From assembly GCF_027532185.1 (NCBI RefSeq), contig NZ_JAPZSV010000012.1, forward strand, positions 1 to 64,000: DNA of 64,000 nt, read 5' to 3'. Shown piece after piece: positions 1 to 64,000 of this stretch. The notes beneath the pieces were generated by a model that saw nothing but the letters and a program-made list of their open reading frames with translations, was not told where the DNA came from and did not search any database. Within the stretch, counting starts at the first letter, position 1. Every line of letters starts with the position of its first letter. The stretch is from Hylemonella sp. (GTDB lineage: Bacteria > Pseudomonadota > Gammaproteobacteria > Burkholderiales > Burkholderiaceae_C). Made by a program: the position numbers and the translations under genes.

Positions 1-243
1 CGCGCCTTCGGTGGTCTGCGCCAGGGACACGCCGTCGTTGGCGTTGCGCGCCGCCTGGTTCAGGCCGCGGATCTGGCTGGTGAAGCGCTCCGAGATCGAC
101 AGACCTGCCGCGTCGTCCTTCGCGCTGTTGATGCGCAGGCCGGACGACAGCCGCTGGATCGCCGTGGAGAGCGAGTTACTGCTCAACCCCTGATAACGCT
201 GCGCGCTCAGCGAGTTGATGTTGGTGTTGATGATCGATGCCAT
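1..243 (-). CDS. fliC: Flagellin, N-terminal part (runs off the window)
   Basis: The 81 visible codons encode the N-terminal D0/D1 helices of a flagellin, the filament subunit exported by the flagellar type III system. The protein begins [16 protein letters not shown] and contains the conserved blocks [18 protein letters not shown] and [16 protein letters not shown]. An AGGAG ribosome site lies just upstream of the ATG. The C-terminal part lies outside the window. It is divergent from a second flagellin at 564 and nearly identical to it over this stretch, so the two are paralogues. A sigma-28-type promoter precedes it (413-439), which fits a late flagellar gene. Family assignment is secure; the fliC name as opposed to another flagellin number is convention. 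Confidence 0.95.
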
Positions 244-550
244 TGCTGAACTCCTGTTAGAGGCTGAGGTAATGCCCTCGTCGCTCATTTCGGATGCCTG
301 CCACCAAAACTTGAGAACTAAAGCGAGAAAAAGCGGGTTTTTCGACGCCAGCTCTGCGCTTCAGGCCATTTGGGCACAGGCCAAGCTCCGGAACATGCCG
401 GATACGGTGAAGTTATCGGCGCTTTTTCCGGGGACTTGAGGGTTGAATCAAAAAAAAGGGGGGTTTCGAACCCTTTTATCGGGATACCAGCCTGATAGCC
501 GCTACCCACAATTCATTCCATCGCCATACCGGGGCCCAGGCCCTGTACAG
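244..550. other. Intergenic region between divergent flagellin genes
   Basis: No gene is visible in these roughly 300 bases. They hold the promoter and about 170-nt leader of the left flagellin. There is an imperfect GGGTTTCGAACCC palindrome near 461-473 beside an A-tract (451-457), which read leftward looks like a weak hairpin followed by T residues. I see no convincing sigma-28 element facing the right-hand flagellin. The sequence is more AT-rich than its surroundings, as expected of a promoter region. Confidence 0.6.
413..439 (-). promoter_or_regulatory. Sigma-28 (FliA) promoter of the left flagellin
   Basis: Read on the minus strand this is TCAA-N15-GCCGATAA, a near-perfect match to the flagellar sigma-28 consensus TAAA-N15-GCCGATAA. 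It lies about 170 nt upstream of the left flagellin ATG. The same arrangement (TCAA-N15-GCCGATAG) precedes flgM at 22612-22638, so the two sites support each other. FliA itself is encoded at 20445. Confidence 0.8.
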
Positions 551-563
551 AAGGAGTGTTTCC

Positions 564-2054
564 ATGGCTGCCATCATCAATACGAATATCCCCTCGCTGA
601 CTGCGCAGCGTAACCAGGGCATGAGCCAGACGGCGTTGAACACGTCGATCCAGCGTCTGTCGTCCGGCCTGCGCATCAACAGCGCGAAGGACGACGCCGC
701 CGGTCTGGCCATCTCGGAGCGCTTCACCAGCCAGATCCGCGGCCTGAACCAGGCGGCGCGTAACGCCAACGACGGGATTTCCCTGGCCCAGGTGGCCGAG
801 GGGGCCCTCGGCTCGGCCAGCGCCATCCTGCAGCGCGTGCGTGAACTGGCCGTGCAGTCGGCCAACGCCACCAACAGCGCCGCCGACCGCCAGGCCCTGA
901 ACCAGGAAGTCGGCCAGCTGGTGGCCGAACTGGACCGCATTGCCCAGACCACCGAATTCAACGGCCAGAAGATCCTGGACGGCACCTTCGGCACCGCGCA
1001 GTTCCAGATCGGTGCCAACGCAGGTCAGGTCATCGTGGCCTCCACCGCCAACCTGCGCACCAGCCAGTACGGCAACAACCAGTTGATCGCCAACGGTCCC
1101 TCGGCCGCGGCTGCGGCCTGGGGTGCCAACGGCATGAGCGCCAACACCGTGGCCATCAACGGCCCACGCGGCAATGCCAGCGTGACCATCGGCGCCAACG
1201 GCACGGCCAAGGCGGCGGCCGACACCATCAACCAGCAGACCCCTGGCACCGGTATTGCCGCCACCGCTCGCACGGAGACCCAGCTGGTCTTCGGTGCTCC
1301 GGGCGCCTACGCCATGACCATCCGTTCGGACAACGGTACGCCGGAGTCGCTGTCCTTCTCGATTTCTGCCACCAGCAGCGCCGACGGCCTGTCCAACGCC
1401 ATTTCGGCCATCAACGAGAAATCGTCCAAGACCGGCGTCATCGCCAGCCTGAATGCAACGGGCACGGCCGTGGTCCTGACCAATGCGACCGGCAACGACA
1501 TCCTGCTGGCCGACACGACGATCACCAACGCCGGCACGCTGAGCGTGACCAAGCTGGCCGCCGATACCGCTGGTGCCCTGCAGCCCGTGACTGGCACCGT
1601 GGTGCTGGCCGCCGACTCCACGGCGGAAAGCGCCCTCGTCAGCGGCTATGTGACGCTGGACTCCGACAAGTCCTTTGCCCTGGACGCGACGGCGAGCGCC
1701 GCCACGTCGCTGTTCAACGATGCGGCCTCCACGCTCAAACAGGTGGCCAACCTGGATGTGACCACCGCGATCAAGGCCAATGACTCGCTCAAGACCGTGG
1801 ACTCGGCCTTGTCCTACATCAGCGGCGAACGCGCCAAGCTCGGCGCCCTGCAATCGCGCTTCGAGACCGCCATCTCGGCGCTGCAGATCACCTCGGAGAA
1901 CCTGACCGCCTCGCGCAGCCGTATCATGGATGCCGACTTCGCGGCCGAAACCGCCGCCCTGTCACGCGCCCAGATCCTGCAGCAGGCGGGCACGGCCATG
2001 GTGGCCCAGGCCAACCAGATCCCGCAGGGTGTGCTGCAGCTGCTGCAACGCTGA
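564..2054 (+). CDS. fliC: Flagellin, full length (496 aa)
   Basis: A complete flagellin. The N-terminal D0/D1 region covers about residues 1-170 ([31 protein letters not shown]). A variable Ala/Thr/Ser-rich surface domain covers about 170-400, and the C-terminal D1/D0 region ([17 protein letters not shown]) ends in LQLLQR. AAGGAG at 551-556 is a strong ribosome site and fixes the start. The Ser/Thr-rich centre is the usual place for O-glycans, and a GT41-like transferase gene starts 8 nt downstream. It is a paralogue of the left flagellin but has no recognisable sigma-28 element of its own, so the two may be controlled differently. Confidence 0.97.
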
Positions 2055-2062
2055 GCACCATA

Positions 2063-4291
2063 ATGAGGGCCGTGACCTACCCACGCAAACACGGCCGGCA
2101 TGTCCACGTCGCCAGATCGGGTGCCCAGGCACCCGACGCCGATGCCGTCAAGATCAGCCAGGCCTTCCTGAAGCAGGACTGGCCCCTGCTCGAGCGCCTG
2201 TGTCGCCAGACGCTGCGCAAGAACGGCATGCATCTGCGCGCGCACCAGATGCTGGGCTACGCGCTCGATCAGCAGCGGCAGACCGACGCCGCCATCGTCG
2301 CCTACCGTCAGGGGGCCAACCTTCACCCCGACAACGCCGAGCTGCTGATCAACTACGCCAATGTGCTCTTCCTCGCCGGCCGCTCCAGCGAGGCCATTCC
2401 GGTGCTGGAGAAGGTCTGCGCCTTGCGGCCTGACCATGCGATGAGCTGGCTCAAGCTGGCACAGTGCTGTTACCCGACGCAGCAGAACGACAAAGGCTTC
2501 GCGGCCGCCGAAAAAGCCGCCGCACTGGCGGACAATCTGACCGACAAGCTGGCCGCGCTGAACCAGCTCGCGGTGCACCGCCGCGAGCTCGGCCAGATCC
2601 GCGAAGCGGTTCGGGATTGCGAAAGCGCCATCCGACTCAACCCGCAGGACGTCGCCCATCACACCAACCGCATGCTCTTCATGCTGGCGGACCCCGAGGT
2701 CAGCACGCAGCAGATTGCCGCGGCGGCGCGCGAGTTCGCCGAGGTCTTCGAACCCCCGCTCAAGCCGCAGTGGCCGGATTTCGCGGCGCAGCGTCACGGC
2801 CCCTGGCGACGCCTGAAGGTCGGGTTCCTGTCCCCCGATTTCCGTAACCATGCCGTGATGTACTTCGTCGAAGGGCTGCTGGCACAACTGGACCGGCGGC
2901 AGTTCGAGGTCTGGGCCTTCTATCTCTATCCGAGTGAAGACGAGATCACGGAACGCGTGCGTCGCCATGCGGACCATTTTGTGTCGCTGTACCGTCAGTC
3001 ATCCCCCACGCAAGCCCGCGCGATCCAGGAGGCGGGGATCGACATCCTGATCGATCTGGCCGGTCACACCGGGCATAACGGGCTACCGATCATGATGCGC
3101 CGCGCGGCTCCGGTGCAGATCTCCTGGCTGGGTTTCCCGGCCACCACGGGGCTGACATCCATCGACTACAAGTTCACGGACGAAGTCACCGACCCGCCGG
3201 GTGCCGACGACCAGTACAGCGAGCACCTGTACCGTCTGCCCACGCTGTTCTGCTGCTACCGCCCCCACAGCCGCCATCCCTTGTGGCGCTACCAACCCGC
3301 CTACACGGTTCGGCCCACACCGGCGCTTGAGAACGGCCATGTCACTTTTGGCAGCTGCAACAACCTGGGCAAGCTGACCGACGAGGTCTTGGCGCTGTGG
3401 GGCCGCATCCTGGCGGCGGTGCCGGACTCTCGCCTTCTGATCGAGGGCAAGGGCTTCGAGAAAGCCGCTTTCGCCGAGGAATACAGTCAACGCTGCGGAC
3501 GCCTGGGTATCGACACCAGCCGCCTGGAGCTGGTGCCGCTGGACTACAGCAACCAGTACCTGACCTACCACCGCATCGACATTGCGCTGGACCCCTTCCC
3601 GTTGACCGGCGGCACCACATCCTGCGATCTGCTCTGGATGGGCGTGCCCATGGTGTCCATGGTGGGCGACAGCTTCAAGAGCCGCATGGGCACGGGCCTG
3701 CTCACCCATCTGAACCGCACCGACTGGCTGGCGCAAGACAGCGCAGACTATCTGCGCATTGCCTGCCAGCTCGCCGCCGACATCCCCACGCTCAATACGA
3801 CACGTCTGGGCCTGCGACGGGAGATGGAGCAGTCTGCCGTGATGCGCGAGGATCTGTTCAACCACTACTTTGGCGAGGGCCTGCGCCTGATGTGGCTGCA
3901 ATGGCTGGCCCAGGGCCAGCACCCCGATGACAAGGAAGGGCAAAGTCAGCTGATCCAGAGCTGGCTGCCCGGGCTTCCTGCCGAATGGGCCGAGGCGCCC
4001 ACCCCGGGCGTCGGACTGGCCCCTGGAGAGCGGGTATCGCTTCCCGAGGCACATCAGAAGCTTGAGGATCTGCTGGCCAAGGCCCGGCCACACGCGCCGA
4101 GCGCCCCGGGCCAGATCACCCATCCGAGCTGGCGCAAGGTGACCGAACTGGCCGAGCACATCCTCTGTGCCGTCCCGCACGATCCCGTGGCGCTGAGCTA
4201 CCTTGCCGAGATAGAACACGCGCACGGTCACACCGAGTTTGCCGTGACCTACCTGCGTTATGCGCAGGAAGCCCTGGCCGCCCGCATCTAG
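2063..4291 (+). CDS. TPR protein with GT41 (O-GlcNAc transferase/SPINDLY-like) domain
   Basis: A 742-aa protein. Residues about 50-210 are TPR repeats (YANVLFLAGRSSEAIPVLEK is one), and about 250-620 match the GT41 catalytic region of SPINDLY/OGT proteins: KVGFLSPDFRNHAV at about 252, DLAGHTGHNGL at about 332, and the nucleotide-binding GGTTSCDLLWMGVPMVS. The family transfers a sugar from a nucleotide donor to Ser/Thr. The gene follows a flagellin by 8 nt and faces a sugar-nucleotide cassette, so flagellin is the obvious candidate acceptor; that is inference. No good ribosome site precedes the ATG, so translation may be coupled to flagellin or begin slightly downstream. The last 100 residues are poorly assignable. 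Confidence 0.88.
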   Translation: MRAVTYPRKHGRHVHVARSGAQAPDADAVKISQAFLKQDWPLLERLCRQTLRKNGMHLRAHQMLGYALDQQRQTDAAIVAYRQGANLHPDNAELLINYANVLFLAGRSSEAIPVLEKVCALRPDHAMSWLKLAQCCYPTQQNDKGFAAAEKAAALADNLTDKLAALNQLAVHRRELGQIREAVRDCESAIRLNPQDVAHHTNRMLFMLADPEVSTQQIAAAAREFAEVFEPPLKPQWPDFAAQRHGPWRRLKVGFLSPDFRNHAVMYFVEGLLAQLDRRQFEVWAFYLYPSEDEITERVRRHADHFVSLYRQSSPTQARAIQEAGIDILIDLAGHTGHNGLPIMMRRAAPVQISWLGFPATTGLTSIDYKFTDEVTDPPGADDQYSEHLYRLPTLFCCYRPHSRHPLWRYQPAYTVRPTPALENGHVTFGSCNNLGKLTDEVLALWGRILAAVPDSRLLIEGKGFEKAAFAEEYSQRCGRLGIDTSRLELVPLDYSNQYLTYHRIDIALDPFPLTGGTTSCDLLWMGVPMVSMVGDSFKSRMGTGLLTHLNRTDWLAQDSADYLRIACQLAADIPTLNTTRLGLRREMEQSAVMREDLFNHYFGEGLRLMWLQWLAQGQHPDDKEGQSQLIQSWLPGLPAEWAEAPTPGVGLAPGERVSLPEAHQKLEDLLAKARPHAPSAPGQITHPSWRKVTELAEHILCAVPHDPVALSYLAEIEHAHGHTEFAVTYLRYAQEALAARI

Positions 4292-4306
4292 CGCGGCGGT
4301 GCCGGG

Positions 4307-4960
4307 TCAGACGTCCCGGAAGAAGTCGGCCAGGATGGCGTGATGCGGCGCCTTGAACACCAGCCCGCCGTCATGGCCCTGAAAAGCGATGCGGCCGGGC
4401 TCGGTGTCCCGGTTGATGACGCTGACCCCCTGGGCGATGATGGAACCCTGGCGTACCCGGCACGCGCCGATGATGGCGGTATTGGGGTACATGATGACCC
4501 CGTCTTCGAGCACCGGCGCCGCGCCGTGGTTCTTGCCGACGGTGGAGTTCTGGTAGAGCACCAGGTGGTTGCCGTACGTGGCCTTGGCCAGCACGATCCC
4601 CACCGAGTGGCCGATGAAGAAGACCTCGGGCAGCTCGATCTCGTAGAAGCAGTCGATCGCGTTGAGCGTCTTGTTCAGCAGGAAGATCCTGGTGCAGACG
4701 GCGCGGGCCTGCTCGCGACGCCAGATGGTATTGGACAGGTAGTACAGGAAGATGCAGTACTGAGAGGAATGGAGCACGTCGAACTGGCCCGGCGTCCACA
4801 TCCGCACGGCCCCGATGCAGCGCTCCAGCCGACCCAGGGCCTCGTTCAGGTGCGTATCGATCAAGGCCAGTTCAGCGTCTTCTCCGGTCGGGAAGAACTG
4901 CGTGATCTGGGCACGAATGTAGGCAGCCAGGCGGCTGCGCTCTAGGTTGAGTATCTTCAT
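4307..4960 (-). CDS. Left-handed beta-helix acetyltransferase (serine acetyltransferase-like)
   Basis: A 217-aa protein whose second half has hexapeptide-repeat character (GIVLAKATYGNHLVLYQNST, GVIMYPNTAIIGACRVRQG) like CysE-type O-acetyltransferases. The N-terminal half is alpha-helical, as in serine acetyltransferases. These enzymes move an acetyl group from acetyl-CoA to a hydroxyl. It is the last gene of the sugar cassette and its ATG overlaps the stop of the SDR gene. A role in acetylating the cassette's sugar is more likely than cysteine synthesis, because no cysteine gene is nearby, but the acceptor cannot be read from the sequence. Confidence 0.75.
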   Translation of the reverse strand: MKILNLERSRLAAYIRAQITQFFPTGEDAELALIDTHLNEALGRLERCIGAVRMWTPGQFDVLHSSQYCIFLYYLSNTIWRREQARAVCTRIFLLNKTLNAIDCFYEIELPEVFFIGHSVGIVLAKATYGNHLVLYQNSTVGKNHGAAPVLEDGVIMYPNTAIIGACRVRQGSIIAQGVSVINRDTEPGRIAFQGHDGGLVFKAPHHAILADFFRDV

Positions 4961-5796
4961 GGGGCCTCCGCCATGTCCCGCAGCCAGGGACCGATCACGT
5001 CCTCCAGCCGCGCGGGTCGCCAGCCGAAGTCCTGCTGCAATCGCCCGATATCGACCACGGCCGATCCTGACGCCACCTGCGGTGCGTGGAACGCCAGCTG
5101 ACGACCGCTCCAGCGCTCGACCATCTCGCCCAGACGCGCGTTGCTGACGTTCTCACCACTGGCCACGTTGTAGACCGTCTGGGTGCCGCGCAGGGCGATG
5201 TCCACCAGGGCCCGCAGCACATCCGGCAGGTGCACATAGTCCCGCTCGGCCTGCGCCGATGAATCCACGGCCAGGGTCTCGCCTGATGCAGCCTGCGCCA
5301 CCCGGCGCAGGAGGGCGGGCAGAAAGCCGTTCGGGTCGGCCGGGCTGTCGTAGACGCTGGCCAGACGGGCCACACGAGCGCGCCCCCGCCCCATGGCATG
5401 ACAAAGCGACTCCCCCGTGAGTTTGGTGAGGTCGAACAGATGCCGGGGCACCTGCGGCGCCACCGGCAGTCGAGCCGTCTCCTGCGCCAGCGTCCCGGCG
5501 GCCAGGCCATCGTAGAGGCGCGTCGACGACAGATAGACGAGCGACTCCCAACGCTCGGACTGCAGCACCCGCGCCAGCAGACTCACGTGGGCTTCCACCG
5601 TATCGGCGGCACGCGCCAGGTAATCTCCCGTCAAACCTGCACAGTAAAAAACATGCCCGAGGTCCGCTCCGCGCTGGGGCCAGGGCATGTCGCGCGCGGC
5701 GACCTGGCAGGCCCAGCCCCGGGAGGACAGGTAGCGCGCCAGTGCAGCACCGACAAAGCCCTTGCCGCCGATGATGGTGGCGATCTGCGACGACAT
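4957..5796 (-). CDS. NAD-dependent epimerase/dehydratase-like SDR with atypical active site
   Basis: A 279-aa extended SDR-type protein. The Rossmann motif GGKGFVGAAL is at residues 10-19 and YLSSTRLYDG supplies the usual active-site Ser/Thr. At the YxxxK position the sequence reads FDLTK (context RHLFDLTKLTGE): the Lys is kept but the catalytic Tyr is Phe. The likely role is the 4-keto reduction or epimerisation that finishes the CDP-sugar of this operon. With Tyr missing, the enzyme may be impaired or use another acid. It overlaps the acetyltransferase by 4 nt and lies 24 nt downstream of the FkbM gene. Confidence 0.75.
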   Translation of the reverse strand: MSSQIATIIGGKGFVGAALARYLSSRGWACQVAARDMPWPQRGADLGHVFYCAGLTGDYLARAADTVEAHVSLLARVLQSERWESLVYLSSTRLYDGLAAGTLAQETARLPVAPQVPRHLFDLTKLTGESLCHAMGRGRARVARLASVYDSPADPNGFLPALLRRVAQAASGETLAVDSSAQAERDYVHLPDVLRALVDIALRGTQTVYNVASGENVSNARLGEMVERWSGRQLAFHAPQVASGSAVVDIGRLQQDFGWRPARLEDVIGPWLRDMAEAP

Positions 5797-5820
5797 GGCT
5801 GGCCTCCCCCGCTCGAACCC

Positions 5821-6894
5821 TCAGTCCGGCAGACCGTCGAGCGGATGGTGCAGGGCGGGATCCTTGTGGCGCAGGAGCTTGGGGCTGACATTTCGCACCT
5901 GGCGGAACAGCGCGCCGGCGATCAGGGTCGGGTCGGCCACGGCCAGCATGTTGAAACCGTGGGGGGGGCCATCGAGGTAGACGCTGTCGGCCGGGATCAG
6001 CTCGATGCAGCGCTCCCCCATCTCCTGATGGGTATTGAAATCACGCACGGCGTAGAGCTGGTAGCCGGCTGCGGCCAGCAGGGCGCAGATCGGCGTGTTG
6101 GGCAGACCCACGCTCCAGTCCACGTAGTCGCGATGCACCTCGAAGACGACGGCCGGGTGGTCCTGTTTCAGCACCCGCGCCGCGCCCTGCAGGGCGCGCA
6201 GCTCGGCGCCCTCGATGTCGAGCATCAGCACGCCGATGGCGCAGCCCTGGCCCCGGCAGTAGTCATCGATCGTGATGGTCTCGAAGCCCTCACCGTCCTT
6301 CGCCGGCACCGCATTGGCAAAAGAGTCGAAACCATCCAACCGCAGGCGCTGGCTGCTTTCATGCCACAGGCCCATACGATTGATGCGCAGGTTCTGCAGA
6401 CCATTGAGTTGGGCATTGGCCGCCAGCATCCCGGCCTGGTCGGTATTCGGTTCGAAGCAATGCACCTGCCGGCCACTGCCCCGCAACTGCACGCCGAGCA
6501 CCACGGCGTGGTCGCCGAAGTAGGCCCCGCCGATCAGTACATCGCCGCGGGTGCGGGCCGTCAGGTGTTGCAGCAGGCGTGTCGTCTGGGGTTCCCAGAC
6601 GTGGCTGGGTCGCTCCTGCTCGGCCAGCAGGAAATCGCGGGCGATCTTGGTGCGGTAGAGAAAACGAAAGCGCGTGCCGTCGGCCAGCTGCTTCTCGTAG
6701 ACGTCCTCGTCGCTGTGCATGGCATCGATGATGGGGCCGGTGATGTCGTCGCGCACCGAGGCGCCGTAGGCCAGGCCGCGCTCGGCCCGTTGGAGCCATG
6801 CCATGAGCTCGGCGCGCAGTGTCGCGTCGCGACCGAGCTTCAGCAGTGCCTGCTGCAAACGGGAGCCATCCAGATCACGGGGGTCATTGGCCAT
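5821..6894 (-). CDS. FkbM-family methyltransferase
   Basis: A 357-aa protein. Its central region has the FkbM SAM-dependent O-methyltransferase layout: a glycine-rich segment (VLIGGAYFGDHAVVLG) as motif I, an acidic end to the next strand (HCFEPNTDQ), then VLMLDIEGAELRALQG, the family-typical DIEG motif. The N-terminal 90 residues are helical and unassigned. In this cassette it probably methylates a hydroxyl of the sugar or glycan; the substrate is not visible. Transcription is with the upstream C-methyltransferase gene, 24 nt away. Confidence 0.82.
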   Translation of the reverse strand: MANDPRDLDGSRLQQALLKLGRDATLRAELMAWLQRAERGLAYGASVRDDITGPIIDAMHSDEDVYEKQLADGTRFRFLYRTKIARDFLLAEQERPSHVWEPQTTRLLQHLTARTRGDVLIGGAYFGDHAVVLGVQLRGSGRQVHCFEPNTDQAGMLAANAQLNGLQNLRINRMGLWHESSQRLRLDGFDSFANAVPAKDGEGFETITIDDYCRGQGCAIGVLMLDIEGAELRALQGAARVLKQDHPAVVFEVHRDYVDWSVGLPNTPICALLAAAGYQLYAVRDFNTHQEMGERCIELIPADSVYLDGPPHGFNMLAVADPTLIAGALFRQVRNVSPKLLRHKDPALHHPLDGLPD

Positions 6895-6918
6895 GGTGTT
6901 GTCCTTGTCGTCGCTAGG

Positions 6919-8157
6919 TTACGGTCTGTCCTGGTCCACTGTCAGTCGCGGCACGGCCGTCACGAAACGCCCGCCCCATTCACGGATGTAGGTCAGCTGG
7001 GCGGTGATTTCGGTGCGCAGGTTCCAGGGCAGGATGAGCACGCGGTCGGGCCGATCGCGGCGCAGATACGCCTCGTCCACGATCGGGATACGGCTGCCCG
7101 GCATGGATTTGCCCTGCTTGGCCGGGTTGAGGTCCACCACATAGGGCAGCAGGTCCGGCCGCACACCGGCAAAGTTCATCAGCGTGTTGCCCTTGGCGGC
7201 TGCACCGTACGCGCCGACCTTGAGGCCTTCGCGTTTGGCCTGCAACAGAAATTCAAGCAACTCGTGCTTGATGCGCTCGGCCTCGCGCTGGAAGCCCGCG
7301 TAGAAGGCCGGCGCCGTCATGCCCGCGGCCTGCTCGCGCGCGAGCAGCGTGGCGACGGCCGGTGCCACCGGCCGCTGGCCCGCGTCGCTGCGTTGCGCAA
7401 AGACGCGCAGGCTGCCGCCGTGCGTGGGCAGCTCCTCCACATCGAAAACCCGCAGACCGTTGGCCGCGAAGATGCGCTGTACGGCCGTGAGCGAGAGGTA
7501 GGAGTAGTGCTCATGGTAGGCCGTGTCGAACTGGCACTCCTGCACCATGCGCAGCAGGTGCGGGAACTCGAAGGTGGCTACGCCCTGTTCTTTCAGCAGC
7601 ACAGCGAAGCCGCCGACGAAGTCATTGATATCGGGCACATGGGCCAGCACATTGTTGGCCGCCGTCAGGTCGGCCTGGCGGCCCGCGGCCGCGAGTTCGC
7701 GTGCCAGCGCAACGCCGAAGAAACGCTCGACGATCTCGATCCCCTTGGCGCGCGCCGCGGCCGCGGTGCTGGCCGTGGGCTCGATGCCATAGCAGGGCAC
7801 GCCGGCCTCACGCACATACTGCAGCAGGTAGCCGTCATTGGCGGCGACCTCGGCCACGCAGCTCTGCGCATTCAGGCCCAGGCGCTCGCGCATGGCCTGC
7901 ACATAGGCCTTCGCGTGCGCCAGCCAGGAACTCGAGTAGGAGCTGAAATAGGCGTAATCGGCGTCGAAGAGCTGTTCGCGTCCCGCATGGTCCTCGGTCT
8001 GCACCAGCCAGCAGGCTTCGCAGACCAGCAGACGCAAGGGGTACCAGGTTTCGGGGCCGCGCAGTGCGGCCTCGCTGAGGTAGGCGTTGGAGGGTGGAGC
8101 ACTGCCCAGGTCCAGGAAGGGCAGGCGCAGATCCTTGGCGCAGTGGCGGCACTTCAC
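6919..8157 (-). CDS. Sugar C-methyltransferase (TylC3/NovU/TcaB9-like)
   Basis: A 412-aa protein with three recognisable parts. The N-terminal zinc site has C3, C6, C46 and C49. The SAM-binding domain reads VAEVAANDGYLLQYV, followed by the catalytic block YHEHYSYLS typical of 4-keto-6-deoxysugar C-3 methyltransferases. The C-terminal domain contains GAYGAAAKGNTL and VVDLNPAKQGKSMPG. The family methylates carbon 3 of an NDP-4-keto-6-deoxyhexose, giving a branched sugar. It overlaps the rfbC-like gene by ATGA and takes the logical next step after it. The position methylated is inferred from the family. Confidence 0.88.
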   Translation of the reverse strand: MKCRHCAKDLRLPFLDLGSAPPSNAYLSEAALRGPETWYPLRLLVCEACWLVQTEDHAGREQLFDADYAYFSSYSSSWLAHAKAYVQAMRERLGLNAQSCVAEVAANDGYLLQYVREAGVPCYGIEPTASTAAAARAKGIEIVERFFGVALARELAAAGRQADLTAANNVLAHVPDINDFVGGFAVLLKEQGVATFEFPHLLRMVQECQFDTAYHEHYSYLSLTAVQRIFAANGLRVFDVEELPTHGGSLRVFAQRSDAGQRPVAPAVATLLAREQAAGMTAPAFYAGFQREAERIKHELLEFLLQAKREGLKVGAYGAAAKGNTLMNFAGVRPDLLPYVVDLNPAKQGKSMPGSRIPIVDEAYLRRDRPDRVLILPWNLRTEITAQLTYIREWGGRFVTAVPRLTVDQDRP

Positions 8158-8714
8158 AGCTTCACTCCCTCGAATGCCGGGGTCAGTAAATCAAAGCCGG
8201 CATCGCGCACCGACAGGCCCTGCACCGGTAACGGCCACTGGATGCCCAGACGCACGTCGCGCACATGCAGTCCCGACTCGGCCTGGGGCGCGTAGGCGAC
8301 GGAGTGGCAATAGACCAGTTCGGCCTCCTCGCTGAGCAGCTGAAAGCCGTGCGCGAAACCGGCCGGGATCAGCAGGGCCGTGCCCTGCTCGGCGCTCAGG
8401 TTCTCGGCATGCCAGCGCAGAAAGGTGGGCGAGCCCGCGCGCAGATCGACGGCCACATCCCAGACCTCACCGCGCACACAGCTCACGAGCTTGGTCTCGG
8501 CATGGGGAGGGCGCTGGTAGTGCAGGCCGCGCACCGTGCCACGCGTGCGCGTGAGGCTGTGGTTGATCTGGGCAATGGGTCCGCGCCAGTCGGCCGCGGC
8601 CAGCTCTTCGGCGCAGAACAGGCGGGCGAACACACCGCGCTCGTCGCCATGCAGGCGGCGTTGTACGCGCTTGAGCCCAGCCAGCGGCAAGTCGGTGACC
8701 GTGAGGCTGCTCAT
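8154..8714 (-). CDS. rfbC: NDP-4-dehydro-6-deoxysugar 3,5-epimerase (RmlC/RfbC family)
   Basis: A 186-aa cupin enzyme of the RmlC family that epimerises C3 and/or C5 of a 4-keto-6-deoxyhexose nucleotide. The catalytic His sits in GTVRGLHYQ, and the later block LLIPAGFAHGFQLLS plus LGIQWP is family-typical. In the Tyr-rich active-site segment the usual YYAP reads AYAP, so the choice between 3- and 3,5-epimerisation is uncertain. Reading frame continues far upstream, but homology starts at the ATG at 8714, which also gives a 4-nt overlap with the rfbG stop. Confidence 0.87.
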   Translation of the reverse strand: MSSLTVTDLPLAGLKRVQRRLHGDERGVFARLFCAEELAAADWRGPIAQINHSLTRTRGTVRGLHYQRPPHAETKLVSCVRGEVWDVAVDLRAGSPTFLRWHAENLSAEQGTALLIPAGFAHGFQLLSEEAELVYCHSVAYAPQAESGLHVRDVRLGIQWPLPVQGLSVRDAGFDLLTPAFEGVKL

Positions 8715-9778
8715 CCCCTGGCCTCCCAGGCTTCGAGATCGCGCAGGCAGAGTTCGCGCGCATCCGCGCCTTCGTGCTGTGCGCGGTACCAGCGCAGCGT
8801 GCGCAGCACCGATTGCTCCAGGTCCCAGCGCGGCTGCAGATGCAGTTGGGCCTGCGCCTTGGAGGTGTCCAGGGACAGCCAGCCCGCCTCGTGCGGGCCC
8901 TGCATGTCCTGTGCGTAATCCACCGCACCGCCGCCCCAGGCCTGGCGCGCCAGTTCCACGACCTGGCGCACCGTGGCGCGCTCCTGCGCCTGCGGACCGA
9001 AGTTCCAGGCGCCGGCCTGCGTAGCGTCCTGCCACAGGGCCTGGGCCAGGCAGAGATAGCCGGCCAGGGGCTCGATCACATGCTGCCAGGGGCGCGTGGC
9101 CCCGGGCCGGCGGATCTGCAGCGCGTCGCCGCGTTGCCAGGCCCGCACGGCGTCGGGCAGCAGGCGATCGGCCGCCCAGTCGCCGCCGCCGATCACGTTG
9201 CCGGCCCGCGCGCTGGCCAGGGCCAGGCCCTGCTCGGACAGGAAGGCGTCGCGGTAGCTCGCAATGGCCAGCTCGCAGGCCGCCTTGCTGGCGCTGTAGG
9301 GGTCGTGGCCGCCGAGTTCGTCGCTCTCGCGGTAGGGGTGGTGCCACTCGCGGTTGCGGTAGACCTTGTCGGTCGTGACGCAGACGGCCACCCGCGCACC
9401 CGGGTGCAGGCGCAGCGCGTCCAGCACATGTACCGTGCCCATGACATTGCTGGCCCAAGTCGCGACTGGCTCGCGGTAGCTCTCGCGCACCAGGGCCTGG
9501 GCGGCCAGGTGCAACACGATCTCGGGACGGGCGGTTTGTACCACACGCGCCACAGCAGCAGCATCGCGGATATCGACCACCTGGTGGTCCAGTGCCTGCG
9601 CCACACCGGCCAGTTCAAACAGATTGGGCTGCGTGGCCGGCGCGAGCGCCAGTCCCGTGACCTGCGCGCCCAGGCGCTGCAGCCAGAGGGCCAGCCACGC
9701 GCCCTTGAAGCCCGTGTGCCCGGTCAGCAACACGCGCTTGCCGCGCCAGAAGCCGGCATCGGGCCGGGGCAGACTCAT
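8711..9778 (-). CDS. rfbG: CDP-glucose 4,6-dehydratase
   Basis: A 355-aa SDR that converts CDP-glucose to CDP-4-keto-6-deoxyglucose. Markers are the NAD motif [28 protein letters not shown], the catalytic YSASK (context [11 protein letters not shown]), [14 protein letters not shown] and [10 protein letters not shown], all typical of RfbG rather than the dTDP-glucose enzyme. It overlaps both neighbours by 4 nt, so rfbF, rfbG and rfbC are probably translationally coupled. The intact YxxxK contrasts with the degenerate SDR downstream. Confidence 0.95.
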
Positions 9779-10548
9779 TCCCAGACCTTCCAGGGCGCGC
9801 GGCCCGAGGCCCAGAGGTCTTCGAGCAGGTTCTTCTCGCGCAGCGTGTCCATGGGCTGCCAGAAGCCGTGGTGGGCGTAGGCGCGCAGCTCGTCCGCCGC
9901 GGCAAGGCTGGTCAGCGGCTCGACCTCCCAGCTGGTGGCGTCGCCCGCGATGCGGTTGATACAGCGCGGCGAGAGCACGAAGAAGCCACCGTTGATCAGG
10001 CCGCCATCACCGCGCGGCTTTTCGGCAAAGCCGGTGACCGTCGTACCGTCCATCTGCAAGGCGCCGTAGCGCCCCGGCGGCTGCACGGCCGTGACGGTGG
10101 CCAGCTTGCCATGGGCCTGGTGGAAACGGATGGACGCGCTGATGTTCACATCGGCCACGCCGTCGCCATAGGTGAAGCAGAAGGCCTCTTCGTCCTTCAG
10201 ATACTCGGCCACGCGCTTGAGGCGCCCGCCGGTCATGGTGTGTTCGCCCGTGTCCACCACGGTCACGCGCCAGGGTTCGGCATGGCGCTGGTGGATCTCC
10301 ATGCGGTTGTTGGCCATGTCGAAGGTCAGGTCCGAGGTGTGCAGGAAGTAGTTGGCGAAGTACTCCTTGATCACATAACCGCGGTAGCCGCAGCAGATCA
10401 CGAAGTCGTTCACCCCGTGGGCGCTGTAGATCTTCATGATGTGCCAGAGGATGGGCTTGCCCCCGATCTCGATCATGGGTTTGGGCTTGAGATGAGTTTC
10501 CTCGGAAATCCGGGTGCCCAGGCCGCCGGCCAGGATGACTGCTTTCAT
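9775..10548 (-). CDS. rfbF: Glucose-1-phosphate cytidylyltransferase
   Basis: A 257-aa nucleotidyltransferase that makes CDP-glucose from CTP and glucose-1-phosphate. The signature [13 protein letters not shown] starts at residue 6; [19 protein letters not shown] and [10 protein letters not shown] follow. The ATG at 10548 puts MKAVILAGG at the N terminus and gives the family's exact usual length, so the longer upstream frame is not used. It is the first gene of the seven-gene minus-strand cassette and is divergent from flhD, so the sugar genes and the flagellar master regulator share a 264-bp control region. Confidence 0.96.
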
Positions 10549-10568
10549 GGTGTGCGACGCAGCATGCG

Positions 10569-10582
10569 CTCTATCTATAGAG
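10569..10582. promoter_or_regulatory. Short dyad upstream of rfbF
   Basis: CTCTAT-CT-ATAGAG is a perfect 6+6 dyad 21 bp upstream of the rfbF start, in the region shared with flhD. It could be an operator or a leader hairpin. No regulator can be named from the sequence. Confidence 0.25.
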
Positions 10583-10812
10583 ATGGACGCCAAGAATACG
10601 GCAGCCCCGCCTCGGGGAACAGCGGAATTGCCCGGGGTTCGCCCGGCATTTCCCGCATTCCGCCGCCGCCAGCCTTTGTAGGATTTCTTCCGACACGCAA
10701 CTGCCGTTTTGCCAACACGAGACACAGACAGCGGCTGATTCAAGTTTCATGACCGATCTTCAGAATCAGGTCCAACGCCAAACGAAAGAACTGCGCTGCA
10801 AAGGAGCCCCAA

Positions 10813-11139
10813 ATGACCGACGAACAACTGAACGCCGAAATCCGCGAAGCCAACCTGACCTACCTCATGCTGGCGCAGAACCTGATCCGCCGGGACAAGG
10901 CCGAGGCGCAGTTCCGCCTGGGCATCTCGGAAGAGTCCGCCGACCTCATGGCCGCGCTCTCGCCGGCCCAGCTCTCCAAGATCGCCTCCAGCAGCATGCT
11001 GCTGTGCCGCTTCCGCATGGACGACGAGGTGGTGTGGAGCCTGCTGACCAACCACGCCGCACGCAAGGTGGACAACGACACCACCACCCGCCTGCACGCC
11101 AGCATCCTGATGGCCGGCCGTCACGCCGAAGCCATCTGA
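10813..11139 (+). CDS. flhD: Flagellar transcriptional regulator FlhD
   Basis: A 108-aa FlhD, which with FlhC forms the hetero-hexamer that activates class 2 flagellar promoters with sigma-70. The N-terminal helices (EQLNAEIREANLTYLMLAQ, then LIRRDKAEAQFRLGIS) and LARLSPAQ-like segment (AALSPAQLSKIASSS) are typical. A strong AAGGAG ribosome site at 10801 sets the start; an upstream ATG at 10749 is in a different frame. flhC follows after 16 nt. Presence of FlhDC places the flagellar hierarchy in the enteric/Burkholderiales type rather than the FlrA/FleQ type. Confidence 0.96.
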   Translation: MTDEQLNAEIREANLTYLMLAQNLIRRDKAEAQFRLGISEESADLMAALSPAQLSKIASSSMLLCRFRMDDEVVWSLLTNHAARKVDNDTTTRLHASILMAGRHAEAI

Positions 11140-11155
11140 GCGGGAAGGCAAGACC

Positions 11156-11695
11156 ATGGCCACCGTCAAAAGCGTCCTCAATGAATCGCGCCAGATCGAG
11201 CGCGCCGTCGCCCTGATCAAGCTGGGCGCTCGCCTGCAGGTGCTGGAAAGCGAGACCGACCTGTCCTACGAGCGCCTGCTGCGTCTCTACAAGGAAGTCG
11301 CGGGCAAGTCGCCCTCCAAGGGCCAGCTGCCCTTCTCGACCGACTGGTTCCTGACCTGGCAGCCCAATATCCACGCCTCGCTCTTCCTCAACATCTATGA
11401 GCACCTCAACAAGGTCAGCTCGATCGAGGGCATCGACGCCGTGATGAAGGCCTTCAAGCTGTACAGCGAGCAGATGGACATGCTGGAGATGGAGCCCTTG
11501 CTGTCGGTCACGCGGGCCTGGCGCCTGGTCAAGTTTGTCGACAACAACATGCTGGCCATGACCAAGTGCAGCAAGTGCGGCGGCCACTTCGTCTCCGAGC
11601 CCTACGAGAACTCGCGCCACTATGTCTGCGGGCTGTGCGAGCCCCCGGCACGCGCGGGCAAGGGCAGCACCGCGCGCGGCATCCTGCTCCACTGA
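11156..11695 (+). CDS. flhC: Flagellar transcriptional regulator FlhC
   Basis: A 179-aa FlhC, DNA-binding partner of FlhD. The C-terminal zinc site is intact: CSKC (about residue 138) and CGLC (about residue 159). The N-terminal block QIERAVALIKLGARLQVLE is typical. It is the second gene of flhDC and is followed by a strong terminator, so motAB is probably a separate transcription unit. Confidence 0.96.
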   Translation: MATVKSVLNESRQIERAVALIKLGARLQVLESETDLSYERLLRLYKEVAGKSPSKGQLPFSTDWFLTWQPNIHASLFLNIYEHLNKVSSIEGIDAVMKAFKLYSEQMDMLEMEPLLSVTRAWRLVKFVDNNMLAMTKCSKCGGHFVSEPYENSRHYVCGLCEPPARAGKGSTARGILLH

Positions 11696-11724
11696 GTCGG
11701 CGCATATCCCTGCGACATGAACGG

Positions 11725-11754
11725 AAAAAGGGGGCGAAACCGCCCCCTTTTTTT
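11725..11754 (+). terminator. Rho-independent terminator after flhDC
   Basis: Stem GGGGGCG (11730-11736) / CGCCCCC (11741-11747) with an AAAC loop, flanked by five A residues and followed by seven T residues. The A/T flanks make it potentially active in both directions. Confidence 0.9.
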
Positions 11755-11837
11755 CATAGCACAGGCCGGAACCTTTCCCCTAGAATGGCCCGACAAAGTC
11801 TCCACCGACCCTCAGCTCACAACGCCACCACACGCCC

Positions 11838-12698
11838 ATGCTAGTCATCATAGGTTATGCCGTCGCCATGGGCTGCATCTTCGGGGTGTACGTGGTGCAC
11901 GGCGGCAACATCGGTGTGATCCTCACCGCCCTGCCCTTCGAACTCATCACCATCTTCGGCGGCGCGCTCGGCGCCTTCGTGGTGAACAACCAGCCCAAGG
12001 TCCTCAAGGCCACCATCGCCGCCATCCCCCAGGCCCTCAAGAGCTCCAAGTACACCAAGGAGCGCTACATGGACCTGATGGCCATGCTCTACGACATCCT
12101 GCAGAAGGCCCGCAAGGAAGGCCTGATGGCCATCGAGAAGGACGTCGAGAACCCGCACGAGTCACCCATCTTCCAGAAATATCCCACGGTCGGCAGCGAC
12201 CACCACGTGATCGAGTTCACCACCGACTACCTGCGCATGATGGTCTCGGGCAACCTCAACGCGCACGAGATCGAGTCGCTGATGGACAACGAGATCGAGA
12301 CCCATCACCAGGAAGCGCATGGTCCGATTGCCGCCATCGCCCGACTGGCGGGCGCGCTGCCGGCTTTCGGCATCGTGGCTGCGGTGCTTGGCGTGGTCAA
12401 CACCATGGGCTCGGTGGGACAACCCCCAGCCGTCCTGGGCGGCATGATCGCCTCGGCCCTGGTCGGCACCTTCCTGGGCATCCTGCTGGCCTACGGCGTG
12501 GTCGAGCCCCTGGGCGGCCTGCTCGAGCAGAAGGCCCAGGACGCGGGCAAGGAACTGGAGTGCATCAAGTCCACATTGCTGGCCAGCATGCAAGGCTACA
12601 ACCCCTCCACCGCCATCGAATTCGGCCGCAAGGTGCTGTTCTCCACCGAGCGCCCGACCTTCATCGAGCTTGAAGGCCACGTGCGCGGCAAAAAGTAA
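11838..12698 (+). CDS. motA: Flagellar motor stator protein MotA
   Basis: A 286-aa inner-membrane stator subunit that with MotB forms the proton channel driving rotation. Four membrane segments are seen (about 2-22, 30-50, 170-192 and 200-222), with the cytoplasmic loop between the second and third. ALPAFGIVAAVLGVVNTM carries the conserved Pro of the third segment. motB follows after 24 nt. Upstream sequence (GCCCGACAA near 11788) only weakly resembles a sigma-28 minus 10 element, so the promoter is unassigned. Confidence 0.97.
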   Translation: MLVIIGYAVAMGCIFGVYVVHGGNIGVILTALPFELITIFGGALGAFVVNNQPKVLKATIAAIPQALKSSKYTKERYMDLMAMLYDILQKARKEGLMAIEKDVENPHESPIFQKYPTVGSDHHVIEFTTDYLRMMVSGNLNAHEIESLMDNEIETHHQEAHGPIAAIARLAGALPAFGIVAAVLGVVNTMGSVGQPPAVLGGMIASALVGTFLGILLAYGVVEPLGGLLEQKAQDAGKELECIKSTLLASMQGYNPSTAIEFGRKVLFSTERPTFIELEGHVRGKK

Positions 12699-12722
12699 AG
12701 CCGCGCCTCCAGGGACCCTGCC

Positions 12723-13688
12723 ATGGCCACCGACGCCAAGAAGCTCCAGCCCATCATCGTCAAGAAGGTCAAGAAGAGCGGCCATGCGGCGCATGGCGGC
12801 GCGTGGAAGATCGCCTACGCCGACTTCGTGACAGCCATGATGGCCTTCTTCCTGCTCATGTGGCTGCTGGGCTCGACCTCCAAGGGCGACCTGAAGGGCC
12901 TCTCCGACTACTTCAGTTCCCCGCTCAAGGTGGCCATGGCCGGCGGCAGCGGTGCGGGCGCCAGCCCCACGATCCTGCCCGGCGGCGGCGCCGATCTGGC
13001 GCAGACGGTGGGCCAGAACCAGCAGGGCGAAAGCGCCGATCCCTTGCGCAAGAAGCGCGCACTCCAGGAGGCCCGCGCTGCGGCAGCACGCGAGGACGCG
13101 CGCCGCCTGGCAGCCCTCAGCGCCAAGATCAGCGCGGCCATCTCGAACAACCCCAGGCTGCGCCAGTTCAGCAACCAGATCCGCCTGGAGACCACACCCG
13201 ACGGCCTGCAGATCCAGATCGTCGACGACCAGGGCCGGCCCATGTTCACGACGGGCAGCGCCATTGTGCAACCCTATATGCGCGAGATCCTGCGCGAGAT
13301 CGGTGCCGCACTCAACGGCGTGGAGAATCGCATCAGCCTCGATGGCCACACCGACCAGGCCCCCTTCGCCGGCGGCCTGCAGGGCTACAGCAACTGGGAA
13401 CTCTCGGCCGACCGCGCCAATGCCTCGCGCCGCGAGCTCGTGGCCTCGGGCATGCCCGAGGACAAGCTGCTGCGCGTGACCGGCCTGGCCTCCAGCACGC
13501 TGCTCGACAGCGCGAACCCGACCGCGCCCATCAACCGCCGCATCAGCATCCTAGTGCTGACCCGTGAAGCCGAGGAGCGCCTGCTGGGCATCAACCGCGA
13601 TGCCGTGCTGGGCGAACCCGAACCCGCCCCCCCGGTCACCACACCCGCCCCCGTACCCGCCGCCGCTCCGGCGGCCCCCACGCAATGA
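12723..13688 (+). CDS. motB: Flagellar motor stator protein MotB
   Basis: A 321-aa stator subunit. A single N-terminal membrane helix carries the proton-binding Asp (D34 in YADFVTAMM). A plug and linker region follows, then an OmpA-like peptidoglycan-binding domain (LDGHTDQAPF, LSADRANASRRELV, NRRISILVL). The C-terminal 40 residues are Pro/Ala-rich and unstructured. It pairs with motA immediately upstream. Confidence 0.97.
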   Translation: MATDAKKLQPIIVKKVKKSGHAAHGGAWKIAYADFVTAMMAFFLLMWLLGSTSKGDLKGLSDYFSSPLKVAMAGGSGAGASPTILPGGGADLAQTVGQNQQGESADPLRKKRALQEARAAAAREDARRLAALSAKISAAISNNPRLRQFSNQIRLETTPDGLQIQIVDDQGRPMFTTGSAIVQPYMREILREIGAALNGVENRISLDGHTDQAPFAGGLQGYSNWELSADRANASRRELVASGMPEDKLLRVTGLASSTLLDSANPTAPINRRISILVLTREAEERLLGINRDAVLGEPEPAPPVTTPAPVPAAAPAAPTQ

Positions 13689-13692
13689 CACC

Positions 13693-13710
13693 GAGCTTGT
13701 ACACAAGCTC
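13693..13710. other. Hairpin in the motB-cheY gap
   Basis: GAGCTTG-TACA-CAAGCTC, a perfect 7-bp stem 5 nt after the motB stop. No T-run follows, so it is not a classical terminator; it could stabilise the motAB 3' end. Confidence 0.4.
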
Positions 13711-13735
13711 TCAGGACTTGGCCGCCGTCCGGACT

Positions 13736-13744
13736 TGCGATAAT
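13736..13744 (+). promoter_or_regulatory. Possible extended minus 10 promoter for cheYZ
   Basis: TGCGATAAT fits an extended minus 10 element (TGnTATAAT), about 30 nt upstream of the cheY ATG. There is no good minus 35 match. It suggests cheYZ may be transcribed separately from motAB. Confidence 0.35.
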
Positions 13745-13773
13745 CTGCATCAATAAATCTGAAAGGCTCAGCC

Positions 13774-14160
13774 ATGGCCAACCCCCGATTCCTGGTCGTT
13801 GACGACTTTTCCACCATGCGCCGCATCGTGCGCAATCTGCTCAAGGAAAGCGGCTACGCCGAAGCCGACGAAGCCGAGGACGGTGTGGTCGCGCTGCAGA
13901 AGCTGCGTGCCAGCACCTTCGACTTCGTGGTCAGCGACATCAACATGCCCAATATGAACGGGTTCCAGCTGCTGGCCGAGATCAAGAAGGACGAGAAGCT
14001 CAAGCACATCCCCGTGCTCATGGTCACCGCCGAGGCCCGCAAGGAAGACATCGTGCTGGCCGCCCAGCAGGGCGCCTCGGGCTACATCGTCAAGCCCTTC
14101 ACCAAGGCCACGCTGGAGGAGAAGGTCAACCACATCCTCAAGAAAGCGGGACTGGTGTAA
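13774..14160 (+). CDS. cheY: Chemotaxis response regulator CheY
   Basis: A 128-aa single receiver domain. The acidic pocket D10-D11, phospho-acceptor D55 ([12 protein letters not shown]), the Thr in VTAEA and the Lys in VKPFT are all present. Phospho-CheY binds the motor switch and changes rotation. cheZ starts 2 nt after its stop. cheA and cheW are not in this window, so the kinase core must be elsewhere. Confidence 0.97.
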
Positions 14161-14162
14161 CC

Positions 14163-14840
14163 ATGGAACCGAGCGCCTCTGCACACCACGCCGGGGACGC
14201 CGCCTCCCCGGGGCAGCCGGACAACCCGGATGTCCACCACAAGATCGGCCAGCTCACGCGCCAGCTGCATGACGCACTGCACGAGCTGGGTTATGCCGAA
14301 AGACTGCAAGGCACCGCGGGCGAGCTGCCCGACGCCAAATCCCGTCTGTCCTACATCGCCCGCCTCACGGGCGAAGCCGCCGAGAAGGTGCTCAATCGCG
14401 TGGACCAGGCCAAGAGCCAGCACGACCACATCGCGGCGCAGACCAAGCACATGATCGCCCTGCTCGTGGCCGACCCCGTGGCCGCCGTGGCCAAGGGCCA
14501 CATCATGAATTTCCTGACCGATCTGGAAAAGGCCAACGGCGAGGTCGACCAGCACCTCACCGAGATCATGATGGCGCAGGACTTCCACGACCTGACCGGC
14601 CAGGTCATCGCCCGTGTCGTGAACCTGGCCACCGTCATCGAGGACCAGCTGGTCGAGCTGCTGATCCAGACCGCCCCACCCGATGCCCAGGCCCGCGTCA
14701 GCGCCCCGGCGTCCGCGTCCGCCCCGCTGGGGGTGGACGATGTCGTGTTGTCGGGCCCCGTGGTCGACCCGAACAAGACACCCGACGTCGTGACCAGCCA
14801 ATCCCAAGTCGACGACCTTCTGGCAAGCCTCGGTTTCTGA
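14163..14840 (+). CDS. cheZ: Chemotaxis phosphatase CheZ
   Basis: A 225-aa CheY-P phosphatase. The catalytic segment MMAQDFHDLTGQVI contains the conserved Asp and Gln, set in a long helical hairpin. The C terminus SQVDDLLASLGF is the CheY-binding peptide, joined by a flexible Ala/Pro linker. It pairs with cheY and is followed by a hairpin terminator. Confidence 0.96.
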   Translation: MEPSASAHHAGDAASPGQPDNPDVHHKIGQLTRQLHDALHELGYAERLQGTAGELPDAKSRLSYIARLTGEAAEKVLNRVDQAKSQHDHIAAQTKHMIALLVADPVAAVAKGHIMNFLTDLEKANGEVDQHLTEIMMAQDFHDLTGQVIARVVNLATVIEDQLVELLIQTAPPDAQARVSAPASASAPLGVDDVVLSGPVVDPNKTPDVVTSQSQVDDLLASLGF

Positions 14841-14875
14841 GCATTTTTCGCCCCTCGCGAACAGGGCGAATGAAG

Positions 14876-14895
14876 GCCGGAAACACCCGGCTTTT
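14876..14895 (+). terminator. Terminator after cheZ
   Basis: GCCGG-AAACAC-CCGGC followed by TTTT. A second hairpin (GCCCGGG-CAC-CCCGGGC, 14905-14921) lies directly downstream, without a T-run. Confidence 0.65.
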
Positions 14896-14926
14896 CCTCC
14901 TTTAGCCCGGGCACCCCGGGCCGACA

Positions 14927-14952
14927 ATGGCGTGAACTTTCAGTCACGCCAT
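14927..14952 (+). promoter_or_regulatory. Hairpin covering the flhB ribosome-binding region
   Basis: ATGGCGTGA (14927-14935) and TCACGCCAT (14944-14952) form a perfect 9-bp stem with an 8-nt loop. The stem ends one base before the flhB ATG (14954), and no Shine-Dalgarno sequence is visible. In mRNA it would hide the ribosome landing site, so it may control translation; a DNA operator is the alternative. Confidence 0.5.
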
Positions 14953-14953
14953 C

Positions 14954-16126
14954 ATGGATTCCAGCAGTCAGGACCGCAATCTACCCGCCTCGCCGCGCAA
15001 GCTGCAGCGGGCGAAAGAGGACGGCCAGGTCGCCCGCTCGCGCGACCTCGGGCACCTGGCGGTGCTGGGCGGCGGTGCACTGGCTCTGCTGGTCCTGGCC
15101 CCCCGCATGTTCGATGAGCTCCGGCTAGCCTTCATGCAACAGCTCTCCTTCAACGCCGATACCGTGCTCGCGGCGGGCAGCATGATCGACCGCCTGCAGC
15201 TCATGAGCCTGACCGGGCTGATCGGCTGCCTGATCTTCGCGGCGGTCTGCAGCGCCGCCGCTGTGCTGGGCACACTGGCTTCTGGCGGCTGGGTGCTGAG
15301 CACCAAGCCCGTCATGCCCGACCTCACGCGACTCGACCCCCTGCAAGGCTTCAAGGGATTGTTCTCCAAGAAGAAGCTGGCGGAGACGGTCAAGCTCGGC
15401 TTCATCGCGTTTTTCATCCTGCTGCTGGCAGCGGCTTTCATCTATGCCACCCTGCCGTCGGTGGCCGCTCTGGTGATGCAACCCTCGGTGGGCGCCCTGG
15501 CCCGGATGTTCGAATGGCTGATCGCCGGTTGCGGCCTGCTGCTGATCGTCATCCTCCTGGTGGCACTGATCGACGTGCCACTGCAGCTCTTCCTGCACAA
15601 GTCTGAGCTCAAGATGTCGCTCAAGGAAATGCGCGACGAACACAAGGAATCCGAAGGCAACCCGCAGATGAAGGGCCAGCGCCGCCAGAAGGCGCGTGAG
15701 ATTGCCCAGCGCAAGAGCGTGCAGTCCGTGCCCAAGGCCGACTTCATCCTGATGAACCCCACGCACTACGCCGTTGCCATCAAGTACGACGAGAAAACCA
15801 TGGCCGCACCACGCGTGATCTCCAAGGGCGCCGACCTGCTGGCCCTCAAGATCCGCGACGTGGCCAAGGCACACGACGTGCCCGTGCTGCAGTCGCCCGT
15901 GCTGGCGCGCGCGCTCTACGCCCACGCCGAGCTCGACCAGGACATCCCCGCCAGCCTGTTCACCGCCGTGGCCCAGGTGCTGGCCTACGTCTACCGCCTG
16001 CGCGCCGCGCTGCGCGGCGAGGGCCCCATGCCCGGCGAGCCGCCCCAGCCGCAGGTGCCGCCCGGCCTGGACCCGCACGAACGCAAGGCCACGCCCATGG
16101 CCCAACCCACCGCTAGCGCCGCATGA
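14954..16126 (+). CDS. flhB: Flagellar export protein FlhB
   Basis: A 390-aa export-gate protein that switches substrate specificity from rod/hook to filament. The N terminus (SPRKLQRAKEDGQVARSRDL) matches FlhB and supports the start. Four membrane segments follow, then the cytoplasmic domain with the self-cleaving NPTH motif at residues 268-271. The C-terminal tail is Pro-rich. Its stop overlaps the flhA start by 4 nt. Confidence 0.97.
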   Translation: MDSSSQDRNLPASPRKLQRAKEDGQVARSRDLGHLAVLGGGALALLVLAPRMFDELRLAFMQQLSFNADTVLAAGSMIDRLQLMSLTGLIGCLIFAAVCSAAAVLGTLASGGWVLSTKPVMPDLTRLDPLQGFKGLFSKKKLAETVKLGFIAFFILLLAAAFIYATLPSVAALVMQPSVGALARMFEWLIAGCGLLLIVILLVALIDVPLQLFLHKSELKMSLKEMRDEHKESEGNPQMKGQRRQKAREIAQRKSVQSVPKADFILMNPTHYAVAIKYDEKTMAAPRVISKGADLLALKIRDVAKAHDVPVLQSPVLARALYAHAELDQDIPASLFTAVAQVLAYVYRLRAALRGEGPMPGEPPQPQVPPGLDPHERKATPMAQPTASAA

Positions 16127-18207
16127 ACCCGCTCAACCAGACCCTGCAACAGCGCTTCGGGCGCCATGCCGCCCTGCTCCCGGGCATCGCTGCGCCCGTG
16201 CTCGTCATCGCCGTGCTGGCCATGATGGTGCTGCCGCTGCCACCCTGGCTGCTTGACATCCTGTTCACCTTCAACATCGCCATCGCACTGATGGTGATGA
16301 TGGTGGCGGCTCACATGCTCAAGCCGCTGGACTTTGCGGCCTTCCCGGCCGTGCTGCTGCTGACCACGCTGCTGCGCCTCTCGCTCAACGTGGCCTCCAC
16401 CCGCGTGGTGCTGCTCGAAGGCCACACCGGGCCGGGCGCGGCCGGCGCGGTGATCGAGGCCTTCGGGCACTTCCTGATCGGCGGCAACTTCGCCGTCGGT
16501 ATCATCGTCTTCGCCATCCTCGTGGTCATCAACTTCGTGGTCGTGACCAAGGGCGCCGAGCGCATCGCCGAGGTGTCGGCACGCTTCGCCCTGGACGCCA
16601 TGCCCGGCAAGCAGATGGCCGTGGACGCCGACCTCTCGGCCGGCATCATCGACGAGAAGGAAGCCAAGCGCCGCCGCCTCGAGGTCAGCGAAGAGGCCGA
16701 CTTCTTCGGCTCCATGGACGGCGCCTCCAAGTTTGTGCGTGGCGACGCCATCGCCGGCATCCTGATCCTCTTCATCAACATCATCGGTGGCTTTGCCATC
16801 GGCATGGCGCAGCACGGGCTCTCCGCCGGCCAGGCCGCCAACAGCTACATCCTGCTGGCGGTGGGCGATGCGCTGGTCGCGCAGATCCCGGGCCTGCTGA
16901 TCTCAGTGGCCGCGGCCATGGTGGTCTCGCGCGTGGGCAAGGAGCAGGACCTGGGCAAGCAGATCGCCACCCAGATGTTCACCTCGCCGCGTTCGCTGGC
17001 CATCACAGCCGGCGTGCTCGCCACCCTGGGCCTGATCCCCGGCATGCCCAACCTGGTCTTCCTCTCGATTGCCGGCCTGATCGGTTACGTGGCCTGGGTG
17101 CTGGCCCACCAGCCTGAACCCACCGAGGAAGCCACCGCCGCACCGGCGGCGCCCGCGGGCGACGGCGAGGCCAGCTGGGACGACCTGCAGCCTGTGGACC
17201 AGCTCGGCCTAGAGCTGGGCTACCGCCTCATCACCCTGGTGGACAAGAACCGCTCGGGCGATCTGCTCACCCGCATCAAGGGCGTGCGCCGCAAGTTTGC
17301 GCAGGAGGTGGGCTTCCTGCCGCCGCCCGTGCATGTCCGCGACAACCTGGAACTCAAGCCCAGCGGCTACCGCATCAGCCTGCGCGGCGTGGTCGTGGGT
17401 GAAGGCGAAGCTTTCCCCGGCATGTACCTGGCCATCAACCCGGGCGGCATCACCACCCCGCTGATCGGCACTGCCACCACCGACCCGGCCTTCGGCCTGC
17501 CCGCGCACTGGATCGAGGAACGGCAGAAGGAAGCAGCCCAAATGGCCGGCTTTACCGTCGTTGATTCCGAGACCGTGATGGCAACCCATTTGTCACACTT
17601 GATGCAGGTCCACGCCGCCAAGCTGCTCAGCCGTACAGAAACCCAACAACTGGTCGAGCACGTGGCCAAGCAGGCCCCCAAGCTCATCGAAGAAGTCGTG
17701 CCCAAGATGGTCCCGATCGCAGTGTTCCAGAAAGTCCTGCAGCTGCTGCTGGAGGAGTCGGTGCACATCCGTGACATCCGCACCATCATCGAGACCCTGG
17801 CCGAACACGCCCCCACCATCGCCGACCCCGCGGAACTCGCCAAGCGTGTGCGCGTGGCCCTGTCGCCGGCCATCGTGCAGCAGATCTACGGCCCCTCGAA
17901 AGAACTCAACGTCATCGCCATCGACCCGCCGCTGGAGCGCCTGCTGGTGCAGGCTCTGGGCAACGCCAGCGGCCCGGCACTGGACCCGGGCGTGGCCGAC
18001 ATGCTCACACGCAGCGCCGCCGACGTGGCGATGAAGCAGGAGGAAACCGGCGTGCCGCCCTGCCTGCTGGTGCCCGACACCATCCGCAATTCCGTCGCGC
18101 GCCTTGTGCGCCGCGCCGCGCCGCGCCTGCAGGTGCTGGCGCACAGCGAAATTCCTGAAACCCACTCCATCCGCATCGGACCGATCCTGCGAGGCGCCGC
18201 ATCATGA
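16123..18207 (+). CDS. flhA: Flagellar export protein FlhA
   Basis: A 694-aa export-gate protein. The N-terminal half has about eight membrane segments and the FHIPEP-family block [17 protein letters not shown]. The cytoplasmic C-terminal half (from about residue 340), which binds chaperone-substrate complexes, contains [20 protein letters not shown]. It overlaps flhB upstream and flhF downstream by 4 nt each, suggesting coupled translation. Confidence 0.97.
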
Positions 18208-19664
18208 ACATCCAACGCTTCACCGCCCCCACCGCCCGCGAGGCCCTGGCCAAGGCCCGCCTCGCCTTCGGCGACGGCACGCTGATCCTCTCCAACCGCC
18301 AGACCCCGCAAGGCGTCGAGGTGATGGCCGCGAGCGAAGACAGCCTGGCCACGCTGGAGCAGGTGGCCGCACCGGCGTCGCAGGCCGCCGCGCCCGCACC
18401 CGCTGCGCGCTTGAAGCCCGCCACCGCACCCAGCCCCGCTGCGCTGCGCGCCGCGGCCCAGGCCCCGGTGGAGGAAGACGCCGCCCAGCTGGCCATGAGC
18501 ACCCTGTCCTTCCAGGACTATGTGCGCGAACGCATGCTGCAGCGCCGCGCCGAAGCACGCGAGCAGGCCCAGGCCGCCGCGCCGCGCCCGGCCTACGAGA
18601 TCATTCCGCCCGATCCGCAGAGCGCACCCCCCGCACGCAAGGCCGCGCCCATCACGGTGCCGCAGGCCGTTGCGCCCGCACCCGCGCCGGCCGTGGCGCC
18701 CGCCGCCGCCCCGGCTGCCGTGTCCCAGGGCCTGGTCAACGAGCTCAGCGCCATGAAGGAGATGATCGAGGAGCGCTTCAGCACCCTGGCCTGGCTGGGC
18801 CAGACCAAGCAGAGCCCGATCCGTGCCAACCTCACCCTCAAGCTCATCCGCAGCGGCTACTCGCCCGCGCTGGCGCGCGCCGTGCTGAGCATGATGCCCG
18901 ACGACGCCAGCCCCGCCGAAGCCATGCAGTGGCTGATGGGCATCCTCACGCGCAACATCAAGACCGACGCCGGCAGCGCCGCGCTCAAGGACGAAGGCGG
19001 CGTGTTCGCCCTGGTCGGCACCACCGGTGTGGGCAAGACCACCACCGCCGCCAAGCTGGCCGCGCTGTGCGCGCGCACCCACGGCGCCGGCAGCGTGGGC
19101 CTGATCACCCTGGACAGCTACCGCATCGGTGCGCACGAGCAGCTGCGCGCCTACGGCCGCATGCTGGGCGTGGTGGCCCACATGGCACACGACCGCGCCG
19201 CGCTGCAGGACCTGCTGGGCCTGCTGAGCAACCGCAAGATGGTCATCATCGACACCACGGGCGTGGCGCCGCGCGACCCGCGCAAGCGCGACATCCTCGA
19301 CGTGCTGGACCTGCCGCAGATCAAACGCCTGCTCGTGCTCAATGCCGCCAGCCACGGCGACACACAGGACGAGGCCGTGGCCAACTTCGGCGCCAAGCAG
19401 GCCGTGCTGACCAAGATCGACGAGGCCGTGAAGATCGGCCCGGCGCTGGACGCCGTCATCCGCAACCACCTGGTTCTGCGCGGCGTGAGCAGCGGCCAGC
19501 GCGTGCCGGAAGACTGGGAGCGCGCCGACGCGGCGCAGCTGGTGCGCCTGTCCATGCGCTCCGCGGGCAAGTCGGCCCACGACCCGCAGATGGATGAGCT
19601 GGGCCTGTACTTCGCCCAGGCCGGCGCCGCCAGCACCCATGCCCAGGGACGCCTGCATGCTTGA
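18204..19664 (+). CDS. flhF: Flagellar SRP-type GTPase FlhF
   Basis: A 486-aa SRP-family GTPase that sets flagellar number and place. A basic N-terminal domain (about 1-90) leads to a low-complexity Ala/Pro linker (about 90-190), then the N and G domains. The P-loop VGTTGVGKTTT is at about residue 271, with ITLDSYRIGAHEQL, IIDTTGVAPRD and LTKIDEA as later G motifs. The GTPase is intact, unlike its partner FlhG downstream, which has lost its nucleotide site. Confidence 0.95.
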   Translation: MNIQRFTAPTAREALAKARLAFGDGTLILSNRQTPQGVEVMAASEDSLATLEQVAAPASQAAAPAPAARLKPATAPSPAALRAAAQAPVEEDAAQLAMSTLSFQDYVRERMLQRRAEAREQAQAAAPRPAYEIIPPDPQSAPPARKAAPITVPQAVAPAPAPAVAPAAAPAAVSQGLVNELSAMKEMIEERFSTLAWLGQTKQSPIRANLTLKLIRSGYSPALARAVLSMMPDDASPAEAMQWLMGILTRNIKTDAGSAALKDEGGVFALVGTTGVGKTTTAAKLAALCARTHGAGSVGLITLDSYRIGAHEQLRAYGRMLGVVAHMAHDRAALQDLLGLLSNRKMVIIDTTGVAPRDPRKRDILDVLDLPQIKRLLVLNAASHGDTQDEAVANFGAKQAVLTKIDEAVKIGPALDAVIRNHLVLRGVSSGQRVPEDWERADAAQLVRLSMRSAGKSAHDPQMDELGLYFAQAGAASTHAQGRLHA

Positions 19665-20445
19665 CACCGACAGCAGCCACCAGGCCGCCGGCTTGGCCGG
19701 ACTGGCCGCCGAACAGGCGCCACGCATCGTGGCCCTGGCCGGCCATGGCGACCGCCAGAGCGAACTGCCCCTGCTGTGGCAGCTCTGCGCCGCCTGGACC
19801 GCGCTCGACTATCCCCTGGTGGTGCTGGATGCGTATGTGCGCGAAACCGCACAAGCCCCGGGCCTGCAGCAGCTGCTCGACGACAGCGCCGACGCCGCCG
19901 ATCTGGGCCAGGGCACGCAGGGCTGGCCCATCGTGCCCGCCGCCCTGGGCCTGACCGCGCTGGGCACGCCCCAGCCCGGCACGCCCGCCCAGGCCAGCAT
20001 GGAGCGCGCACGCCGCCTGGCCGAGATCTTCCATGGGCACGAGCTCATCCTGCTCTACGCCCCGGCGCACGAGCTCGCGCGCAGCTTCCAGGGCAGTAGC
20101 CTCTCGCCCCTGCTCAGCCTGTCGGCGCAGGAAGCCGCCATGCTCAGCGCCTACCACGCGCTCAAGCAGCTGTTGAACCTGGGCAAACTTCGGCCTACCA
20201 TCGTCTCCGTGATGGACAACCCCGCCCTCGCCACCCGCGTTTCCGGCCACAGCCTGGCCCGCAACCTGCAGGACTGTGCGCGCGATTTCCTGGCCTGCGA
20301 AGTGCCGGCCCTGACGGTCTGCCCCGGCGAGGCCGAGGAAATGCAGCGGCTGGCGCTGCGCACGCTGGAGCACGGCCTGCTGCCCACGCGCTGGACACCG
20401 CCCGCCGCCGCCCACACGGCGCAACGTGCTGTGAGGAGTTACTGA
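19657..20445 (+). CDS. flhG: Degenerate FlhG/FleN homologue lacking the P-loop
   Basis: A 262-aa protein between flhF and fliA, the usual place of flhG. Three traits support FlhG ancestry: the N-terminal segment HQAAGLAGL resembles FlhG's FlhF-activating DQAxGLR helix; the next strand IVALAGHGD aligns with the P-loop strand; and LSAQEAAMLSAYHALKQLL matches the late FlhG helix. The deviant Walker A (KGGVGKT) is absent, reading GHGDRQSEL, so ATP binding is unlikely. The start at 19657 overlaps flhF by 8 nt; a longer frame from 19594 has no support. It may act only as an FlhF partner. The name is inferred. Confidence 0.7.
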   Translation: MLDTDSSHQAAGLAGLAAEQAPRIVALAGHGDRQSELPLLWQLCAAWTALDYPLVVLDAYVRETAQAPGLQQLLDDSADAADLGQGTQGWPIVPAALGLTALGTPQPGTPAQASMERARRLAEIFHGHELILLYAPAHELARSFQGSSLSPLLSLSAQEAAMLSAYHALKQLLNLGKLRPTIVSVMDNPALATRVSGHSLARNLQDCARDFLACEVPALTVCPGEAEEMQRLALRTLEHGLLPTRWTPPAAAHTAQRAVRSY

Positions 20446-21161
20446 TGTACACCGCCAAAGGCCAGCTTGACCGCGACGCCCTGATCCGGCAGTACTCGCC
20501 ACTCGTGCGTCGCCTGGCCCACCACATGATGGCCAAGCTACCGCCCAGCATCCAGGTCGACGACCTGATCCAGGTCGGCCTGATCGGGCTATCTGAAGCC
20601 CTGACGCGCTTCGAGGCCAACCAAGGCGTGCAGTTCGAGACCTTCGCCACCCAGCGCATCCGCGGCGCCATGATCGATGAGCTGCGCGAGAACGACTGGA
20701 TGAGCCGAGGCTCGCGCAAGAGCCAGAAGGAAATCGAGAGCGCACTCACGCGCCTGGAGCACAAGCTCGGCCGCTCGCCCAGTGAGAGCGAGATCGCTGC
20801 CGAACTGGGCCTGGACCTGGCCGAGTACCAGGCCCTGCTCTACAAGGTCAAGGGCACGCAGCTGGTCTATCTGGAAGACATGACGGGCAGCGGCGAAGGC
20901 GAGGACGGCTTCCTTGACCGCCACATGGTCGACGATGACGCCGACCCCATGCAGCTGCTGCGCAACCAGCGCCTGCGCGGCGCTCTCGTGAACGCCATCA
21001 AGGCCCTGCCCGAGCGCGAGCAGTACATCATGAGCATGTACTACGAGCAGGACATGAACCTCAAGGAAATCGCCGCCGTGCTGGGCGTCACCGAATCACG
21101 CGTGTGCCAGCTGCACAGCCAGTCGATCGCGCGGCTGCGGGCGAAGATGCGCTCGCATTGA
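20445..21161 (+). CDS. fliA: RNA polymerase sigma-28 factor FliA
   Basis: A 238-aa flagellar sigma factor that transcribes late genes (flagellin, chemotaxis, flgM). Region 2 (VDDLIQVGLIGLSEALTRFE, then FETFATQRIRGAMIDELREND), region 3 and region 4 (LKEIAAVLGVTESRVCQLHS) are all present. The ATG overlaps the flhG stop as TGATG. Two good FliA promoters occur in the window (413-439 and 22612-22638), and its anti-sigma factor FlgM is at 22220. Confidence 0.97.
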   Translation: MYTAKGQLDRDALIRQYSPLVRRLAHHMMAKLPPSIQVDDLIQVGLIGLSEALTRFEANQGVQFETFATQRIRGAMIDELRENDWMSRGSRKSQKEIESALTRLEHKLGRSPSESEIAAELGLDLAEYQALLYKVKGTQLVYLEDMTGSGEGEDGFLDRHMVDDDADPMQLLRNQRLRGALVNAIKALPEREQYIMSMYYEQDMNLKEIAAVLGVTESRVCQLHSQSIARLRAKMRSH

Positions 21162-21193
21162 ACGGGCGGGGCCCCGATCCGAGTCGATGCGGC

Positions 21194-21637
21194 CTATCGC
21201 GCAGGACGCGCCTGCCAGACCGAGGCACTCCAGCGCGGCGCGGCCTCACGGATCAGCGTCAGGATCTCCGGCGGCAGGTCGTCGGCACCGGTCAGCTGGC
21301 GCACCTCCAGCACATTGTCCGTACCCAGCCCCGTCGGCGCCTTGAGCGCCCAACGGATCGCCTCGTCCAGCGTGGGCACGTCGATGATGTAGAAGCCGCC
21401 CACCAGCTCTTTCGATTCAGCAAACGGGCCATCCACGACGTAGCGCCTGCCATTACGCACCGCAATCCGCGCCCCTGGCGCCGCCGGGTTCAACCCCTCG
21501 GAGGCCACGAGCACCCCGGCCGCATGCATCTCCTCGTTGAAGCGCATATAGGCCTTGAAGAGCTCTTCGTTGAACTCTGCGGCAGGTTCTACAGGGGTGC
21601 CTTCAGGGCCGGCCTGGGCCGTGATGATGAAACGCAT
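21194..21637 (-). CDS. YCII/DGPF-domain protein
   Basis: A 147-aa protein with the YCII-family fold; its hallmark is DGPFAESKELVGGFYIIDV. Members are small ferredoxin-like proteins of unproven function, often next to ECF sigma genes, but none is here. It sits between fliA and flgN and has no evident flagellar role. Its own start has a weak ribosome site. Function is not assignable. Confidence 0.8.
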   Translation of the reverse strand: MRFIITAQAGPEGTPVEPAAEFNEELFKAYMRFNEEMHAAGVLVASEGLNPAAPGARIAVRNGRRYVVDGPFAESKELVGGFYIIDVPTLDEAIRWALKAPTGLGTDNVLEVRQLTGADDLPPEILTLIREAAPRWSASVWQARPAR

Positions 21638-21785
21638 GATGGGCTCCGTCGGGGGGTGTCGATACTGGGACGACGAGCGAAGGACTGGGAAATCGACAGA
21701 CGCTCACCCTGCCGTCCCCCTGGCTGCAAGCTTAATGCTTGTATTACCAGCCGGGGCTTCACCGACAGGGCGAGGCCCCCCAAAC

Positions 21786-21808
21786 AAAAAAGGCTGCCCT
21801 CGGCAGCC
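21786..21808 (-). terminator. Terminator after flgMN
   Basis: On the minus strand GGCTGCC-GAG-GGCAGCC is followed by six T residues, 28 bp past the flgN stop. Confidence 0.88.
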
Positions 21809-21835
21809 CTTTCGTTCAGTTCAAAGACCCGCGTC

Positions 21836-22192
21836 TTAGGACGCAAACCCCCGGTACACACTGGCACGCCCCGCGGGCGCATAGGTGACCTTCTGCGTCG
21901 AAGGCACGAGGGCGTTGAGGCCGCGTTCGATCACGGCGCTGCGGCGCAGCAGGGCCTCGCGCTGGATGCCGAGCTGGGTGGCCAGCTTCTTGAGACGGGC
22001 ACGCAGCTGCGGGCCCGCCTGGGCGGCGCCACCGATGTTGTCCATGAAGGCCGAAAACGCCACCGCGGTATCGCGCAGGGACTGGCTGGCCGCTTCGAGC
22101 TCCAGGGGCCGCCCGTTTTCCACCGCGGCGGCCACGGCCTGGCACTGCAGTTCCATCAGGGCAAGCGGTTTCTCAAGTTCGGCGGGCAGCAT
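21836..22192 (-). CDS. flgN: Flagellar chaperone FlgN
   Basis: A 118-aa helical protein, the usual size for FlgN, the export chaperone of the hook-filament junction proteins FlgK and FlgL (both encoded downstream at 30.7-34.0 kb). There are no strong sequence signatures; the call rests on length, helical composition and position directly after flgM. The pair ends at a terminator. Confidence 0.78.
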   Translation of the reverse strand: MLPAELEKPLALMELQCQAVAAAVENGRPLELEAASQSLRDTAVAFSAFMDNIGGAAQAGPQLRARLKKLATQLGIQREALLRRSAVIERGLNALVPSTQKVTYAPAGRASVYRGFAS

Positions 22193-22219
22193 GGGGACTC
22201 CGGTTCGGGGTGATCAGGA

Positions 22220-22543
22220 TCAGTTGCGCGGGCTGTCGAGCAATTCCTGGGCGTTGGACAGCAGCTTGTCGGCGATGGCCTCGGCGTTGACGACGTAGGT
22301 ACCGTCCTCGATGGACTGGCGCACGGCGTTGACCTTGTCCATGTCCACGTCGGCGGCGGACTCGCCGCGGTTGGCCTGTTCGAGGCTGCGCACGGAGGCC
22401 GAGACGGTCACCGCCACGCCGCTGGAGCTGGCGCTGCTGGTGGCCGTGGCGGCCGCTTCTTTCTTCGCAGGTGCAGCCGCGCCCGTCCCGGCCTGCGGCT
22501 GGGGCGTCACTTTGGGCATGTCTGCCGGTTGACCTACTTTCAT
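22220..22543 (-). CDS. flgM: Anti-sigma-28 factor FlgM
   Basis: A 107-aa FlgM that holds FliA inactive until exported through the finished hook. The N-terminal half is Ala/Pro-rich and disordered. The C-terminal half (VDMDKVNAVRQSIEDGTYVV, then NAEAIADKLLSNAQELL) is the sigma-binding FlgM signature. The start at 22543 is preceded by GGAG; the frame continues upstream but without homology. A sigma-28 promoter lies 70-95 nt upstream, giving feedback control. Confidence 0.95.
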   Translation of the reverse strand: MKVGQPADMPKVTPQPQAGTGAAAPAKKEAAATATSSASSSGVAVTVSASVRSLEQANRGESAADVDMDKVNAVRQSIEDGTYVVNAEAIADKLLSNAQELLDSPRN

Positions 22544-22611
22544 AACGTTCTCCAAAAAGCCGGGAGCCGGACGGCCCACCTGGTGAGGCTGCATTCAGCC
22601 CCGTACGTAGG

Positions 22612-22638
22612 CTATCGGCAGCATCATGACCGACTTGA
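22612..22638 (-). promoter_or_regulatory. Sigma-28 promoter of flgMN
   Basis: Minus strand TCAA-N15-GCCGATAG, the same spacing and minus 35 core as the flagellin site at 413-439 and one base different in the minus 10. It is about 70 nt upstream of flgM. Confidence 0.78.
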
Positions 22639-22683
22639 GGCTTTTCTTTCCCTGTTTCTTCCTCGCTTTGTCGCGTGCCGGCC

Positions 22684-23427
22684 TCAGATCTCGGCTCGCA
22701 CGGTCCGGGCGTCGATCACCTTTACGGTTAGCACGCGCCCACTCTCCATTTTGACCCGTGCCATCTGGCCCACGACACCGACCGACAGGGTCTGGGCCTG
22801 GGCACTGATCTGGAAGCCGCCGCCTTGCACGAGCACCCGCACCTGGGTGCCGGCCTGGAAGACCTGCTCGGCGCGCACCAGGTTTTCGCGCAGGGTCTGA
22901 CCGGCGCGCAGCGGACGGGCGGCCACCTGGCCGGCCCAGGCCTCGCGGCCCGCCAGCACGGGGCTGGCTTCGGCGGCCCAGTCCACTTCGTCCGCCACCA
23001 GATCGGCGGCCGACAGCACCTCCCCCTGGGGAACGTCACGGCGTAGCACCCAGGCACTGCCCAGGGCCTGCACGGTGACAGGCATCGTCACGTTCCAGCG
23101 GGTGGCGCCGTCCAGGCAGCGCAGGCCGACCCGGCTCGCGCCCCAGAGCCGGGTACCCGGCGGCAAATAGACCTCGACCCGGGCGCAGGGCGCCAGGCGC
23201 AGGCGGGCGTCGAGTGCGCCCAGCGTCGCGCGCAGTCGCAAGGGTTGTTCGGCGCGGGCGGCGTGCAAGGGCAGATTCTGGTCCAGCCACTGGCGGGCCA
23301 GGGCTGGCAGATCGGCTTCGCTGCGCACGGCCTGGGCCCCCGCGGGCATTCCAAGGCAGGCAGCGAGCAGGGCCAGACCCACCGCAACGCGGGTGCGGAT
23401 CGCAGCGGAAATACGCGTCGTGTCCAT
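22684..23427 (-). CDS. flgA: Flagellar P-ring assembly chaperone FlgA
   Basis: A 247-aa periplasmic protein that helps FlgI assemble the P ring. It has a signal peptide (about 1-32, VAVGLALLAACLGMPAGAQA), a SAF-type domain (WVLRRDVPQGEVLSAADL) and the C-terminal block GQTLRENLVRAEQVFQAGTQV. The ATG at 23427 is preceded by AGGAGA and begins the signal peptide; a longer upstream frame is not supported. It is divergent from flgB, its usual arrangement. Confidence 0.93.
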   Translation of the reverse strand: MDTTRISAAIRTRVAVGLALLAACLGMPAGAQAVRSEADLPALARQWLDQNLPLHAARAEQPLRLRATLGALDARLRLAPCARVEVYLPPGTRLWGASRVGLRCLDGATRWNVTMPVTVQALGSAWVLRRDVPQGEVLSAADLVADEVDWAAEASPVLAGREAWAGQVAARPLRAGQTLRENLVRAEQVFQAGTQVRVLVQGGGFQISAQAQTLSVGVVGQMARVKMESGRVLTVKVIDARTVRAEI

Positions 23428-23656
23428 GCCTGGTTCTCCTACCTGAGCGCCGGGGTGGGGTGTTACAAAAAAAGGCTCAGGAACTCCACCCAATGTGCCG
23501 ACTATACGAACAGGCGCAAGGCGCAAAGGGGGCAAATGCGCGCCTTTTCCCCCTCATTTCGGGCGCTCGGAAATTCAAGTTTTCACCACAATTTCCGCAC
23601 GGGGTCCCTCCAGACGCGCCCTCCAGCGCCACCCCATCCGAAAGCAGAGGTGTGAG

Positions 23657-24073
23657 ATGTTCGACAAACTGACCAGTACGGTGGACTTCCATGGGAAGGC
23701 CCTGGTGCTGCGCGCCGAACGCCAGCGCACCATCGCCAGCAACATCGCCAACGCCGACACGCCGGGCTATGTGGCGCGCGACCTCAACTTCAAGGACGCC
23801 ATGAGCGCCGCGCTGTCGGGCAAGGAATTGCCCGGCCGCGCGCAGCGCAGCGCCACCGCGCACCGGGCCCATCTGCCGCTCACCCCGCGTGAAGGCACGC
23901 TGGGCTCGACCATGGGCTATGGCCCACAGGTGCAGCCGGCACTGGACAACAACTCTGTCGACCTGGACCGCGAGCGCGGCAACTTCGTCGACAACGCGGT
24001 GCGCTACGAATCAACCTTGCGTTTCATTAACGGCAGCTCGCGCACGATCTTGAGCGCGATCTCGGGCCAGTGA
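23657..24073 (+). CDS. flgB: Flagellar basal-body rod protein FlgB
   Basis: A 138-aa proximal-rod subunit. The flagellar rod motif RTIASNIANADTPGYVARDL lies near residue 30. FlgB starts the flgBCDEFGHIJKL block. The start at 23657 gives the family's length; in-frame sequence upstream lacks homology. The 229-bp gap to flgA presumably holds FlhDC-dependent promoters, but I cannot mark one with confidence. Confidence 0.96.
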   Translation: MFDKLTSTVDFHGKALVLRAERQRTIASNIANADTPGYVARDLNFKDAMSAALSGKELPGRAQRSATAHRAHLPLTPREGTLGSTMGYGPQVQPALDNNSVDLDRERGNFVDNAVRYESTLRFINGSSRTILSAISGQ

Positions 24074-24096
24074 GCCACTGAACAAGGAAATTCATC

Positions 24097-24501
24097 ATGT
24101 CCATGTTCTCCATCTTCAACGTCTCCGGCAGCGCGATCAGCGCGCAGTCGCAGCGCCTCAACGTGGTGGCCTCCAACCTGGCCAACGCCGACGCCGTGGC
24201 CGGCCCCGATGGCCAGACCTACAAGGCGCGCCAGGTGGTGTTCGAGACCGTGCCCATGGACGGCTCGGCCACCGCGGGCGTGAAGATCCGCAACATCCAG
24301 GAAGACCAGACGCCCGCGCGCCGCGTCTACGAGCCCAGCCACCCCTCGGCCGACGCCGAAGGCTATGTGAGTCACTCCAACGTGAACGCGGTGGAAGAGA
24401 TGGTCAACATGATCTCGGCCTCGCGCTCGTACCAGAACAACGTCGAGGTCATGAACACGGCCAAGACCCTGCTGCTCAAGACGCTGCAGCTCGGCCAGTA
24501 A
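24097..24501 (+). CDS. flgC: Flagellar basal-body rod protein FlgC
   Basis: A 134-aa rod subunit with the N-terminal motif [19 protein letters not shown] and the C-terminal block [19 protein letters not shown] typical of axial proteins. It follows flgB by 23 nt and precedes flgD by 8 nt. Confidence 0.97.
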
Positions 24502-24509
24502 GGACAGAC

Positions 24510-25160
24510 ATGGTCACTACCGTCAACAACTACACCTACACACCGACCCCGACGTCAGGTGGCGGCCCGAACTCGGCCGCCGAGATGCAGGACCGCTTCC
24601 TCACGCTGCTGGTTGCGCAGATCAACAACCAGGATCCGCTCAACCCCATGGACAACGCGCAGATGACGACGCAGATGGCGCAGATCAACACGGTCAGCGG
24701 CATCCAGCAGCTCAACGAGACCATGAAGAGCATGAACACCCAGTTCAACGCCATGCAGGTGCTGCAGGGCACGGCGCTGGTGGGCCGCGACGTGCTGATT
24801 CCTGGCAACACGCTGTGGCGCGACGCGACCACGGGCATGGCGGGTTCGGCCTTCGACCTGGGCGGCTCGGCCAGCCAGGTCAAGATCGAGATCCTCTCGC
24901 CCACCGGCACGGTGCTCGACACCATCACCTCGGGCGCCATGGAAGCGGGTCGCAACTCCTTCACCTGGGACGGGTCGGACTACAAGAACTACGCCAGCCT
25001 GAGCTACCGCGTCACCGCCGTCAACAACAACGAGGCCGTGGCCGCCACCACCTACAGCACTGACCGCGTGCTGGCCGTGGGCACGGCCAATGGTCTGCTC
25101 AACCTCGATCTGATGAGCGGCCAGAGCGTGCCGTACTCGAAGATCGCCGCCGTTTTCTAA
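24510..25160 (+). CDS. flgD: Flagellar hook-cap protein FlgD
   Basis: A 216-aa hook-assembly scaffold. The N-terminal export and assembly segment DRFLTLLVAQINNQDPLNPM is diagnostic. The rest is the FlgD beta domain with FLN-like motifs (SFTWDGSDYKNYASLSYRV). It sits directly before flgE, whose product it polymerises. Confidence 0.97.
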   Translation: MVTTVNNYTYTPTPTSGGGPNSAAEMQDRFLTLLVAQINNQDPLNPMDNAQMTTQMAQINTVSGIQQLNETMKSMNTQFNAMQVLQGTALVGRDVLIPGNTLWRDATTGMAGSAFDLGGSASQVKIEILSPTGTVLDTITSGAMEAGRNSFTWDGSDYKNYASLSYRVTAVNNNEAVAATTYSTDRVLAVGTANGLLNLDLMSGQSVPYSKIAAVF

Positions 25161-25177
25161 ACCCGAAGGAATACACC

Positions 25178-26419
25178 ATGGGATTTCAGACTGGTCTCTC
25201 CGGCTTGAACGCCTCCAGCAAGAACCTGGACGTCATCGGCCACAACATCGCCAACGCCAACACCACGGGCTTCAAGTACTCGCGTGCCGAGTTCTCGGAG
25301 CTGGTGGCCTCGTCCATCGGCGCCGGTGGCAGCAACCAGGCCGGCCTGGGCGTGGCGCTGGACGCGGTGGCCCAGCAGTTCACGCAGGGCAACCTCACCA
25401 TCACGGGCAACACCATGGATGTGGCCATCAACGGCGCTGGCTTCTTCCAGCTGCTGCTGCAGGACGGCACCACGGCTTACACGCGCTCGGGCAACTTCAA
25501 GCTGGCCAACGACGGCACCATCATCACCAACTCGGGCGCCGAGGTGCTGGGCTATCCCACCACCACGGCCGGTGTGCCCACGAGCACCACCCCCGGCCCG
25601 CTGGTGCTGCCCACGGGCGCGCCGATCCCGGCTCAGGCCACGACCAGCATCACGGCCGAGTTCAACCTCAACGCCGCCGACACCACGGTCTACAACCGGG
25701 TGACCGACACGCCGCCCTACACGACCTATGGCACGGCGCTGAACGTCTATGACTCCCAGGGCAACCCCGAGCTGTTCAGCGTCTACTTCACCCGCGACAC
25801 CTCCGTCGTCGGCCCGCCGGCTGAGGATGTCTGGCAGGTGTGGGATGCCAATGCCCCTCCCACCGTCGCCGCCAACACGCCGCTGTTCAGCATGCGCTTT
25901 GACGCCACGGGCCAGCTGACGGCGCCGATCGTCATGCCCACGGTGACCATCCCCACGGCATCGGCCGTCACGCCGGACATCGTGGCCACCTTCGACATCT
26001 CGAACGTGACCCAGTACGCCGCAGCCTTCGGCGTGACCGATCTGACGCAGAACGGCTACACCGCAGGCAGCTTCGTCGGCATGTCGATCTCCGAGCAGGG
26101 CGTGGTGACCGCGCGCTACTCCAACGGCCAGACCCAGGCCGCGGGCATGCTGGCGCTGGCGGACTTCCGCAACCCGCAGGGCCTGGAGCCCATCGGCAAC
26201 AACAACTGGTCGGAGACCTTTGCCTCGGGCCAGCCGCTCATGGGCCAGCCGGGCCTGGGCAAGTTCGGCGCCACACGCGCCGGTGCGCTGGAAGACTCCA
26301 ACGTGGACCTGACGGCCGAGCTCGTGAACATGATGACCGCGCAGCGCGCCTACCAGGCCAACGCGCAGACCATCAAGACCCAAGACCAGGTGCTCCAGAC
26401 CCTGGTGAACCTGCGCTGA
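25178..26419 (+). CDS. flgE: Flagellar hook protein FlgE
   Basis: A 413-aa hook subunit. The N-terminal axial motif (LDVIGHNIANANTTGFKYSR) and C-terminal block (LVNMMTAQRAYQANAQTIK) flank the variable surface domain. NGAGFFQLLLQDGTTAYTR is a typical hook-family segment. It has a good AAGGAAT ribosome site and follows flgD. Confidence 0.97.
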   Translation: MGFQTGLSGLNASSKNLDVIGHNIANANTTGFKYSRAEFSELVASSIGAGGSNQAGLGVALDAVAQQFTQGNLTITGNTMDVAINGAGFFQLLLQDGTTAYTRSGNFKLANDGTIITNSGAEVLGYPTTTAGVPTSTTPGPLVLPTGAPIPAQATTSITAEFNLNAADTTVYNRVTDTPPYTTYGTALNVYDSQGNPELFSVYFTRDTSVVGPPAEDVWQVWDANAPPTVAANTPLFSMRFDATGQLTAPIVMPTVTIPTASAVTPDIVATFDISNVTQYAAAFGVTDLTQNGYTAGSFVGMSISEQGVVTARYSNGQTQAAGMLALADFRNPQGLEPIGNNNWSETFASGQPLMGQPGLGKFGATRAGALEDSNVDLTAELVNMMTAQRAYQANAQTIKTQDQVLQTLVNLR

Positions 26420-26441
26420 TCCGCACTGAAAGAGAGTTGCC

Positions 26442-27182
26442 ATGGACCGCATGATCTACACCGCGATGACCGGGGCCAATGCCGCGGCGCACCGGCAGTC
26501 GGTGCTGTCGCACAACCTGGCCAACGTCGGCACCAACGGCTTTCGCGCCGAACTCTCAACCTACCGCGCCGTGCCCCTGCGCGGCGACGGCGCCACCACA
26601 CGCGTGCTGGCCCTCGAAGCCACCGCGGGCCACCGCAGTGCGCCCGGGCCGGCCATGCGCACCGGTCGCGAACTGGATGCCATGCCCCAGGGCAACAACT
26701 GGTTCGCGGTGCAGGCGCTGGACGGTACCGAAGCCTATACCCGCAACGGCGGCTTTGAGATCTCGGCCACAGGCGTACTGCAGACCAGCAGCGGCCTGCC
26801 CGTGCTGTCCGACGGCGGTGCGCCCATCGAACTGCCACGCGACTCGGTGATCAGCCTGGGCTTTGATGGCACCATCAGTGCCAAGACCGGCAACCAGCCC
26901 ACCACCGTGGTGGGCCGCCTCAAGCTGGCCACCCCCACACCGGAGGACCCGCTCAAGCGCGGGGCCGACGGCCTGTTCCGTCCAGTGAGCGGCGCCCAGC
27001 TGCCCAACGACGGCAACGCCCGCATGATGACCGGCGTGCTCGAAGGCTCCAACGTGAACGCCGTGGAGACCATGGTGGGCATGATCCAGACCGCCCGGCA
27101 GTTCGAGCAGCAGATGCGCCTGCTGCAGACCGCCGAATCCAATGACCGCTCCGCCGGCCAGCTGCTCAGCCTGCAGGGCTGA
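26442..27182 (+). CDS. flgF: Flagellar basal-body rod protein FlgF
   Basis: A 246-aa proximal-rod subunit. The N terminus MDRMIYTAMTGANAAAHRQS with NLANVGTNGFRAEL and the C-terminal MVGMIQTARQFEQQMRLLQT identify FlgF. It lies between flgE and flgG as expected. Confidence 0.97.
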   Translation: MDRMIYTAMTGANAAAHRQSVLSHNLANVGTNGFRAELSTYRAVPLRGDGATTRVLALEATAGHRSAPGPAMRTGRELDAMPQGNNWFAVQALDGTEAYTRNGGFEISATGVLQTSSGLPVLSDGGAPIELPRDSVISLGFDGTISAKTGNQPTTVVGRLKLATPTPEDPLKRGADGLFRPVSGAQLPNDGNARMMTGVLEGSNVNAVETMVGMIQTARQFEQQMRLLQTAESNDRSAGQLLSLQG

Positions 27183-27206
27183 AGCGCCTCCTCCTAGGAA
27201 ACCGCC

Positions 27207-27989
27207 ATGTTCAATTCCCTCTGGATCGCCAAGACCGGCATGGAAGCCCAGCAGATGCAGCTGGACGTCATCTCCAACAACCTGGCCAACTCGTCGACCA
27301 ACGGCTTCAAGCGCGCGCATGCCGTGTTCGAGGACCTGATCTACCAGAACCTGCGTCAGGCGGGCTCGTCCACGTCCGAGCAGTCGCAACTGCCCACCGG
27401 CCTGCAGGTGGGCCTGGGCGTGCGCACCGTGGCCACGAGCCGCAACTTCACGCAGGGCAGCCTGCAGCAGTCGGGCAAGGGGCTCGACGTGGCCATCCAG
27501 GGCAACGGCTTCTTCCAGATCACCATGCCCGACGGCACGATCAACTACACGCGTGACGGCGCCTTCCAGGTCAACGCGCAGGGCCAGATCGTCACCAGTA
27601 ATGGACTGCCCGTGGCCAACGGCATCACGGTGCCGGCCAACGCGACCAACATCTCGATCTCGGCCGACGGCAACGTGACGGCCACCATCCCGGGCCAGGT
27701 CGCGCCGCAGCCCATCGGCACCATCGCGCTGGCCAGCTTCATCAACCCTGCGGGCCTGGACCCGCGGGGCCAGAACCTCTATGCCGAAACCGCGGCCTCG
27801 GGCCAGCCCAACACGGGCACACCGGGCAGCAACGGCCTGGGGCAGCTCATGCAGGGCTTCCTCGAAACCTCCAACGTCAACGTGGTGCAGGAACTGGTGA
27901 CCATGATCCAGGTCCAGCGCGCCTACGAGATGAACTCCAAGGCCATCCAGACCTCGGACCAGATGCTGCAGAAGCTGGGACAACTGTGA
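27207..27989 (+). CDS. flgG: Flagellar distal rod protein FlgG
   Basis: A 260-aa distal-rod subunit. [20 protein letters not shown] with [14 protein letters not shown] is the FlgG signature, and [20 protein letters not shown] closes the axial core. Its stop overlaps the flgH start by one base (TGATG). Confidence 0.97.
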
Positions 27990-28666
27990 TGAAGCGCCTC
28001 ACCCTGATCCTCGGCGTGACGCTGCTCGCAGGTTGTGCCGCCACGCCCAAGCCCGCGCAGGTGGACTTTGCATCCCCCGCGCTGGCGCAGCAGCCGGCCC
28101 AGCCGGTGTCGCGCATGCCCACGGGCAGCCTGTTCCAGCCCACGACCTACCGCGCGAGTTTCGAAGACCGGCGCGCGCGCCAGGTCGGCGACATCGTGAC
28201 CATCCGCATCGTCGAGAACGTCACGGCCAGCCAGAAGTCGAGCTCCACAGCCAACCGCAGCAGCAGCATCGATGGCAGCATCACCGCCGTCCCGGGCCTC
28301 AAGTTCCCGGGCACCGCGGCCGAGAACCGCCTGCGCATCGGCGCCGGCAGCGAGGTGGACTTCTCCGGCGCGGGCGGCACCGAGGCCGCCAACACCTTCG
28401 CGGGCACGATCACGGCCTCGGTGGCCGAGCTCCTGCCCAACGGGCACTTGCTGGTGGTGGGCGAGAAGCAGATCGGCCTGAACCACAACGTCGACGTGCT
28501 GCGCTTCACGGGCACCATCGACCCACTGGCCATCCTGCCCGGCAACATCGTCAACTCCAGCGCCGTGGCCAATGTGCGGGTGGAATCCAGGGGGCGCGGC
28601 CCGCAATACGAGGCCCAGACTGTGGGCTGGCTCACGCGCTTTTTCATGAACGTCTCGCCGTTCTGA
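27989..28666 (+). CDS. flgH: Flagellar L-ring lipoprotein FlgH
   Basis: A 225-aa outer-membrane L-ring protein. The lipobox LLAGC puts the lipidated Cys at residue 16. The blocks RQVGDIVTIRIVENVTASQ and VVGEKQIGLNHNVDVLRFTG are typical, and the protein ends in Phe. Translation is coupled to flgG. Confidence 0.97.
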   Translation: MKRLTLILGVTLLAGCAATPKPAQVDFASPALAQQPAQPVSRMPTGSLFQPTTYRASFEDRRARQVGDIVTIRIVENVTASQKSSSTANRSSSIDGSITAVPGLKFPGTAAENRLRIGAGSEVDFSGAGGTEAANTFAGTITASVAELLPNGHLLVVGEKQIGLNHNVDVLRFTGTIDPLAILPGNIVNSSAVANVRVESRGRGPQYEAQTVGWLTRFFMNVSPF

Positions 28667-28727
28667 AGCACGACCCAACCCTTACCGACAACTTCGACTT
28701 GCCACGCCAGAACTTGAGGCCCGCACC

Positions 28728-29846
28728 ATGAACACCTCCCTGCTCGCCCGCTGCACCACAGCCCTGCTGCTGGGCCTGCTGGCGCTCGCGCCGGCTCAGG
28801 CCAGCCGTATCAAGGAAGTGGCCTCCATCGAAGGCGTACGCAGCAACCAGCTTACGGGCTTCGGCCTGGTCATCGGGCTGGACGGCACCGGCGACCAGAC
28901 CACGCAGATGCCCTACACAACACAGACGCTGAGCAACTACCTGCAGCAGATGGGCATCTCGCTGGCACCTGAGCTGGCCTCCCGCCTGCAGCTGCGCAAC
29001 GTCGCAGCGGTATTGGTCACGGCCCAGCTGCCCGCCTTCGCCCGCCCGGGTCAGACCACGGACGTGACGGTGTCTTCCCTGGGCAATGCGCGCTCGCTGC
29101 GCGGCGGCACGCTGATCGCCACGCCGCTGCGTGGCGCCGACGGTCAGGTCTATGCCCTGGCCCAGGGCAGCCTCATCGTGGCTGGCGCCGGCGCAGCAGC
29201 CGGTGGCAGTCGTGTGCAGGTCAACCACCTGAGCGCCGGCCGCATCCCGGGCGGGGCGCAGATCGAACGCGTGGTGCCCACACCCCTGCTCGAAGGCGAA
29301 AGCGTGCGCCTGAGCCTGGAGGCCAACGACTTCCAGACCGCGCGACGCGTAGCCAGCGCGATCAACAGCCGTTTCGGCGACAGCGTCGCGCGTGCGCTGG
29401 ACGGCCGCTCGGTGGACGTGCGCGCGCCCACCACGCCCAACGAACGCATCAGCTTCCTGGCCGAACTCGAGGAGCTGCCGTTGGAGAATTCGGTCCCCGC
29501 GGCCAAGGTCGTGATCAACTCGCGCACTGGTTCCGTCGTGCTCAACCAGGCCGTGACCCTGGGCCCCTGCGCGATTGCGCACGGCAACCTGTCGATCAGC
29601 ATCAGCTCGACACCGGTGATCAGCCAGCCCGGCCCGCTGTCCGGCGGCCAGACCGTGGTGACCGAGCAGGCCACCATCGAGGTGCGCCAGGAGCCGGGCA
29701 TGCTGATCCAGCTGCCTGCCGCACCCAAGCTGGCCGACGTGGTGCGCGCACTCAACACCCTGGGTGCCACGCCAGCGGATCTGCTGGCCATCCTGCAGGC
29801 CATCAAGGCTGCGGGCGCGCTCAACGCGGAGCTCGAGGTCATCTGA
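28728..29846 (+). CDS. flgI: Flagellar P-ring protein FlgI
   Basis: A 372-aa periplasmic P-ring subunit. A signal peptide (about 1-25, cleaved after AQA) precedes SRIKEVASIEGVRSNQLTG, and GFGLVIGLDGTGDQT is diagnostic. It follows flgH by 61 nt; flgJ begins 1 nt after its stop. Confidence 0.97.
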   Translation: MNTSLLARCTTALLLGLLALAPAQASRIKEVASIEGVRSNQLTGFGLVIGLDGTGDQTTQMPYTTQTLSNYLQQMGISLAPELASRLQLRNVAAVLVTAQLPAFARPGQTTDVTVSSLGNARSLRGGTLIATPLRGADGQVYALAQGSLIVAGAGAAAGGSRVQVNHLSAGRIPGGAQIERVVPTPLLEGESVRLSLEANDFQTARRVASAINSRFGDSVARALDGRSVDVRAPTTPNERISFLAELEELPLENSVPAAKVVINSRTGSVVLNQAVTLGPCAIAHGNLSISISSTPVISQPGPLSGGQTVVTEQATIEVRQEPGMLIQLPAAPKLADVVRALNTLGATPADLLAILQAIKAAGALNAELEVI

Positions 29847-29847
29847 C

Positions 29848-30705
29848 ATGAACGCCTCCAACCTGCTCTCCACCCAGCAGGCCCTGGCCGCCGACGCGTC
29901 CAGCCTGAACCGCCTGAAGTACCAGGCCGGCCAGGCCACGCCCGAGGCCATCAGGGAGACGGCCAAGCAGTTCGAAGCTCTGTTCATGCGCGAGCTGCTC
30001 AAGAGCATGCGCGAGGCCAACGCTTCCATGAAGAGCGGCATGTTCGAGAGCCCGACCGAGAACCTGGGCACCGACCTGCTGGACCAGCAGTTCGCGGTGC
30101 AGATGGCCGGTCAGCCCGGCGGTCTGGCCGAGACCATCGCGAAACAGCTGATGCAGCAGATGGGACTCAAGGACGCCGGTAAGCCAGCAACGGCTGAAAA
30201 AACTGTCCCCGTCTCCGATGCGGCGCGCCGCTTCGTGCAGCAGCACGCCGCCACGGCACAGGACATCGAACGCACAAGCGGCCTGCCCGCCAGCTACCTG
30301 CTGGGCCAGGCCGGGCACGAGAGCGGCTGGGGCCGGCGCGAGATCCGCATGCCCGACGGCAGCCCCTCGCACAACCTCTTCGGCATCAAGGCCACCGCAG
30401 ACTGGAAAGGCAAGGTCGCCGAGGTCACCACCACCGAGTACGTGGACGGTGTGGCGCAGAAGACCGTGGGGCGCTTCCGCGCCTACGACTCCTACGCAGC
30501 GTCCTACCAGGACTTCGCCCGCCTGGTCGGCCACAGCCCGCGCTACGCGCAGGCACGCGAGCAGGCCGGCACTGTGCAGGGCTGGGCCCAGGGGCTGCAG
30601 GACGGCGGCTACGCCACTGACCCCGACTACGCGGCCAAGCTGAGCCGCGCCATCAACACCACGCTGCAGCTGCAGCGTGCCTCTGACGCAGGGAAACTGT
30701 CATGA
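29848..30705 (+). CDS. flgJ: Peptidoglycan hydrolase FlgJ
   Basis: A 285-aa two-domain protein. The N-terminal rod-cap domain (AKQFEALFMRELLKSMREAN) scaffolds rod growth. The C-terminal GH73 glucosaminidase (GQAGHESGWGRREI, with the catalytic Glu at about residue 157, and HNLFGIKA) opens a hole in the murein. The ATG at 29848 starts just after the flgI stop; the extra upstream frame overlaps flgI and is not used. It overlaps flgK by 4 nt. Confidence 0.96.
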   Translation: MNASNLLSTQQALAADASSLNRLKYQAGQATPEAIRETAKQFEALFMRELLKSMREANASMKSGMFESPTENLGTDLLDQQFAVQMAGQPGGLAETIAKQLMQQMGLKDAGKPATAEKTVPVSDAARRFVQQHAATAQDIERTSGLPASYLLGQAGHESGWGRREIRMPDGSPSHNLFGIKATADWKGKVAEVTTTEYVDGVAQKTVGRFRAYDSYAASYQDFARLVGHSPRYAQAREQAGTVQGWAQGLQDGGYATDPDYAAKLSRAINTTLQLQRASDAGKLS

Positions 30706-32744
30706 GCAGCATCCTCAACATCGGCGTGCTGGCGCTGAACGCCAACCAGGCCGCACTGCAGACCGTCAGCAACAACATTGCCAACGTCAACACGCCGGGC
30801 TACTCGCGCCAGCAGGTGGTGCTGCAGAATATCCAGGGCCAGTACACCGGCAGCGGCTATTTCGGCAAGGGCGTGGACGTGCTCACGGTCACGCGGAGCT
30901 ACAACGACTTCCTGACCCGCCAGGCGGCCTCCGCCCAGTCCATCGCCACGGCCGACCAGACGCGCCTGGACAAGCTCAACCAGCTCGAAAACTATTTCAA
31001 AGGCGGCAAGAATGGCCTGGGCGCTGCGGTCAGCGACATGCTCAACGCCTTCAGCGACATCGTCAGCGCGCCCACCGACCTCACCGCACGCTCGGTCGCA
31101 CTGACCCGCGCCGACGAGATGGCCACGCGCTTCAATCAGATGAACCTGCAGCTGGAGCAGATGCGCATCGGCACGGTCGAAGAGCTCAAGACCGCGGCCC
31201 AGGCCATCAACAACCTGGCCCGCCAGATCGCCAAGGCCAACCAGGATATCTCGCGCTCGCAGGGCAATGGCCAGACGCCGAACGACCTGCTGGACCAGCG
31301 TGACCAGCTGATCCGCGAGCTCAACAAGTACATCCAGACCACCAGCATCCCGGCCACCGACGGCAGCGTGGGCATCTTCATCGGCGGCAGCCAGGCCCTG
31401 GTGCTGGGCACCACGGTCTCGCCGGTGTCCATCGTCAACGACCAGTTCTCCGACCTGGCCAAGTCCAAGCTGGCCATCGCGGTCGCTGGCGCACCCCCCA
31501 TGCTGCTGGACGAGAACAGCCTGGGCGGCGGCGAGGTCAGCGGCATGCTGCGCTTCCAGAACCAGGACCTGCTCGAAGCGCGCAACCTGCTGGGCCGCAT
31601 GGCGCTCGCCATCGGCACCAAGATGAACGAGCAGCAGGCCCTGGGCCTGGACCTCAACGGCAACGCCGGCTCGCCGCTGTTCAATCTGGCCGCGCTCCCG
31701 AATGGGCTGGCCCACGTCAACAACACCGGCACCGCCACCCTGGGCCTGACCATCCAGACCGATCCCTCGGGCACGACCTCCTTCGTGGCCACGGACTACG
31801 ACATGGTCTTCACGACCGCCACCACGGGCACGATCACCCGCCTGAGCGACGGTACCCAGGTCGCCTTCGACACTGCGGCCACCAACCCGATTCCGATCGA
31901 CGGCCTGAACATCACCGTCAGCGCCGGCGCTGCCGCCAGCGACCGCTTCCTGCTCAAGCCCTTCAACACCTCGGCCAGCAGTATCTCGACGGCCTTTGCC
32001 TCGCCGCGCGGCCTGGCCATGGCCAGCCCCATCACCGCCGAGGCGGGTATCAACAATGCCGGGACAGTCACCCTGCAGAACCTGCTGGTGAACGAGGTGC
32101 CCACGACCCTGCCTGCGCCTGCCGTGACGCTGCGCTTCATCGGTACCGGCCAGTACATCCGCTCCGATGATGCCGGCTATGCGGGCCTGGTCGCCACCCT
32201 GGACGGCCCGCCCCCGCTGGATCCGGCCAGCCCGGCCTATGCCGCGGCGATTGCTGCGCACCCGGCCGGGGAGCGTTACACCTATATCCCCGGGCAGGTC
32301 ATCGGCGCCGACGACCGCACGACCAACCTGCCTTTCGATCCAACCACCGAGTGGGACTGGTCGCTCACGCTCAAGGGTGTGCCGCAGCCGGGCGACACCT
32401 ATACCGTGGACGCCAACCCTTACCCGCAGCTCAACGCCGGCAATGCCCAGGCCATGCTCGACCTGCGTGACCTGGCCATGTTCGACGGCGGCCCGTTGAC
32501 CGACGGCTACGCCAGCGCCATTGCCCTGATCGGCACGCGCATCCTGAGCGCGCAGTCGGCGGCCACGGTCTCGGCCGACATCGCCACCAATCTCGAGAAG
32601 GAACGCAGTAGCGTCTCGGGTGTGAACCTGGACGAGGAGGCCGCACGCCTGATCCAGTTCCAGCAGGCCTACCAGGCCTCGGGCAAGATGATGCAGGTGG
32701 CACAGACCATCTTCGACACGCTGATCGACAGCATCGGTCGCTAA
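30702..32744 (+). CDS. flgK: Hook-filament junction protein FlgK
   Basis: A 680-aa junction protein (HAP1). The N-terminal block LQTVSNNIANVNTPGYSRQQ and C-terminal VSGVNLDEEAARLIQFQQAY with KMMQVAQTIFDTL are diagnostic. The middle is a variable domain larger than in E. coli FlgK (about 547 aa), which may reflect a surface-exposed insertion. FlgL follows after 12 nt. Confidence 0.96.
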   Translation: MSSILNIGVLALNANQAALQTVSNNIANVNTPGYSRQQVVLQNIQGQYTGSGYFGKGVDVLTVTRSYNDFLTRQAASAQSIATADQTRLDKLNQLENYFKGGKNGLGAAVSDMLNAFSDIVSAPTDLTARSVALTRADEMATRFNQMNLQLEQMRIGTVEELKTAAQAINNLARQIAKANQDISRSQGNGQTPNDLLDQRDQLIRELNKYIQTTSIPATDGSVGIFIGGSQALVLGTTVSPVSIVNDQFSDLAKSKLAIAVAGAPPMLLDENSLGGGEVSGMLRFQNQDLLEARNLLGRMALAIGTKMNEQQALGLDLNGNAGSPLFNLAALPNGLAHVNNTGTATLGLTIQTDPSGTTSFVATDYDMVFTTATTGTITRLSDGTQVAFDTAATNPIPIDGLNITVSAGAAASDRFLLKPFNTSASSISTAFASPRGLAMASPITAEAGINNAGTVTLQNLLVNEVPTTLPAPAVTLRFIGTGQYIRSDDAGYAGLVATLDGPPPLDPASPAYAAAIAAHPAGERYTYIPGQVIGADDRTTNLPFDPTTEWDWSLTLKGVPQPGDTYTVDANPYPQLNAGNAQAMLDLRDLAMFDGGPLTDGYASAIALIGTRILSAQSAATVSADIATNLEKERSSVSGVNLDEEAARLIQFQQAYQASGKMMQVAQTIFDTLIDSIGR

Positions 32745-32756
32745 AAGGAAACCATC

Positions 32757-33977
32757 ATGCGTCTCGGTACCGCCAACGCCTTCGACCGCACCCTGGTCAA
32801 TCTCACGACACGCCAGGCCGGCCTGGCCGATCTGCAGGAGAAGCTCTCCGCGGGCAAGAAAGTGCTGCGTGCCAGCGATGATCCGACCGGCGCGGCCCAG
32901 GCCGAGCGCTCGCAGACGCGGCTGACGCGTGTGGATATCGAACAGCGCGCGCTGAGTCTGCAGAAGAATTCGATGTCGCTGGCCGAATCGACGCTGGGCG
33001 ACGCCCAGTCGCTGATGCAGCAGATCCGCCAGCTCGTCGTGCAGGCCGGTGACGCGACGCTCACGCCGGCGGACCGCCGCAGCATTGCGCAGGAAATGCG
33101 CAGCCTGCGCGACCAGCTCTTCACCTACGCCAACAAGCAGGACAGCAACGGGGTACCACTCTTCGGTGGCCTGGGCAGCGCCAACGCGCCCTTCGTCGAT
33201 CTGACCACGGGCGTGAGCTTCAACGGTATCCCGGGCCAGCAGTCGGGCGGCCCGGTGAGCATTCCCTCCACCATGGACGGCCAGGCCGTGTTCATGAACG
33301 TGCCCTCGGGCAACGGTGTGTTCAATCTCAGCATCGGCACCAACGCCGGCCCGCCGGTCGGGCCCAACCAGGGCCAGCTGTGGGCCGACGTGGGGCGTGT
33401 GCTCACGCCCGGCCTGCTCACCGGCGACAACTACACCGTCACCTTCAACGTCACCGCCACGCTCCCGCCCGTGACCACCTACGACGTGGTCAACACCACC
33501 ACCGCCACGCCGGTGCTCACCGGCCAGCCCTACGTCGATGGCCAGGACATCACTTTCGACGGCCTGTCCTTCGTGGCTCGCGGCGTCCCCGCCAACGGCG
33601 ACACGCTGAACATCACGCCCAGCACGCGCACCGATATCTTTGCAGTGGTCGACGCGGCCATCACCGCAATTGACGGCCAGCCCAACGGCCATGTGTTCAC
33701 GCACAACAACTCGCTGTCCCTGTCCCAGCTCGACAGCGCGATGGAGCGCCTGCAGTCCGCACGTGGCACGGCCGGCGAACTGCTCAAGCGCGCCGACATC
33801 ATCGACAGCAACCAGGAGGACAAGAGCATTCAGCTCGAAGCCGACCGCTCGCGCGCCGAGGACATGGACATGATCAAGGGCATCTCGGAGTTCCAGACCC
33901 AGCAGACCGGCTACAGCGCCGCACTGCAGACCTATGCCCAGATCCAGCGCCTCTCGCTGTTCAACTACATCAGCTGA
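32757..33977 (+). CDS. flgL: Hook-filament junction protein FlgL
   Basis: A 406-aa junction protein (HAP3). Flagellin-like N-terminal helices (LQEKLSAGKKVLRASDDPTG) and C-terminal helices (EDMDMIKGISEFQTQQTGYS) are clear. It is the last structural gene of the flg block. Confidence 0.95.
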   Translation: MRLGTANAFDRTLVNLTTRQAGLADLQEKLSAGKKVLRASDDPTGAAQAERSQTRLTRVDIEQRALSLQKNSMSLAESTLGDAQSLMQQIRQLVVQAGDATLTPADRRSIAQEMRSLRDQLFTYANKQDSNGVPLFGGLGSANAPFVDLTTGVSFNGIPGQQSGGPVSIPSTMDGQAVFMNVPSGNGVFNLSIGTNAGPPVGPNQGQLWADVGRVLTPGLLTGDNYTVTFNVTATLPPVTTYDVVNTTTATPVLTGQPYVDGQDITFDGLSFVARGVPANGDTLNITPSTRTDIFAVVDAAITAIDGQPNGHVFTHNNSLSLSQLDSAMERLQSARGTAGELLKRADIIDSNQEDKSIQLEADRSRAEDMDMIKGISEFQTQQTGYSAALQTYAQIQRLSLFNYIS

Positions 33978-34019
33978 GCCCCGGTCGACTGATTTTTCGA
34001 GCGCCTCGCGCGCGCGCCC

Positions 34020-35171
34020 ATGAGTGCTTCCGTCCTGGACCCCCTGACCCTGGGCTACCGCCTGCTGTGGAACCGCCGGCGCGAGCTCGCCGGCATCGAG
34101 CTGCTGGTCGATGCGGCGCCCGCAGTCGCCGGTGTCGACGCGCGCCACCTGCTGGCCACGCTGGCCGAACTCTGGCCCACGCGTGCGCCCCAGCTGCTGC
34201 TGTCGGTGCGGCACCCCATCCTGCTGCTGGACCTGCTGGTGCACGGCCGTAGCGAAGGCCCCTGGATCGTGCTCACACCCGAGGCCGCGGCCGACTCCGT
34301 GCTGCGCCCGCGAGCCCTGCAGGCCCAGGCCCGCGGCCTGCCTGTGGTCTGGCCCGGCCGGCTCGACGCCGCGCCGCCCCAGCAGGGGCGCCCTGGGCTC
34401 TACCACCTGGAAGGTCACGACGCCATCGGACTGCTGCCGCCAGGGCAGATCCTGCTTGCGCCCGAACAGCATGCGCAGGCCGCCGCCGCGCTGGACCAGC
34501 GCGAGGCCTGGGCCGTGGCCGGCTGGCCGGTGACGTCCACACTGCAGGCGCTGGCCGCTGCCGCGCGCCAGCCGGATCGCACGGCCATCAGCCGCCTGGT
34601 GCGGGCCATCGACGCCGATGCCTCCTGGGACCGGCTCGAAGCCCTGCTCTGCGCCGACCCCGTGCTCTGCTACCGCTTTCTGCAGCACGTCAACGCCACG
34701 GCCGGGCGCCAGCGCGGCGAGATCGACACCGTGCAGCGCGGCCTGCAGCTCTGGGGACTCAAGCATGTGCAGGCTTGGCTGCTCGACCAGATGGTCCAGG
34801 CCAGCGGCGAGGCCGATCTGCAGCCTGTGCGCACCGGCATGGCCGTGCGTGCCAGCCTGGTCGAGCACCTGCTCGACCCCGGCGACGAGGAAGACCTGCG
34901 CAGCGAGGTCTACCTCTGCGGTCTCTACGCCCAGCTCGACCGCCTGCTTGGCGAGCCCCTGGCCACGCTGCTGGGTCGGCTGCCGCTGTCGCAGCGTATC
35001 CTGCAGTCCCTGCTCGAAGGCACGGGGCCCTACGTGCCGGCCCTGCAACTCGCGCACGTGATCGAGGCGGGTGACGCCCGCGGCACGCGCACCCTGAGCG
35101 AGAGCTACGGCTACGAACCCGAGGACGTGAACCGCGCCCTGCTGCGCACGCTGGCCGGCCTGGCCAACTGA
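34020..35171 (+). CDS. HDOD-domain signalling protein with EAL-like N terminus
   Basis: A 383-aa protein of the YuxH-type architecture. The N-terminal part (about 1-180) looks like a degenerate EAL domain (LLWNRRRELAGIELLVDA) without its metal-binding residues. The C-terminal part (about 185-380) is an HDOD domain (AISRLVRAIDADASWDRLEA, LCADPVLCYRFLQHVN). Such proteins act in signalling without known catalysis. It starts 42 nt after flgL on the same strand, so it may be co-transcribed with the flg genes and tie flagellar output to c-di-GMP. This role is inferred. Confidence 0.72.
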   Translation: MSASVLDPLTLGYRLLWNRRRELAGIELLVDAAPAVAGVDARHLLATLAELWPTRAPQLLLSVRHPILLLDLLVHGRSEGPWIVLTPEAAADSVLRPRALQAQARGLPVVWPGRLDAAPPQQGRPGLYHLEGHDAIGLLPPGQILLAPEQHAQAAAALDQREAWAVAGWPVTSTLQALAAAARQPDRTAISRLVRAIDADASWDRLEALLCADPVLCYRFLQHVNATAGRQRGEIDTVQRGLQLWGLKHVQAWLLDQMVQASGEADLQPVRTGMAVRASLVEHLLDPGDEEDLRSEVYLCGLYAQLDRLLGEPLATLLGRLPLSQRILQSLLEGTGPYVPALQLAHVIEAGDARGTRTLSESYGYEPEDVNRALLRTLAGLAN

Positions 35172-35177
35172 TCTGTC

Positions 35178-36587
35178 TCAGCCCCGCGCCGCCAACGCGT
35201 CGCGCTCGCGCGCAAACACCTTCCAGAACGCCGCCTCCTGCGTGGTGGCGTAGTTGATGCGCATCAGCGTACTGCGCTGGCGGCTGGCATGGAAGAGCGC
35301 GCCCGGCGCCAGCAGGTAGCCGGCGTCCAGCAGGCGCTGCGCCAGCACCTCGGTGTCCACCCCCGTGTCCACCCAGCCGAAGAGCCCCGCAGGCGGCGCC
35401 ACAAAACGGCAGCCGTGCGCCTCGGCCAGCTTGACGCTACGCGCACGGGCCGCGTCGAGCCGCACGCGCACCCGCTCGGCATGGCGGCGCAGCTGGCCCT
35501 GGGCAATGCACCAGGCCAGCGCCTGCTCCAACAGGGGCGGGGTACTCAGCGTGGAGATCAGCTTGGTGTCGAGCAGGCGCATGGCCAGCGCCTCGGGCGC
35601 GGCCAGGTAGCCGATGCGCCAGCCCGGCGCGAGGATCTTGGCAAAGCCGCTGACGTAGATGGTGCGCTGAAGCTCGTCGAGCGCGCACAGGCGCACGGCC
35701 TGGTCGGGCGCCAGATGGCTGTAGGAATCGTCCTCGACGATGTGGAAGTCGTGCGCGGCGGCCAGCTGCAGCACGCGGTGGGCGCTGCCCGGCGTCAGGC
35801 TGTAGCCGGTGGGGTTGTGCAACACACTGACGCTCACGAACAGACGCGGGCGGTGCGCCTCGCAGTAGCGCGTCATCACCGCCAGGTCCGGGCCCTCGGG
35901 GCCGCGCGGCACGGGCAGGATGCGCATGCCCAGCGCAGCAAGGCGCGCAAACTCCACGGCCCAGCCCGGCTCCTCGACCATGACCGGATCACCGGGACGC
36001 AGCAGGGTGCGGCTCACGATGTCCAGCGCCTGCGAGGCGCCCACCGTGGTGATGATCTGCGCGGGCACGGCCTGGATGTTGAGGCCGGCCAGCCGGTCGG
36101 CCAACGCTCGGCGCAGGCTGGCGTCGCCCGCCGGTTCGCCGTACTGCAGCGAGGCCTTGCGCAGTGCGGCCGGGCTGGTGACACGGCGCACGGCCGTGGC
36201 CAGAAAAGGGGTCTCCAGCCAATCGGGCGGAAAGACGCCGGTACCGGGCTGCGGCCCTTCGGCGCGGTTGTGGAACATGGCACGGATCAACGCCGTGGCA
36301 TCCACCGGCGCCGGCGCGTCGCTGGCGACCGGTGGGCTGCTGCGGCGCCGCGGCACCGCGGGTTCACGCACATAAAAGCCGCGGTTGCGCCGCGCCTCCA
36401 CCAGGCCCTGGGCCAGCAGGCGGTCATAGGCTGCGACGACGGTGGACGGGCTCACGCCCTGCTGCGTGGCACACAAGCGCACGGAAGGCAGACGGCTGCC
36501 GGGTGCGAGCAGGCGGTCGCGGATGCGCTGGGCGTAACGACCGGCCAGCTGCTCGGCCAGGGTCTGGGCGGTACCGGAAGTGAGCAT
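35178..36587 (-). CDS. MocR-type regulator (GntR HTH fused to aminotransferase fold)
   Basis: A 469-aa protein. The N-terminal winged helix (about 1-75, GSRLPSVRLCATQQGVSPST, then VVAAYDRLLAQGLVEARRNR) is joined to a fold-type I aminotransferase domain with the PLP Lys in SGFAKILAPGWRIGYLAAP. MocR proteins sense amino-acid-like ligands through PLP and control adjacent metabolic genes. The ATG at 36587 starts the HTH; the frame continues upstream into a repeat element. It is divergent from the DMT-aminotransferase-PhzF-VOC operon, which it probably controls. Confidence 0.88.
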   Translation of the reverse strand: MLTSGTAQTLAEQLAGRYAQRIRDRLLAPGSRLPSVRLCATQQGVSPSTVVAAYDRLLAQGLVEARRNRGFYVREPAVPRRRSSPPVASDAPAPVDATALIRAMFHNRAEGPQPGTGVFPPDWLETPFLATAVRRVTSPAALRKASLQYGEPAGDASLRRALADRLAGLNIQAVPAQIITTVGASQALDIVSRTLLRPGDPVMVEEPGWAVEFARLAALGMRILPVPRGPEGPDLAVMTRYCEAHRPRLFVSVSVLHNPTGYSLTPGSAHRVLQLAAAHDFHIVEDDSYSHLAPDQAVRLCALDELQRTIYVSGFAKILAPGWRIGYLAAPEALAMRLLDTKLISTLSTPPLLEQALAWCIAQGQLRRHAERVRVRLDAARARSVKLAEAHGCRFVAPPAGLFGWVDTGVDTEVLAQRLLDAGYLLAPGALFHASRQRSTLMRINYATTQEAAFWKVFARERDALAARG

Positions 36588-36643
36588 CAAAACCTTTCTG
36601 TGCTGCCCGTCGCAGCAATACAGATTACGGGATTGTCCAGGAA

Positions 36644-36657
36644 ACTGTACTGACAGT
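36644..36657. promoter_or_regulatory. Candidate MocR operator
   Basis: ACTGT-ACTG-ACAGT, a dyad 57 bp upstream of the MocR start and on the gene side of the repeat element. Position suggests an autoregulatory site; there is no direct proof. Confidence 0.3.
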
Positions 36658-36681
36658 GTGCTGGTCTGCTGCCTAAAGTGT

Positions 36682-36949
36682 AGGGCCTGTTCACACTGAT
36701 TTCTCAAGATGCGTTGCGGATCAAAAAAGTCATGCGGTAGGCGCGTGGACGCCGCCGGGGCGATCCCCGGCCAGTCCGCGCAACACCCCGCATGGCTTTT
36801 TTGGCCGCAACCCGCAGGGAACGGGGTGAAAACGGCGCCACTCGTTGTTGCACTCCTAGCCCAGGCGGCCAGCCTGGGCGTCGTCGTGCGCCTAGATCGG
36901 CGCCGTTTTCACCGCGTTCGCACTTGAGAAATCAGTGTGAACAGGCCCT
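36682..36949. mobile_element. MITE-like palindromic element with 27-bp terminal inverted repeats
   Basis: A 268-bp noncoding unit bounded by perfect 27-bp inverted repeats, 36682-36708 (starting AGGGCCTGTTCACACTG) and 36923-36949. Inside lie two further arms: 36723-36737 with 36788-36802 (14 of 15 pairs), capped by a CGGGG-CGAT-CCCCG hairpin, and 36825-36839 with 36899-36913 (15 of 15), capped by CCCAGGC-GGCCA-GCCTGGG. The unit can fold as a three-way junction. No target duplication is obvious and no transposase is encoded. It lies in the promoter region between the MocR gene and the DMT operon and ends 5 bp before the DMT start. A fixed structured repeat is the alternative to a MITE. Confidence 0.72.
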
Positions 36950-36954
36950 CGTCC

Positions 36955-37896
36955 ATGTCATCCCATCCCTCGCCCCAGACGGTCCGCCGCGGTTACGCCC
37001 TCGGCCTGCTGGGCGTGTGCGTCTTCGCGCTCACCCTGCCCATGACCCGCCTGGCCACGGGCACGCCCGAGGCGCCCCAGCTGGCCGGCCTGTACATCGC
37101 CGCCGGCCGCGCCGTGGTGGCGGCCGCGCTCTCGGCCCTCTTCCTGCTGGCTGTGCGCGCACCGCGGCCCACGCGCGCGCAGTGGTCCACCCTGGCCTGG
37201 GTGGCGCTGGGCGTGGTCTTCGGCTTTCCCTTCCTGACCTCCATTGCGATGCGCCATGTGGAGGCCGTGCACGCCAGTGTGATCGTGGGTGTGCTGCCCC
37301 TGGCCACGGCCGCCGTGGGCGCGCTGCTTCAACGCCAGCGGCCCTCGCTCGGCTTCTGGCTCTGTGCGCTCGCAGGCACGGGCCTGGTCGTGGCCTTTGC
37401 CATCCTGCGCTCGGGCAGTGCGGGGCTGAGCCTGCACCCGGCCGATCTGCTGCTCCTGCTGGCCATGCTCTGTGCCGCCGTGGGCTACGCCCATGGCGGA
37501 CGCCTCGCGCAACACATGCCGGCCACGCACGTGATCTGCTGGGCCCTGCTGCTGTCCCTGCCCGTGACGCTGCCGCTCACGCTCTGGACCTGGCCGCAGC
37601 AACCCGTCAGCGCCACGGCCTGGGGCGGCTTCGCCTACACCGCCGTGTTCTCCATGTGGCTGGGCTTCTTCGCCTGGTACCAGGGCCTGGCCCTGGGGGG
37701 CACGGTGCGCGTGAGCCAGCTGCAGCTGCTGCAGCCCTTCATCTCCATGCTCTGCGCCGTGCCCCTGCTGGGCGAAACGCTGGACGCGCTCACCCTGGGC
37801 TGCGGCCTGGCCGTGATCGCCCTGGTCTATGCCGGGCGCAAAATGCCGGTGCACACCTCGTCCTCTACTCTGCTCCCGCAAGGAAAAACACCATGA
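36955..37896 (+). CDS. EamA/DMT-family transporter
   Basis: A 313-aa membrane protein with about ten hydrophobic segments in two EamA repeats (second near HVICWALLLSLPVTLPLTLW). The family exports small metabolites such as amino acids. The ATG at 36955 has no ribosome site, because the palindromic element ends 5 bp upstream; an in-frame GTG at 36937 lies inside the repeat arm. It overlaps the aminotransferase by 4 nt. With a MocR regulator and aminotransferase next door, an amino-acid-like substrate is likely. Confidence 0.82.
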   Translation: MSSHPSPQTVRRGYALGLLGVCVFALTLPMTRLATGTPEAPQLAGLYIAAGRAVVAAALSALFLLAVRAPRPTRAQWSTLAWVALGVVFGFPFLTSIAMRHVEAVHASVIVGVLPLATAAVGALLQRQRPSLGFWLCALAGTGLVVAFAILRSGSAGLSLHPADLLLLLAMLCAAVGYAHGGRLAQHMPATHVICWALLLSLPVTLPLTLWTWPQQPVSATAWGGFAYTAVFSMWLGFFAWYQGLALGGTVRVSQLQLLQPFISMLCAVPLLGETLDALTLGCGLAVIALVYAGRKMPVHTSSSTLLPQGKTP

Positions 37897-39089
37897 ACGC
37901 GCGCACCCCCTCCACCTCCCCCTGGGTGCTGTCCGGGCGGGCCGACCAGATGAACCCCTCGGTGCTGCGCGAGTTGCTCAAGGTCACCGAGCGCCCCGAT
38001 ATGATCAGCTTCGCCGGCGGCCTGCCCTCGCCCAAGACCTTCCCGGTCGCAGAGTTCGAGGCCGCCTGCAGCCGTGTGCTGCGTGAAGACGCCGACGCCG
38101 CGCTGCAGTACGCCGCCAGCGAAGGCTACGGCCCCCTGCGCGAGATGGTGGCCGCCTCGCTGCCCTGGAAGGTCGAGCCCGCGCAGGTGCTCATCACCAC
38201 GGGCTCGCAGCAGGGCCTGGACCTCGCGGCCAAGGTGCTGATCGACCCGGGCAGCCGCATCCTGGTGGAAACGCCCACCTACCTCGGTGCGCTGCAGGCC
38301 TTCGCGCCCATGGAGCCACGGGTCACTGACGTGGCCAGCGACGATGAAGGCGTGGACATCACCGCGCTGCGCGCCGCGCAAGCGGCCGGCACACCGGCGC
38401 GCTTCTTCTACGTGCTGCCCAATTTCCAGAACCCCAGCGGCCGCCTGATGAGCGAAGCACGCCGTGCTGCCCTGAGCCGGACCGCGGCCGAGCTCAGCCT
38501 GCCCCTGATCGAGGACAACCCCTATGGCGAACTCTGGTTCGACGCCCCGCCGCCCGCGCCGCTGACGGCCCGCCACCCAGAAGGCTGCCTCTACCTCGGT
38601 TCATTTTCCAAGGTGCTGGCGCCCAGCCTGCGCCTGGGTTATCTGGTCGCGCCGCCCGCGCTTTTCCCCAAGCTGCTGCAGGCCAAGCAGGCCGCCGATC
38701 TGCACAGCCCGGGCTTCAACCAGCGTGTGGTCGCCGAGGTGATTCGTGACGGCTTCCTCGACCGTCACGTGCCGCGCATCCGCGCGCTCTACAAGGCGCA
38801 GCGTGATGTCATGTTGGCCGCGCTGCAGAAGCATATGCCTGAGGGCGTGAGCTGGAACGCACCGGCCGGCGGCATGTTTCTCTGGGCGCGCCTGCCTGCG
38901 GGTCTGGACGCCGCGGCCCTGCTGCCCAAGGCCGTAGCACGCGGCGTGGCCTATGTGCCGGGCGCGGCTTTCTATGCCGGCGCGGCCGACACGCGCACGC
39001 TGCGCCTGTCCTTCGTCACGGCCAGCCCTGCAGACATCGAACGCGGCATTGCCGCGCTGGCCACCGTCATCCGCGAACACACACCATGA
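37893..39089 (+). CDS. PLP-dependent aminotransferase (LysN/2-aminoadipate type)
   Basis: A 398-aa fold-type I aminotransferase. The PLP Lys is in YLGSFSKVLAPSLRLGYL, with the cofactor-binding segments TTGSQQGLDLAAKVL and LPNFQNPSGRLMSEARR. The N-terminal FAGGLPSPKTFPV resembles 2-aminoadipate and branched-chain aminotransferases of the LysN/ARO8 group. The amino donor and acceptor cannot be read from sequence. It is coupled to its neighbours by 4-nt ATGA overlaps. Confidence 0.88.
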   Translation: MNARTPSTSPWVLSGRADQMNPSVLRELLKVTERPDMISFAGGLPSPKTFPVAEFEAACSRVLREDADAALQYAASEGYGPLREMVAASLPWKVEPAQVLITTGSQQGLDLAAKVLIDPGSRILVETPTYLGALQAFAPMEPRVTDVASDDEGVDITALRAAQAAGTPARFFYVLPNFQNPSGRLMSEARRAALSRTAAELSLPLIEDNPYGELWFDAPPPAPLTARHPEGCLYLGSFSKVLAPSLRLGYLVAPPALFPKLLQAKQAADLHSPGFNQRVVAEVIRDGFLDRHVPRIRALYKAQRDVMLAALQKHMPEGVSWNAPAGGMFLWARLPAGLDAAALLPKAVARGVAYVPGAAFYAGAADTRTLRLSFVTASPADIERGIAALATVIREHTP

Positions 39090-40006
39090 ACCTCCGTCCC
39101 TACCGCCAGGTCGACGTCTTCACCAGCACGCCCTACTGGGGCAATCCCCTGGCCGTGGTGCTAGACGGCACGGGTCTCTCCGACGAACAGATGCAACGCT
39201 TCGCGCGCTGGACCAATCTCTCGGAGACCACCTTCCTGCTACCGCCCAGCGAGGCAGATGCCGACTACCGCGTGCGCATCTTCACGCCCGGTGGTGAGTT
39301 ACCCTTTGCCGGTCATCCCACGCTGGGCAGCTGCCAGGCCTGGCTCGACATGGGCGGCAAACCGAAGGATCCGCAGCGCATCGTGCAGGAATGCGCCGTG
39401 GGCCGAGTGCCCATCCGCCGCAGCGGCGCGCAGCTCGCCTTCGCCGCGCCACCGCTTCAACGCAGCACCCCCGCACCCCAGCTGCTGGCTGGCGTGGCCC
39501 AGGCCCTGGGGCTCAAGCCCGCGCAGATCCGTGCCGCCCAGCTGCTGGACAACGGCCCGAAGTGGCTGGGCCTGCTGCTCGACAGCGCCGATACGGTGCT
39601 CGCACTCACACCCGACCACACGCGCCTGCGCGAGCTGGGCCAGAAGGTCGGCGTGGCCGCACTCACCACCGAACCCGCCGCCGTGCAGCTGATCGCACGC
39701 AGCAGCCGCGAAGCCCGCGCCTTTGCCGACCACGCCGACGATGCCCCCCATCTGGCCACGCCCGACCTGGAGGTGCGTGCCTTCGCCGCCCCCGTGGGCA
39801 TCACCGAAGACCCGGTCACCGGCAGTCTCAACGCCAGCCTCGCGCAGTGGCTCATGGCCGAGGGCCACCTCGGCACACGCTACATCGCCGCCCAGGGCAC
39901 CTGCCTGGAGCGCGCGGGCCGCGTGCTGCTGGAACGCGACGAAGCCGGCCAAGTCTGGGTGGGCGGCCAGGTACAGACCTGCATCACGGGACACGTGCAG
40001 CTGTGA
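39086..40006 (+). CDS. PhzF-family isomerase
   Basis: A 306-aa PhzF-like protein. The catalytic Glu is in LSETTFLLPP and the conserved TPGGELPFAGHPTLGS follows; the second half has GITEDPVTGSLNASLA. Family members isomerise or epimerise small acids, as in phenazine synthesis, but no phenazine genes are here. The stop overlaps the next gene's GTG. Confidence 0.88.
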   Translation: MNLRPYRQVDVFTSTPYWGNPLAVVLDGTGLSDEQMQRFARWTNLSETTFLLPPSEADADYRVRIFTPGGELPFAGHPTLGSCQAWLDMGGKPKDPQRIVQECAVGRVPIRRSGAQLAFAAPPLQRSTPAPQLLAGVAQALGLKPAQIRAAQLLDNGPKWLGLLLDSADTVLALTPDHTRLRELGQKVGVAALTTEPAAVQLIARSSREARAFADHADDAPHLATPDLEVRAFAAPVGITEDPVTGSLNASLAQWLMAEGHLGTRYIAAQGTCLERAGRVLLERDEAGQVWVGGQVQTCITGHVQL

Positions 40007-40671
40007 GCGCAGCGCTCGACCACCTCGTCGTCGTCGCAGCCACGCTGGACGAAGGCGTGGCCTGGTGCGAGGCCACGCTGGGCATCACGCCCGGCCCCGG
40101 CGGCCAGCATGCGCTGATGGGAACGCACAACCGGCTCTTCAGCATCGCGACGCCCGATTTCCCGCTGGCTTATTTCGAGATCATCGCCATCGACCCGGCG
40201 GCGCCCGCCCCGACGCGCCGGCGCTGGTTCGACATGGACGATGCCGCCTTGCAGCAGCGTGTACGCCGCAAGGGCCCGCAGCTCGTGCACTGGGTCGCGC
40301 GCGTGGACAACGCGCCTGCCGCCGTCGCCTCGCTGCAAGCCCAGGGGCTCGACCGCGGCGAGGTCCTCGCCGCCTCGCGCCCCACGCCGCAAGGTCTGCT
40401 GCAATGGCAGATCACGGTGCGTCCGGATGGACAGCGTTTGTTCGACGGTCTGCTGCCCACGCTGATCCAGTGGGGCACCGCGCATCCGGCAGCAGCCATG
40501 CCCGCCAGCGGCATCACGCTGATCGGGCTGGAGCTACAGCATCCGCGGGCTGAGGAACTGAATGCGGCCAGTGCAGCCCTGGGATTGGGCTCGCTGAAGG
40601 TACGGCAAGGGCCCGCGCGACTGTGCGCTCGACTGCAGACGCCATCGGGTGTGCTCACCATCGGCGACTGA
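40003..40671 (+). CDS. VOC/glyoxalase-like protein
   Basis: A 222-aa protein of the glyoxalase-like (Glyoxalase_3) type: LDHLVVVAATLDEGVAWCEA at the N terminus and a second module from about residue 110. The start is the GTG at 40003, overlapping the phzF-like stop. Metal-binding sites are not obvious beyond the first His. It is the last gene of the operon and its function is unknown. Confidence 0.75.
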   Translation: MSAALDHLVVVAATLDEGVAWCEATLGITPGPGGQHALMGTHNRLFSIATPDFPLAYFEIIAIDPAAPAPTRRRWFDMDDAALQQRVRRKGPQLVHWVARVDNAPAAVASLQAQGLDRGEVLAASRPTPQGLLQWQITVRPDGQRLFDGLLPTLIQWGTAHPAAAMPASGITLIGLELQHPRAEELNAASAALGLGSLKVRQGPARLCARLQTPSGVLTIGD

Positions 40672-40718
40672 CACCAGCATGGTCGGCACGGTCGGCGCTG
40701 CATCGTGTCCCGCCAAGA

Positions 40719-40747
40719 ACAAAGCGCGCCCCAAGGGCGCGCTTTGT
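40719..40747. terminator. Bidirectional-looking hairpin between convergent genes
   Basis: A 12-bp perfect stem, ACAAAGCGCGCC / GGCGCGCTTTGT, with a 5-nt CCAAG loop, between the VOC and outer-membrane genes. T-tracts are short, so efficiency is uncertain. Confidence 0.7.
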
Positions 40748-40770
40748 CGAGAAGGTGAAGTCGTGGCGAC

Positions 40771-41403
40771 TCAGAACTTCCAGAGGTAGCCGGCGCTGAG
40801 TGCCGTGGAGTTGTTGTCGGACACACCACCGATTCTTTGCAGGGTGTTGAGCTGGAAGCGCACCACGCCAGGTCCGGCTGGCAGGTCGTAGCCAACGCCG
40901 AGGATTGTGCCCGTGCCGCTGTCGGTGGATGTGCCAGAGGCGGCACTGCCGTTGCTCGAGGCGCTGACAACGATCTTCTGCTCATAGCTGGTCAGACCAG
41001 CACGGAAGAACAGACGATCAAGCCCGGGCTGATCGAAAGGCTTGACCACCGCGGAGATGTCAAAGCCGCTGACAGACAGTTTGACATTGCCGGTGTAAGT
41101 TAATGCACCGCCGGTCACACCGGAAAAGTTCGCCCTCGCCTCACCGCTGTTCAGATAACCCAGCTCTGCGGCGACATACTTGTTGATCTGGTAGCCGCCA
41201 AAGAAGCGGGCGAAGCCGATGCCCGTGTCCTGGGTCACAGCGGCAGAGCCACCAAGTTCATTCACAAGACCGTTGGCCAGGTCCTGGGCTTGGTCTTTGA
41301 CTGAAGCGGCACCGGCCTCGGCACCAATATAGAAGCCCGTCTGGGCAAAAGCCGCACCGGAAACGGCCATGGCGACTGTAAAAGCAATCAGCGTTTTTTT
41401 CAT
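40771..41403 (-). CDS. Outer-membrane beta-barrel protein
   Basis: A 210-aa protein with a signal peptide (MKKTLIAFTVAMAVSGAAFA) and an OmpA/OmpW-like eight-stranded barrel: GFYIGAEAGAAS at the N terminus, alternating strands, and a terminal Phe in SAGYLWKF, the outer-membrane sorting signal. The frame extends upstream, but the signal peptide starts at the ATG at 41403. Function is unknown. Confidence 0.82.
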   Translation of the reverse strand: MKKTLIAFTVAMAVSGAAFAQTGFYIGAEAGAASVKDQAQDLANGLVNELGGSAAVTQDTGIGFARFFGGYQINKYVAAELGYLNSGEARANFSGVTGGALTYTGNVKLSVSGFDISAVVKPFDQPGLDRLFFRAGLTSYEQKIVVSASSNGSAASGTSTDSGTGTILGVGYDLPAGPGVVRFQLNTLQRIGGVSDNNSTALSAGYLWKF

Positions 41404-41596
41404 TGGGAACTTCCTGTTGAAGTATGCCCGCCTCCCTGTGAGGACGGGCCGGCGCATCCTACCCAAAAAATGCCTCGGCCTCAGGGCCTGCGTTCAAGCC
41501 TGTCTGCAGCGACGGCCCATTGACTCCTGAATTGATAGCAAGGATCAGTCTCTCTGGCGACTGCACGGGCGCGCCGTCCTTGCCAGAATGAGCGCC

Positions 41597-42265
41597 ATGG
41601 GAACCCTTTATCTCGTGCGCCACGGCCAGGCCTCCTTCGGCGCGGCGGACTACGACCAGCTCAGTGAACTCGGTGGCCGACAGAGCGAGCGCCTGGGTCG
41701 CTACTGGCGCGAACGCGGCCTCCGCTTCGAAGCCGTGTACAGCGGCACCCTGCGCCGGCACGCACAGACCTGGGCCGGCATCGCGGCCGGTGCGGGCTAC
41801 GACAACCATGTGATCGCGCTCGAAGGCCTCAACGAATACGACAGCGAGGCGGTGATCGCGGCCATCCACCCGCAGCCGCTGGAGAAACCCGAGACTCCCG
41901 AGATGGTCCGGCATCACTTCCGTCTGCTGCGCGACGGGCTGCGCCAGTGGATGAATGGCGTGGTGAGCCCAAGGGGTATGCCGAGCTATGCGGACTTCCA
42001 GGCGGGCGTGAGCGATGCGCTGGAGCGGGTGCGCAAGAACCATGAAGGTCCGGTGCTCATCGTCTCCAGTGGCGGCCCGATCTCCACCGCGGTGGGCCAT
42101 GTACTGGGCACCACGCCCGAGACCACGATCGAACTCAACCTGCGCATCCGCAACAGCGCGCTGACGCAGTTCGACTACAACCCCAAGCGCCACAGCCTGA
42201 TCAGCTTCAACACCCTGCCGCACCTGGACCACCCGGAGCTCTCGGATTGGGTGACCTATTCCTGA
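41597..42265 (+). CDS. Histidine phosphatase family protein
   Basis: A 222-aa phosphoglycerate-mutase-like protein. The catalytic motif LVRHGQASFG is near the N terminus and the second His may be in the SSGGPIST region. The exact substrate is unknown. An in-frame ATG three codons earlier (41588) is also possible. It stands alone between an outer-membrane gene and a LuxR gene. Confidence 0.85.
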   Translation: MGTLYLVRHGQASFGAADYDQLSELGGRQSERLGRYWRERGLRFEAVYSGTLRRHAQTWAGIAAGAGYDNHVIALEGLNEYDSEAVIAAIHPQPLEKPETPEMVRHHFRLLRDGLRQWMNGVVSPRGMPSYADFQAGVSDALERVRKNHEGPVLIVSSGGPISTAVGHVLGTTPETTIELNLRIRNSALTQFDYNPKRHSLISFNTLPHLDHPELSDWVTYS

Positions 42266-42273
42266 AACGCTGA

Positions 42274-43053
42274 TCAGTGCCGGGTAGACGGCGCGTGCAG
42301 CATCAAGGCGTAGAGCTCGTTGCGGAAGTGGATGCCGAGGCGCTCGAAGGCGCGGTTGCGGTAGGTCTTGACGCTGGGCACGCTCAGACCCAGATCGGCA
42401 GCGATGCCGTCGTAGGTCATGCCGCGCAGCAGGCGTACGCAGACGTCGAGTTCGCGCGGCGTCAACGCCGGCTGCAGGGCCTGCAGGCGCTGCGCCGGTG
42501 ATGCATCCACCGCCTCCAGGGCCACGTGTTTGTGCGCCAGCGCCAGCAGTGCGGGCGCCAGGGCCTCGAAGTCGGCCACCTGCGCATCGCTGAACGGGGC
42601 CTGGTGCTGGTGCCGGTAGAAGTTCACGGCAAACAGACCATCGTCACGCGCCTGCACCACCGATACACGCTCGGCCACGCCATGCGCCTCGTAGACGCGG
42701 GCGCGGTGCTGGGCCGGGACTTCCTCTGCCGTCAGATGACACAGGAGCGGCCGCTCCTCGCTCTGCGCTTCGGCGATCAGCGTGCGATCGCTGCGGTAGG
42801 GACCGGAGAGATAGGCCTGCCAGCAGTCGCGCGTGGTGTCGGGCACGCCCAGGCTGCCCGAGAGGAAGAGCTGCGGCACGCAGTGACGCCCCGTGCGGTA
42901 GACCGAGAAGGAAGCCGCGGGCACCAGGGGTTGCAGGGTTTCGAGCAGCGCGGCACGAAAGCGCGGCTGGCCCAGTTGATGGATGAGACCGGCCAGCAGC
43001 TGGGCATGACGGCCCGTGCCGCTGGCACTGCTGTTGCAGGTCCACTTGCGCAT
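42274..43053 (-). CDS. LuxR-family transcriptional regulator
   Basis: A 259-aa protein with a C-terminal LuxR HTH (LTPRELDVCVRLLRGMTYDG, then IAADLGLSVPSVKTYRNRAF) at about residues 190-250. The N-terminal 180 residues carry no recognised sensor fold, and there is no receiver aspartate. It is divergent from the DUF3237 gene and may regulate it and the TTT receptor gene. Confidence 0.83.
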   Translation of the reverse strand: MRKWTCNSSASGTGRHAQLLAGLIHQLGQPRFRAALLETLQPLVPAASFSVYRTGRHCVPQLFLSGSLGVPDTTRDCWQAYLSGPYRSDRTLIAEAQSEERPLLCHLTAEEVPAQHRARVYEAHGVAERVSVVQARDDGLFAVNFYRHQHQAPFSDAQVADFEALAPALLALAHKHVALEAVDASPAQRLQALQPALTPRELDVCVRLLRGMTYDGIAADLGLSVPSVKTYRNRAFERLGIHFRNELYALMLHAPSTRH

Positions 43054-43138
43054 GCGTCTCCTCGCTTTGTCTGTTTTTGATGCGTTGTCATCTTAAGGGA
43101 TGACAGCGTATCGGGAGCGTCCGTCCTAAGCTGCGGCG

Positions 43139-43603
43139 ATGTCTCTTTCCGTCCCCGCCCTGGAATTCTTTGCCGAGCTCTCGGTCCATGTCGCCGCGCC
43201 ACAGGACGTCGGCCCCACCCTGCATGGCCAGCGCCGTCTCATCCCCATCCTGGGCGGCGAGGCCCGTGGCACGGGCTGGACGGCGCGCGTGCTGCCTGGC
43301 GGCGCCGACTACCAGCTCATCGTGAGCCCCCGCCTGGCCGAGCTCGACGCGCGCTATGTGCTCGAGACCGATGCCGGCGACCTGATCTATGTGCAGAACC
43401 GCGCGCTGCGCGCCGCCGCGCCCGAGGTCACCGCGCGCCTGCTGCGCGGCGAGCCCGTGGACCCGGCGCAGGTCTATTTCCGCTGCAGCCCGAGCTTCGA
43501 GACCGCCTCGCCCGCGCTGGGCTGGATCGCCGAGCGCCTCTTCATCGGCAGCGGCGTACGCCGGCCTGATCGCGTGGAGATGCAGTTTTTCGCCGTGAAC
43601 TGA
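43139..43603 (+). CDS. DUF3237-domain protein
   Basis: A 154-aa protein matching the DUF3237 family (LIPILGGEARGTGWTARVLP, GGADYQLIVSP). The family has no established function. It is followed after 25 nt by a Bug-type receptor gene, so a joint role in organic-acid use is possible. Confidence 0.75.
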   Translation: MSLSVPALEFFAELSVHVAAPQDVGPTLHGQRRLIPILGGEARGTGWTARVLPGGADYQLIVSPRLAELDARYVLETDAGDLIYVQNRALRAAAPEVTARLLRGEPVDPAQVYFRCSPSFETASPALGWIAERLFIGSGVRRPDRVEMQFFAVN

Positions 43604-43628
43604 ATTGAACTCACAACAGGAGACCCGC

Positions 43629-44621
43629 ATGAAAACTTTGTTCCCCCTGCGCCGCGCGCTCATCGCCGGCACCGCCCTGCTTGCCGGCCTGGCCGCCACC
43701 GGCGTGCAAGCCCAGGCTGCCTACCCCAACCGCCCCGTGCGCATCATCGTCGGCTTCCCGGCCGGCACCGGCCCCGACATCGTGGCGCGCCTGCTGGCGC
43801 AGAAACTCTCCGAAGGCTGGGGCAACCAGGGCGTGATCGTGGACAACAAGCCCGGCGCTGGCGGCCTGATCGCGGCCAGCGAAGCCGCGCGCGCCACGCC
43901 CGATGGCTACACGCTGATGCTGGGCGAGACCGGCCAGCTCAGCATCGCGCCCAGCAGCTACAACAAGCTGCCCTACAACCCCACGCAGGACTTCGCGCCC
44001 GTGAGCCAGGTGGTCAGCGCCGACTTTGCGCTGCTGGTCAACCCGCAGAAAGTGCCGGCGAAGAACGTGAAAGAGTTCGTGGGCTGGGTGCAGCAGCAGA
44101 AGGGCCTGTTCATGGCCACCTTCGGCGCGGGCACGCCGGGCCATTTCGGTGCCTTCATGTTCGGCGAGGCGATCAAGGTCAAGCCCGAGGCTGTGCACTA
44201 CAAGAGCACGGCCGACGCGCTCGGCGGGCTCTTCAGCGGTGACGTGCAGGGCGTCTTCGCCAGCGTGGGCCTGGCTGCGCCCAATGTGAAGGCCGGCAAG
44301 CTGCTGGCCCTGGGCACCACCGGCCCGGCGCGCGCCGGCGCGCTGCCCGATGTGCCCACGATCAAGGAACAGGGCTACCCGACGCTGGAGTTCAGCTCCT
44401 GGTTCGGCATCGTGGCGCCCTCACGCACATCGCCCGAGATCCTGGCCAAGCTCAGTACCGACATCCAGAAGGCCGTGGCCGATCCCGCCATGCGCACCAA
44501 GCTGGAGGAGGCGGGCTTTCGCGTGACCGGCACCACGGCCGAGGCCTTCGCACGCATCATCGCGGCCGACACCGTGACCTGGGGCAAGGCCGTCGCGGCC
44601 ACAGGCTTCAAGGCCGACTGA
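43629..44621 (+). CDS. Tripartite tricarboxylate (Bug family) substrate-binding protein
   Basis: A 330-aa periplasmic receptor. It has a signal peptide (about 1-35), then the Bug-family start YPNRPVRIIVGFPAGTGPDI and VDNKPGAGGLIAASEAAR. Family members bind organic acids such as citrate-like or aromatic compounds. No TctA/TctB membrane genes are near, so it is an orphan receptor, common in Comamonadaceae. It ends before a terminator. Confidence 0.92.
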   Translation: MKTLFPLRRALIAGTALLAGLAATGVQAQAAYPNRPVRIIVGFPAGTGPDIVARLLAQKLSEGWGNQGVIVDNKPGAGGLIAASEAARATPDGYTLMLGETGQLSIAPSSYNKLPYNPTQDFAPVSQVVSADFALLVNPQKVPAKNVKEFVGWVQQQKGLFMATFGAGTPGHFGAFMFGEAIKVKPEAVHYKSTADALGGLFSGDVQGVFASVGLAAPNVKAGKLLALGTTGPARAGALPDVPTIKEQGYPTLEFSSWFGIVAPSRTSPEILAKLSTDIQKAVADPAMRTKLEEAGFRVTGTTAEAFARIIAADTVTWGKAVAATGFKAD

Positions 44622-44662
44622 GGCCGAGGCTACATTCAGCACACCCGCCGCAGCGCACCAGA

Positions 44663-44703
44663 AGAGGGAGCGGGCCGAACAGGCCCGCTCCCTCTCGCTT
44701 TTT
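44663..44703 (+). terminator. Strong terminator after the TTT receptor gene
   Basis: A 14-bp perfect stem (44663-44676 with 44682-44695), 5-nt GAACA loop, then CGCTTTTT. Confidence 0.9.
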
Positions 44704-44772
44704 CAGGCCATCGCGCGTAGAGTGATTGCGTACCCTGCGTGATCTCCCCTCCACCTCCAGAAGAAGAAGGCC

Positions 44773-46509
44773 ATGAACCAGTTCAAGATCTCGACGCGTC
44801 TGTGGTTGCTCATCACCGTCCTCTCCATCCTGCTGGCCATCGTCGGCTTTCTGGGGCTGTACGCCACGAGCCAAGCAAACGAGGGCATGCGCACCTCCTA
44901 TGAAGATCGCATGGTCCCATTGGGGCAGCTCGGCGAGATCAATTACCTGCTCAACCGCAACCGCATCCTTGTGATGGACATGCTACTGAACCCAGATCCG
45001 TCGAATGTCCAAAGGCGCAGCCGGGAAGTACGCGAAAACATCACGAAACGCATGGAGATATGGCAACAGTACGTGGCCACCCAACTGACGTCTGAAGAGG
45101 AAAAGCTGGCGCGGGCTTTCAACGAACGGGTGGAGGACTACACGCGAAACGGCGTGCTCCCGGTGGTGGATGCATTGCTGACGGGCAACCCCGAGGCCGG
45201 GGACAAGGCCTACCGTGACGGCCTGAGCCCACGCGCACCGCCGGTCCGGGAGACCATCAATGCGCTGATCAAGCTGCAGTTGGATGTCGCAAAGATGGAA
45301 TACGACCGGGCGGTCGAGCGCTACAACCGTTTGCGAGGCCTGTCCGTCACGGCCATCGTGCTGGGAATTCTGGCGGCGGTGGTCTTCGGCTACTTTCTGA
45401 TTCGCAGCGTCTCGGTCGCGCTTGAGCATGCCGTGGAGGTGTCGTCGGCCGTCGCCCAGGGTAATCTGACGACCACGATCCGTCAGGACGGGCGTGACGA
45501 GGTCAGCCTTGTGCTGCAGAGCCTGGCCACGATGCAGGGCAATCTGGGACAGATCGTGACGCGCGTGCGCCAGGGCAGCGATTCGGTGTCTACCGCCAGC
45601 ACCGAGATTGCCCAGGGCAACCAGGACCTGAGCGCGCGTACCGAGAAGCAGGCCAGCGCGCTGGAAGAGACCGCAGCGTCAATGGAGGAGCTGGCCTCCA
45701 CCGTCAAGCAGAACGCCGACAATGCGCGCCAGGCCAACCAGCTCGCGCAGAGCGCCAGCACCGTGGCCGTGCAAGGTGGACAGGTCGTGGCGCAGGTGGT
45801 GGACACCATGCATGGCATCAGCGCGTCGAGCAAGAAGATCGCCGACATCATCAGCGTGATCGACGGCATTGCCTTCCAGACCAATATCCTGGCACTCAAC
45901 GCCGCCGTGGAAGCCGCACGCGCGGGTGAGCAGGGCCGCGGCTTTGCCGTGGTGGCCGGCGAGGTGCGCACCCTGGCCAGTCGCAGCGCCGAGGCCGCCA
46001 AAGAGATCAAGCAGCTCATCACCGACAGCGTGGGCCGCGTCGAGCTAGGCAGTTCGCAGGTGGAACAGGCCGGCCGGACCATGAGCGAGGTGGTGGCCAG
46101 CATCCGGCGCGTGACCGACATCATGGGCGAGATCAGCGCCGCCAGCACCGAACAGAGCCAAGGCGTGGCGCAGATTGGCGAGGCGGTGCAGCAGATGGAC
46201 CAGGTCACGCAGCAGAACGCGGCGCTGGTGGAGGAGATGGCCGCCGCCGCCAGCAGCTTGCGCAGCCAGGCGCAGGAGCTGGTGCAGGTGGTCTCTGTCT
46301 TCCGCGTGGCCGAAGGCCAGGCCGCCCCGCGTGCCAGCGCGGCCCCGGTGACTCAGGCTGCCGTCCCGCAGCGGCCCGCCGCTGCCAGCGCGCCGGCCCG
46401 CCTGCCGGCGCGACCGGCCCCCCCGGCCGCGCGGCCGGCGCCGCCGCCCCAGAAACCCAGCGCACCCGCCACGGCCAAAGGCGCGGATGACGACTGGGAA
46501 AGCTTCTGA
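44773..46509 (+). CDS. Methyl-accepting chemotaxis protein
   Basis: A 578-aa membrane chemoreceptor. It has a first membrane segment at about 9-30, a four-helix-bundle sensor domain, a second segment at about 190-212, a HAMP domain, and a methylated signalling domain with the kinase-control tip [20 protein letters not shown] (about 368). A Pro/Ala-rich linker ends in DDDWESF, close to the NWETF pentapeptide that tethers CheR and CheB. It is not beside the flagellar block; the ligand is unknown. Confidence 0.95.
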
Positions 46510-46515
46510 GGGGCT

Positions 46516-46983
46516 TCAGCGCCGCCGCAGGCTGAGGCCGCCGCTCAGCAACCAGGGCACCGTGCACAGCAGACCACGGAGCAGGCGCAGCAAGGCGCGA
46601 CCGGTCAGGCGGGCCGACTGCCAGAACTCGGACCAGGCCTGCGCCAGCGGCAGCGCTCGCGGCGTCACCGGCAAGGACTCGCTGGCCGGTGCCGGCACCC
46701 ATTCGAACCACAGGGGCGTCGGGTCCAGCGACTCGAACACCAGATGGCGCCCCGCGCCCACACGCAGCTGCTCACCGGCACACAGGAAGTGGTCGCCCGC
46801 CTCGTCCCGGTGCCCGCCGGGCCACAGGTCCAGCGTGACCCAGGCACGACCTCGGGTGATGCGCAGCAGGCCTGCGCCGCGCGGGTAGAGGCTGAGCGCG
46901 CGGCCCGGGGTGAGCTGCCAGCTGCCGGCGACGGCGCCAGCCTCCTGCGATTGATGCAATTTTGTATCTCTTGAAGACGCCAT
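46516..46983 (-). CDS. DUF2917-domain protein
   Basis: A 155-aa protein whose first 100 residues fit DUF2917 (LTPGRALSLYPRGAGLLRIT, RAWVTLDLWPGG, HFLCAGEQLRVGAGR), a small cupin-like beta domain. The C terminus is helical and Arg-rich. It is convergent with the chemoreceptor gene and divergent from a LysR gene, so the LysR protein may regulate it. Function is unknown. Confidence 0.75.
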   Translation of the reverse strand: MASSRDTKLHQSQEAGAVAGSWQLTPGRALSLYPRGAGLLRITRGRAWVTLDLWPGGHRDEAGDHFLCAGEQLRVGAGRHLVFESLDPTPLWFEWVPAPASESLPVTPRALPLAQAWSEFWQSARLTGRALLRLLRGLLCTVPWLLSGGLSLRRR

Positions 46984-47099
46984 TGCAGACTCCGGATGGG
47001 TAGTTCGGCACTTGATCTTCGGTGAATCCCCCTTCTGCGTCTAATGAATTCGGGGTACGCTACTGATTCCTTTTGCGCATCAATCAAACCCTGCCCGGT

Positions 47100-48095
47100 A
47101 TGCCCATCTCCAGCCCCGACTCCCTGCTCCGCACCCGCCCCATCGGCGTGGGCCAGCTGCGTGCCTTTGGCGCCGTGGCACGTCATCTGAACTTCCGCGC
47201 CGCTGCCGAGGAGCTGGCGCTCACGCAGAGCGCGGTGACGCGACAGATCCAGGCGCTGGAGGAGGAGGTGGGGGTGCTGCTCTTCCTGCGCCACACGCGC
47301 GCGGTCGAGCTCACATCGGCGGGGGCGCAGCTGCTGCAGGCCGTGCTGCCCTCGCTGGAACGCATCGACGCGGCGGTGCAGCAGATCCGGCGCAGCGCGG
47401 GACGCAAAAGCGTGGCCATCAGCACCTGGGCCTCCTTCGCCTCCATGTGGTTGATCCCGCGGCTCGAAGCCTTCCAGAGCGCGCACCCGGACATCGACAT
47501 CCGCATCGATGCGTCCGACGCGCTGGTGGATCTGGAGACCTCGGATGTGGACCTGGTGCTGCGCTACACCTACGCCAGTCAGGTGCCGTCCCATGCCGTG
47601 CCGCTGTTCGGCGAGCAGCTCACGCCTGTGGCCAGCCCCTGGCTGCTCAAGAACGGGCGACCGCTGCAGCGCGCCGAGGACCTGGCGCACTACACGCTGA
47701 TCGAGGCCTACGAACCCCAGCACAGCCAGGCCATGACCTGGCTGACCTGGCGTCACTGGCTGGGCGTGCACCAGCACAAGAAGCTCGAACCCAAACGCTG
47801 GCTCTACTTCGGCTATGCCTATCAGATCGCGCAGGCCGCCCTGGCCGGCCAGGGTGTCGCGCTCACGCGCATGCCGCTGGTGGCCGACAGCCTGGCCAGC
47901 GGCGATCTGGTCGAAGTACTGCCCGGCATGCGCCTGGGCTCACCCATGTCCTACTGGCTGATCGTGGCCACACGCAGCAGCGCGCGTCCCGAGGTGCAGG
48001 CCTTCTGCGCCTGGCTCACGGCCCAGGCCGCGCTCACGCGCGCGGCCATCGGCGAAGCGAAACCCGATGCATCAAAGCGGGTCCAGAAATCCTAG
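47100..48095 (+). CDS. LysR-family transcriptional regulator (GcvA-like)
   Basis: A 331-aa LysR protein. The N-terminal HTH (LRAFGAVARHLNFRAAAEEL, then ALTQSAVTRQIQALEEEVGV) is followed by an effector-binding domain with TLIEAYEPQHSQAMTWLTW, typical of the GcvA subgroup. It is divergent from DUF2917. The last codons (SKRVQKS) lie in the left arm of a downstream inverted repeat, so the C terminus may have been extended or changed by that repeat. An in-frame start exists at 47073. Confidence 0.9.
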   Translation: MPISSPDSLLRTRPIGVGQLRAFGAVARHLNFRAAAEELALTQSAVTRQIQALEEEVGVLLFLRHTRAVELTSAGAQLLQAVLPSLERIDAAVQQIRRSAGRKSVAISTWASFASMWLIPRLEAFQSAHPDIDIRIDASDALVDLETSDVDLVLRYTYASQVPSHAVPLFGEQLTPVASPWLLKNGRPLQRAEDLAHYTLIEAYEPQHSQAMTWLTWRHWLGVHQHKKLEPKRWLYFGYAYQIAQAALAGQGVALTRMPLVADSLASGDLVEVLPGMRLGSPMSYWLIVATRSSARPEVQAFCAWLTAQAALTRAAIGEAKPDASKRVQKS

Positions 48096-48277
48096 CGAGC
48101 AACCCAAGCGCAAGGCGGACGGAGCGCAGGAACCGGAACGTGCTTCAGGTACGTGAGGATTCCGACCACGCAGTTACTATGAGGCTAATTTTCGCTTGCG
48201 AACGTTAAGCGCAGCGGCCAGCACCAGCACCGCCCAACACCGCGATTGGTCTGCGCAGTAGATTGCTAGACCCGCTT
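48075..48277. repeat. Imperfect inverted-repeat unit between LysR and PilZ genes
   Basis: Arms 48075-48092 and 48260-48277 match in 15 of 18 positions (both carry AAGCGGGTC). The interior has small hairpins (GGAACCGGAACGTGC facing GTACGTGAGGATTCC; TTCGC-TT-GCGAA). The left arm encodes the end of LysR, and the right arm touches the PilZ stop. It looks like a dispersed intergenic repeat; other copies cannot be checked here. Confidence 0.45.
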
Positions 48278-48717
48278 CAGGCCGCAGCACCCACCAGGAC
48301 CGAGAGCTCGCGCACCAGCAAGGCCGGGTCCTGCGAGTTGCGCTCGATCAGCTGGCGCAGGTGCGTCATGCTGTCGAGGTCGATGTGCAGGCACTGCAGA
48401 CCCAGCTGGCTGCCCTGCACGCGCGTGACCCCCACGTCCATCGCGATGAAAGTGGTGGACGACAGCAGCAGACGCAGGCGCCCGCGTGCCCCCACGGGAC
48501 AGGGCAGCACCGCTCCCATGTCGACCAGCGCCCCCTTGAGTGACACGTCCAGCACCTGGACTTCTCGCATGTAGCCCGCGAGCGTGAGTCGGGCCGGTGC
48601 CTGGAAGACCGAGCGTAGGAAGCGCCGGTAGGCGAGGGATCGGTCCAGCACCGGCACCACGTCGATCACGTCGTTGGGCTCGGGGCGGGTGGCGAATTTC
48701 TTCCAGGTCTTGAACAT
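48277..48717 (-). CDS. PilZ-domain c-di-GMP receptor
   Basis: A 146-aa PilZ protein. The two ligand motifs are present: RRFLR (RxxxR) at about residue 31 and DVSLKG (DxSxxG) at about 57. After the barrel comes a helical tail, LDSMTHLRQLIERNSQDPAL, shared almost exactly with the PilZ protein at 63098. The start at 48717 is chosen because homology begins there; the long upstream extension of the frame has none. The large GGDEF-EAL gene is divergent from it. Confidence 0.88.
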   Translation of the reverse strand: MFKTWKKFATRPEPNDVIDVVPVLDRSLAYRRFLRSVFQAPARLTLAGYMREVQVLDVSLKGALVDMGAVLPCPVGARGRLRLLLSSTTFIAMDVGVTRVQGSQLGLQCLHIDLDSMTHLRQLIERNSQDPALLVRELSVLVGAAA

Positions 48718-49386
48718 GGTGCGTCGCCTTTCTTTGTGGTGCTGGCCGTGTCGCGCTATCGCAGTTGCTAAGGACTGATTGTCCAGGCCACAAGCCAGCA
48801 GACAACAGAAAACGCGCGTACAAAACAGAGAAAAATCAGGCACTTGCATGCGCCTCACGCCATGCCGTGCGCTTAGGGACGACACTTGAGAAAGTGCTTG
48901 AAGTGTGGCGTGTGTTGAGCACAACACTCGCTGCGTGGGGACTTGCTTCAGGCCCGTGAACCGCTTAGGCGGCACGCTTGAGTGCGTGGCACAGCGACGC
49001 AGGCCAGAACGCTCTCTGGACCGCCGCCCCTCGGACCGTCGATGTCCAAGACAGGACCGATGAGAACCCTCGTGGATGTGTGGTGACGCGGCGTGTCTTG
49101 AAGCCCGCGCCCTGCAGCCTGCGGCTCGGGAAACCTCGGAACGCGGCGGGATCAGCTCCTGCACGTCGGCAGAAAGTCACACGCAATACAACGCATCCCC
49201 CCGCCGCACTGACATTCGTATTAGACTGGATTCGGGAGAGTCAGGCTGGATCAGCGATCGGCAGTAAGCCGCTGCCATGGACCTCGGCGGAGGATGGGTC
49301 GAACCGGACAGGCGCTGTCGCCTGCATGCGCTCGCGCACTGTCCCCGTCGCGCCATGCGCACGCATCCAGCGAATTCGAGCTGCGC
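48718..49386. other. 669-bp region without a convincing gene
   Basis: No supported coding sequence. It holds several short hairpins, for example GTGTTG-AGCA-CAACAC near 48914, and repeated CTTGAG/CACTT-type words near 48891-48990. It separates a PilZ gene from a divergent GGDEF-EAL gene and must contain both promoters. An RNA gene cannot be excluded. Confidence 0.5.
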
Positions 49387-52300
49387 ATGAGAGCTGCATT
49401 TCCCGTGTCAGAGGCCCCGAACCCGAGAGGGGCGGGGTTGGTCTTTTTGGTCCTGATCGGCGCCGGGCTGGCTGGCAACTATTTCAAGTTCCCGATCTTT
49501 CTCAATGTCGAGTTCCTGTTCGGCAGCATCTTTGCGATGCTTGCGCTGCAGCTGTTCGGCCCGGTGCGGGGCGTGCTGGCCGCTCTGCTGATCAGCAGCA
49601 TCACCTGGTCTTTTTGGAACCATCCCTACGCCATCGTCATCATGACCGCCGAGGTGGGGGTCGCCGCGCTGCTGATGCAGCGCCTACGCATCAGCCTGGT
49701 GCTGGCGGTGTCGGCCTACTGGCTGCTGATCGGCATGCCGCTGGTCTACCTGTTCTACCACCAGGTGATGAACCTGTCCTTGGACATCGCCCTGGTGACC
49801 ATGATCAAGCAGGCGGTCAACGGCATCACCAACGCCCTGCTGGCCCGGCTGGTCTACATCGGCTATTCGCTCTACAGCCGACAGGCGCTGGTCACACTGC
49901 GGGAGATGCTGCACAACGCCTTCGTGCTCGCGGTGCTGGCGCCCATGCTCTTCCTGCTGGCCTATGACAGCGGCAAGGACCTGAAGAACGCCCAGGAACT
50001 GGCACGCGTCAACCTGGGCCAGGAAAGCCAGCGCCTGGGCGCGCAACTCGACATCTGGGTGCGCAGCCGTGCGGCTGTGGTCAGCACGCTGGCCGACACG
50101 GCCGCCAAGAGCTCAGCCGCTGCGATGCAGCCGCGGCTGGAGCAGGCACACGCCTCGGATCCCAACTTCCTGCGCATGGGATTGCTGGACGCCAACGCCC
50201 GCACGGCGGCCTACTCTCCGCTACGCGACGACAGCGGCAAGAGCAACCTGGGCGTGGACTTTTCCGACCGCCCCTACCTGCCGCGGCTCAAGCAAACCCT
50301 GCGCCCCACGCTGTCCGAGGTGGTTCCCTCCCGGCTCGACCGCGCCGCCGCGCCCATCACCGTCATGCTCGCGCCCGTGCTGTCCGGCGGGCGCTACCAG
50401 GGCGCCATCGCGGGCGTCCTCAATCTGGCGCAGCTGTCGGAGATCATCCGCACCGATGTGGCACCGGAAAACATCATGCACACGCTGATCGACCGCAATG
50501 GCAACGTCATCCTCAGCAGCCGCCCCGACCAGGCCGTCGCCCGGCCCTATGTACGCGGCCCGGGTGAGCTGACGCCCCTGGACGACAAGGTGAGCCAGTG
50601 GATGCCGGAGCTGCCTCATACCCGCCATCTCTACGACCGCTGGCGCCAGTCGACCTACATCAGCGAAACCGCCGTGGGGGACTTGGCGGAATGGCGCCTG
50701 GTGCTGGAGCAGCCGATTGCGCCGATCCAGCGCACGCTCAGCCAGGCGGCCGCCCAGCGCCTGACCATGCTGCTCGGCATGCTGATGCTGGCCGTCCTGA
50801 TGGCCGAGCTGTTCAGCCGTCGCATCGCCGCCAACATCGAGGCGCTGCGCGAGATCACCCGGGACCTGCCGTCCCGACTGGCCGCGGGCAGCAGCGTGAC
50901 CTGGCCGCGCAGCAGCGTGATCGAGACCGACATGCTGGTGGCCCATCTGCGCGCGATGGCCGGGTCACTGACCGAGGAGTTCGAGCGCACGCGGCGTCTG
51001 AACGCCTCCCTGGAGGAACGGGTGCAGGAGCGCACCCGTGCGCTGGAAAAACTCAACCGCGACTTCGGCACCTTGCTGGACAACACCACAGAGGTTCTCT
51101 TCTTCAAGGATGCCGAGATGCGCATGCTCTTCTGCAGCCAGTCCATGGCCCGCAGCGTGGGCTGCCAGAGCTGGCGCGATCTGATCGGCAAGAGCACGCA
51201 GGAGATCTTCGCACCGGAGGAGGCCCGCGTCATCGATGCGGAAGACCAGCGCATCATGAGCACGGGGCAACCCCTGCTGGACCAGGTTCGTCAGCGGATC
51301 AACGCGCAGGACGGGGCCCGCTGGATCAGTTCCAGCAAATGGCCCATCCTTGACAGCCAGGGCCAGGTGGTCGGTCTCTTCGGCATCCACCGCGACATCA
51401 CCCAGAGCAAGCAGGCGCAGGACGAACTGCTGATTGCCGCCACGGCCTTCGAATCGCAGGAGGGCATCTTCGTGACCGATGCGCGGCAGGTGATTCTGCG
51501 GGTCAACCGGGCCTTCACGGAGATCACCGGCTACGCGGCAACGGAAGCCATCGGTGTACAGCCCGACACCCTGCTCTCATCCAGCCGGCACGACGATGCC
51601 TTCGTGCAAGAGCTCTGGCGATCCGTCGCCCTGACCGGTTCCTGGCATGGCGAGTTCTGGGTACGGCGCAAGGACGGTCCGATACATCCGCAGTGGCTGA
51701 CCATCACGTCCGTCAAGAACGCAGAGGGGGTCATCGTCAACTACGTCGGCACGCTCGTGGACATCACGGAACGCAAGGCGGCTGAGGACGAAATCAAGAG
51801 CCTGGCTTTCTACGACCCGCTCACCCAGCTGCCCAATCGCCGCCTGCTGTTGGATCGCCTGCAGCAGGCGGTCGCGGCGCGGGCGCGCAGCGGGATCGAG
51901 GGCGCGCTGCTGTTCATCGACCTGGATCACTTCAAGAACATCAACGATGCGCGCGGTCACGCAGTGGGCGACCGTCTGCTGCAGCTGGTGGCGCAACGTC
52001 TGCAAGCCCTGTTCCGTGCCGAAGACACCGTCGCCCGCATCGGCGGCGACGAGTTCGTGGTGCTGATCCCCGAACTCTCACTTCAGGCGGGCGATGGCGC
52101 ACGGCTCGCGATGCGCATCGCCGAGAAAGTACGTGATGAGCTGCGCCAGTCGATCGAGATCGAGGGCAAGAGCTACCGCTGCGGCGCCAGCATCGGCGTG
52201 ACCTTGATCGACAAGACGGAAAAGACCACCACCGACCTGCTGCGCGAGGCTGACACGGCGATGTACCGGGCCAAGGAGGCCGGGCGCAACCAGGTCGCCT

Positions 52301-53112
52301 TTTTCCAGCCCTCCATGCAGGCCGAGGTGGAAAAACGCATGGCTCTCGAGGAGGCCCTGTCACATGCGCTGGAGCGTGACGAGCTCCGCATGGTGCTGCA
52401 GCCACAGTTCGACGGGAAGGGGCGCACCACGGGCGCCGAGCTGCTGATGCGCTGGCAGCACCCCACGCTGGGTCATGTCCCCCCGTCGGAGTTCATCCCG
52501 CTGGCCGAGGAAATGGGGCTGATCGTGGAGCTCGGCGAGTGGTCGCTGCAACAGGCTTGCCAAACGGCCAGACGCCTTCAGGCACTGGGCAGGGCCACGC
52601 CCCTGTCGGTCAACGTCAGCCCGCGGCAGTTCCGACAGAGTGAATTTGTCCAGCGGATGATCGCCATCCTGGAGCAGAACCAGGCCCCCGCCAGCTCGAT
52701 CATCCTGGAGGTGACCGAGGGCATGCTGATCGAGGACGTGGATGGTGCCATTTCCCGCATGCGGGAGCTGGCCGCTCTGGGTGTCCGCTTCTCGATCGAC
52801 GACTTCGGCACCGGCTACTCGAGTCTGAATTACCTCAAGCGCATGCCACTGTACGAGCTGAAGATCGACAAGAGCTTCATGGAGCGGACGCCGAACGACC
52901 CGAACGACACCGCCATCGTGAAGCTGATCCTGTCTGTTGCCGCCAATCTGGGACTGAAGGTCGTCGCCGAGGGGGTGGAGACACGCAGTCAATCCGACTT
53001 TCTGATTCAGCATGGCTGTGACGCCATGCAGGGTTACCTCCTGGCTCGTCCGATGCCGATCGATGAATGGCTCAACCAGCAGGCGTCCAAAGAGGGCGTG
53101 CTGCCCCCCTAG
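49387..53112 (+). CDS. Membrane PAS-GGDEF-EAL protein (c-di-GMP turnover)
   Basis: A 1241-aa signalling protein. The N-terminal 200 residues form several membrane segments, followed by a periplasmic-type sensor region and another membrane segment at about 460-480. Two PAS domains (about 565-810) precede GGDEF (about 820-975) and EAL (about 985-1235). The GGDEF motif is intact at about 886 and has the inhibitory I-site RAED five residues upstream. The EAL motif reads ELL, while EVTEG, DDFGTGYSSL and KIDKSF are kept, so phosphodiesterase activity is plausible. The ATG at 49387 is preferred to an upstream one at 49294. Net activity is unpredictable. Confidence 0.93.
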   Translation: MRAAFPVSEAPNPRGAGLVFLVLIGAGLAGNYFKFPIFLNVEFLFGSIFAMLALQLFGPVRGVLAALLISSITWSFWNHPYAIVIMTAEVGVAALLMQRLRISLVLAVSAYWLLIGMPLVYLFYHQVMNLSLDIALVTMIKQAVNGITNALLARLVYIGYSLYSRQALVTLREMLHNAFVLAVLAPMLFLLAYDSGKDLKNAQELARVNLGQESQRLGAQLDIWVRSRAAVVSTLADTAAKSSAAAMQPRLEQAHASDPNFLRMGLLDANARTAAYSPLRDDSGKSNLGVDFSDRPYLPRLKQTLRPTLSEVVPSRLDRAAAPITVMLAPVLSGGRYQGAIAGVLNLAQLSEIIRTDVAPENIMHTLIDRNGNVILSSRPDQAVARPYVRGPGELTPLDDKVSQWMPELPHTRHLYDRWRQSTYISETAVGDLAEWRLVLEQPIAPIQRTLSQAAAQRLTMLLGMLMLAVLMAELFSRRIAANIEALREITRDLPSRLAAGSSVTWPRSSVIETDMLVAHLRAMAGSLTEEFERTRRLNASLEERVQERTRALEKLNRDFGTLLDNTTEVLFFKDAEMRMLFCSQSMARSVGCQSWRDLIGKSTQEIFAPEEARVIDAEDQRIMSTGQPLLDQVRQRINAQDGARWISSSKWPILDSQGQVVGLFGIHRDITQSKQAQDELLIAATAFESQEGIFVTDARQVILRVNRAFTEITGYAATEAIGVQPDTLLSSSRHDDAFVQELWRSVALTGSWHGEFWVRRKDGPIHPQWLTITSVKNAEGVIVNYVGTLVDITERKAAEDEIKSLAFYDPLTQLPNRRLLLDRLQQAVAARARSGIEGALLFIDLDHFKNINDARGHAVGDRLLQLVAQRLQALFRAEDTVARIGGDEFVVLIPELSLQAGDGARLAMRIAEKVRDELRQSIEIEGKSYRCGASIGVTLIDKTEKTTTDLLREADTAMYRAKEAGRNQVAFFQPSMQAEVEKRMALEEALSHALERDELRMVLQPQFDGKGRTTGAELLMRWQHPTLGHVPPSEFIPLAEEMGLIVELGEWSLQQACQTARRLQALGRATPLSVNVSPRQFRQSEFVQRMIAILEQNQAPASSIILEVTEGMLIEDVDGAISRMRELAALGVRFSIDDFGTGYSSLNYLKRMPLYELKIDKSFMERTPNDPNDTAIVKLILSVAANLGLKVVAEGVETRSQSDFLIQHGCDAMQGYLLARPMPIDEWLNQQASKEGVLPP

Positions 53113-53157
53113 GCGATCCTGCCATGCATCGACGACGCGGCAGGCGCCGGGCGACGA

Positions 53158-54057
53158 TCAAGCCGATGACCGGCGCGCTTGCCTGAGCTCCACGCGAACC
53201 ACCACGGCGACACCGGCCAGCACCAGCAGCAGCCCGGACACGGCCCCGCCGCCCGCCGGCTCGCCCAAGACCAGCACCGCCAGCCCAAAGGCCACCACCG
53301 GCTCGGCCAGGGCCAGCGTCACGCCCGTGGCCGCGCTGATGTGGCGCAAGGCATGGCTGAACAGCAGGTAAGCCACGCCCGCGGTGAGAAGGCCCACGTA
53401 GAGCACCGCCATCACATCGCTGAGCTGCAGCACTGGCCAGCCGCTGTCCCACGCGGCCAGCGGCAGGGCCAGCACGGCAGCCAGGCCGAAGGCCCAGAGC
53501 GTCACGCGGCCCGCGGGCATGTGGCGCAGCAGTTCGGCATTGAGCAGGGAATAGACGCCCCAGGACAGGCCCGAGAGCAGGCACAGGCCCAGACCCAAAG
53601 GGTCTGCACGCAGGCCGCCCGCCGCACCGGCATGCAGGGACATGAGCACGCCGCCGGCGACGGCCACTGCCGTCCCCAGCCACCAGATCGGTGCCGGCCA
53701 GCGCCGCGTCCACAGTGCCTGCAAGCCACCGGCCCAGACCGGGCCGCTGCCCAAGGCCACGGCCGTGCCCAGTGCCACGCCCGTGAGGCGCACTCCCGCG
53801 AAGAAAGCCAGGTTGTAGACGGCCATGCATAGGCCAGCAGCGAGCACGGGCAGCAGCGGCAGACGGCCTGCAGGCACGGGCGTGCGGTCCAGCCGCGCCC
53901 AGACCACGAAGAAGAGCGCGGCCACAAGCAGGCGCAGGGCGCCAAACCACACAGCCGGCAAGGCCCCCGAGGCCAGGGCCTGCGCCGTACCCGTGGTGCC
54001 CCAGAGCAAGGCCGCCAGCAACACCAGGGCCACGCCCAGGGGAGGATGTTTGTACAT
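53158..54057 (-). CDS. EamA/DMT-family transporter
   Basis: A 299-aa membrane protein with about ten hydrophobic segments and two EamA repeats (LLAALLWGTTGTAQALASG is the first). The start at 54057 begins the first membrane segment; earlier in-frame sequence overlaps the AraC gene. It probably exports a small metabolite. The AraC regulator is upstream on the same strand. Confidence 0.87.
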   Translation of the reverse strand: MYKHPPLGVALVLLAALLWGTTGTAQALASGALPAVWFGALRLLVAALFFVVWARLDRTPVPAGRLPLLPVLAAGLCMAVYNLAFFAGVRLTGVALGTAVALGSGPVWAGGLQALWTRRWPAPIWWLGTAVAVAGGVLMSLHAGAAGGLRADPLGLGLCLLSGLSWGVYSLLNAELLRHMPAGRVTLWAFGLAAVLALPLAAWDSGWPVLQLSDVMAVLYVGLLTAGVAYLLFSHALRHISAATGVTLALAEPVVAFGLAVLVLGEPAGGGAVSGLLLVLAGVAVVVRVELRQARRSSA

Positions 54058-54115
54058 CCCGCCAGCATGAGGGCGCGGGGGCGCGCAACTGTCGAGAAAC
54101 GCTGGAACTACGGGT

Positions 54116-54793
54116 TCAGACCGCGCGACGCAGGGCCCGCGCGCCCAGGCCACGCTCACGCCGCAGCGCATAGGCCAGCGCGCTGGCGCTGGCGTAGCCC
54201 ACCTGCAGGGCCACGGCCTCCAGGCCCAGCCCGCTGCGCAGCAGTTGCTCGGCCCGGTCCAGGCGGCGTGCCCGCACATGGTCGGCCGGTGTCCGCCCCG
54301 TGAGCGCGACAAAGCGCGCATGGAACTGCGGTGCGCTCAGGTGGCACAAGGCCGCCAGGCGTGCCGTGCTCCAGCGCGTGTGCAGCTGGCCGTCCAGCGC
54401 GGCGTCGATGCGCGCCAGATCGATGGGGCGACGCTGCAGCACACCCGCGGCGCTCGCCAGTTCTCCCACGATGTGATCCGCGTCGAGCTGCCCGCGCTGC
54501 GTCTTCCACGAGACCGGCGGCACGAAGCGGCGCGTCCGCTCCAGGCCCGGCAGGGCCGGGCTGTCGATGACGAGCACGCGCGCCGGTGACGCGGCCAGAT
54601 AGGCGTGGGCCACGCCGGGCGGCACCACCAAGGCACAGGCGCCATCGACCCAGGTGGCACGGCCATCGAGTTCGAGTTCCAGCCGCCCGCTCAGGCCCAC
54701 GAGCACCTGGGCATAGGCGTGCGCGTGCGCGGCGTACGCACCGGCATAGCGGCGCAGTGTGGCCGTGGGCTGCAGAGGCTGGGCATGGGACAT
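54116..54793 (-). CDS. AraC-family transcriptional regulator
   Basis: A 225-aa protein: an N-terminal cupin-like domain (GLSGRLELELDGRATWVDGA, VVPPGVAHAYL) and a C-terminal double HTH (LAALCHLSAPQFHARFVALT; LEAVALQVGYASASALAYAL). It lies 58 nt upstream of the transporter on the same strand, so it probably regulates that gene. Confidence 0.88.
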   Translation of the reverse strand: MSHAQPLQPTATLRRYAGAYAAHAHAYAQVLVGLSGRLELELDGRATWVDGACALVVPPGVAHAYLAASPARVLVIDSPALPGLERTRRFVPPVSWKTQRGQLDADHIVGELASAAGVLQRRPIDLARIDAALDGQLHTRWSTARLAALCHLSAPQFHARFVALTGRTPADHVRARRLDRAEQLLRSGLGLEAVALQVGYASASALAYALRRERGLGARALRRAV

Positions 54794-54846
54794 GCCGAAA
54801 TTCTAGGCAGATCGCCAAGGCCGTACTTTTCAGGTCCAATACGCGC

Positions 54847-55065
54847 ATGAACGCCCCGCACGACACCGACGCCCGCCTGACGGAGCTCGAGATCAAGGCC
54901 AGCTACGCCGAGGACCTGCTGGAGCAGCTCAACACCACGATCTACCGCCAGCAACAGCAGATTGATCTGCTGTTGCGCGAAGTCACGGGCCTGCGCCAGC
55001 AGCTGCCCGAGGGCAGCCAGCCTGTGCTGCGCAATCTGCGTGACGATCTGCCACCGCATTACTGA
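54847..55065 (+). CDS. slyX: SlyX-like protein
   Basis: A 72-aa coiled-coil protein matching SlyX (LTELEIKASYAEDLLEQLN, TIYRQQQQIDLLLREV, ending DDLPPHY). The biochemical role is unknown. The frame extends upstream, but SlyX homology starts at the ATG at 54847, divergent from araC. Confidence 0.88.
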   Translation: MNAPHDTDARLTELEIKASYAEDLLEQLNTTIYRQQQQIDLLLREVTGLRQQLPEGSQPVLRNLRDDLPPHY

Positions 55066-55083
55066 GCCAGCGACCGAAAGATC

Positions 55084-55551
55084 TCACAGGCCCAGATCGC
55101 TGAGGCTGGGATGGTCGTCGGGCCGCCGCCCCAGGGGCCAGTGGAACTTGCGCTCCTCGGCCTGGATCGGCAGGTCGTTGATGCTGGCAAAACGCCGCTG
55201 CATATAGCCGAGCGCGTTGAACTCCCAGTTCTCGTTGCCATAGGAGCGGTACCACTGGCCCGAGTCGTCGTGCCATTCGTAGGCGAAACGCACCGCGATG
55301 CGGTGTTCGCTGTAGGCCCAGACTTCCTTGATCAGCCGGTAGTCCAGCTCGCGCGCCCACTTGCGCCGCAGGAACTGGCGTACCTGCTCGCGCCCCACCG
55401 GAAACTCGGCGCGGTTGCGCCAGACCGTGTCTTCGGTATAGACCAGCGCGACCCGGTCGGGGTCGCGGCTATTCCAGGCGTCCTCGGCCAGACGCGCCTT
55501 GAGCGCGGCGGACTCGGCGGTGTAGGGCGGCAATGGTGGCTTGGGGTCCAC
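55084..55551 (-). CDS. DUF1348/SnoaL-like protein
   Basis: A 155-aa NTF2-fold protein typical of DUF1348 ([46 protein letters not shown]). It begins at a GTG 2 nt after the cynS stop, so it is the last gene of the cyanate operon. Function is unknown; repeated location with cynS elsewhere would suggest a role in cyanate or nitrogen use. Confidence 0.8.
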
Positions 55552-55553
55552 GA

Positions 55554-55997
55554 TCAGTACGTCTTGTAGGGCAGGAACTTGCCAGAGAGTACGACGTTGA
55601 CGCGGTCGCCCTTGGGGTCCTTCTGGCGCTGGATGTCCATGCTGAAGTCGATGGCGCTCATGATGCCGTCGCCAAACTCTTCATGGATCAGCTCCTTGAT
55701 CGTGGTGCCGTAGACGCTGACGATCTCGTACCAGCGATAGATCAGCGGGTCGGTCGGCACAGCCGTGTCCAGCGAACCCTTGTAGGGGACGACCTGCAGC
55801 CACTTCTGCTCCTCGGCGTTGAGGCCGAAGATCTTGCCCAGCGTCTTGGCCTGGGCCGGCGTGGCCGTCATCTGGCCCAGGCAGAGGGCGGTGGTCCACT
55901 CCTTGCTCTGTCCAACCTTCTTGGCGATGTCCTCCCACTTCAGTCCCTTGGAGACTTTGACAGTGATGATTTTTTCGGTAACGTCGTTGCGGTTCAT
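55554..55997 (-). CDS. cynS: Cyanate hydratase (cyanase)
   Basis: A 147-aa enzyme that converts cyanate and bicarbonate to ammonia and CO2. Catalytic residues R88, E91 and S114 (numbered here; R96, E99, S122 in E. coli) lie in [14 protein letters not shown] and [10 protein letters not shown]. The N-terminal helical domain precedes the family's catalytic region. It follows the transporter genes, which supply cyanate. No carbonic anhydrase (cynT) or CynR is adjacent. Confidence 0.96.
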
Positions 55998-56041
55998 GGG
56001 AACTCCTTCATGTTGTGCGAGGTTGAAAAACGGGAGACGCC

Positions 56042-56836
56042 TCAGTGCGCGCGGGCGCGCGTCACGAGGAAATCGACGATGTGGTTGCGCAGTGCGTAGT
56101 AGCCGTCGAGGTGGTGCAGTCCGGCGCGCGTGCGCTCGCGCGGCAGCGGATTGACCACCACCTCGGCGATGCCACCTGGCGTGTAGACGCCCTCGTGCTC
56201 GCTGCCATTGCTCATGAGCAGAATGCGGTCGGCCAGCAGGATGGCCTCGTCCACGTCGTGCGTGATCATGAAGACCGTCTGCTGCGTCTGGCGCACGATG
56301 GCCATGAGCTCGTCCTGGATGGTGCCGCGCGTGAGCGCGTCCAGCGCGCCGAAAGGCTCGTCGAGCAGCAGCATCTTGGGCGCGATGGAGAAGGCGCGCG
56401 CAATGCCCACGCGCTGCTTCATGCCGCCGGACAGGGCGCTGGGCTTCTTGTCGATGGCCGGGCTCAGACCCACCATGGCGACGTACTTTTCGACATGCGC
56501 GTTCAGCTCGGCCGGCTTCATCTCGGGCCAGCGTGAGCGCACGGCAAAGGCGATGTTCTGGCGCACCGTGAGCCAGGGCATGAGCGCATGCCCCTGGAAG
56601 ACCACGCCGCGCTCCAGGCTCGGGCCGGCGACCTCACGCCCGTCCATCAGCACCACGCCCGCGCTGGCCTGGTCCAGACCGGCCAGGACATTGAGGATGG
56701 TGGTCTTGCCGCAGCCCGAGTGGCCGATGATGCAGACGAACTCGCCTTTCTCCAGCGTGAAGGACACGTCGGCGAAGACAGGGCGTCCGGCCGCATAGGC
56801 CTTGCTCAGTTGTTCGATCTTGAGGAATCCGCTCAC
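56042..56836 (-). CDS. ABC transporter ATPase (nitrate/cyanate type)
   Basis: A 264-aa ATPase of the NrtD/CynD/SsuB group. Walker A GHSGCGKTT is at about residue 38, the signature LSGGMKQRVGIARAF, Walker B MLLLDEPFGALD, and the switch His in ITHD are all intact. It energises the permease encoded 6 nt upstream. The C-terminal tail (RAGLHHLDGYYALRNHIVDF) is family-typical. Confidence 0.93.
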   Translation of the reverse strand: MSGFLKIEQLSKAYAAGRPVFADVSFTLEKGEFVCIIGHSGCGKTTILNVLAGLDQASAGVVLMDGREVAGPSLERGVVFQGHALMPWLTVRQNIAFAVRSRWPEMKPAELNAHVEKYVAMVGLSPAIDKKPSALSGGMKQRVGIARAFSIAPKMLLLDEPFGALDALTRGTIQDELMAIVRQTQQTVFMITHDVDEAILLADRILLMSNGSEHEGVYTPGGIAEVVVNPLPRERTRAGLHHLDGYYALRNHIVDFLVTRARAH

Positions 56837-56842
56837 GGGGTG

Positions 56843-57730
56843 TCACTCCACATAGGTCACGGCTTTCTGCAGCCAGCCGAACAGCAGGTCCAGCAGCATG
56901 CCCACCACGCCGATGACGCCGATGGCGAAGATCACGCTGGTCAGCGACAGGTTGTTCCACTCGTTCCACACGAAGTAGCCAATGCCTGTGCCGCCCACCA
57001 GCATTTCGGCCGCCACGATGACCAGCCACGCGATGCCCATGCTGATGCGCATACCCGTGACGATGGTGGGCGCGGCCGCCGGCAGGATCACGAGAAAGGC
57101 CTTGCGCAGCGGGCTGACCTCCAGCGTGGCGGCCACGTTGAGCCACTCGCGCTTGACCGAGGCCACGCCGAAGGCGGTGTTGATCAGCATGGGCCAGATC
57201 GAGCAGATGAAGATCACAAAGATGCCGCTGATGGACGAGTCCTTGATGGTGTAGAGAGCCAGCGGCATCCAGGCCAGGGGGCTGATGGGCTTGAGCAGCT
57301 GGATGTAGGGATCCAGGGCACGTCGCAGCAGCGGCGACATGCCGATCAGAAAGCCCAGCGGGATGGCCACCAGGCAGGCCAGACCAAAGCCCAGGCCCAC
57401 GCGTGCCAATGAATGGCCCAGCTGGATGGCGATGCCCTTGTCATTGGGGCCGTTGTCGTAGAAGGGATTGCTGAGCTGTTGCCAGACCGTCTGCCCCATC
57501 TGCCCAGGCGTCGGAAAGCCAGCCTGCTTGCCGCCGGCTGTGGCCCCGCCCGGGTCCTTGCCCATCATCTTGAGGTACTCGATCTGCTCGGGCGTGAGAT
57601 CGGCCGCGACCGGCTTTGCGCCCTGGCCGGGCTCGGGCAGTGTGGCGGCACCCCAGGCCAGGAGGATGCACAGAAGCATCAGCAGCGAGACCAGCGCCGC
57701 ACGGAAACCCAGGGTCTGCCAGAGTTTCAT
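56843..57730 (-). CDS. ABC transporter permease (nitrate/cyanate type)
   Basis: A 295-aa permease of the NrtB/CynB family. One N-terminal membrane segment is followed by a hydrophilic region, then about five segments with the EAA-like loop VSPLRKAFLVILPAAAPTIV. It overlaps the receptor gene by 4 nt and precedes the ATPase gene. Substrate (cyanate rather than nitrate) is inferred from cynS. Confidence 0.92.
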   Translation of the reverse strand: MKLWQTLGFRAALVSLLMLLCILLAWGAATLPEPGQGAKPVAADLTPEQIEYLKMMGKDPGGATAGGKQAGFPTPGQMGQTVWQQLSNPFYDNGPNDKGIAIQLGHSLARVGLGFGLACLVAIPLGFLIGMSPLLRRALDPYIQLLKPISPLAWMPLALYTIKDSSISGIFVIFICSIWPMLINTAFGVASVKREWLNVAATLEVSPLRKAFLVILPAAAPTIVTGMRISMGIAWLVIVAAEMLVGGTGIGYFVWNEWNNLSLTSVIFAIGVIGVVGMLLDLLFGWLQKAVTYVE

Positions 57731-59082
57731 ACGGCCACCTTGTTGATCGGAAAGCTGCGCGCGTACTCTTCAGCGCGCGCCGGATCGAAGACACGCCCCA
57801 TCACGCGGATGCGGCGGCTGGTGCCTTCCGGCGCACGCCAGCCGGCGGCCGCCATCTGCCGCTTCGCATCGGTCAGCATGAAGACCTGCTCGGCGATCTG
57901 GCTGTAGTTGACGTCTCCCTTGATGTAGCCCCAACGCTTCATCTGGGTGAGCATCCACACGGCCATGCCCTGCCAGGGCACGGGATCAAAGAGGGCCCGG
58001 TCGGGCACCGAGCGGGTGTTGCCCAGGCCATCGGGGAACTGGCCCGTCAGCACCTGCGCCACCACCTCCTCCGGCTGGTTCAGCAGCGCGGGCGTGGCGA
58101 TCAGTTTGGCGATCTGCGCGCGGTCGGTGGAGACGCTGGCAATGAAAGACGCGCCAATCACCGCGCGGAACAGGGCTGCGAAACTGTTGGGATGCTGCGC
58201 GATGAAAGCATCGCTGACGCCGAAGGCGCAGCAGGGATGGCCGTCCCAGATGTCCTTGGACAGGATGTGTATGAAGCCCACACCGTCGTACACCGCGCGC
58301 TGGTTGAAGGGATCCGGGCCGAGAAAGCCGTCGATCGCACCGTCCTTGAGCTGGGCCACCATCTGCGGCGGCGGGACCACGACGATCTGCACATCGCTGT
58401 CCGGGTTCACGCCGTTTTCCGCCAGGTAGTAGCGCAGCAGGAAGTTGTGCATGCTGTACTCAAAGGGCACGCCCAGCTTGAAGCCCTTCCAGCTGCGCGG
58501 CTCGCGCCGGCCGATGTGCTTGCGCGCCAGCGTGATGGCCTGGCCGTTGACGTTCTGGATGGTGGCCACCGAGGTCGGGCTGGCCGCCGAGCCCAGCCCG
58601 AGGCTCATGGCAATCGGCATGGGGCTCAGGAAATGCGAGGCATCGTGCTCTCGCTGCAGCACCTTGTCCCGGATCATGCCCCAGCCCGCCGTGCGCACCA
58701 GCTGCACCTGCAGGCCCTGGTCACGGTAATGGCCCAGGGGCTCGGCCATGAGCAGCGGCGTGGCACAGGTGATGCCGATGAAACCGACCTTGAGATCACG
58801 CTTCTCGGGCGCGCGCGCCTCCTGCGCCAGGGCATGCAAGGTGCCCAGGGGCACGAGGCTGGCAATGGCGGCCATGGCTGTGCGCCGGCCCACAGCCCGC
58901 AGGAACAGGCGGCGCTCGGCATCGCGCGGGAAGATGGCCTTGACCAGCGCCGCCTCCATGAAGGCCCGGGTCTGCGCCTCGGGGCTGGCCACGGCGACCT
59001 GCGGATGGTCCTGCGGCGCATGGGGCTGCCCGCAGGCACACCGCAGGTTCAGCGGGCGCTCGCTGTCGTAGGGATCGTGCAT
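57727..59082 (-). CDS. NrtA/CmpA-like substrate-binding protein, copy 1
   Basis: A 451-aa periplasmic receptor. The binding domain has GITCATPLLMAEPLGHYRDQ and GPDPFNQRAVYDGVGFIH. Before it lies a 55-residue extension with C15, C17, H21 and H26 (CxCGxxH-x4-H) followed by a twin-arginine-like RRLFLRAVG and a hydrophobic stretch. It is a close paralogue of the next gene and overlaps the permease by 4 nt. Cyanate is the likely ligand; nitrate is possible. Confidence 0.88.
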   Translation of the reverse strand: MHDPYDSERPLNLRCACGQPHAPQDHPQVAVASPEAQTRAFMEAALVKAIFPRDAERRLFLRAVGRRTAMAAIASLVPLGTLHALAQEARAPEKRDLKVGFIGITCATPLLMAEPLGHYRDQGLQVQLVRTAGWGMIRDKVLQREHDASHFLSPMPIAMSLGLGSAASPTSVATIQNVNGQAITLARKHIGRREPRSWKGFKLGVPFEYSMHNFLLRYYLAENGVNPDSDVQIVVVPPPQMVAQLKDGAIDGFLGPDPFNQRAVYDGVGFIHILSKDIWDGHPCCAFGVSDAFIAQHPNSFAALFRAVIGASFIASVSTDRAQIAKLIATPALLNQPEEVVAQVLTGQFPDGLGNTRSVPDRALFDPVPWQGMAVWMLTQMKRWGYIKGDVNYSQIAEQVFMLTDAKRQMAAAGWRAPEGTSRRIRVMGRVFDPARAEEYARSFPINKVAV

Positions 59083-59101
59083 GCTGTTCGTGGATCCCGG
59101 C

Positions 59102-60493
59102 TCATACGGTCTTGCGGATGGGGAAGCTCCTGGCGTAGTCGGCGGCCTTGGCCGGATCGAACTCGCGCCCCATGATCTTGAACTTGGGGTAGGCGCCTTC
59201 GGGCGCCTTCATGTCCAGCTCCTTCATGTGCTTCTTCGCATCGGTCAGCAGGAAGACCTGTTCGGCGATCTGCTTGTAGTTGACCTCGCCCTTGATGTAG
59301 CCCCAACGCTGCATCTGCGTGAGCATCCACACCGCCATGCTCTGCCAGGGCATGGGATCGAAGTCGGCGCGATCCGGCACGGTCTTGATGCTGCCCAGCC
59401 CGTCAGCGAACTTGCCGGTCAGCACCTGCTGGATCACCACCTCGGGCTGGTTCAGATAGGCCTGCGGTGCGATGACCTTGGCGATAAGTTCGCGGTTCTC
59501 CGGCTTGCGCGCCATGGCCGCAGCCGTGAGCACCGAGCGGTACAGGGCCGCGAAGGTGTTGGGGTTCTTCTGGATGAACTCCGTGCTGGTGCCGAAGGCA
59601 CAGCAGGGGTGGCCGTTCCAGAGCTCCTTGGTCAGGATGTGAATGAAACCCACCTCTTCGTAGACTGCACGCTGGTTGAAGGGATCGGGACCGAGGAAGC
59701 CGTCAATGTTGCCGGCCCGCAGGTTGGCCACCATCTCGGGCGGCGGCACCACGCGAATCTGGATGTCGGTGTCGGGGTTGAGCCCGTGCTCGGCCACGTA
59801 ATAGCGCAACAGGAAGTTGTGCATGGAGTAGTCAAAGGGCACGGCGAACTTGAAGCCCTTCCAGTCCTTGGGATCGCGCTTGTCCTTGTGCTTGAGCGCC
59901 AGCGTGATGGCCTGACCGTTGGTGTTCTGGATGGTGGCCACGTTCATAGGCGTGGCGTTGGAGCCCAGGCCCAGGCTGATGGCCAGCGGCATGGGGCTGA
60001 GGAAGTGCGTCGCGTCGTACTCCTTGTTCAGCATCTTGTCGCGGATCAGGGCCCAGCCGGCCGTCTTGACCACCTCGACGTTCAGCCCCTGCTGGCGGTA
60101 GAAGCCCAGCGGGTGCGCCATGATCAGCGGCGTGGCGCAGGTGATCGGGATGAAGCCGATCTTCAGGTCCTTCTTCTCCAGCGCACCCTTCTCCTGGGCC
60201 ATGGCCTGCAGGCTGGCCACGGGCAGCACGCTGGCGATGGCCGACATGGCCGCGCCCTTGCCCACGGCACGCAGGAAGCGCCGGCGCACCGCGTCCTGCG
60301 GGAACAGGGCCTTGACCAGGGTGGCCTCGATGAATTCCTTGCTGTAGGCCTCGAAGTCGGCCGACTCGCTGCGCGCACGCAAGGTGGCCGCTGCGGCCTC
60401 CGCCTCATGCTCGGCCGCCGTGTGGTCGCGGCCGCAGCTGCACTTGAGCATCAGGGGACGGTCGGCGTTGTAGGGGTCGAAGTAAGGGGTCAT
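59102..60493 (-). CDS. NrtA/CmpA-like substrate-binding protein, copy 2
   Basis: A 463-aa paralogue of the receptor downstream, with the same CxCGxxH-x4-H extension (C18, C20, H24, H29), RRRFLRAVG signal start at 70-78, and binding domain (GFIPITCATPLIMAHPLGFY). It is the first gene of the operon, behind a sigma-54-type promoter. Two tandem receptors for one permease suggest two ligands or affinities. The extension might bind metal in the cytoplasm before export; inferred. Confidence 0.88.
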   Translation of the reverse strand: MTPYFDPYNADRPLMLKCSCGRDHTAAEHEAEAAAATLRARSESADFEAYSKEFIEATLVKALFPQDAVRRRFLRAVGKGAAMSAIASVLPVASLQAMAQEKGALEKKDLKIGFIPITCATPLIMAHPLGFYRQQGLNVEVVKTAGWALIRDKMLNKEYDATHFLSPMPLAISLGLGSNATPMNVATIQNTNGQAITLALKHKDKRDPKDWKGFKFAVPFDYSMHNFLLRYYVAEHGLNPDTDIQIRVVPPPEMVANLRAGNIDGFLGPDPFNQRAVYEEVGFIHILTKELWNGHPCCAFGTSTEFIQKNPNTFAALYRSVLTAAAMARKPENRELIAKVIAPQAYLNQPEVVIQQVLTGKFADGLGSIKTVPDRADFDPMPWQSMAVWMLTQMQRWGYIKGEVNYKQIAEQVFLLTDAKKHMKELDMKAPEGAYPKFKIMGREFDPAKAADYARSFPIRKTV

Positions 60494-60526
60494 GGCATCA
60501 CCTCATGAGTGGACATGCCCGGGTCT

Positions 60527-60542
60527 TGCAAGGGACGGGCCA
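60527..60542 (-). promoter_or_regulatory. Sigma-54-type promoter of the cyanate operon
   Basis: Minus strand TGGCCCG-TCCC-TTGCA, a close match to TGGCACG-N4-TTGCW with GG-N10-GC spacing. The predicted start is near 60515, giving a leader of about 22 nt. Sigma-54 control fits a nitrogen-scavenging operon. Confidence 0.75.
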
Positions 60543-60597
60543 GCTCGCCCCTGGCGGCGACGGATGGACGCAATTCGCCCACCGCCGCATGACGGCG

Positions 60598-60615
60598 TGT
60601 AGGGCCAGCCCTACA
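60598..60615. promoter_or_regulatory. Perfect dyad TGTAGG-N6-CCTACA
   Basis: A perfect 8+2+8 palindrome, TGTAGGGC-CA-GCCCTACA, 56 bp upstream of the sigma-54 site. Its layout resembles boxes of NarL/GacA-type regulators (TGTAAG-N6-CTTACA). The adjacent NarL-type regulator or an NtrC-like activator might bind here. It could also be a hairpin at the regulator's 3' end. Confidence 0.5.
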
Positions 60616-60623
60616 AGAATCGC

Positions 60624-61280
60624 TCAGACAGAGCCAGAACGGGCCGACTTGCCGTGCCGTTCGGCCAGCAGAGCCAGCTCGACATCGTTTTTGGCACCGG
60701 TCTTTTCCAGGATGCGCGCGCGGTAGGTGCTCACGGTGTTGGAGGCCAGCTTGAGCTGCGCACCAATTTCGCTCACGGTGCACCCGGCCGTGAGCAGACG
60801 AAAGACCTGGTGCTCACGGTGCGAGAGCGACTCCACCCCACCCGCGCCGGTGGCCGCCACCGCAGCGGCCAGGGCCTGGGCTGTGTCCGGGCTCAGGTAG
60901 CGCCCGCCCGCCGCCACCTGGCGCACAGCCTCGAGCATGCGGTCCGGATCGGCGCTCTTGTTGAGGTAACCACCCGCACCCAGCTTGATGCACCGTGCGG
61001 CGTACTGGCTCTCGGGATAGGTGCTGAGCATGAGCACCGGCAGCGCGGGCCAGCGCCCGCGCAGCTGCTGCAGCACCTCCAGCCCGTCAATGCCGGGCAG
61101 CGCGATGTCCAACAGCACCAGATCCAGCCCCTGCTGGCCGCCCAGCGCGCCCACCTGGTCCAGCACCTCGGGGCCGCTCTGCGCCTCGGCCACGACGCAT
61201 ACCTCCTGGGCATCGGCCAGCACCTGCTTGATGCCTTCGCGCACGATGCGGTGGTCGTCGCCGATGAGGACGCGGATCAT
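60624..61280 (-). CDS. NarL-family response regulator
   Basis: A 218-aa regulator. The receiver has an acidic pocket (IGDDHRIVREG) and the phospho-acceptor Asp in VLLDIALPGIDG; the C-terminal LuxR HTH is LTAGCTVSEIGAQLKLASNT with SHREHQVFRL. It overlaps the kinase gene by 4 nt. Position suggests control of the cyanate operon directly downstream on the same strand. Confidence 0.93.
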   Translation of the reverse strand: MIRVLIGDDHRIVREGIKQVLADAQEVCVVAEAQSGPEVLDQVGALGGQQGLDLVLLDIALPGIDGLEVLQQLRGRWPALPVLMLSTYPESQYAARCIKLGAGGYLNKSADPDRMLEAVRQVAAGGRYLSPDTAQALAAAVAATGAGGVESLSHREHQVFRLLTAGCTVSEIGAQLKLASNTVSTYRARILEKTGAKNDVELALLAERHGKSARSGSV

Positions 61281-62497
61281 GATGCGACGGGCAGCTGCAG
61301 GCAGAAGCGCGCGCCGCCGCCAGGCTCGCTGCGGATGGTGATGTCGCCGCCGAAATGTCGGGCACGCTCACGCATGCCCATGACACCATAGGCCGTGGGT
61401 GCCTCGAAGGCCTGTGGCGCGGCGCCACAGCCGTTGTCCTGGACCACCACCTGCAGCTGACCGTCGCGGATGCCGATCTGCACGCTCAGGGCGCTCGCGC
61501 GTGCGTGCCGCCCCACGTTGCTGAGCATCTCCTGAAAGATACGGAAGACCGCGATCGCTGCGGCCTCGGGCAGCTCGACGCCTTCGGTGTCGTCCAGGGC
61601 CCAGTCCAGCTGGAGCTCGGCCGAACGCGCGAACTCGTGGGCCTGCCACTCCAGCGCGGCCCAAAGACCCTGGTGATCGAGGATGCTGGGACGCAGGTCG
61701 GTGATGATGCGCCCCACGTTGTCCACCGCCGCCTCGATCAGGCGGCTCATGTTGCGGCATTTGCTCTGCAGGCGTGAGCGCATGGACTGCGCCTCGTCGG
61801 CGCTGCGCTGGGGCTGCTCACCCAGGCGCTTGTCCATCCAGTTCACGTCCATCTTGAGCGCCACCAGCAGACTGCCCAGCTCGTCGTGCACTTCGCGCGC
61901 GATGCGCGTGCGTTCGTCCTCGCGCACCTTCTCCGAGTACGCGGCCAGCTCGCGCAACTGCCCCAGCGCCACCGAGAGCTCGTGGGTGCGCCGGGCCACG
62001 CGGGCTTCCAGCTCGTCGTTGGCACGTCGCAGGGCCTCGGCGGCATGGCGACGCTCCGTGATGTCGACGAAGGTCACGACCGCACCACGCACCTGCGCGC
62101 CGTCCATCAGGGGATAGCTGGAGTACTCCACGGGAAAGGGCTGGTGGTCGCGGCGCCAGAACGCCTCGGTGTCGATGCGGCAGGGCAACCCGCGCCGGAA
62201 TGCGTTGAAGATCGGGCAATCCTGGGCCGGGTAAGCGCTGCCATCCGCATGCGAGTGGTGGGTGAGCTCGTGCATGTTGCGGCCCAGCACCTCGGCCGCC
62301 TCCCAGCCCAGCATGCGCGCGCCGGCGCGGTTGATGAAGGTGCAATGACCTTCGAGGTCGATGCCGAAGATGCCTTCGCCGGTGGACTCCAGCAGCAGTT
62401 CGAGTTGGCGCTGCCATAAGGTACCGGGGCGGCTCAGCTGCTCGGCGAGGCGGGGTGGGGCGGGAACGCACATACCTGTTCTGCATGCAAACCGCAT
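61277..62497 (-). CDS. PAS-containing sensor histidine kinase (NarX/DegS type)
   Basis: A 406-aa kinase without clear membrane segments. A PAS domain (about 30-150) leads through a coiled coil to HisKA_3 (ERTRIAREVHDELGSLLVAL, phospho-His in REVHDE) and a HATPase with NVGRHARAS and DNGCG. The signal sensed is unknown and probably cytoplasmic. An in-frame ATG at residue 9 is an alternative start. It pairs with the regulator that overlaps it. Confidence 0.92.
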   Translation of the reverse strand: MRFACRTGMCVPAPPRLAEQLSRPGTLWQRQLELLLESTGEGIFGIDLEGHCTFINRAGARMLGWEAAEVLGRNMHELTHHSHADGSAYPAQDCPIFNAFRRGLPCRIDTEAFWRRDHQPFPVEYSSYPLMDGAQVRGAVVTFVDITERRHAAEALRRANDELEARVARRTHELSVALGQLRELAAYSEKVREDERTRIAREVHDELGSLLVALKMDVNWMDKRLGEQPQRSADEAQSMRSRLQSKCRNMSRLIEAAVDNVGRIITDLRPSILDHQGLWAALEWQAHEFARSAELQLDWALDDTEGVELPEAAAIAVFRIFQEMLSNVGRHARASALSVQIGIRDGQLQVVVQDNGCGAAPQAFEAPTAYGVMGMRERARHFGGDITIRSEPGGGARFCLQLPVAS

Positions 62498-62525
62498 GCC
62501 ATCCCGGCAGCGGGGGGATCCGGCG

Positions 62526-63098
62526 TCAGCCTGGCGCCGGCGGCGCGTAGCGGCTCACGTCCAGTGGCCGACCCTGCCGGTCCACGCGCACCAGCACCAT
62601 CTCGGCGCTCGATGCACCACCGCCCACATAGGCGCTGATCACGACCTGGTGCGTCACCAGCACCGGGAGGAGCCCTGGGGGCTCGCCTTGCAGGCGTGCG
62701 ACAAAGGCCTGCAGCGCCTCGCGCTGCTGCGGTCCGCGTTCGTAGTCACCGAAGAAGGAGCTGAGGCTGGGTTCGACCGTCACCGCGCCGTAGTCGAGCA
62801 GGCGTGCCGTATCGAGGCAGCGGCACCAGGGGCTGGACCAGACCTGGGCGCGCGGCACGCCTTGGCCACGCAGCCAGCGCCCCGCGGCACGGGCCTGCTC
62901 GCGGCCGGTGGCACTGAGGTTGCGCTGGGTGCTGCAGTCCTCGAGACGAAAACCCGGCGGATCCCCCACCCCTGGCGCCTCGGCATGGCGCATGAGCAAC
63001 ACATGGCCGCCGGCCGAGAGGCGCTGGCCCAGGGTGGCCGCCGACAGGCGTGGCCCCAGCAACAGGGCCGGCGTGCCCAGCAGCAGGCGGCGCTGCAT
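62526..63098 (-). CDS. Exported histidine phosphatase
   Basis: A 190-aa protein with an N-terminal signal peptide (about 1-21) and the catalytic LLMRHAEAPG. A second conserved His is in LVTHQVVISAY. Substrate is unknown. It is coupled to the PilZ gene upstream by TGATG. Confidence 0.85.
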   Translation of the reverse strand: MQRRLLLGTPALLLGPRLSAATLGQRLSAGGHVLLMRHAEAPGVGDPPGFRLEDCSTQRNLSATGREQARAAGRWLRGQGVPRAQVWSSPWCRCLDTARLLDYGAVTVEPSLSSFFGDYERGPQQREALQAFVARLQGEPPGLLPVLVTHQVVISAYVGGGASSAEMVLVRVDRQGRPLDVSRYAPPAPG

Positions 63099-63478
63099 CA
63101 GGCGGTGGCCCGCCCCTGGGCAACCAGGGCGGCCAGCTCACGTTCCAGCAAGGCGGGATCGTCGGCGTTGTGTTCGACGAGCTGGCGCAGATGGGTCATG
63201 CTGTCCAGGTCAAGGCGCTCGCAGTGCAGGCCGACGTGGCGGCCCTCGATATGGGCCACGGTGGCTTCCATGCGGATGGTGGCATCGGAGGCCAGCGTCA
63301 GCTGCAGGCTGCAGAGCTCACCCACCCGGCCGGCCCAGCCCGGCGGAGCTTCCACCAGCGCGCCCCGCAGCGAGACATCCTGCAGCAAGCCCTGGCTCTC
63401 CTGCCCACCCCGCTGCAGTCGCACGGGGGCGTGGAAGACGGAACGCAGGAACTGGCGACGATCCTTGGAGGTGCTCAT
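63098..63478 (-). CDS. PilZ-domain c-di-GMP receptor (paralogue of the gene at 48277)
   Basis: A 126-aa PilZ protein with RQFLR (RxxxR) at about residue 8 and DVSLRG (DxSxxG) at about 34. The tail LDLDSMTHLRQLVEHNADDP, then ALLERELAALV, matches the other PilZ protein closely. It lies between an exported phosphatase and an EAL gene, all on the same strand. Confidence 0.88.
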   Translation of the reverse strand: MSTSKDRRQFLRSVFHAPVRLQRGGQESQGLLQDVSLRGALVEAPPGWAGRVGELCSLQLTLASDATIRMEATVAHIEGRHVGLHCERLDLDSMTHLRQLVEHNADDPALLERELAALVAQGRATA

Positions 63479-63538
63479 CAGGAGGGACTCCCCGGCGCAA
63501 GGGCGCCGAAGTGAGTATCCACAGGCCGGCCCAGGCTG

Positions 63539-64000
63539 TCAAACCGGCACCGCGGAAGCGAGGCGCGCCAGCCACTGTTCCAGCGGCTGGGGCTGGTCGT
63601 AGAAATAGCCCTGCAGGCGGTCGCAGTTCTGGGCGCGCAGGAAATCGACCTGGGCCTGGGTCTCGACGCCCTCGGCCACCACCTCCAGCCCCATGTGGTG
63701 GGCCATGGACAGGATGGACTGCACGATGGCCGTGTCGTTGATGTCGTGCGGCGTATCCTGCACGAAGCTGCGGTCGATCTTGAGCTCGAACAGCGGCAGG
63801 CGCTGCAGGTAGCGCAGGCTGGAGTAGCCGGTGCCGAAGTCGTCGATGGAGAAGCGGATCCCCAGCTTGACGAGTTCGATGATGCGCTGCAGCGCATGCT
63901 CCCAGTCCTCGATGAACAGGCTCTCGGTGACCTCGAAGACCAGCTGCTGGGCCGGTGCACCCGTCTGGCGCAGGATGGCCTGCACGCGCGGCACGAAATC
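63539..64000 (-). CDS. EAL-domain protein, C-terminal part (runs off the window)
   Basis: The 153 visible residues are the second half of an EAL phosphodiesterase domain: FEVTESLFIED, DDFGTGYSSLRYL, ELKIDRSFVQD and EGVETQAQVDFL, with the catalytic motifs in this part intact. The upstream part, including the EAL motif itself and any sensor or GGDEF domain, is outside the window. Confidence 0.93.
   Translation of the reverse strand, partial: DFVPRVQAILRQTGAPAQQLVFEVTESLFIEDWEHALQRIIELVKLGIRFSIDDFGTGYSSLRYLQRLPLFELKIDRSFVQDTPHDINDTAIVQSILSMAHHMGLEVVAEGVETQAQVDFLRAQNCDRLQGYFYDQPQPLEQWLARLASAVPV

Follow-up and report, generated by a model that had tools for sequence, protein, structure and literature searches.

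A mobile, structure-conserved palindromic repeat family without visible target duplication in one Burkholderiales family

What is the long palindrome that stands between a regulator gene and an EamA transporter gene in Hylemonella sp., and how did it come to lie a few bases upstream of a start codon? In the window, by which we mean the whole stretch of 64,000 nucleotides that was analysed, this element covers 268 bp at positions 36682-36949 of the plus strand, the orientation that we applied to all of its copies. Its right end points towards the EamA (DMT-type) transporter gene (36955-37896, plus strand), which is followed by an aminotransferase gene and then by a PhzF-like gene. On its left lies a MocR-type regulator gene with GntR and aminotransferase domains (35178-36587, minus strand), divergent from the EamA gene.

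The element in front of the EamA gene

The element begins and ends with 27-bp terminal inverted repeats (36682-36708 and 36923-36949), the right one being the perfect complement of the left. Between them, the predicted fold contains arm 1 (36713-36811, predicted pairs 32-130 of the element, apical hairpin 36754-36771) and arm 2 (36819-36919, predicted pairs 138-238, apical hairpin 36859-36879). The middle of the element is occupied by a small hairpin, CCCGCAGGG (36811-36819, CCC-GCA-GGG), which is conserved in the alignment, and the layout accordingly runs terminal helix, arm, central hairpin, arm, terminal helix. Because of this central hairpin, which is absent from the earlier note, the junction may have four branches. 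The minimum free energy of the RNA fold is -190.9 kcal/mol compared with -106.4 (sd 5.1) for 200 dinucleotide shuffles, none of which folded as well (z -16.7), and DNA parameters gave a z of -15.5. The perfect inverted ends, the two inner arms with their own hairpins, a structure beyond chance and the gap of 5 bp before the ATG at 36955, all of which the earlier note had described, were borne out; moreover, the ends that it gave proved to be those of the repeat unit, as copies elsewhere begin and stop at the same places. By eye, no conserved open reading frame is present in the element, and the frames that cross it exit into other frames. A search of the window against Rfam returned no matches, with the best weak hit at 18.6 bits against a gathering score of 60.7.

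The element had also been thought to have replaced or reshaped the promoter of the transporter gene. This view did not hold: the sole promoter-like site (CTGACA-18-TAAAGT, 36650-36679, plus strand, from a consensus scan only) is intact 2 bases to the left of the element, and the empty alleles of relatives retain a similar stretch there. What the insertion altered is the leader between the promoter-like site and the EamA ATG. In three empty alleles, the ATG lies 6 to 9 bases after a similar box (TAAAGT or TAGAGT), and therefore the mRNA of these relatives may be nearly leaderless, while in the window the element would make up most of the leader of the EamA gene. A simple scan for intrinsic terminators with loops of up to 8, which is blind to whole arms, found none.

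Copies, empty sites and junctions

The genome of the window (G000) carries seven full-length copies of the element, together with an internally deleted copy (C11:254664-254891) and short remnants. In a set of 93 copies, defined as matches ending no more than 6 bases from both element ends, the unit measures exactly 268 bases in 59 and 261-272 bases in all 93. A second set was obtained by retaining 123 of 363 profile matches as full length and non-identical, which gave 115 copies at 110 sites; L126 and L168 are counted here as one site, and their flanks show separate insertions before similar genes. Truncated and mini copies were left out of all statistics.

Within one Burkholderiales family (Comamonadaceae-type names), the element is widespread. 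Matches were found in 20 of 60 sampled genomes, namely G000, 15 of 25 others of the genus, 4 of 10 from the family and none of 24 from the other families of the order. Of 299 genomes of the family, 71, which belong to 50 of the 141 genera sampled, contain a match, partial and arm-only matches included; by our reading of the table, matches of at least 260 bases occur in 20 genera of this sample. Copy numbers are lower bounds, as they come from the best 12 candidates per genome in the 60-genome set and the best 2 in the 299-genome set; G018, which was scored more deeply, holds 13 near-full-length copies. A pattern scan of named genomes returned 51 stretches, some of which are not elements, and the profile confirmed full elements in Caenimonas, Ramlibacter, Roseateles and Rivibacter records, among others. 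Carriage by plasmids or phages was rejected because a search of 72,556 plasmid and 50,697 phage records gave no match. A full copy of the window element's family (F1) was observed at L202 7063-7330, in a contig binned as Bradyrhizobium; a Hylemonella carrier stems from that contig's bin series (C5_concoct), and mis-binning appears more plausible than transfer.

Each of the seven G000 copies has an uninterrupted counterpart site in some genome of the same genus. The empty sites are base-exact for L052 (GGCT|AAAC) and L054 (GTT|AGT), and the other five have diverged around the junction. That every G000 copy has an empty counterpart indicates that the element moves. The flanks of the copies were checked for target duplications, as the earlier note had proposed, and none are visible: across the element, the flanks share a 2-mer at 5 of the 110 sites (approximately 7 being expected by our own arithmetic), a 3-mer at none, a 4-mer at one and a longer word at none. 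The preferred target is YT|AR, with T at -1 in 76, A at +1 in 70, Y at -2 in 90 and R at +2 in 93 of the 110 sites. The first A of the unit is kept in 98 and its last T in 97 of the 110 copies, that is, more often than the flanking T and A, and therefore we counted both as element and not as duplicated target. TA is found at both junctions in 46 of the 110 sites, which makes a decayed TA duplication unlikely, though possible. The earlier suggestion of a multi-copy mobile repeat of MITE-like kind is upheld by the many copies, their wide spread and the empty sites, and we regard it as well supported that this repeat family is mobile, conserves its structure and leaves no visible target duplication.

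Some unusual forms were also observed. At L210 (G016:C55), the site of copy L051 is otherwise empty but contains CTAGGGC, which may be left over from a copy that was excised or deleted. Mini-copies of approximately 40 bases, in which the left end is joined to the right, occur at L149, L150, L152, L273, L286 and L056 601-640, several of them at CT|AG-like sites. Arm 2 is apparently flipped in G017:C196:32033-32133 (L134) and G018:C1:2411085-2411165 (L252), where its opposite-strand identity reaches 91 and 93%, respectively, compared with 80 and 84% for the whole element.

Compensated helices, candidate movers and the start-codon bias

Over 105 predicted pairs in the 93 aligned copies, 8867 of 9709 cells are Watson-Crick, and the remainder comprise 412 G-T, 242 A-C and 188 other cells; the pairs derive from the fold of one sequence, which favours that fold somewhat. 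The five copies in G032 share 70-73% identity with the window element. When their consensus is compared with that of the genus, 21 pairs have changed on both sides and are still Watson-Crick, the length is still 268, and 14 of the 58 unpaired and 58 of the 210 paired positions differ. The loops are retained while the helices vary by compensation. When columns with fixed non-standard pairs are left out, G-T and A-C deviations are nearly equal (204 versus 184), which argues against an RNA-specific constraint on inserted copies; such a constraint was rejected, since the equality extends to copies beside start codons (49 G-T versus 56 A-C). Thus, of the structured-RNA reading in the earlier note, the expected compensatory changes are abundant, but the RNA-specific part was not sustained. 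At orthologous sites, changes are mostly one-sided. Two-sided changes appear already among the closest copies, chiefly in the terminal helix: the 12 closest disjoint pairs show approximately 5 two-sided versus 12 one-sided changes in that helix and approximately 2 versus 31 in the arms. The replicating lineage seems to preserve the structure, whether through selection for movement or through templated copying, and inserted copies seem to decay.

We consider it moderately probable that the element is a non-autonomous mobile palindrome, the folded strand of which is copied by an enzyme acting in trans, and which persists at sites that tolerate its folded transcript. The folded single strand would be what is recognised and copied on movement, the enzyme that moves it would be supplied in trans, and insertion would take place at YT|AR without a visible target duplication.

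A competing account holds that the compensation does not reflect structural selection and that, during movement or replication, template switching or hairpin-templated synthesis uses one side of a helix to rewrite its partner. Among the closest copies, the two-sided Watson-Crick changes, which include transversions, are consistent with such rewriting, as are the lack of a G-T excess over A-C and the behaviour of a sister family (F2, described below), in which copies approximately 92% alike carry quite different yet complementary ends. However, the retained loops and length show that part of the element is under selection, and given the lower frequency of two-sided changes in the arms, copying would not be a complete explanation. 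We hold this account to be possible, though on the unlikely side.

The search for a mover bears on two further alternatives. A single Y1_Tnp gene of approximately 240 codons is present in most genomes of the genus (a match in 25 of 26), and the element might be REPIN-like and moved as single-stranded DNA by this resident RAYT-like protein. Its palindromic form without target duplication would agree with this proposal, and so would its equal-length arms around a central hairpin; by our reading of the alignments, these arms resemble each other weakly and in register in 5 of 7 elements. However, the similarity of arm 1 to reversed arm 2 scores clearly above shuffles in only 1 of the 7 (z 3.9, compared with -0.1 to 1.5 in the others), and the gene is also present in 9 of 10 genus genomes without F1. 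Additionally, no significant match to the element adjoins the gene in the five loci compared, and the surroundings of the gene contain no strong inverted repeat in the three loci tested. A REPIN-like origin is therefore unlikely in our estimation, and as to a RAYT partner in general, these data neither exclude nor support it. The Y1_Tnp gene itself appears to be vertically placed (L267-L271), and in four of these five loci its neighbour resembles the gene for the glutamate synthase large subunit. A reverse-transcriptase partner was rejected because RVT_1 does not track the element: it occurs in 9 of 26 genus genomes and in none of G000, G015 and G018, each of which has several copies.

The second alternative is a classical MITE, in other words a deletion derivative of an insertion sequence moved by a DDE transposase (such as an IS630-like one, with TA duplication), the inner structure being incidental. 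The terminal inverted repeats, the lack of coding capacity and the sites with TA at both junctions speak for it. On the other side, the outermost A and T are better kept than the bases that flank them, L048 and L050 carry the terminal A and T although their empty alleles lack TA at that point, and the loops and arms are conserved, which goes beyond the ends alone. Moreover, exact matches to a 13-base end pattern in G000, G015, G018 and G032 included no pair of ends around a gene and no insertion sequence with these ends (unpaired sites were read in the first three genomes). DDE_3 (PF13358, IS630-type) is absent from G000 and scores above the cut-off in 2 of the 26 genomes of the genus; together with the junction counts and the empty sites, this led us to reject an IS630 origin with TA duplication. 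We judge a classical MITE to be quite improbable.

The position of the copies beside genes is biased, as is their orientation, and both biases are strong in numbers. Gene starts were taken from our own simple codon-score gene caller and not from annotation. On this basis, the distance to a start codon is at most 8 nt from the right end at 33 of the 110 sites and from the left end at 5 (p 4e-6); for a limit of 15 nt, the corresponding numbers are 43 and 7. Independently of gene calls, the ten bases to the right of the element contain ATG in 40 of the 93 copies, compared with 16 for the ten bases to the left (reverse strand) and an expectation of approximately 14.5 by our own arithmetic. Control YTAR sites from the same loci have a start within 8 nt in 6 of 151 cases, compared with 38 of 110 element sites, and a TAG stop in 25 of 151, compared with 50 of 110. 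Junctions that form a TAG stop are evenly divided between the left (13) and right (14) ends where no start lies within 30 nt, whereas they number 24 and 2, respectively, where one does (Fisher p 7e-4). Because the orientation bias appears only where a start is near, we read it as retention and not as directional insertion. Fold stability was rejected as its cause, since the two strands fold equally well over the 110 sites (mean -178.3 for plus and -177.5 for minus, plus being better in 58) and folding leaves the orientation unexplained.

For the mobile palindrome copied in trans, these biases suggest how copies may persist. In a transcript, the element would close into a stem and bring both flanks side by side, and a leader or an intergenic junction might thereby still be translatable; the terminal helix is predicted in its flank context at 110 of 110 sites. 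Selective retention would then explain the concentration at TAG stops and before start codons, and the reverse orientation would be less tolerated beside start codons. The window copy entered between the promoter-like site and the EamA ATG. Where a start is found no more than 15 nt from the right end, copies are slightly better paired, with 198 non-Watson-Crick cells of 4162 compared with 421 of 6458 in other copies. A Shine-Dalgarno-like word of at least 4 bases lies to the left of the element in 18 of 33 start-abutting copies and in 8 of 23 others, and one of at least 5 in 3 of the 33. A bridged ribosome site is therefore plain in few copies, among them L110, L113 and L116 with a split Shine-Dalgarno layout, and a general split Shine-Dalgarno arrangement, clear in 3 of 33, was rejected. 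That hosts recruited the element at many genes as a beneficial cis-acting RNA, a leader or junction regulator, would suit the sense-orientation and start-codon bias and the better pairing of start-abutting copies, but it is very unlikely given that there is no G-U preference, that sites differ between species and close relatives have empty alleles, and that multi-copy groups occur at only 4 of 110 sites, with one grouping wrong.

Known repeats and sister families

Our best reading is that the element is like ERIC or REPIN in kind and a proven member of neither. ERIC/RU-1, Correia/NEMIS, RUP and YPAL/RU-2 are small MITE-like repeats of bacteria, and in the literature used here (PMC2229807, PMC3049150), ERIC, NEMIS, RUP and YPAL are, like our element, short, non-coding, multi-copy, mostly intergenic and foldable as RNA; for ERIC, NEMIS and YPAL, the comparison is with their descriptions. 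According to the same papers, empty and filled sites have been shown for YPAL, as here, ERIC affects mRNA in an orientation-dependent manner, and BOX often provides the stop codon of a gene. The repeats covered there are described as below 200 bp, and most of them as A+T-rich and with target duplications. In contrast, our element is 268 bp long, G+C-rich and without visible duplication, and has two long arms, kept loops and one end biased to start codons. The REPIN/RAYT account (PMC3116915) describes palindromic, non-autonomous elements that persist as copy populations, with a single-copy Y1_Tnp gene in the genome, and in these respects they resemble ours; they also have two inverted halves, which the two arms of our element may parallel. 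However, REPs adjoin their own RAYT gene in that account, whereas our element does not, and non-carriers keep the gene. In phage T4 genes 38 and 25, as reported in PMC3014915, a hairpin sets the Shine-Dalgarno sequence and the AUG at a working distance; those split sites span 22 and 27 nt and were tested experimentally, whereas ours would span 268 nt in a predicted layout that is plain in 3 of 33 copies. We did not find this repeat superfamily described in open-licence PubMed Central listings and abstracts, a scope outside which subscription journals lie. The superfamily poses a testable question, namely how palindromic DNA has spread without a visible target duplication or transposase, and the dozens of natural insertions beside starts (at most 8 nt away at 38 of 110 sites) offer material for measuring the effect of a bulky folded leader on translation.

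Two sister families accompany F1. F2 is 278 bp long (L056 641-918, G000:C10:207855-208132, adjoining a mini-copy), has the ends AGGGAAGGTC... and shares with F1 the terminal helix, the two arms and a central CCCGAAGGG hairpin. Of the 26 genus genomes, 14 contain matches to it; longer split variants occur in G023 and G010, and pieces of it in G011, in which F1 has no match. F3 is 268-270 bp long (L322 377-644, also at L317, L320, L321, L323-L326 and L329-L331), has ends (AGAGCCTGTTCACGG...) that are nearly those of F1, and has the architecture and central hairpin in common with it. Among the F3 copies listed, those of at least 240 bases are found in F1-carrying genomes only. A more far-reaching conception would make of all this a self-templating mobile element transparent to translation, with helices rewritten during movement, insertion without duplication between stop and start codons, a sense transcript folded so tightly that ribosomes and their binding signals could work across it as a portable split leader, and at least three sister families; we find this combination quite doubtful.

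Solitary hairpins of 75-80 bases that resemble arm 1 of F3 were observed at G003:C1:2952531-2952611, G008:C1:1396132-1396209 and G018:C1:2502813-2502887, two of them in genomes without an F1 match, and they are perhaps a building block of the superfamily.
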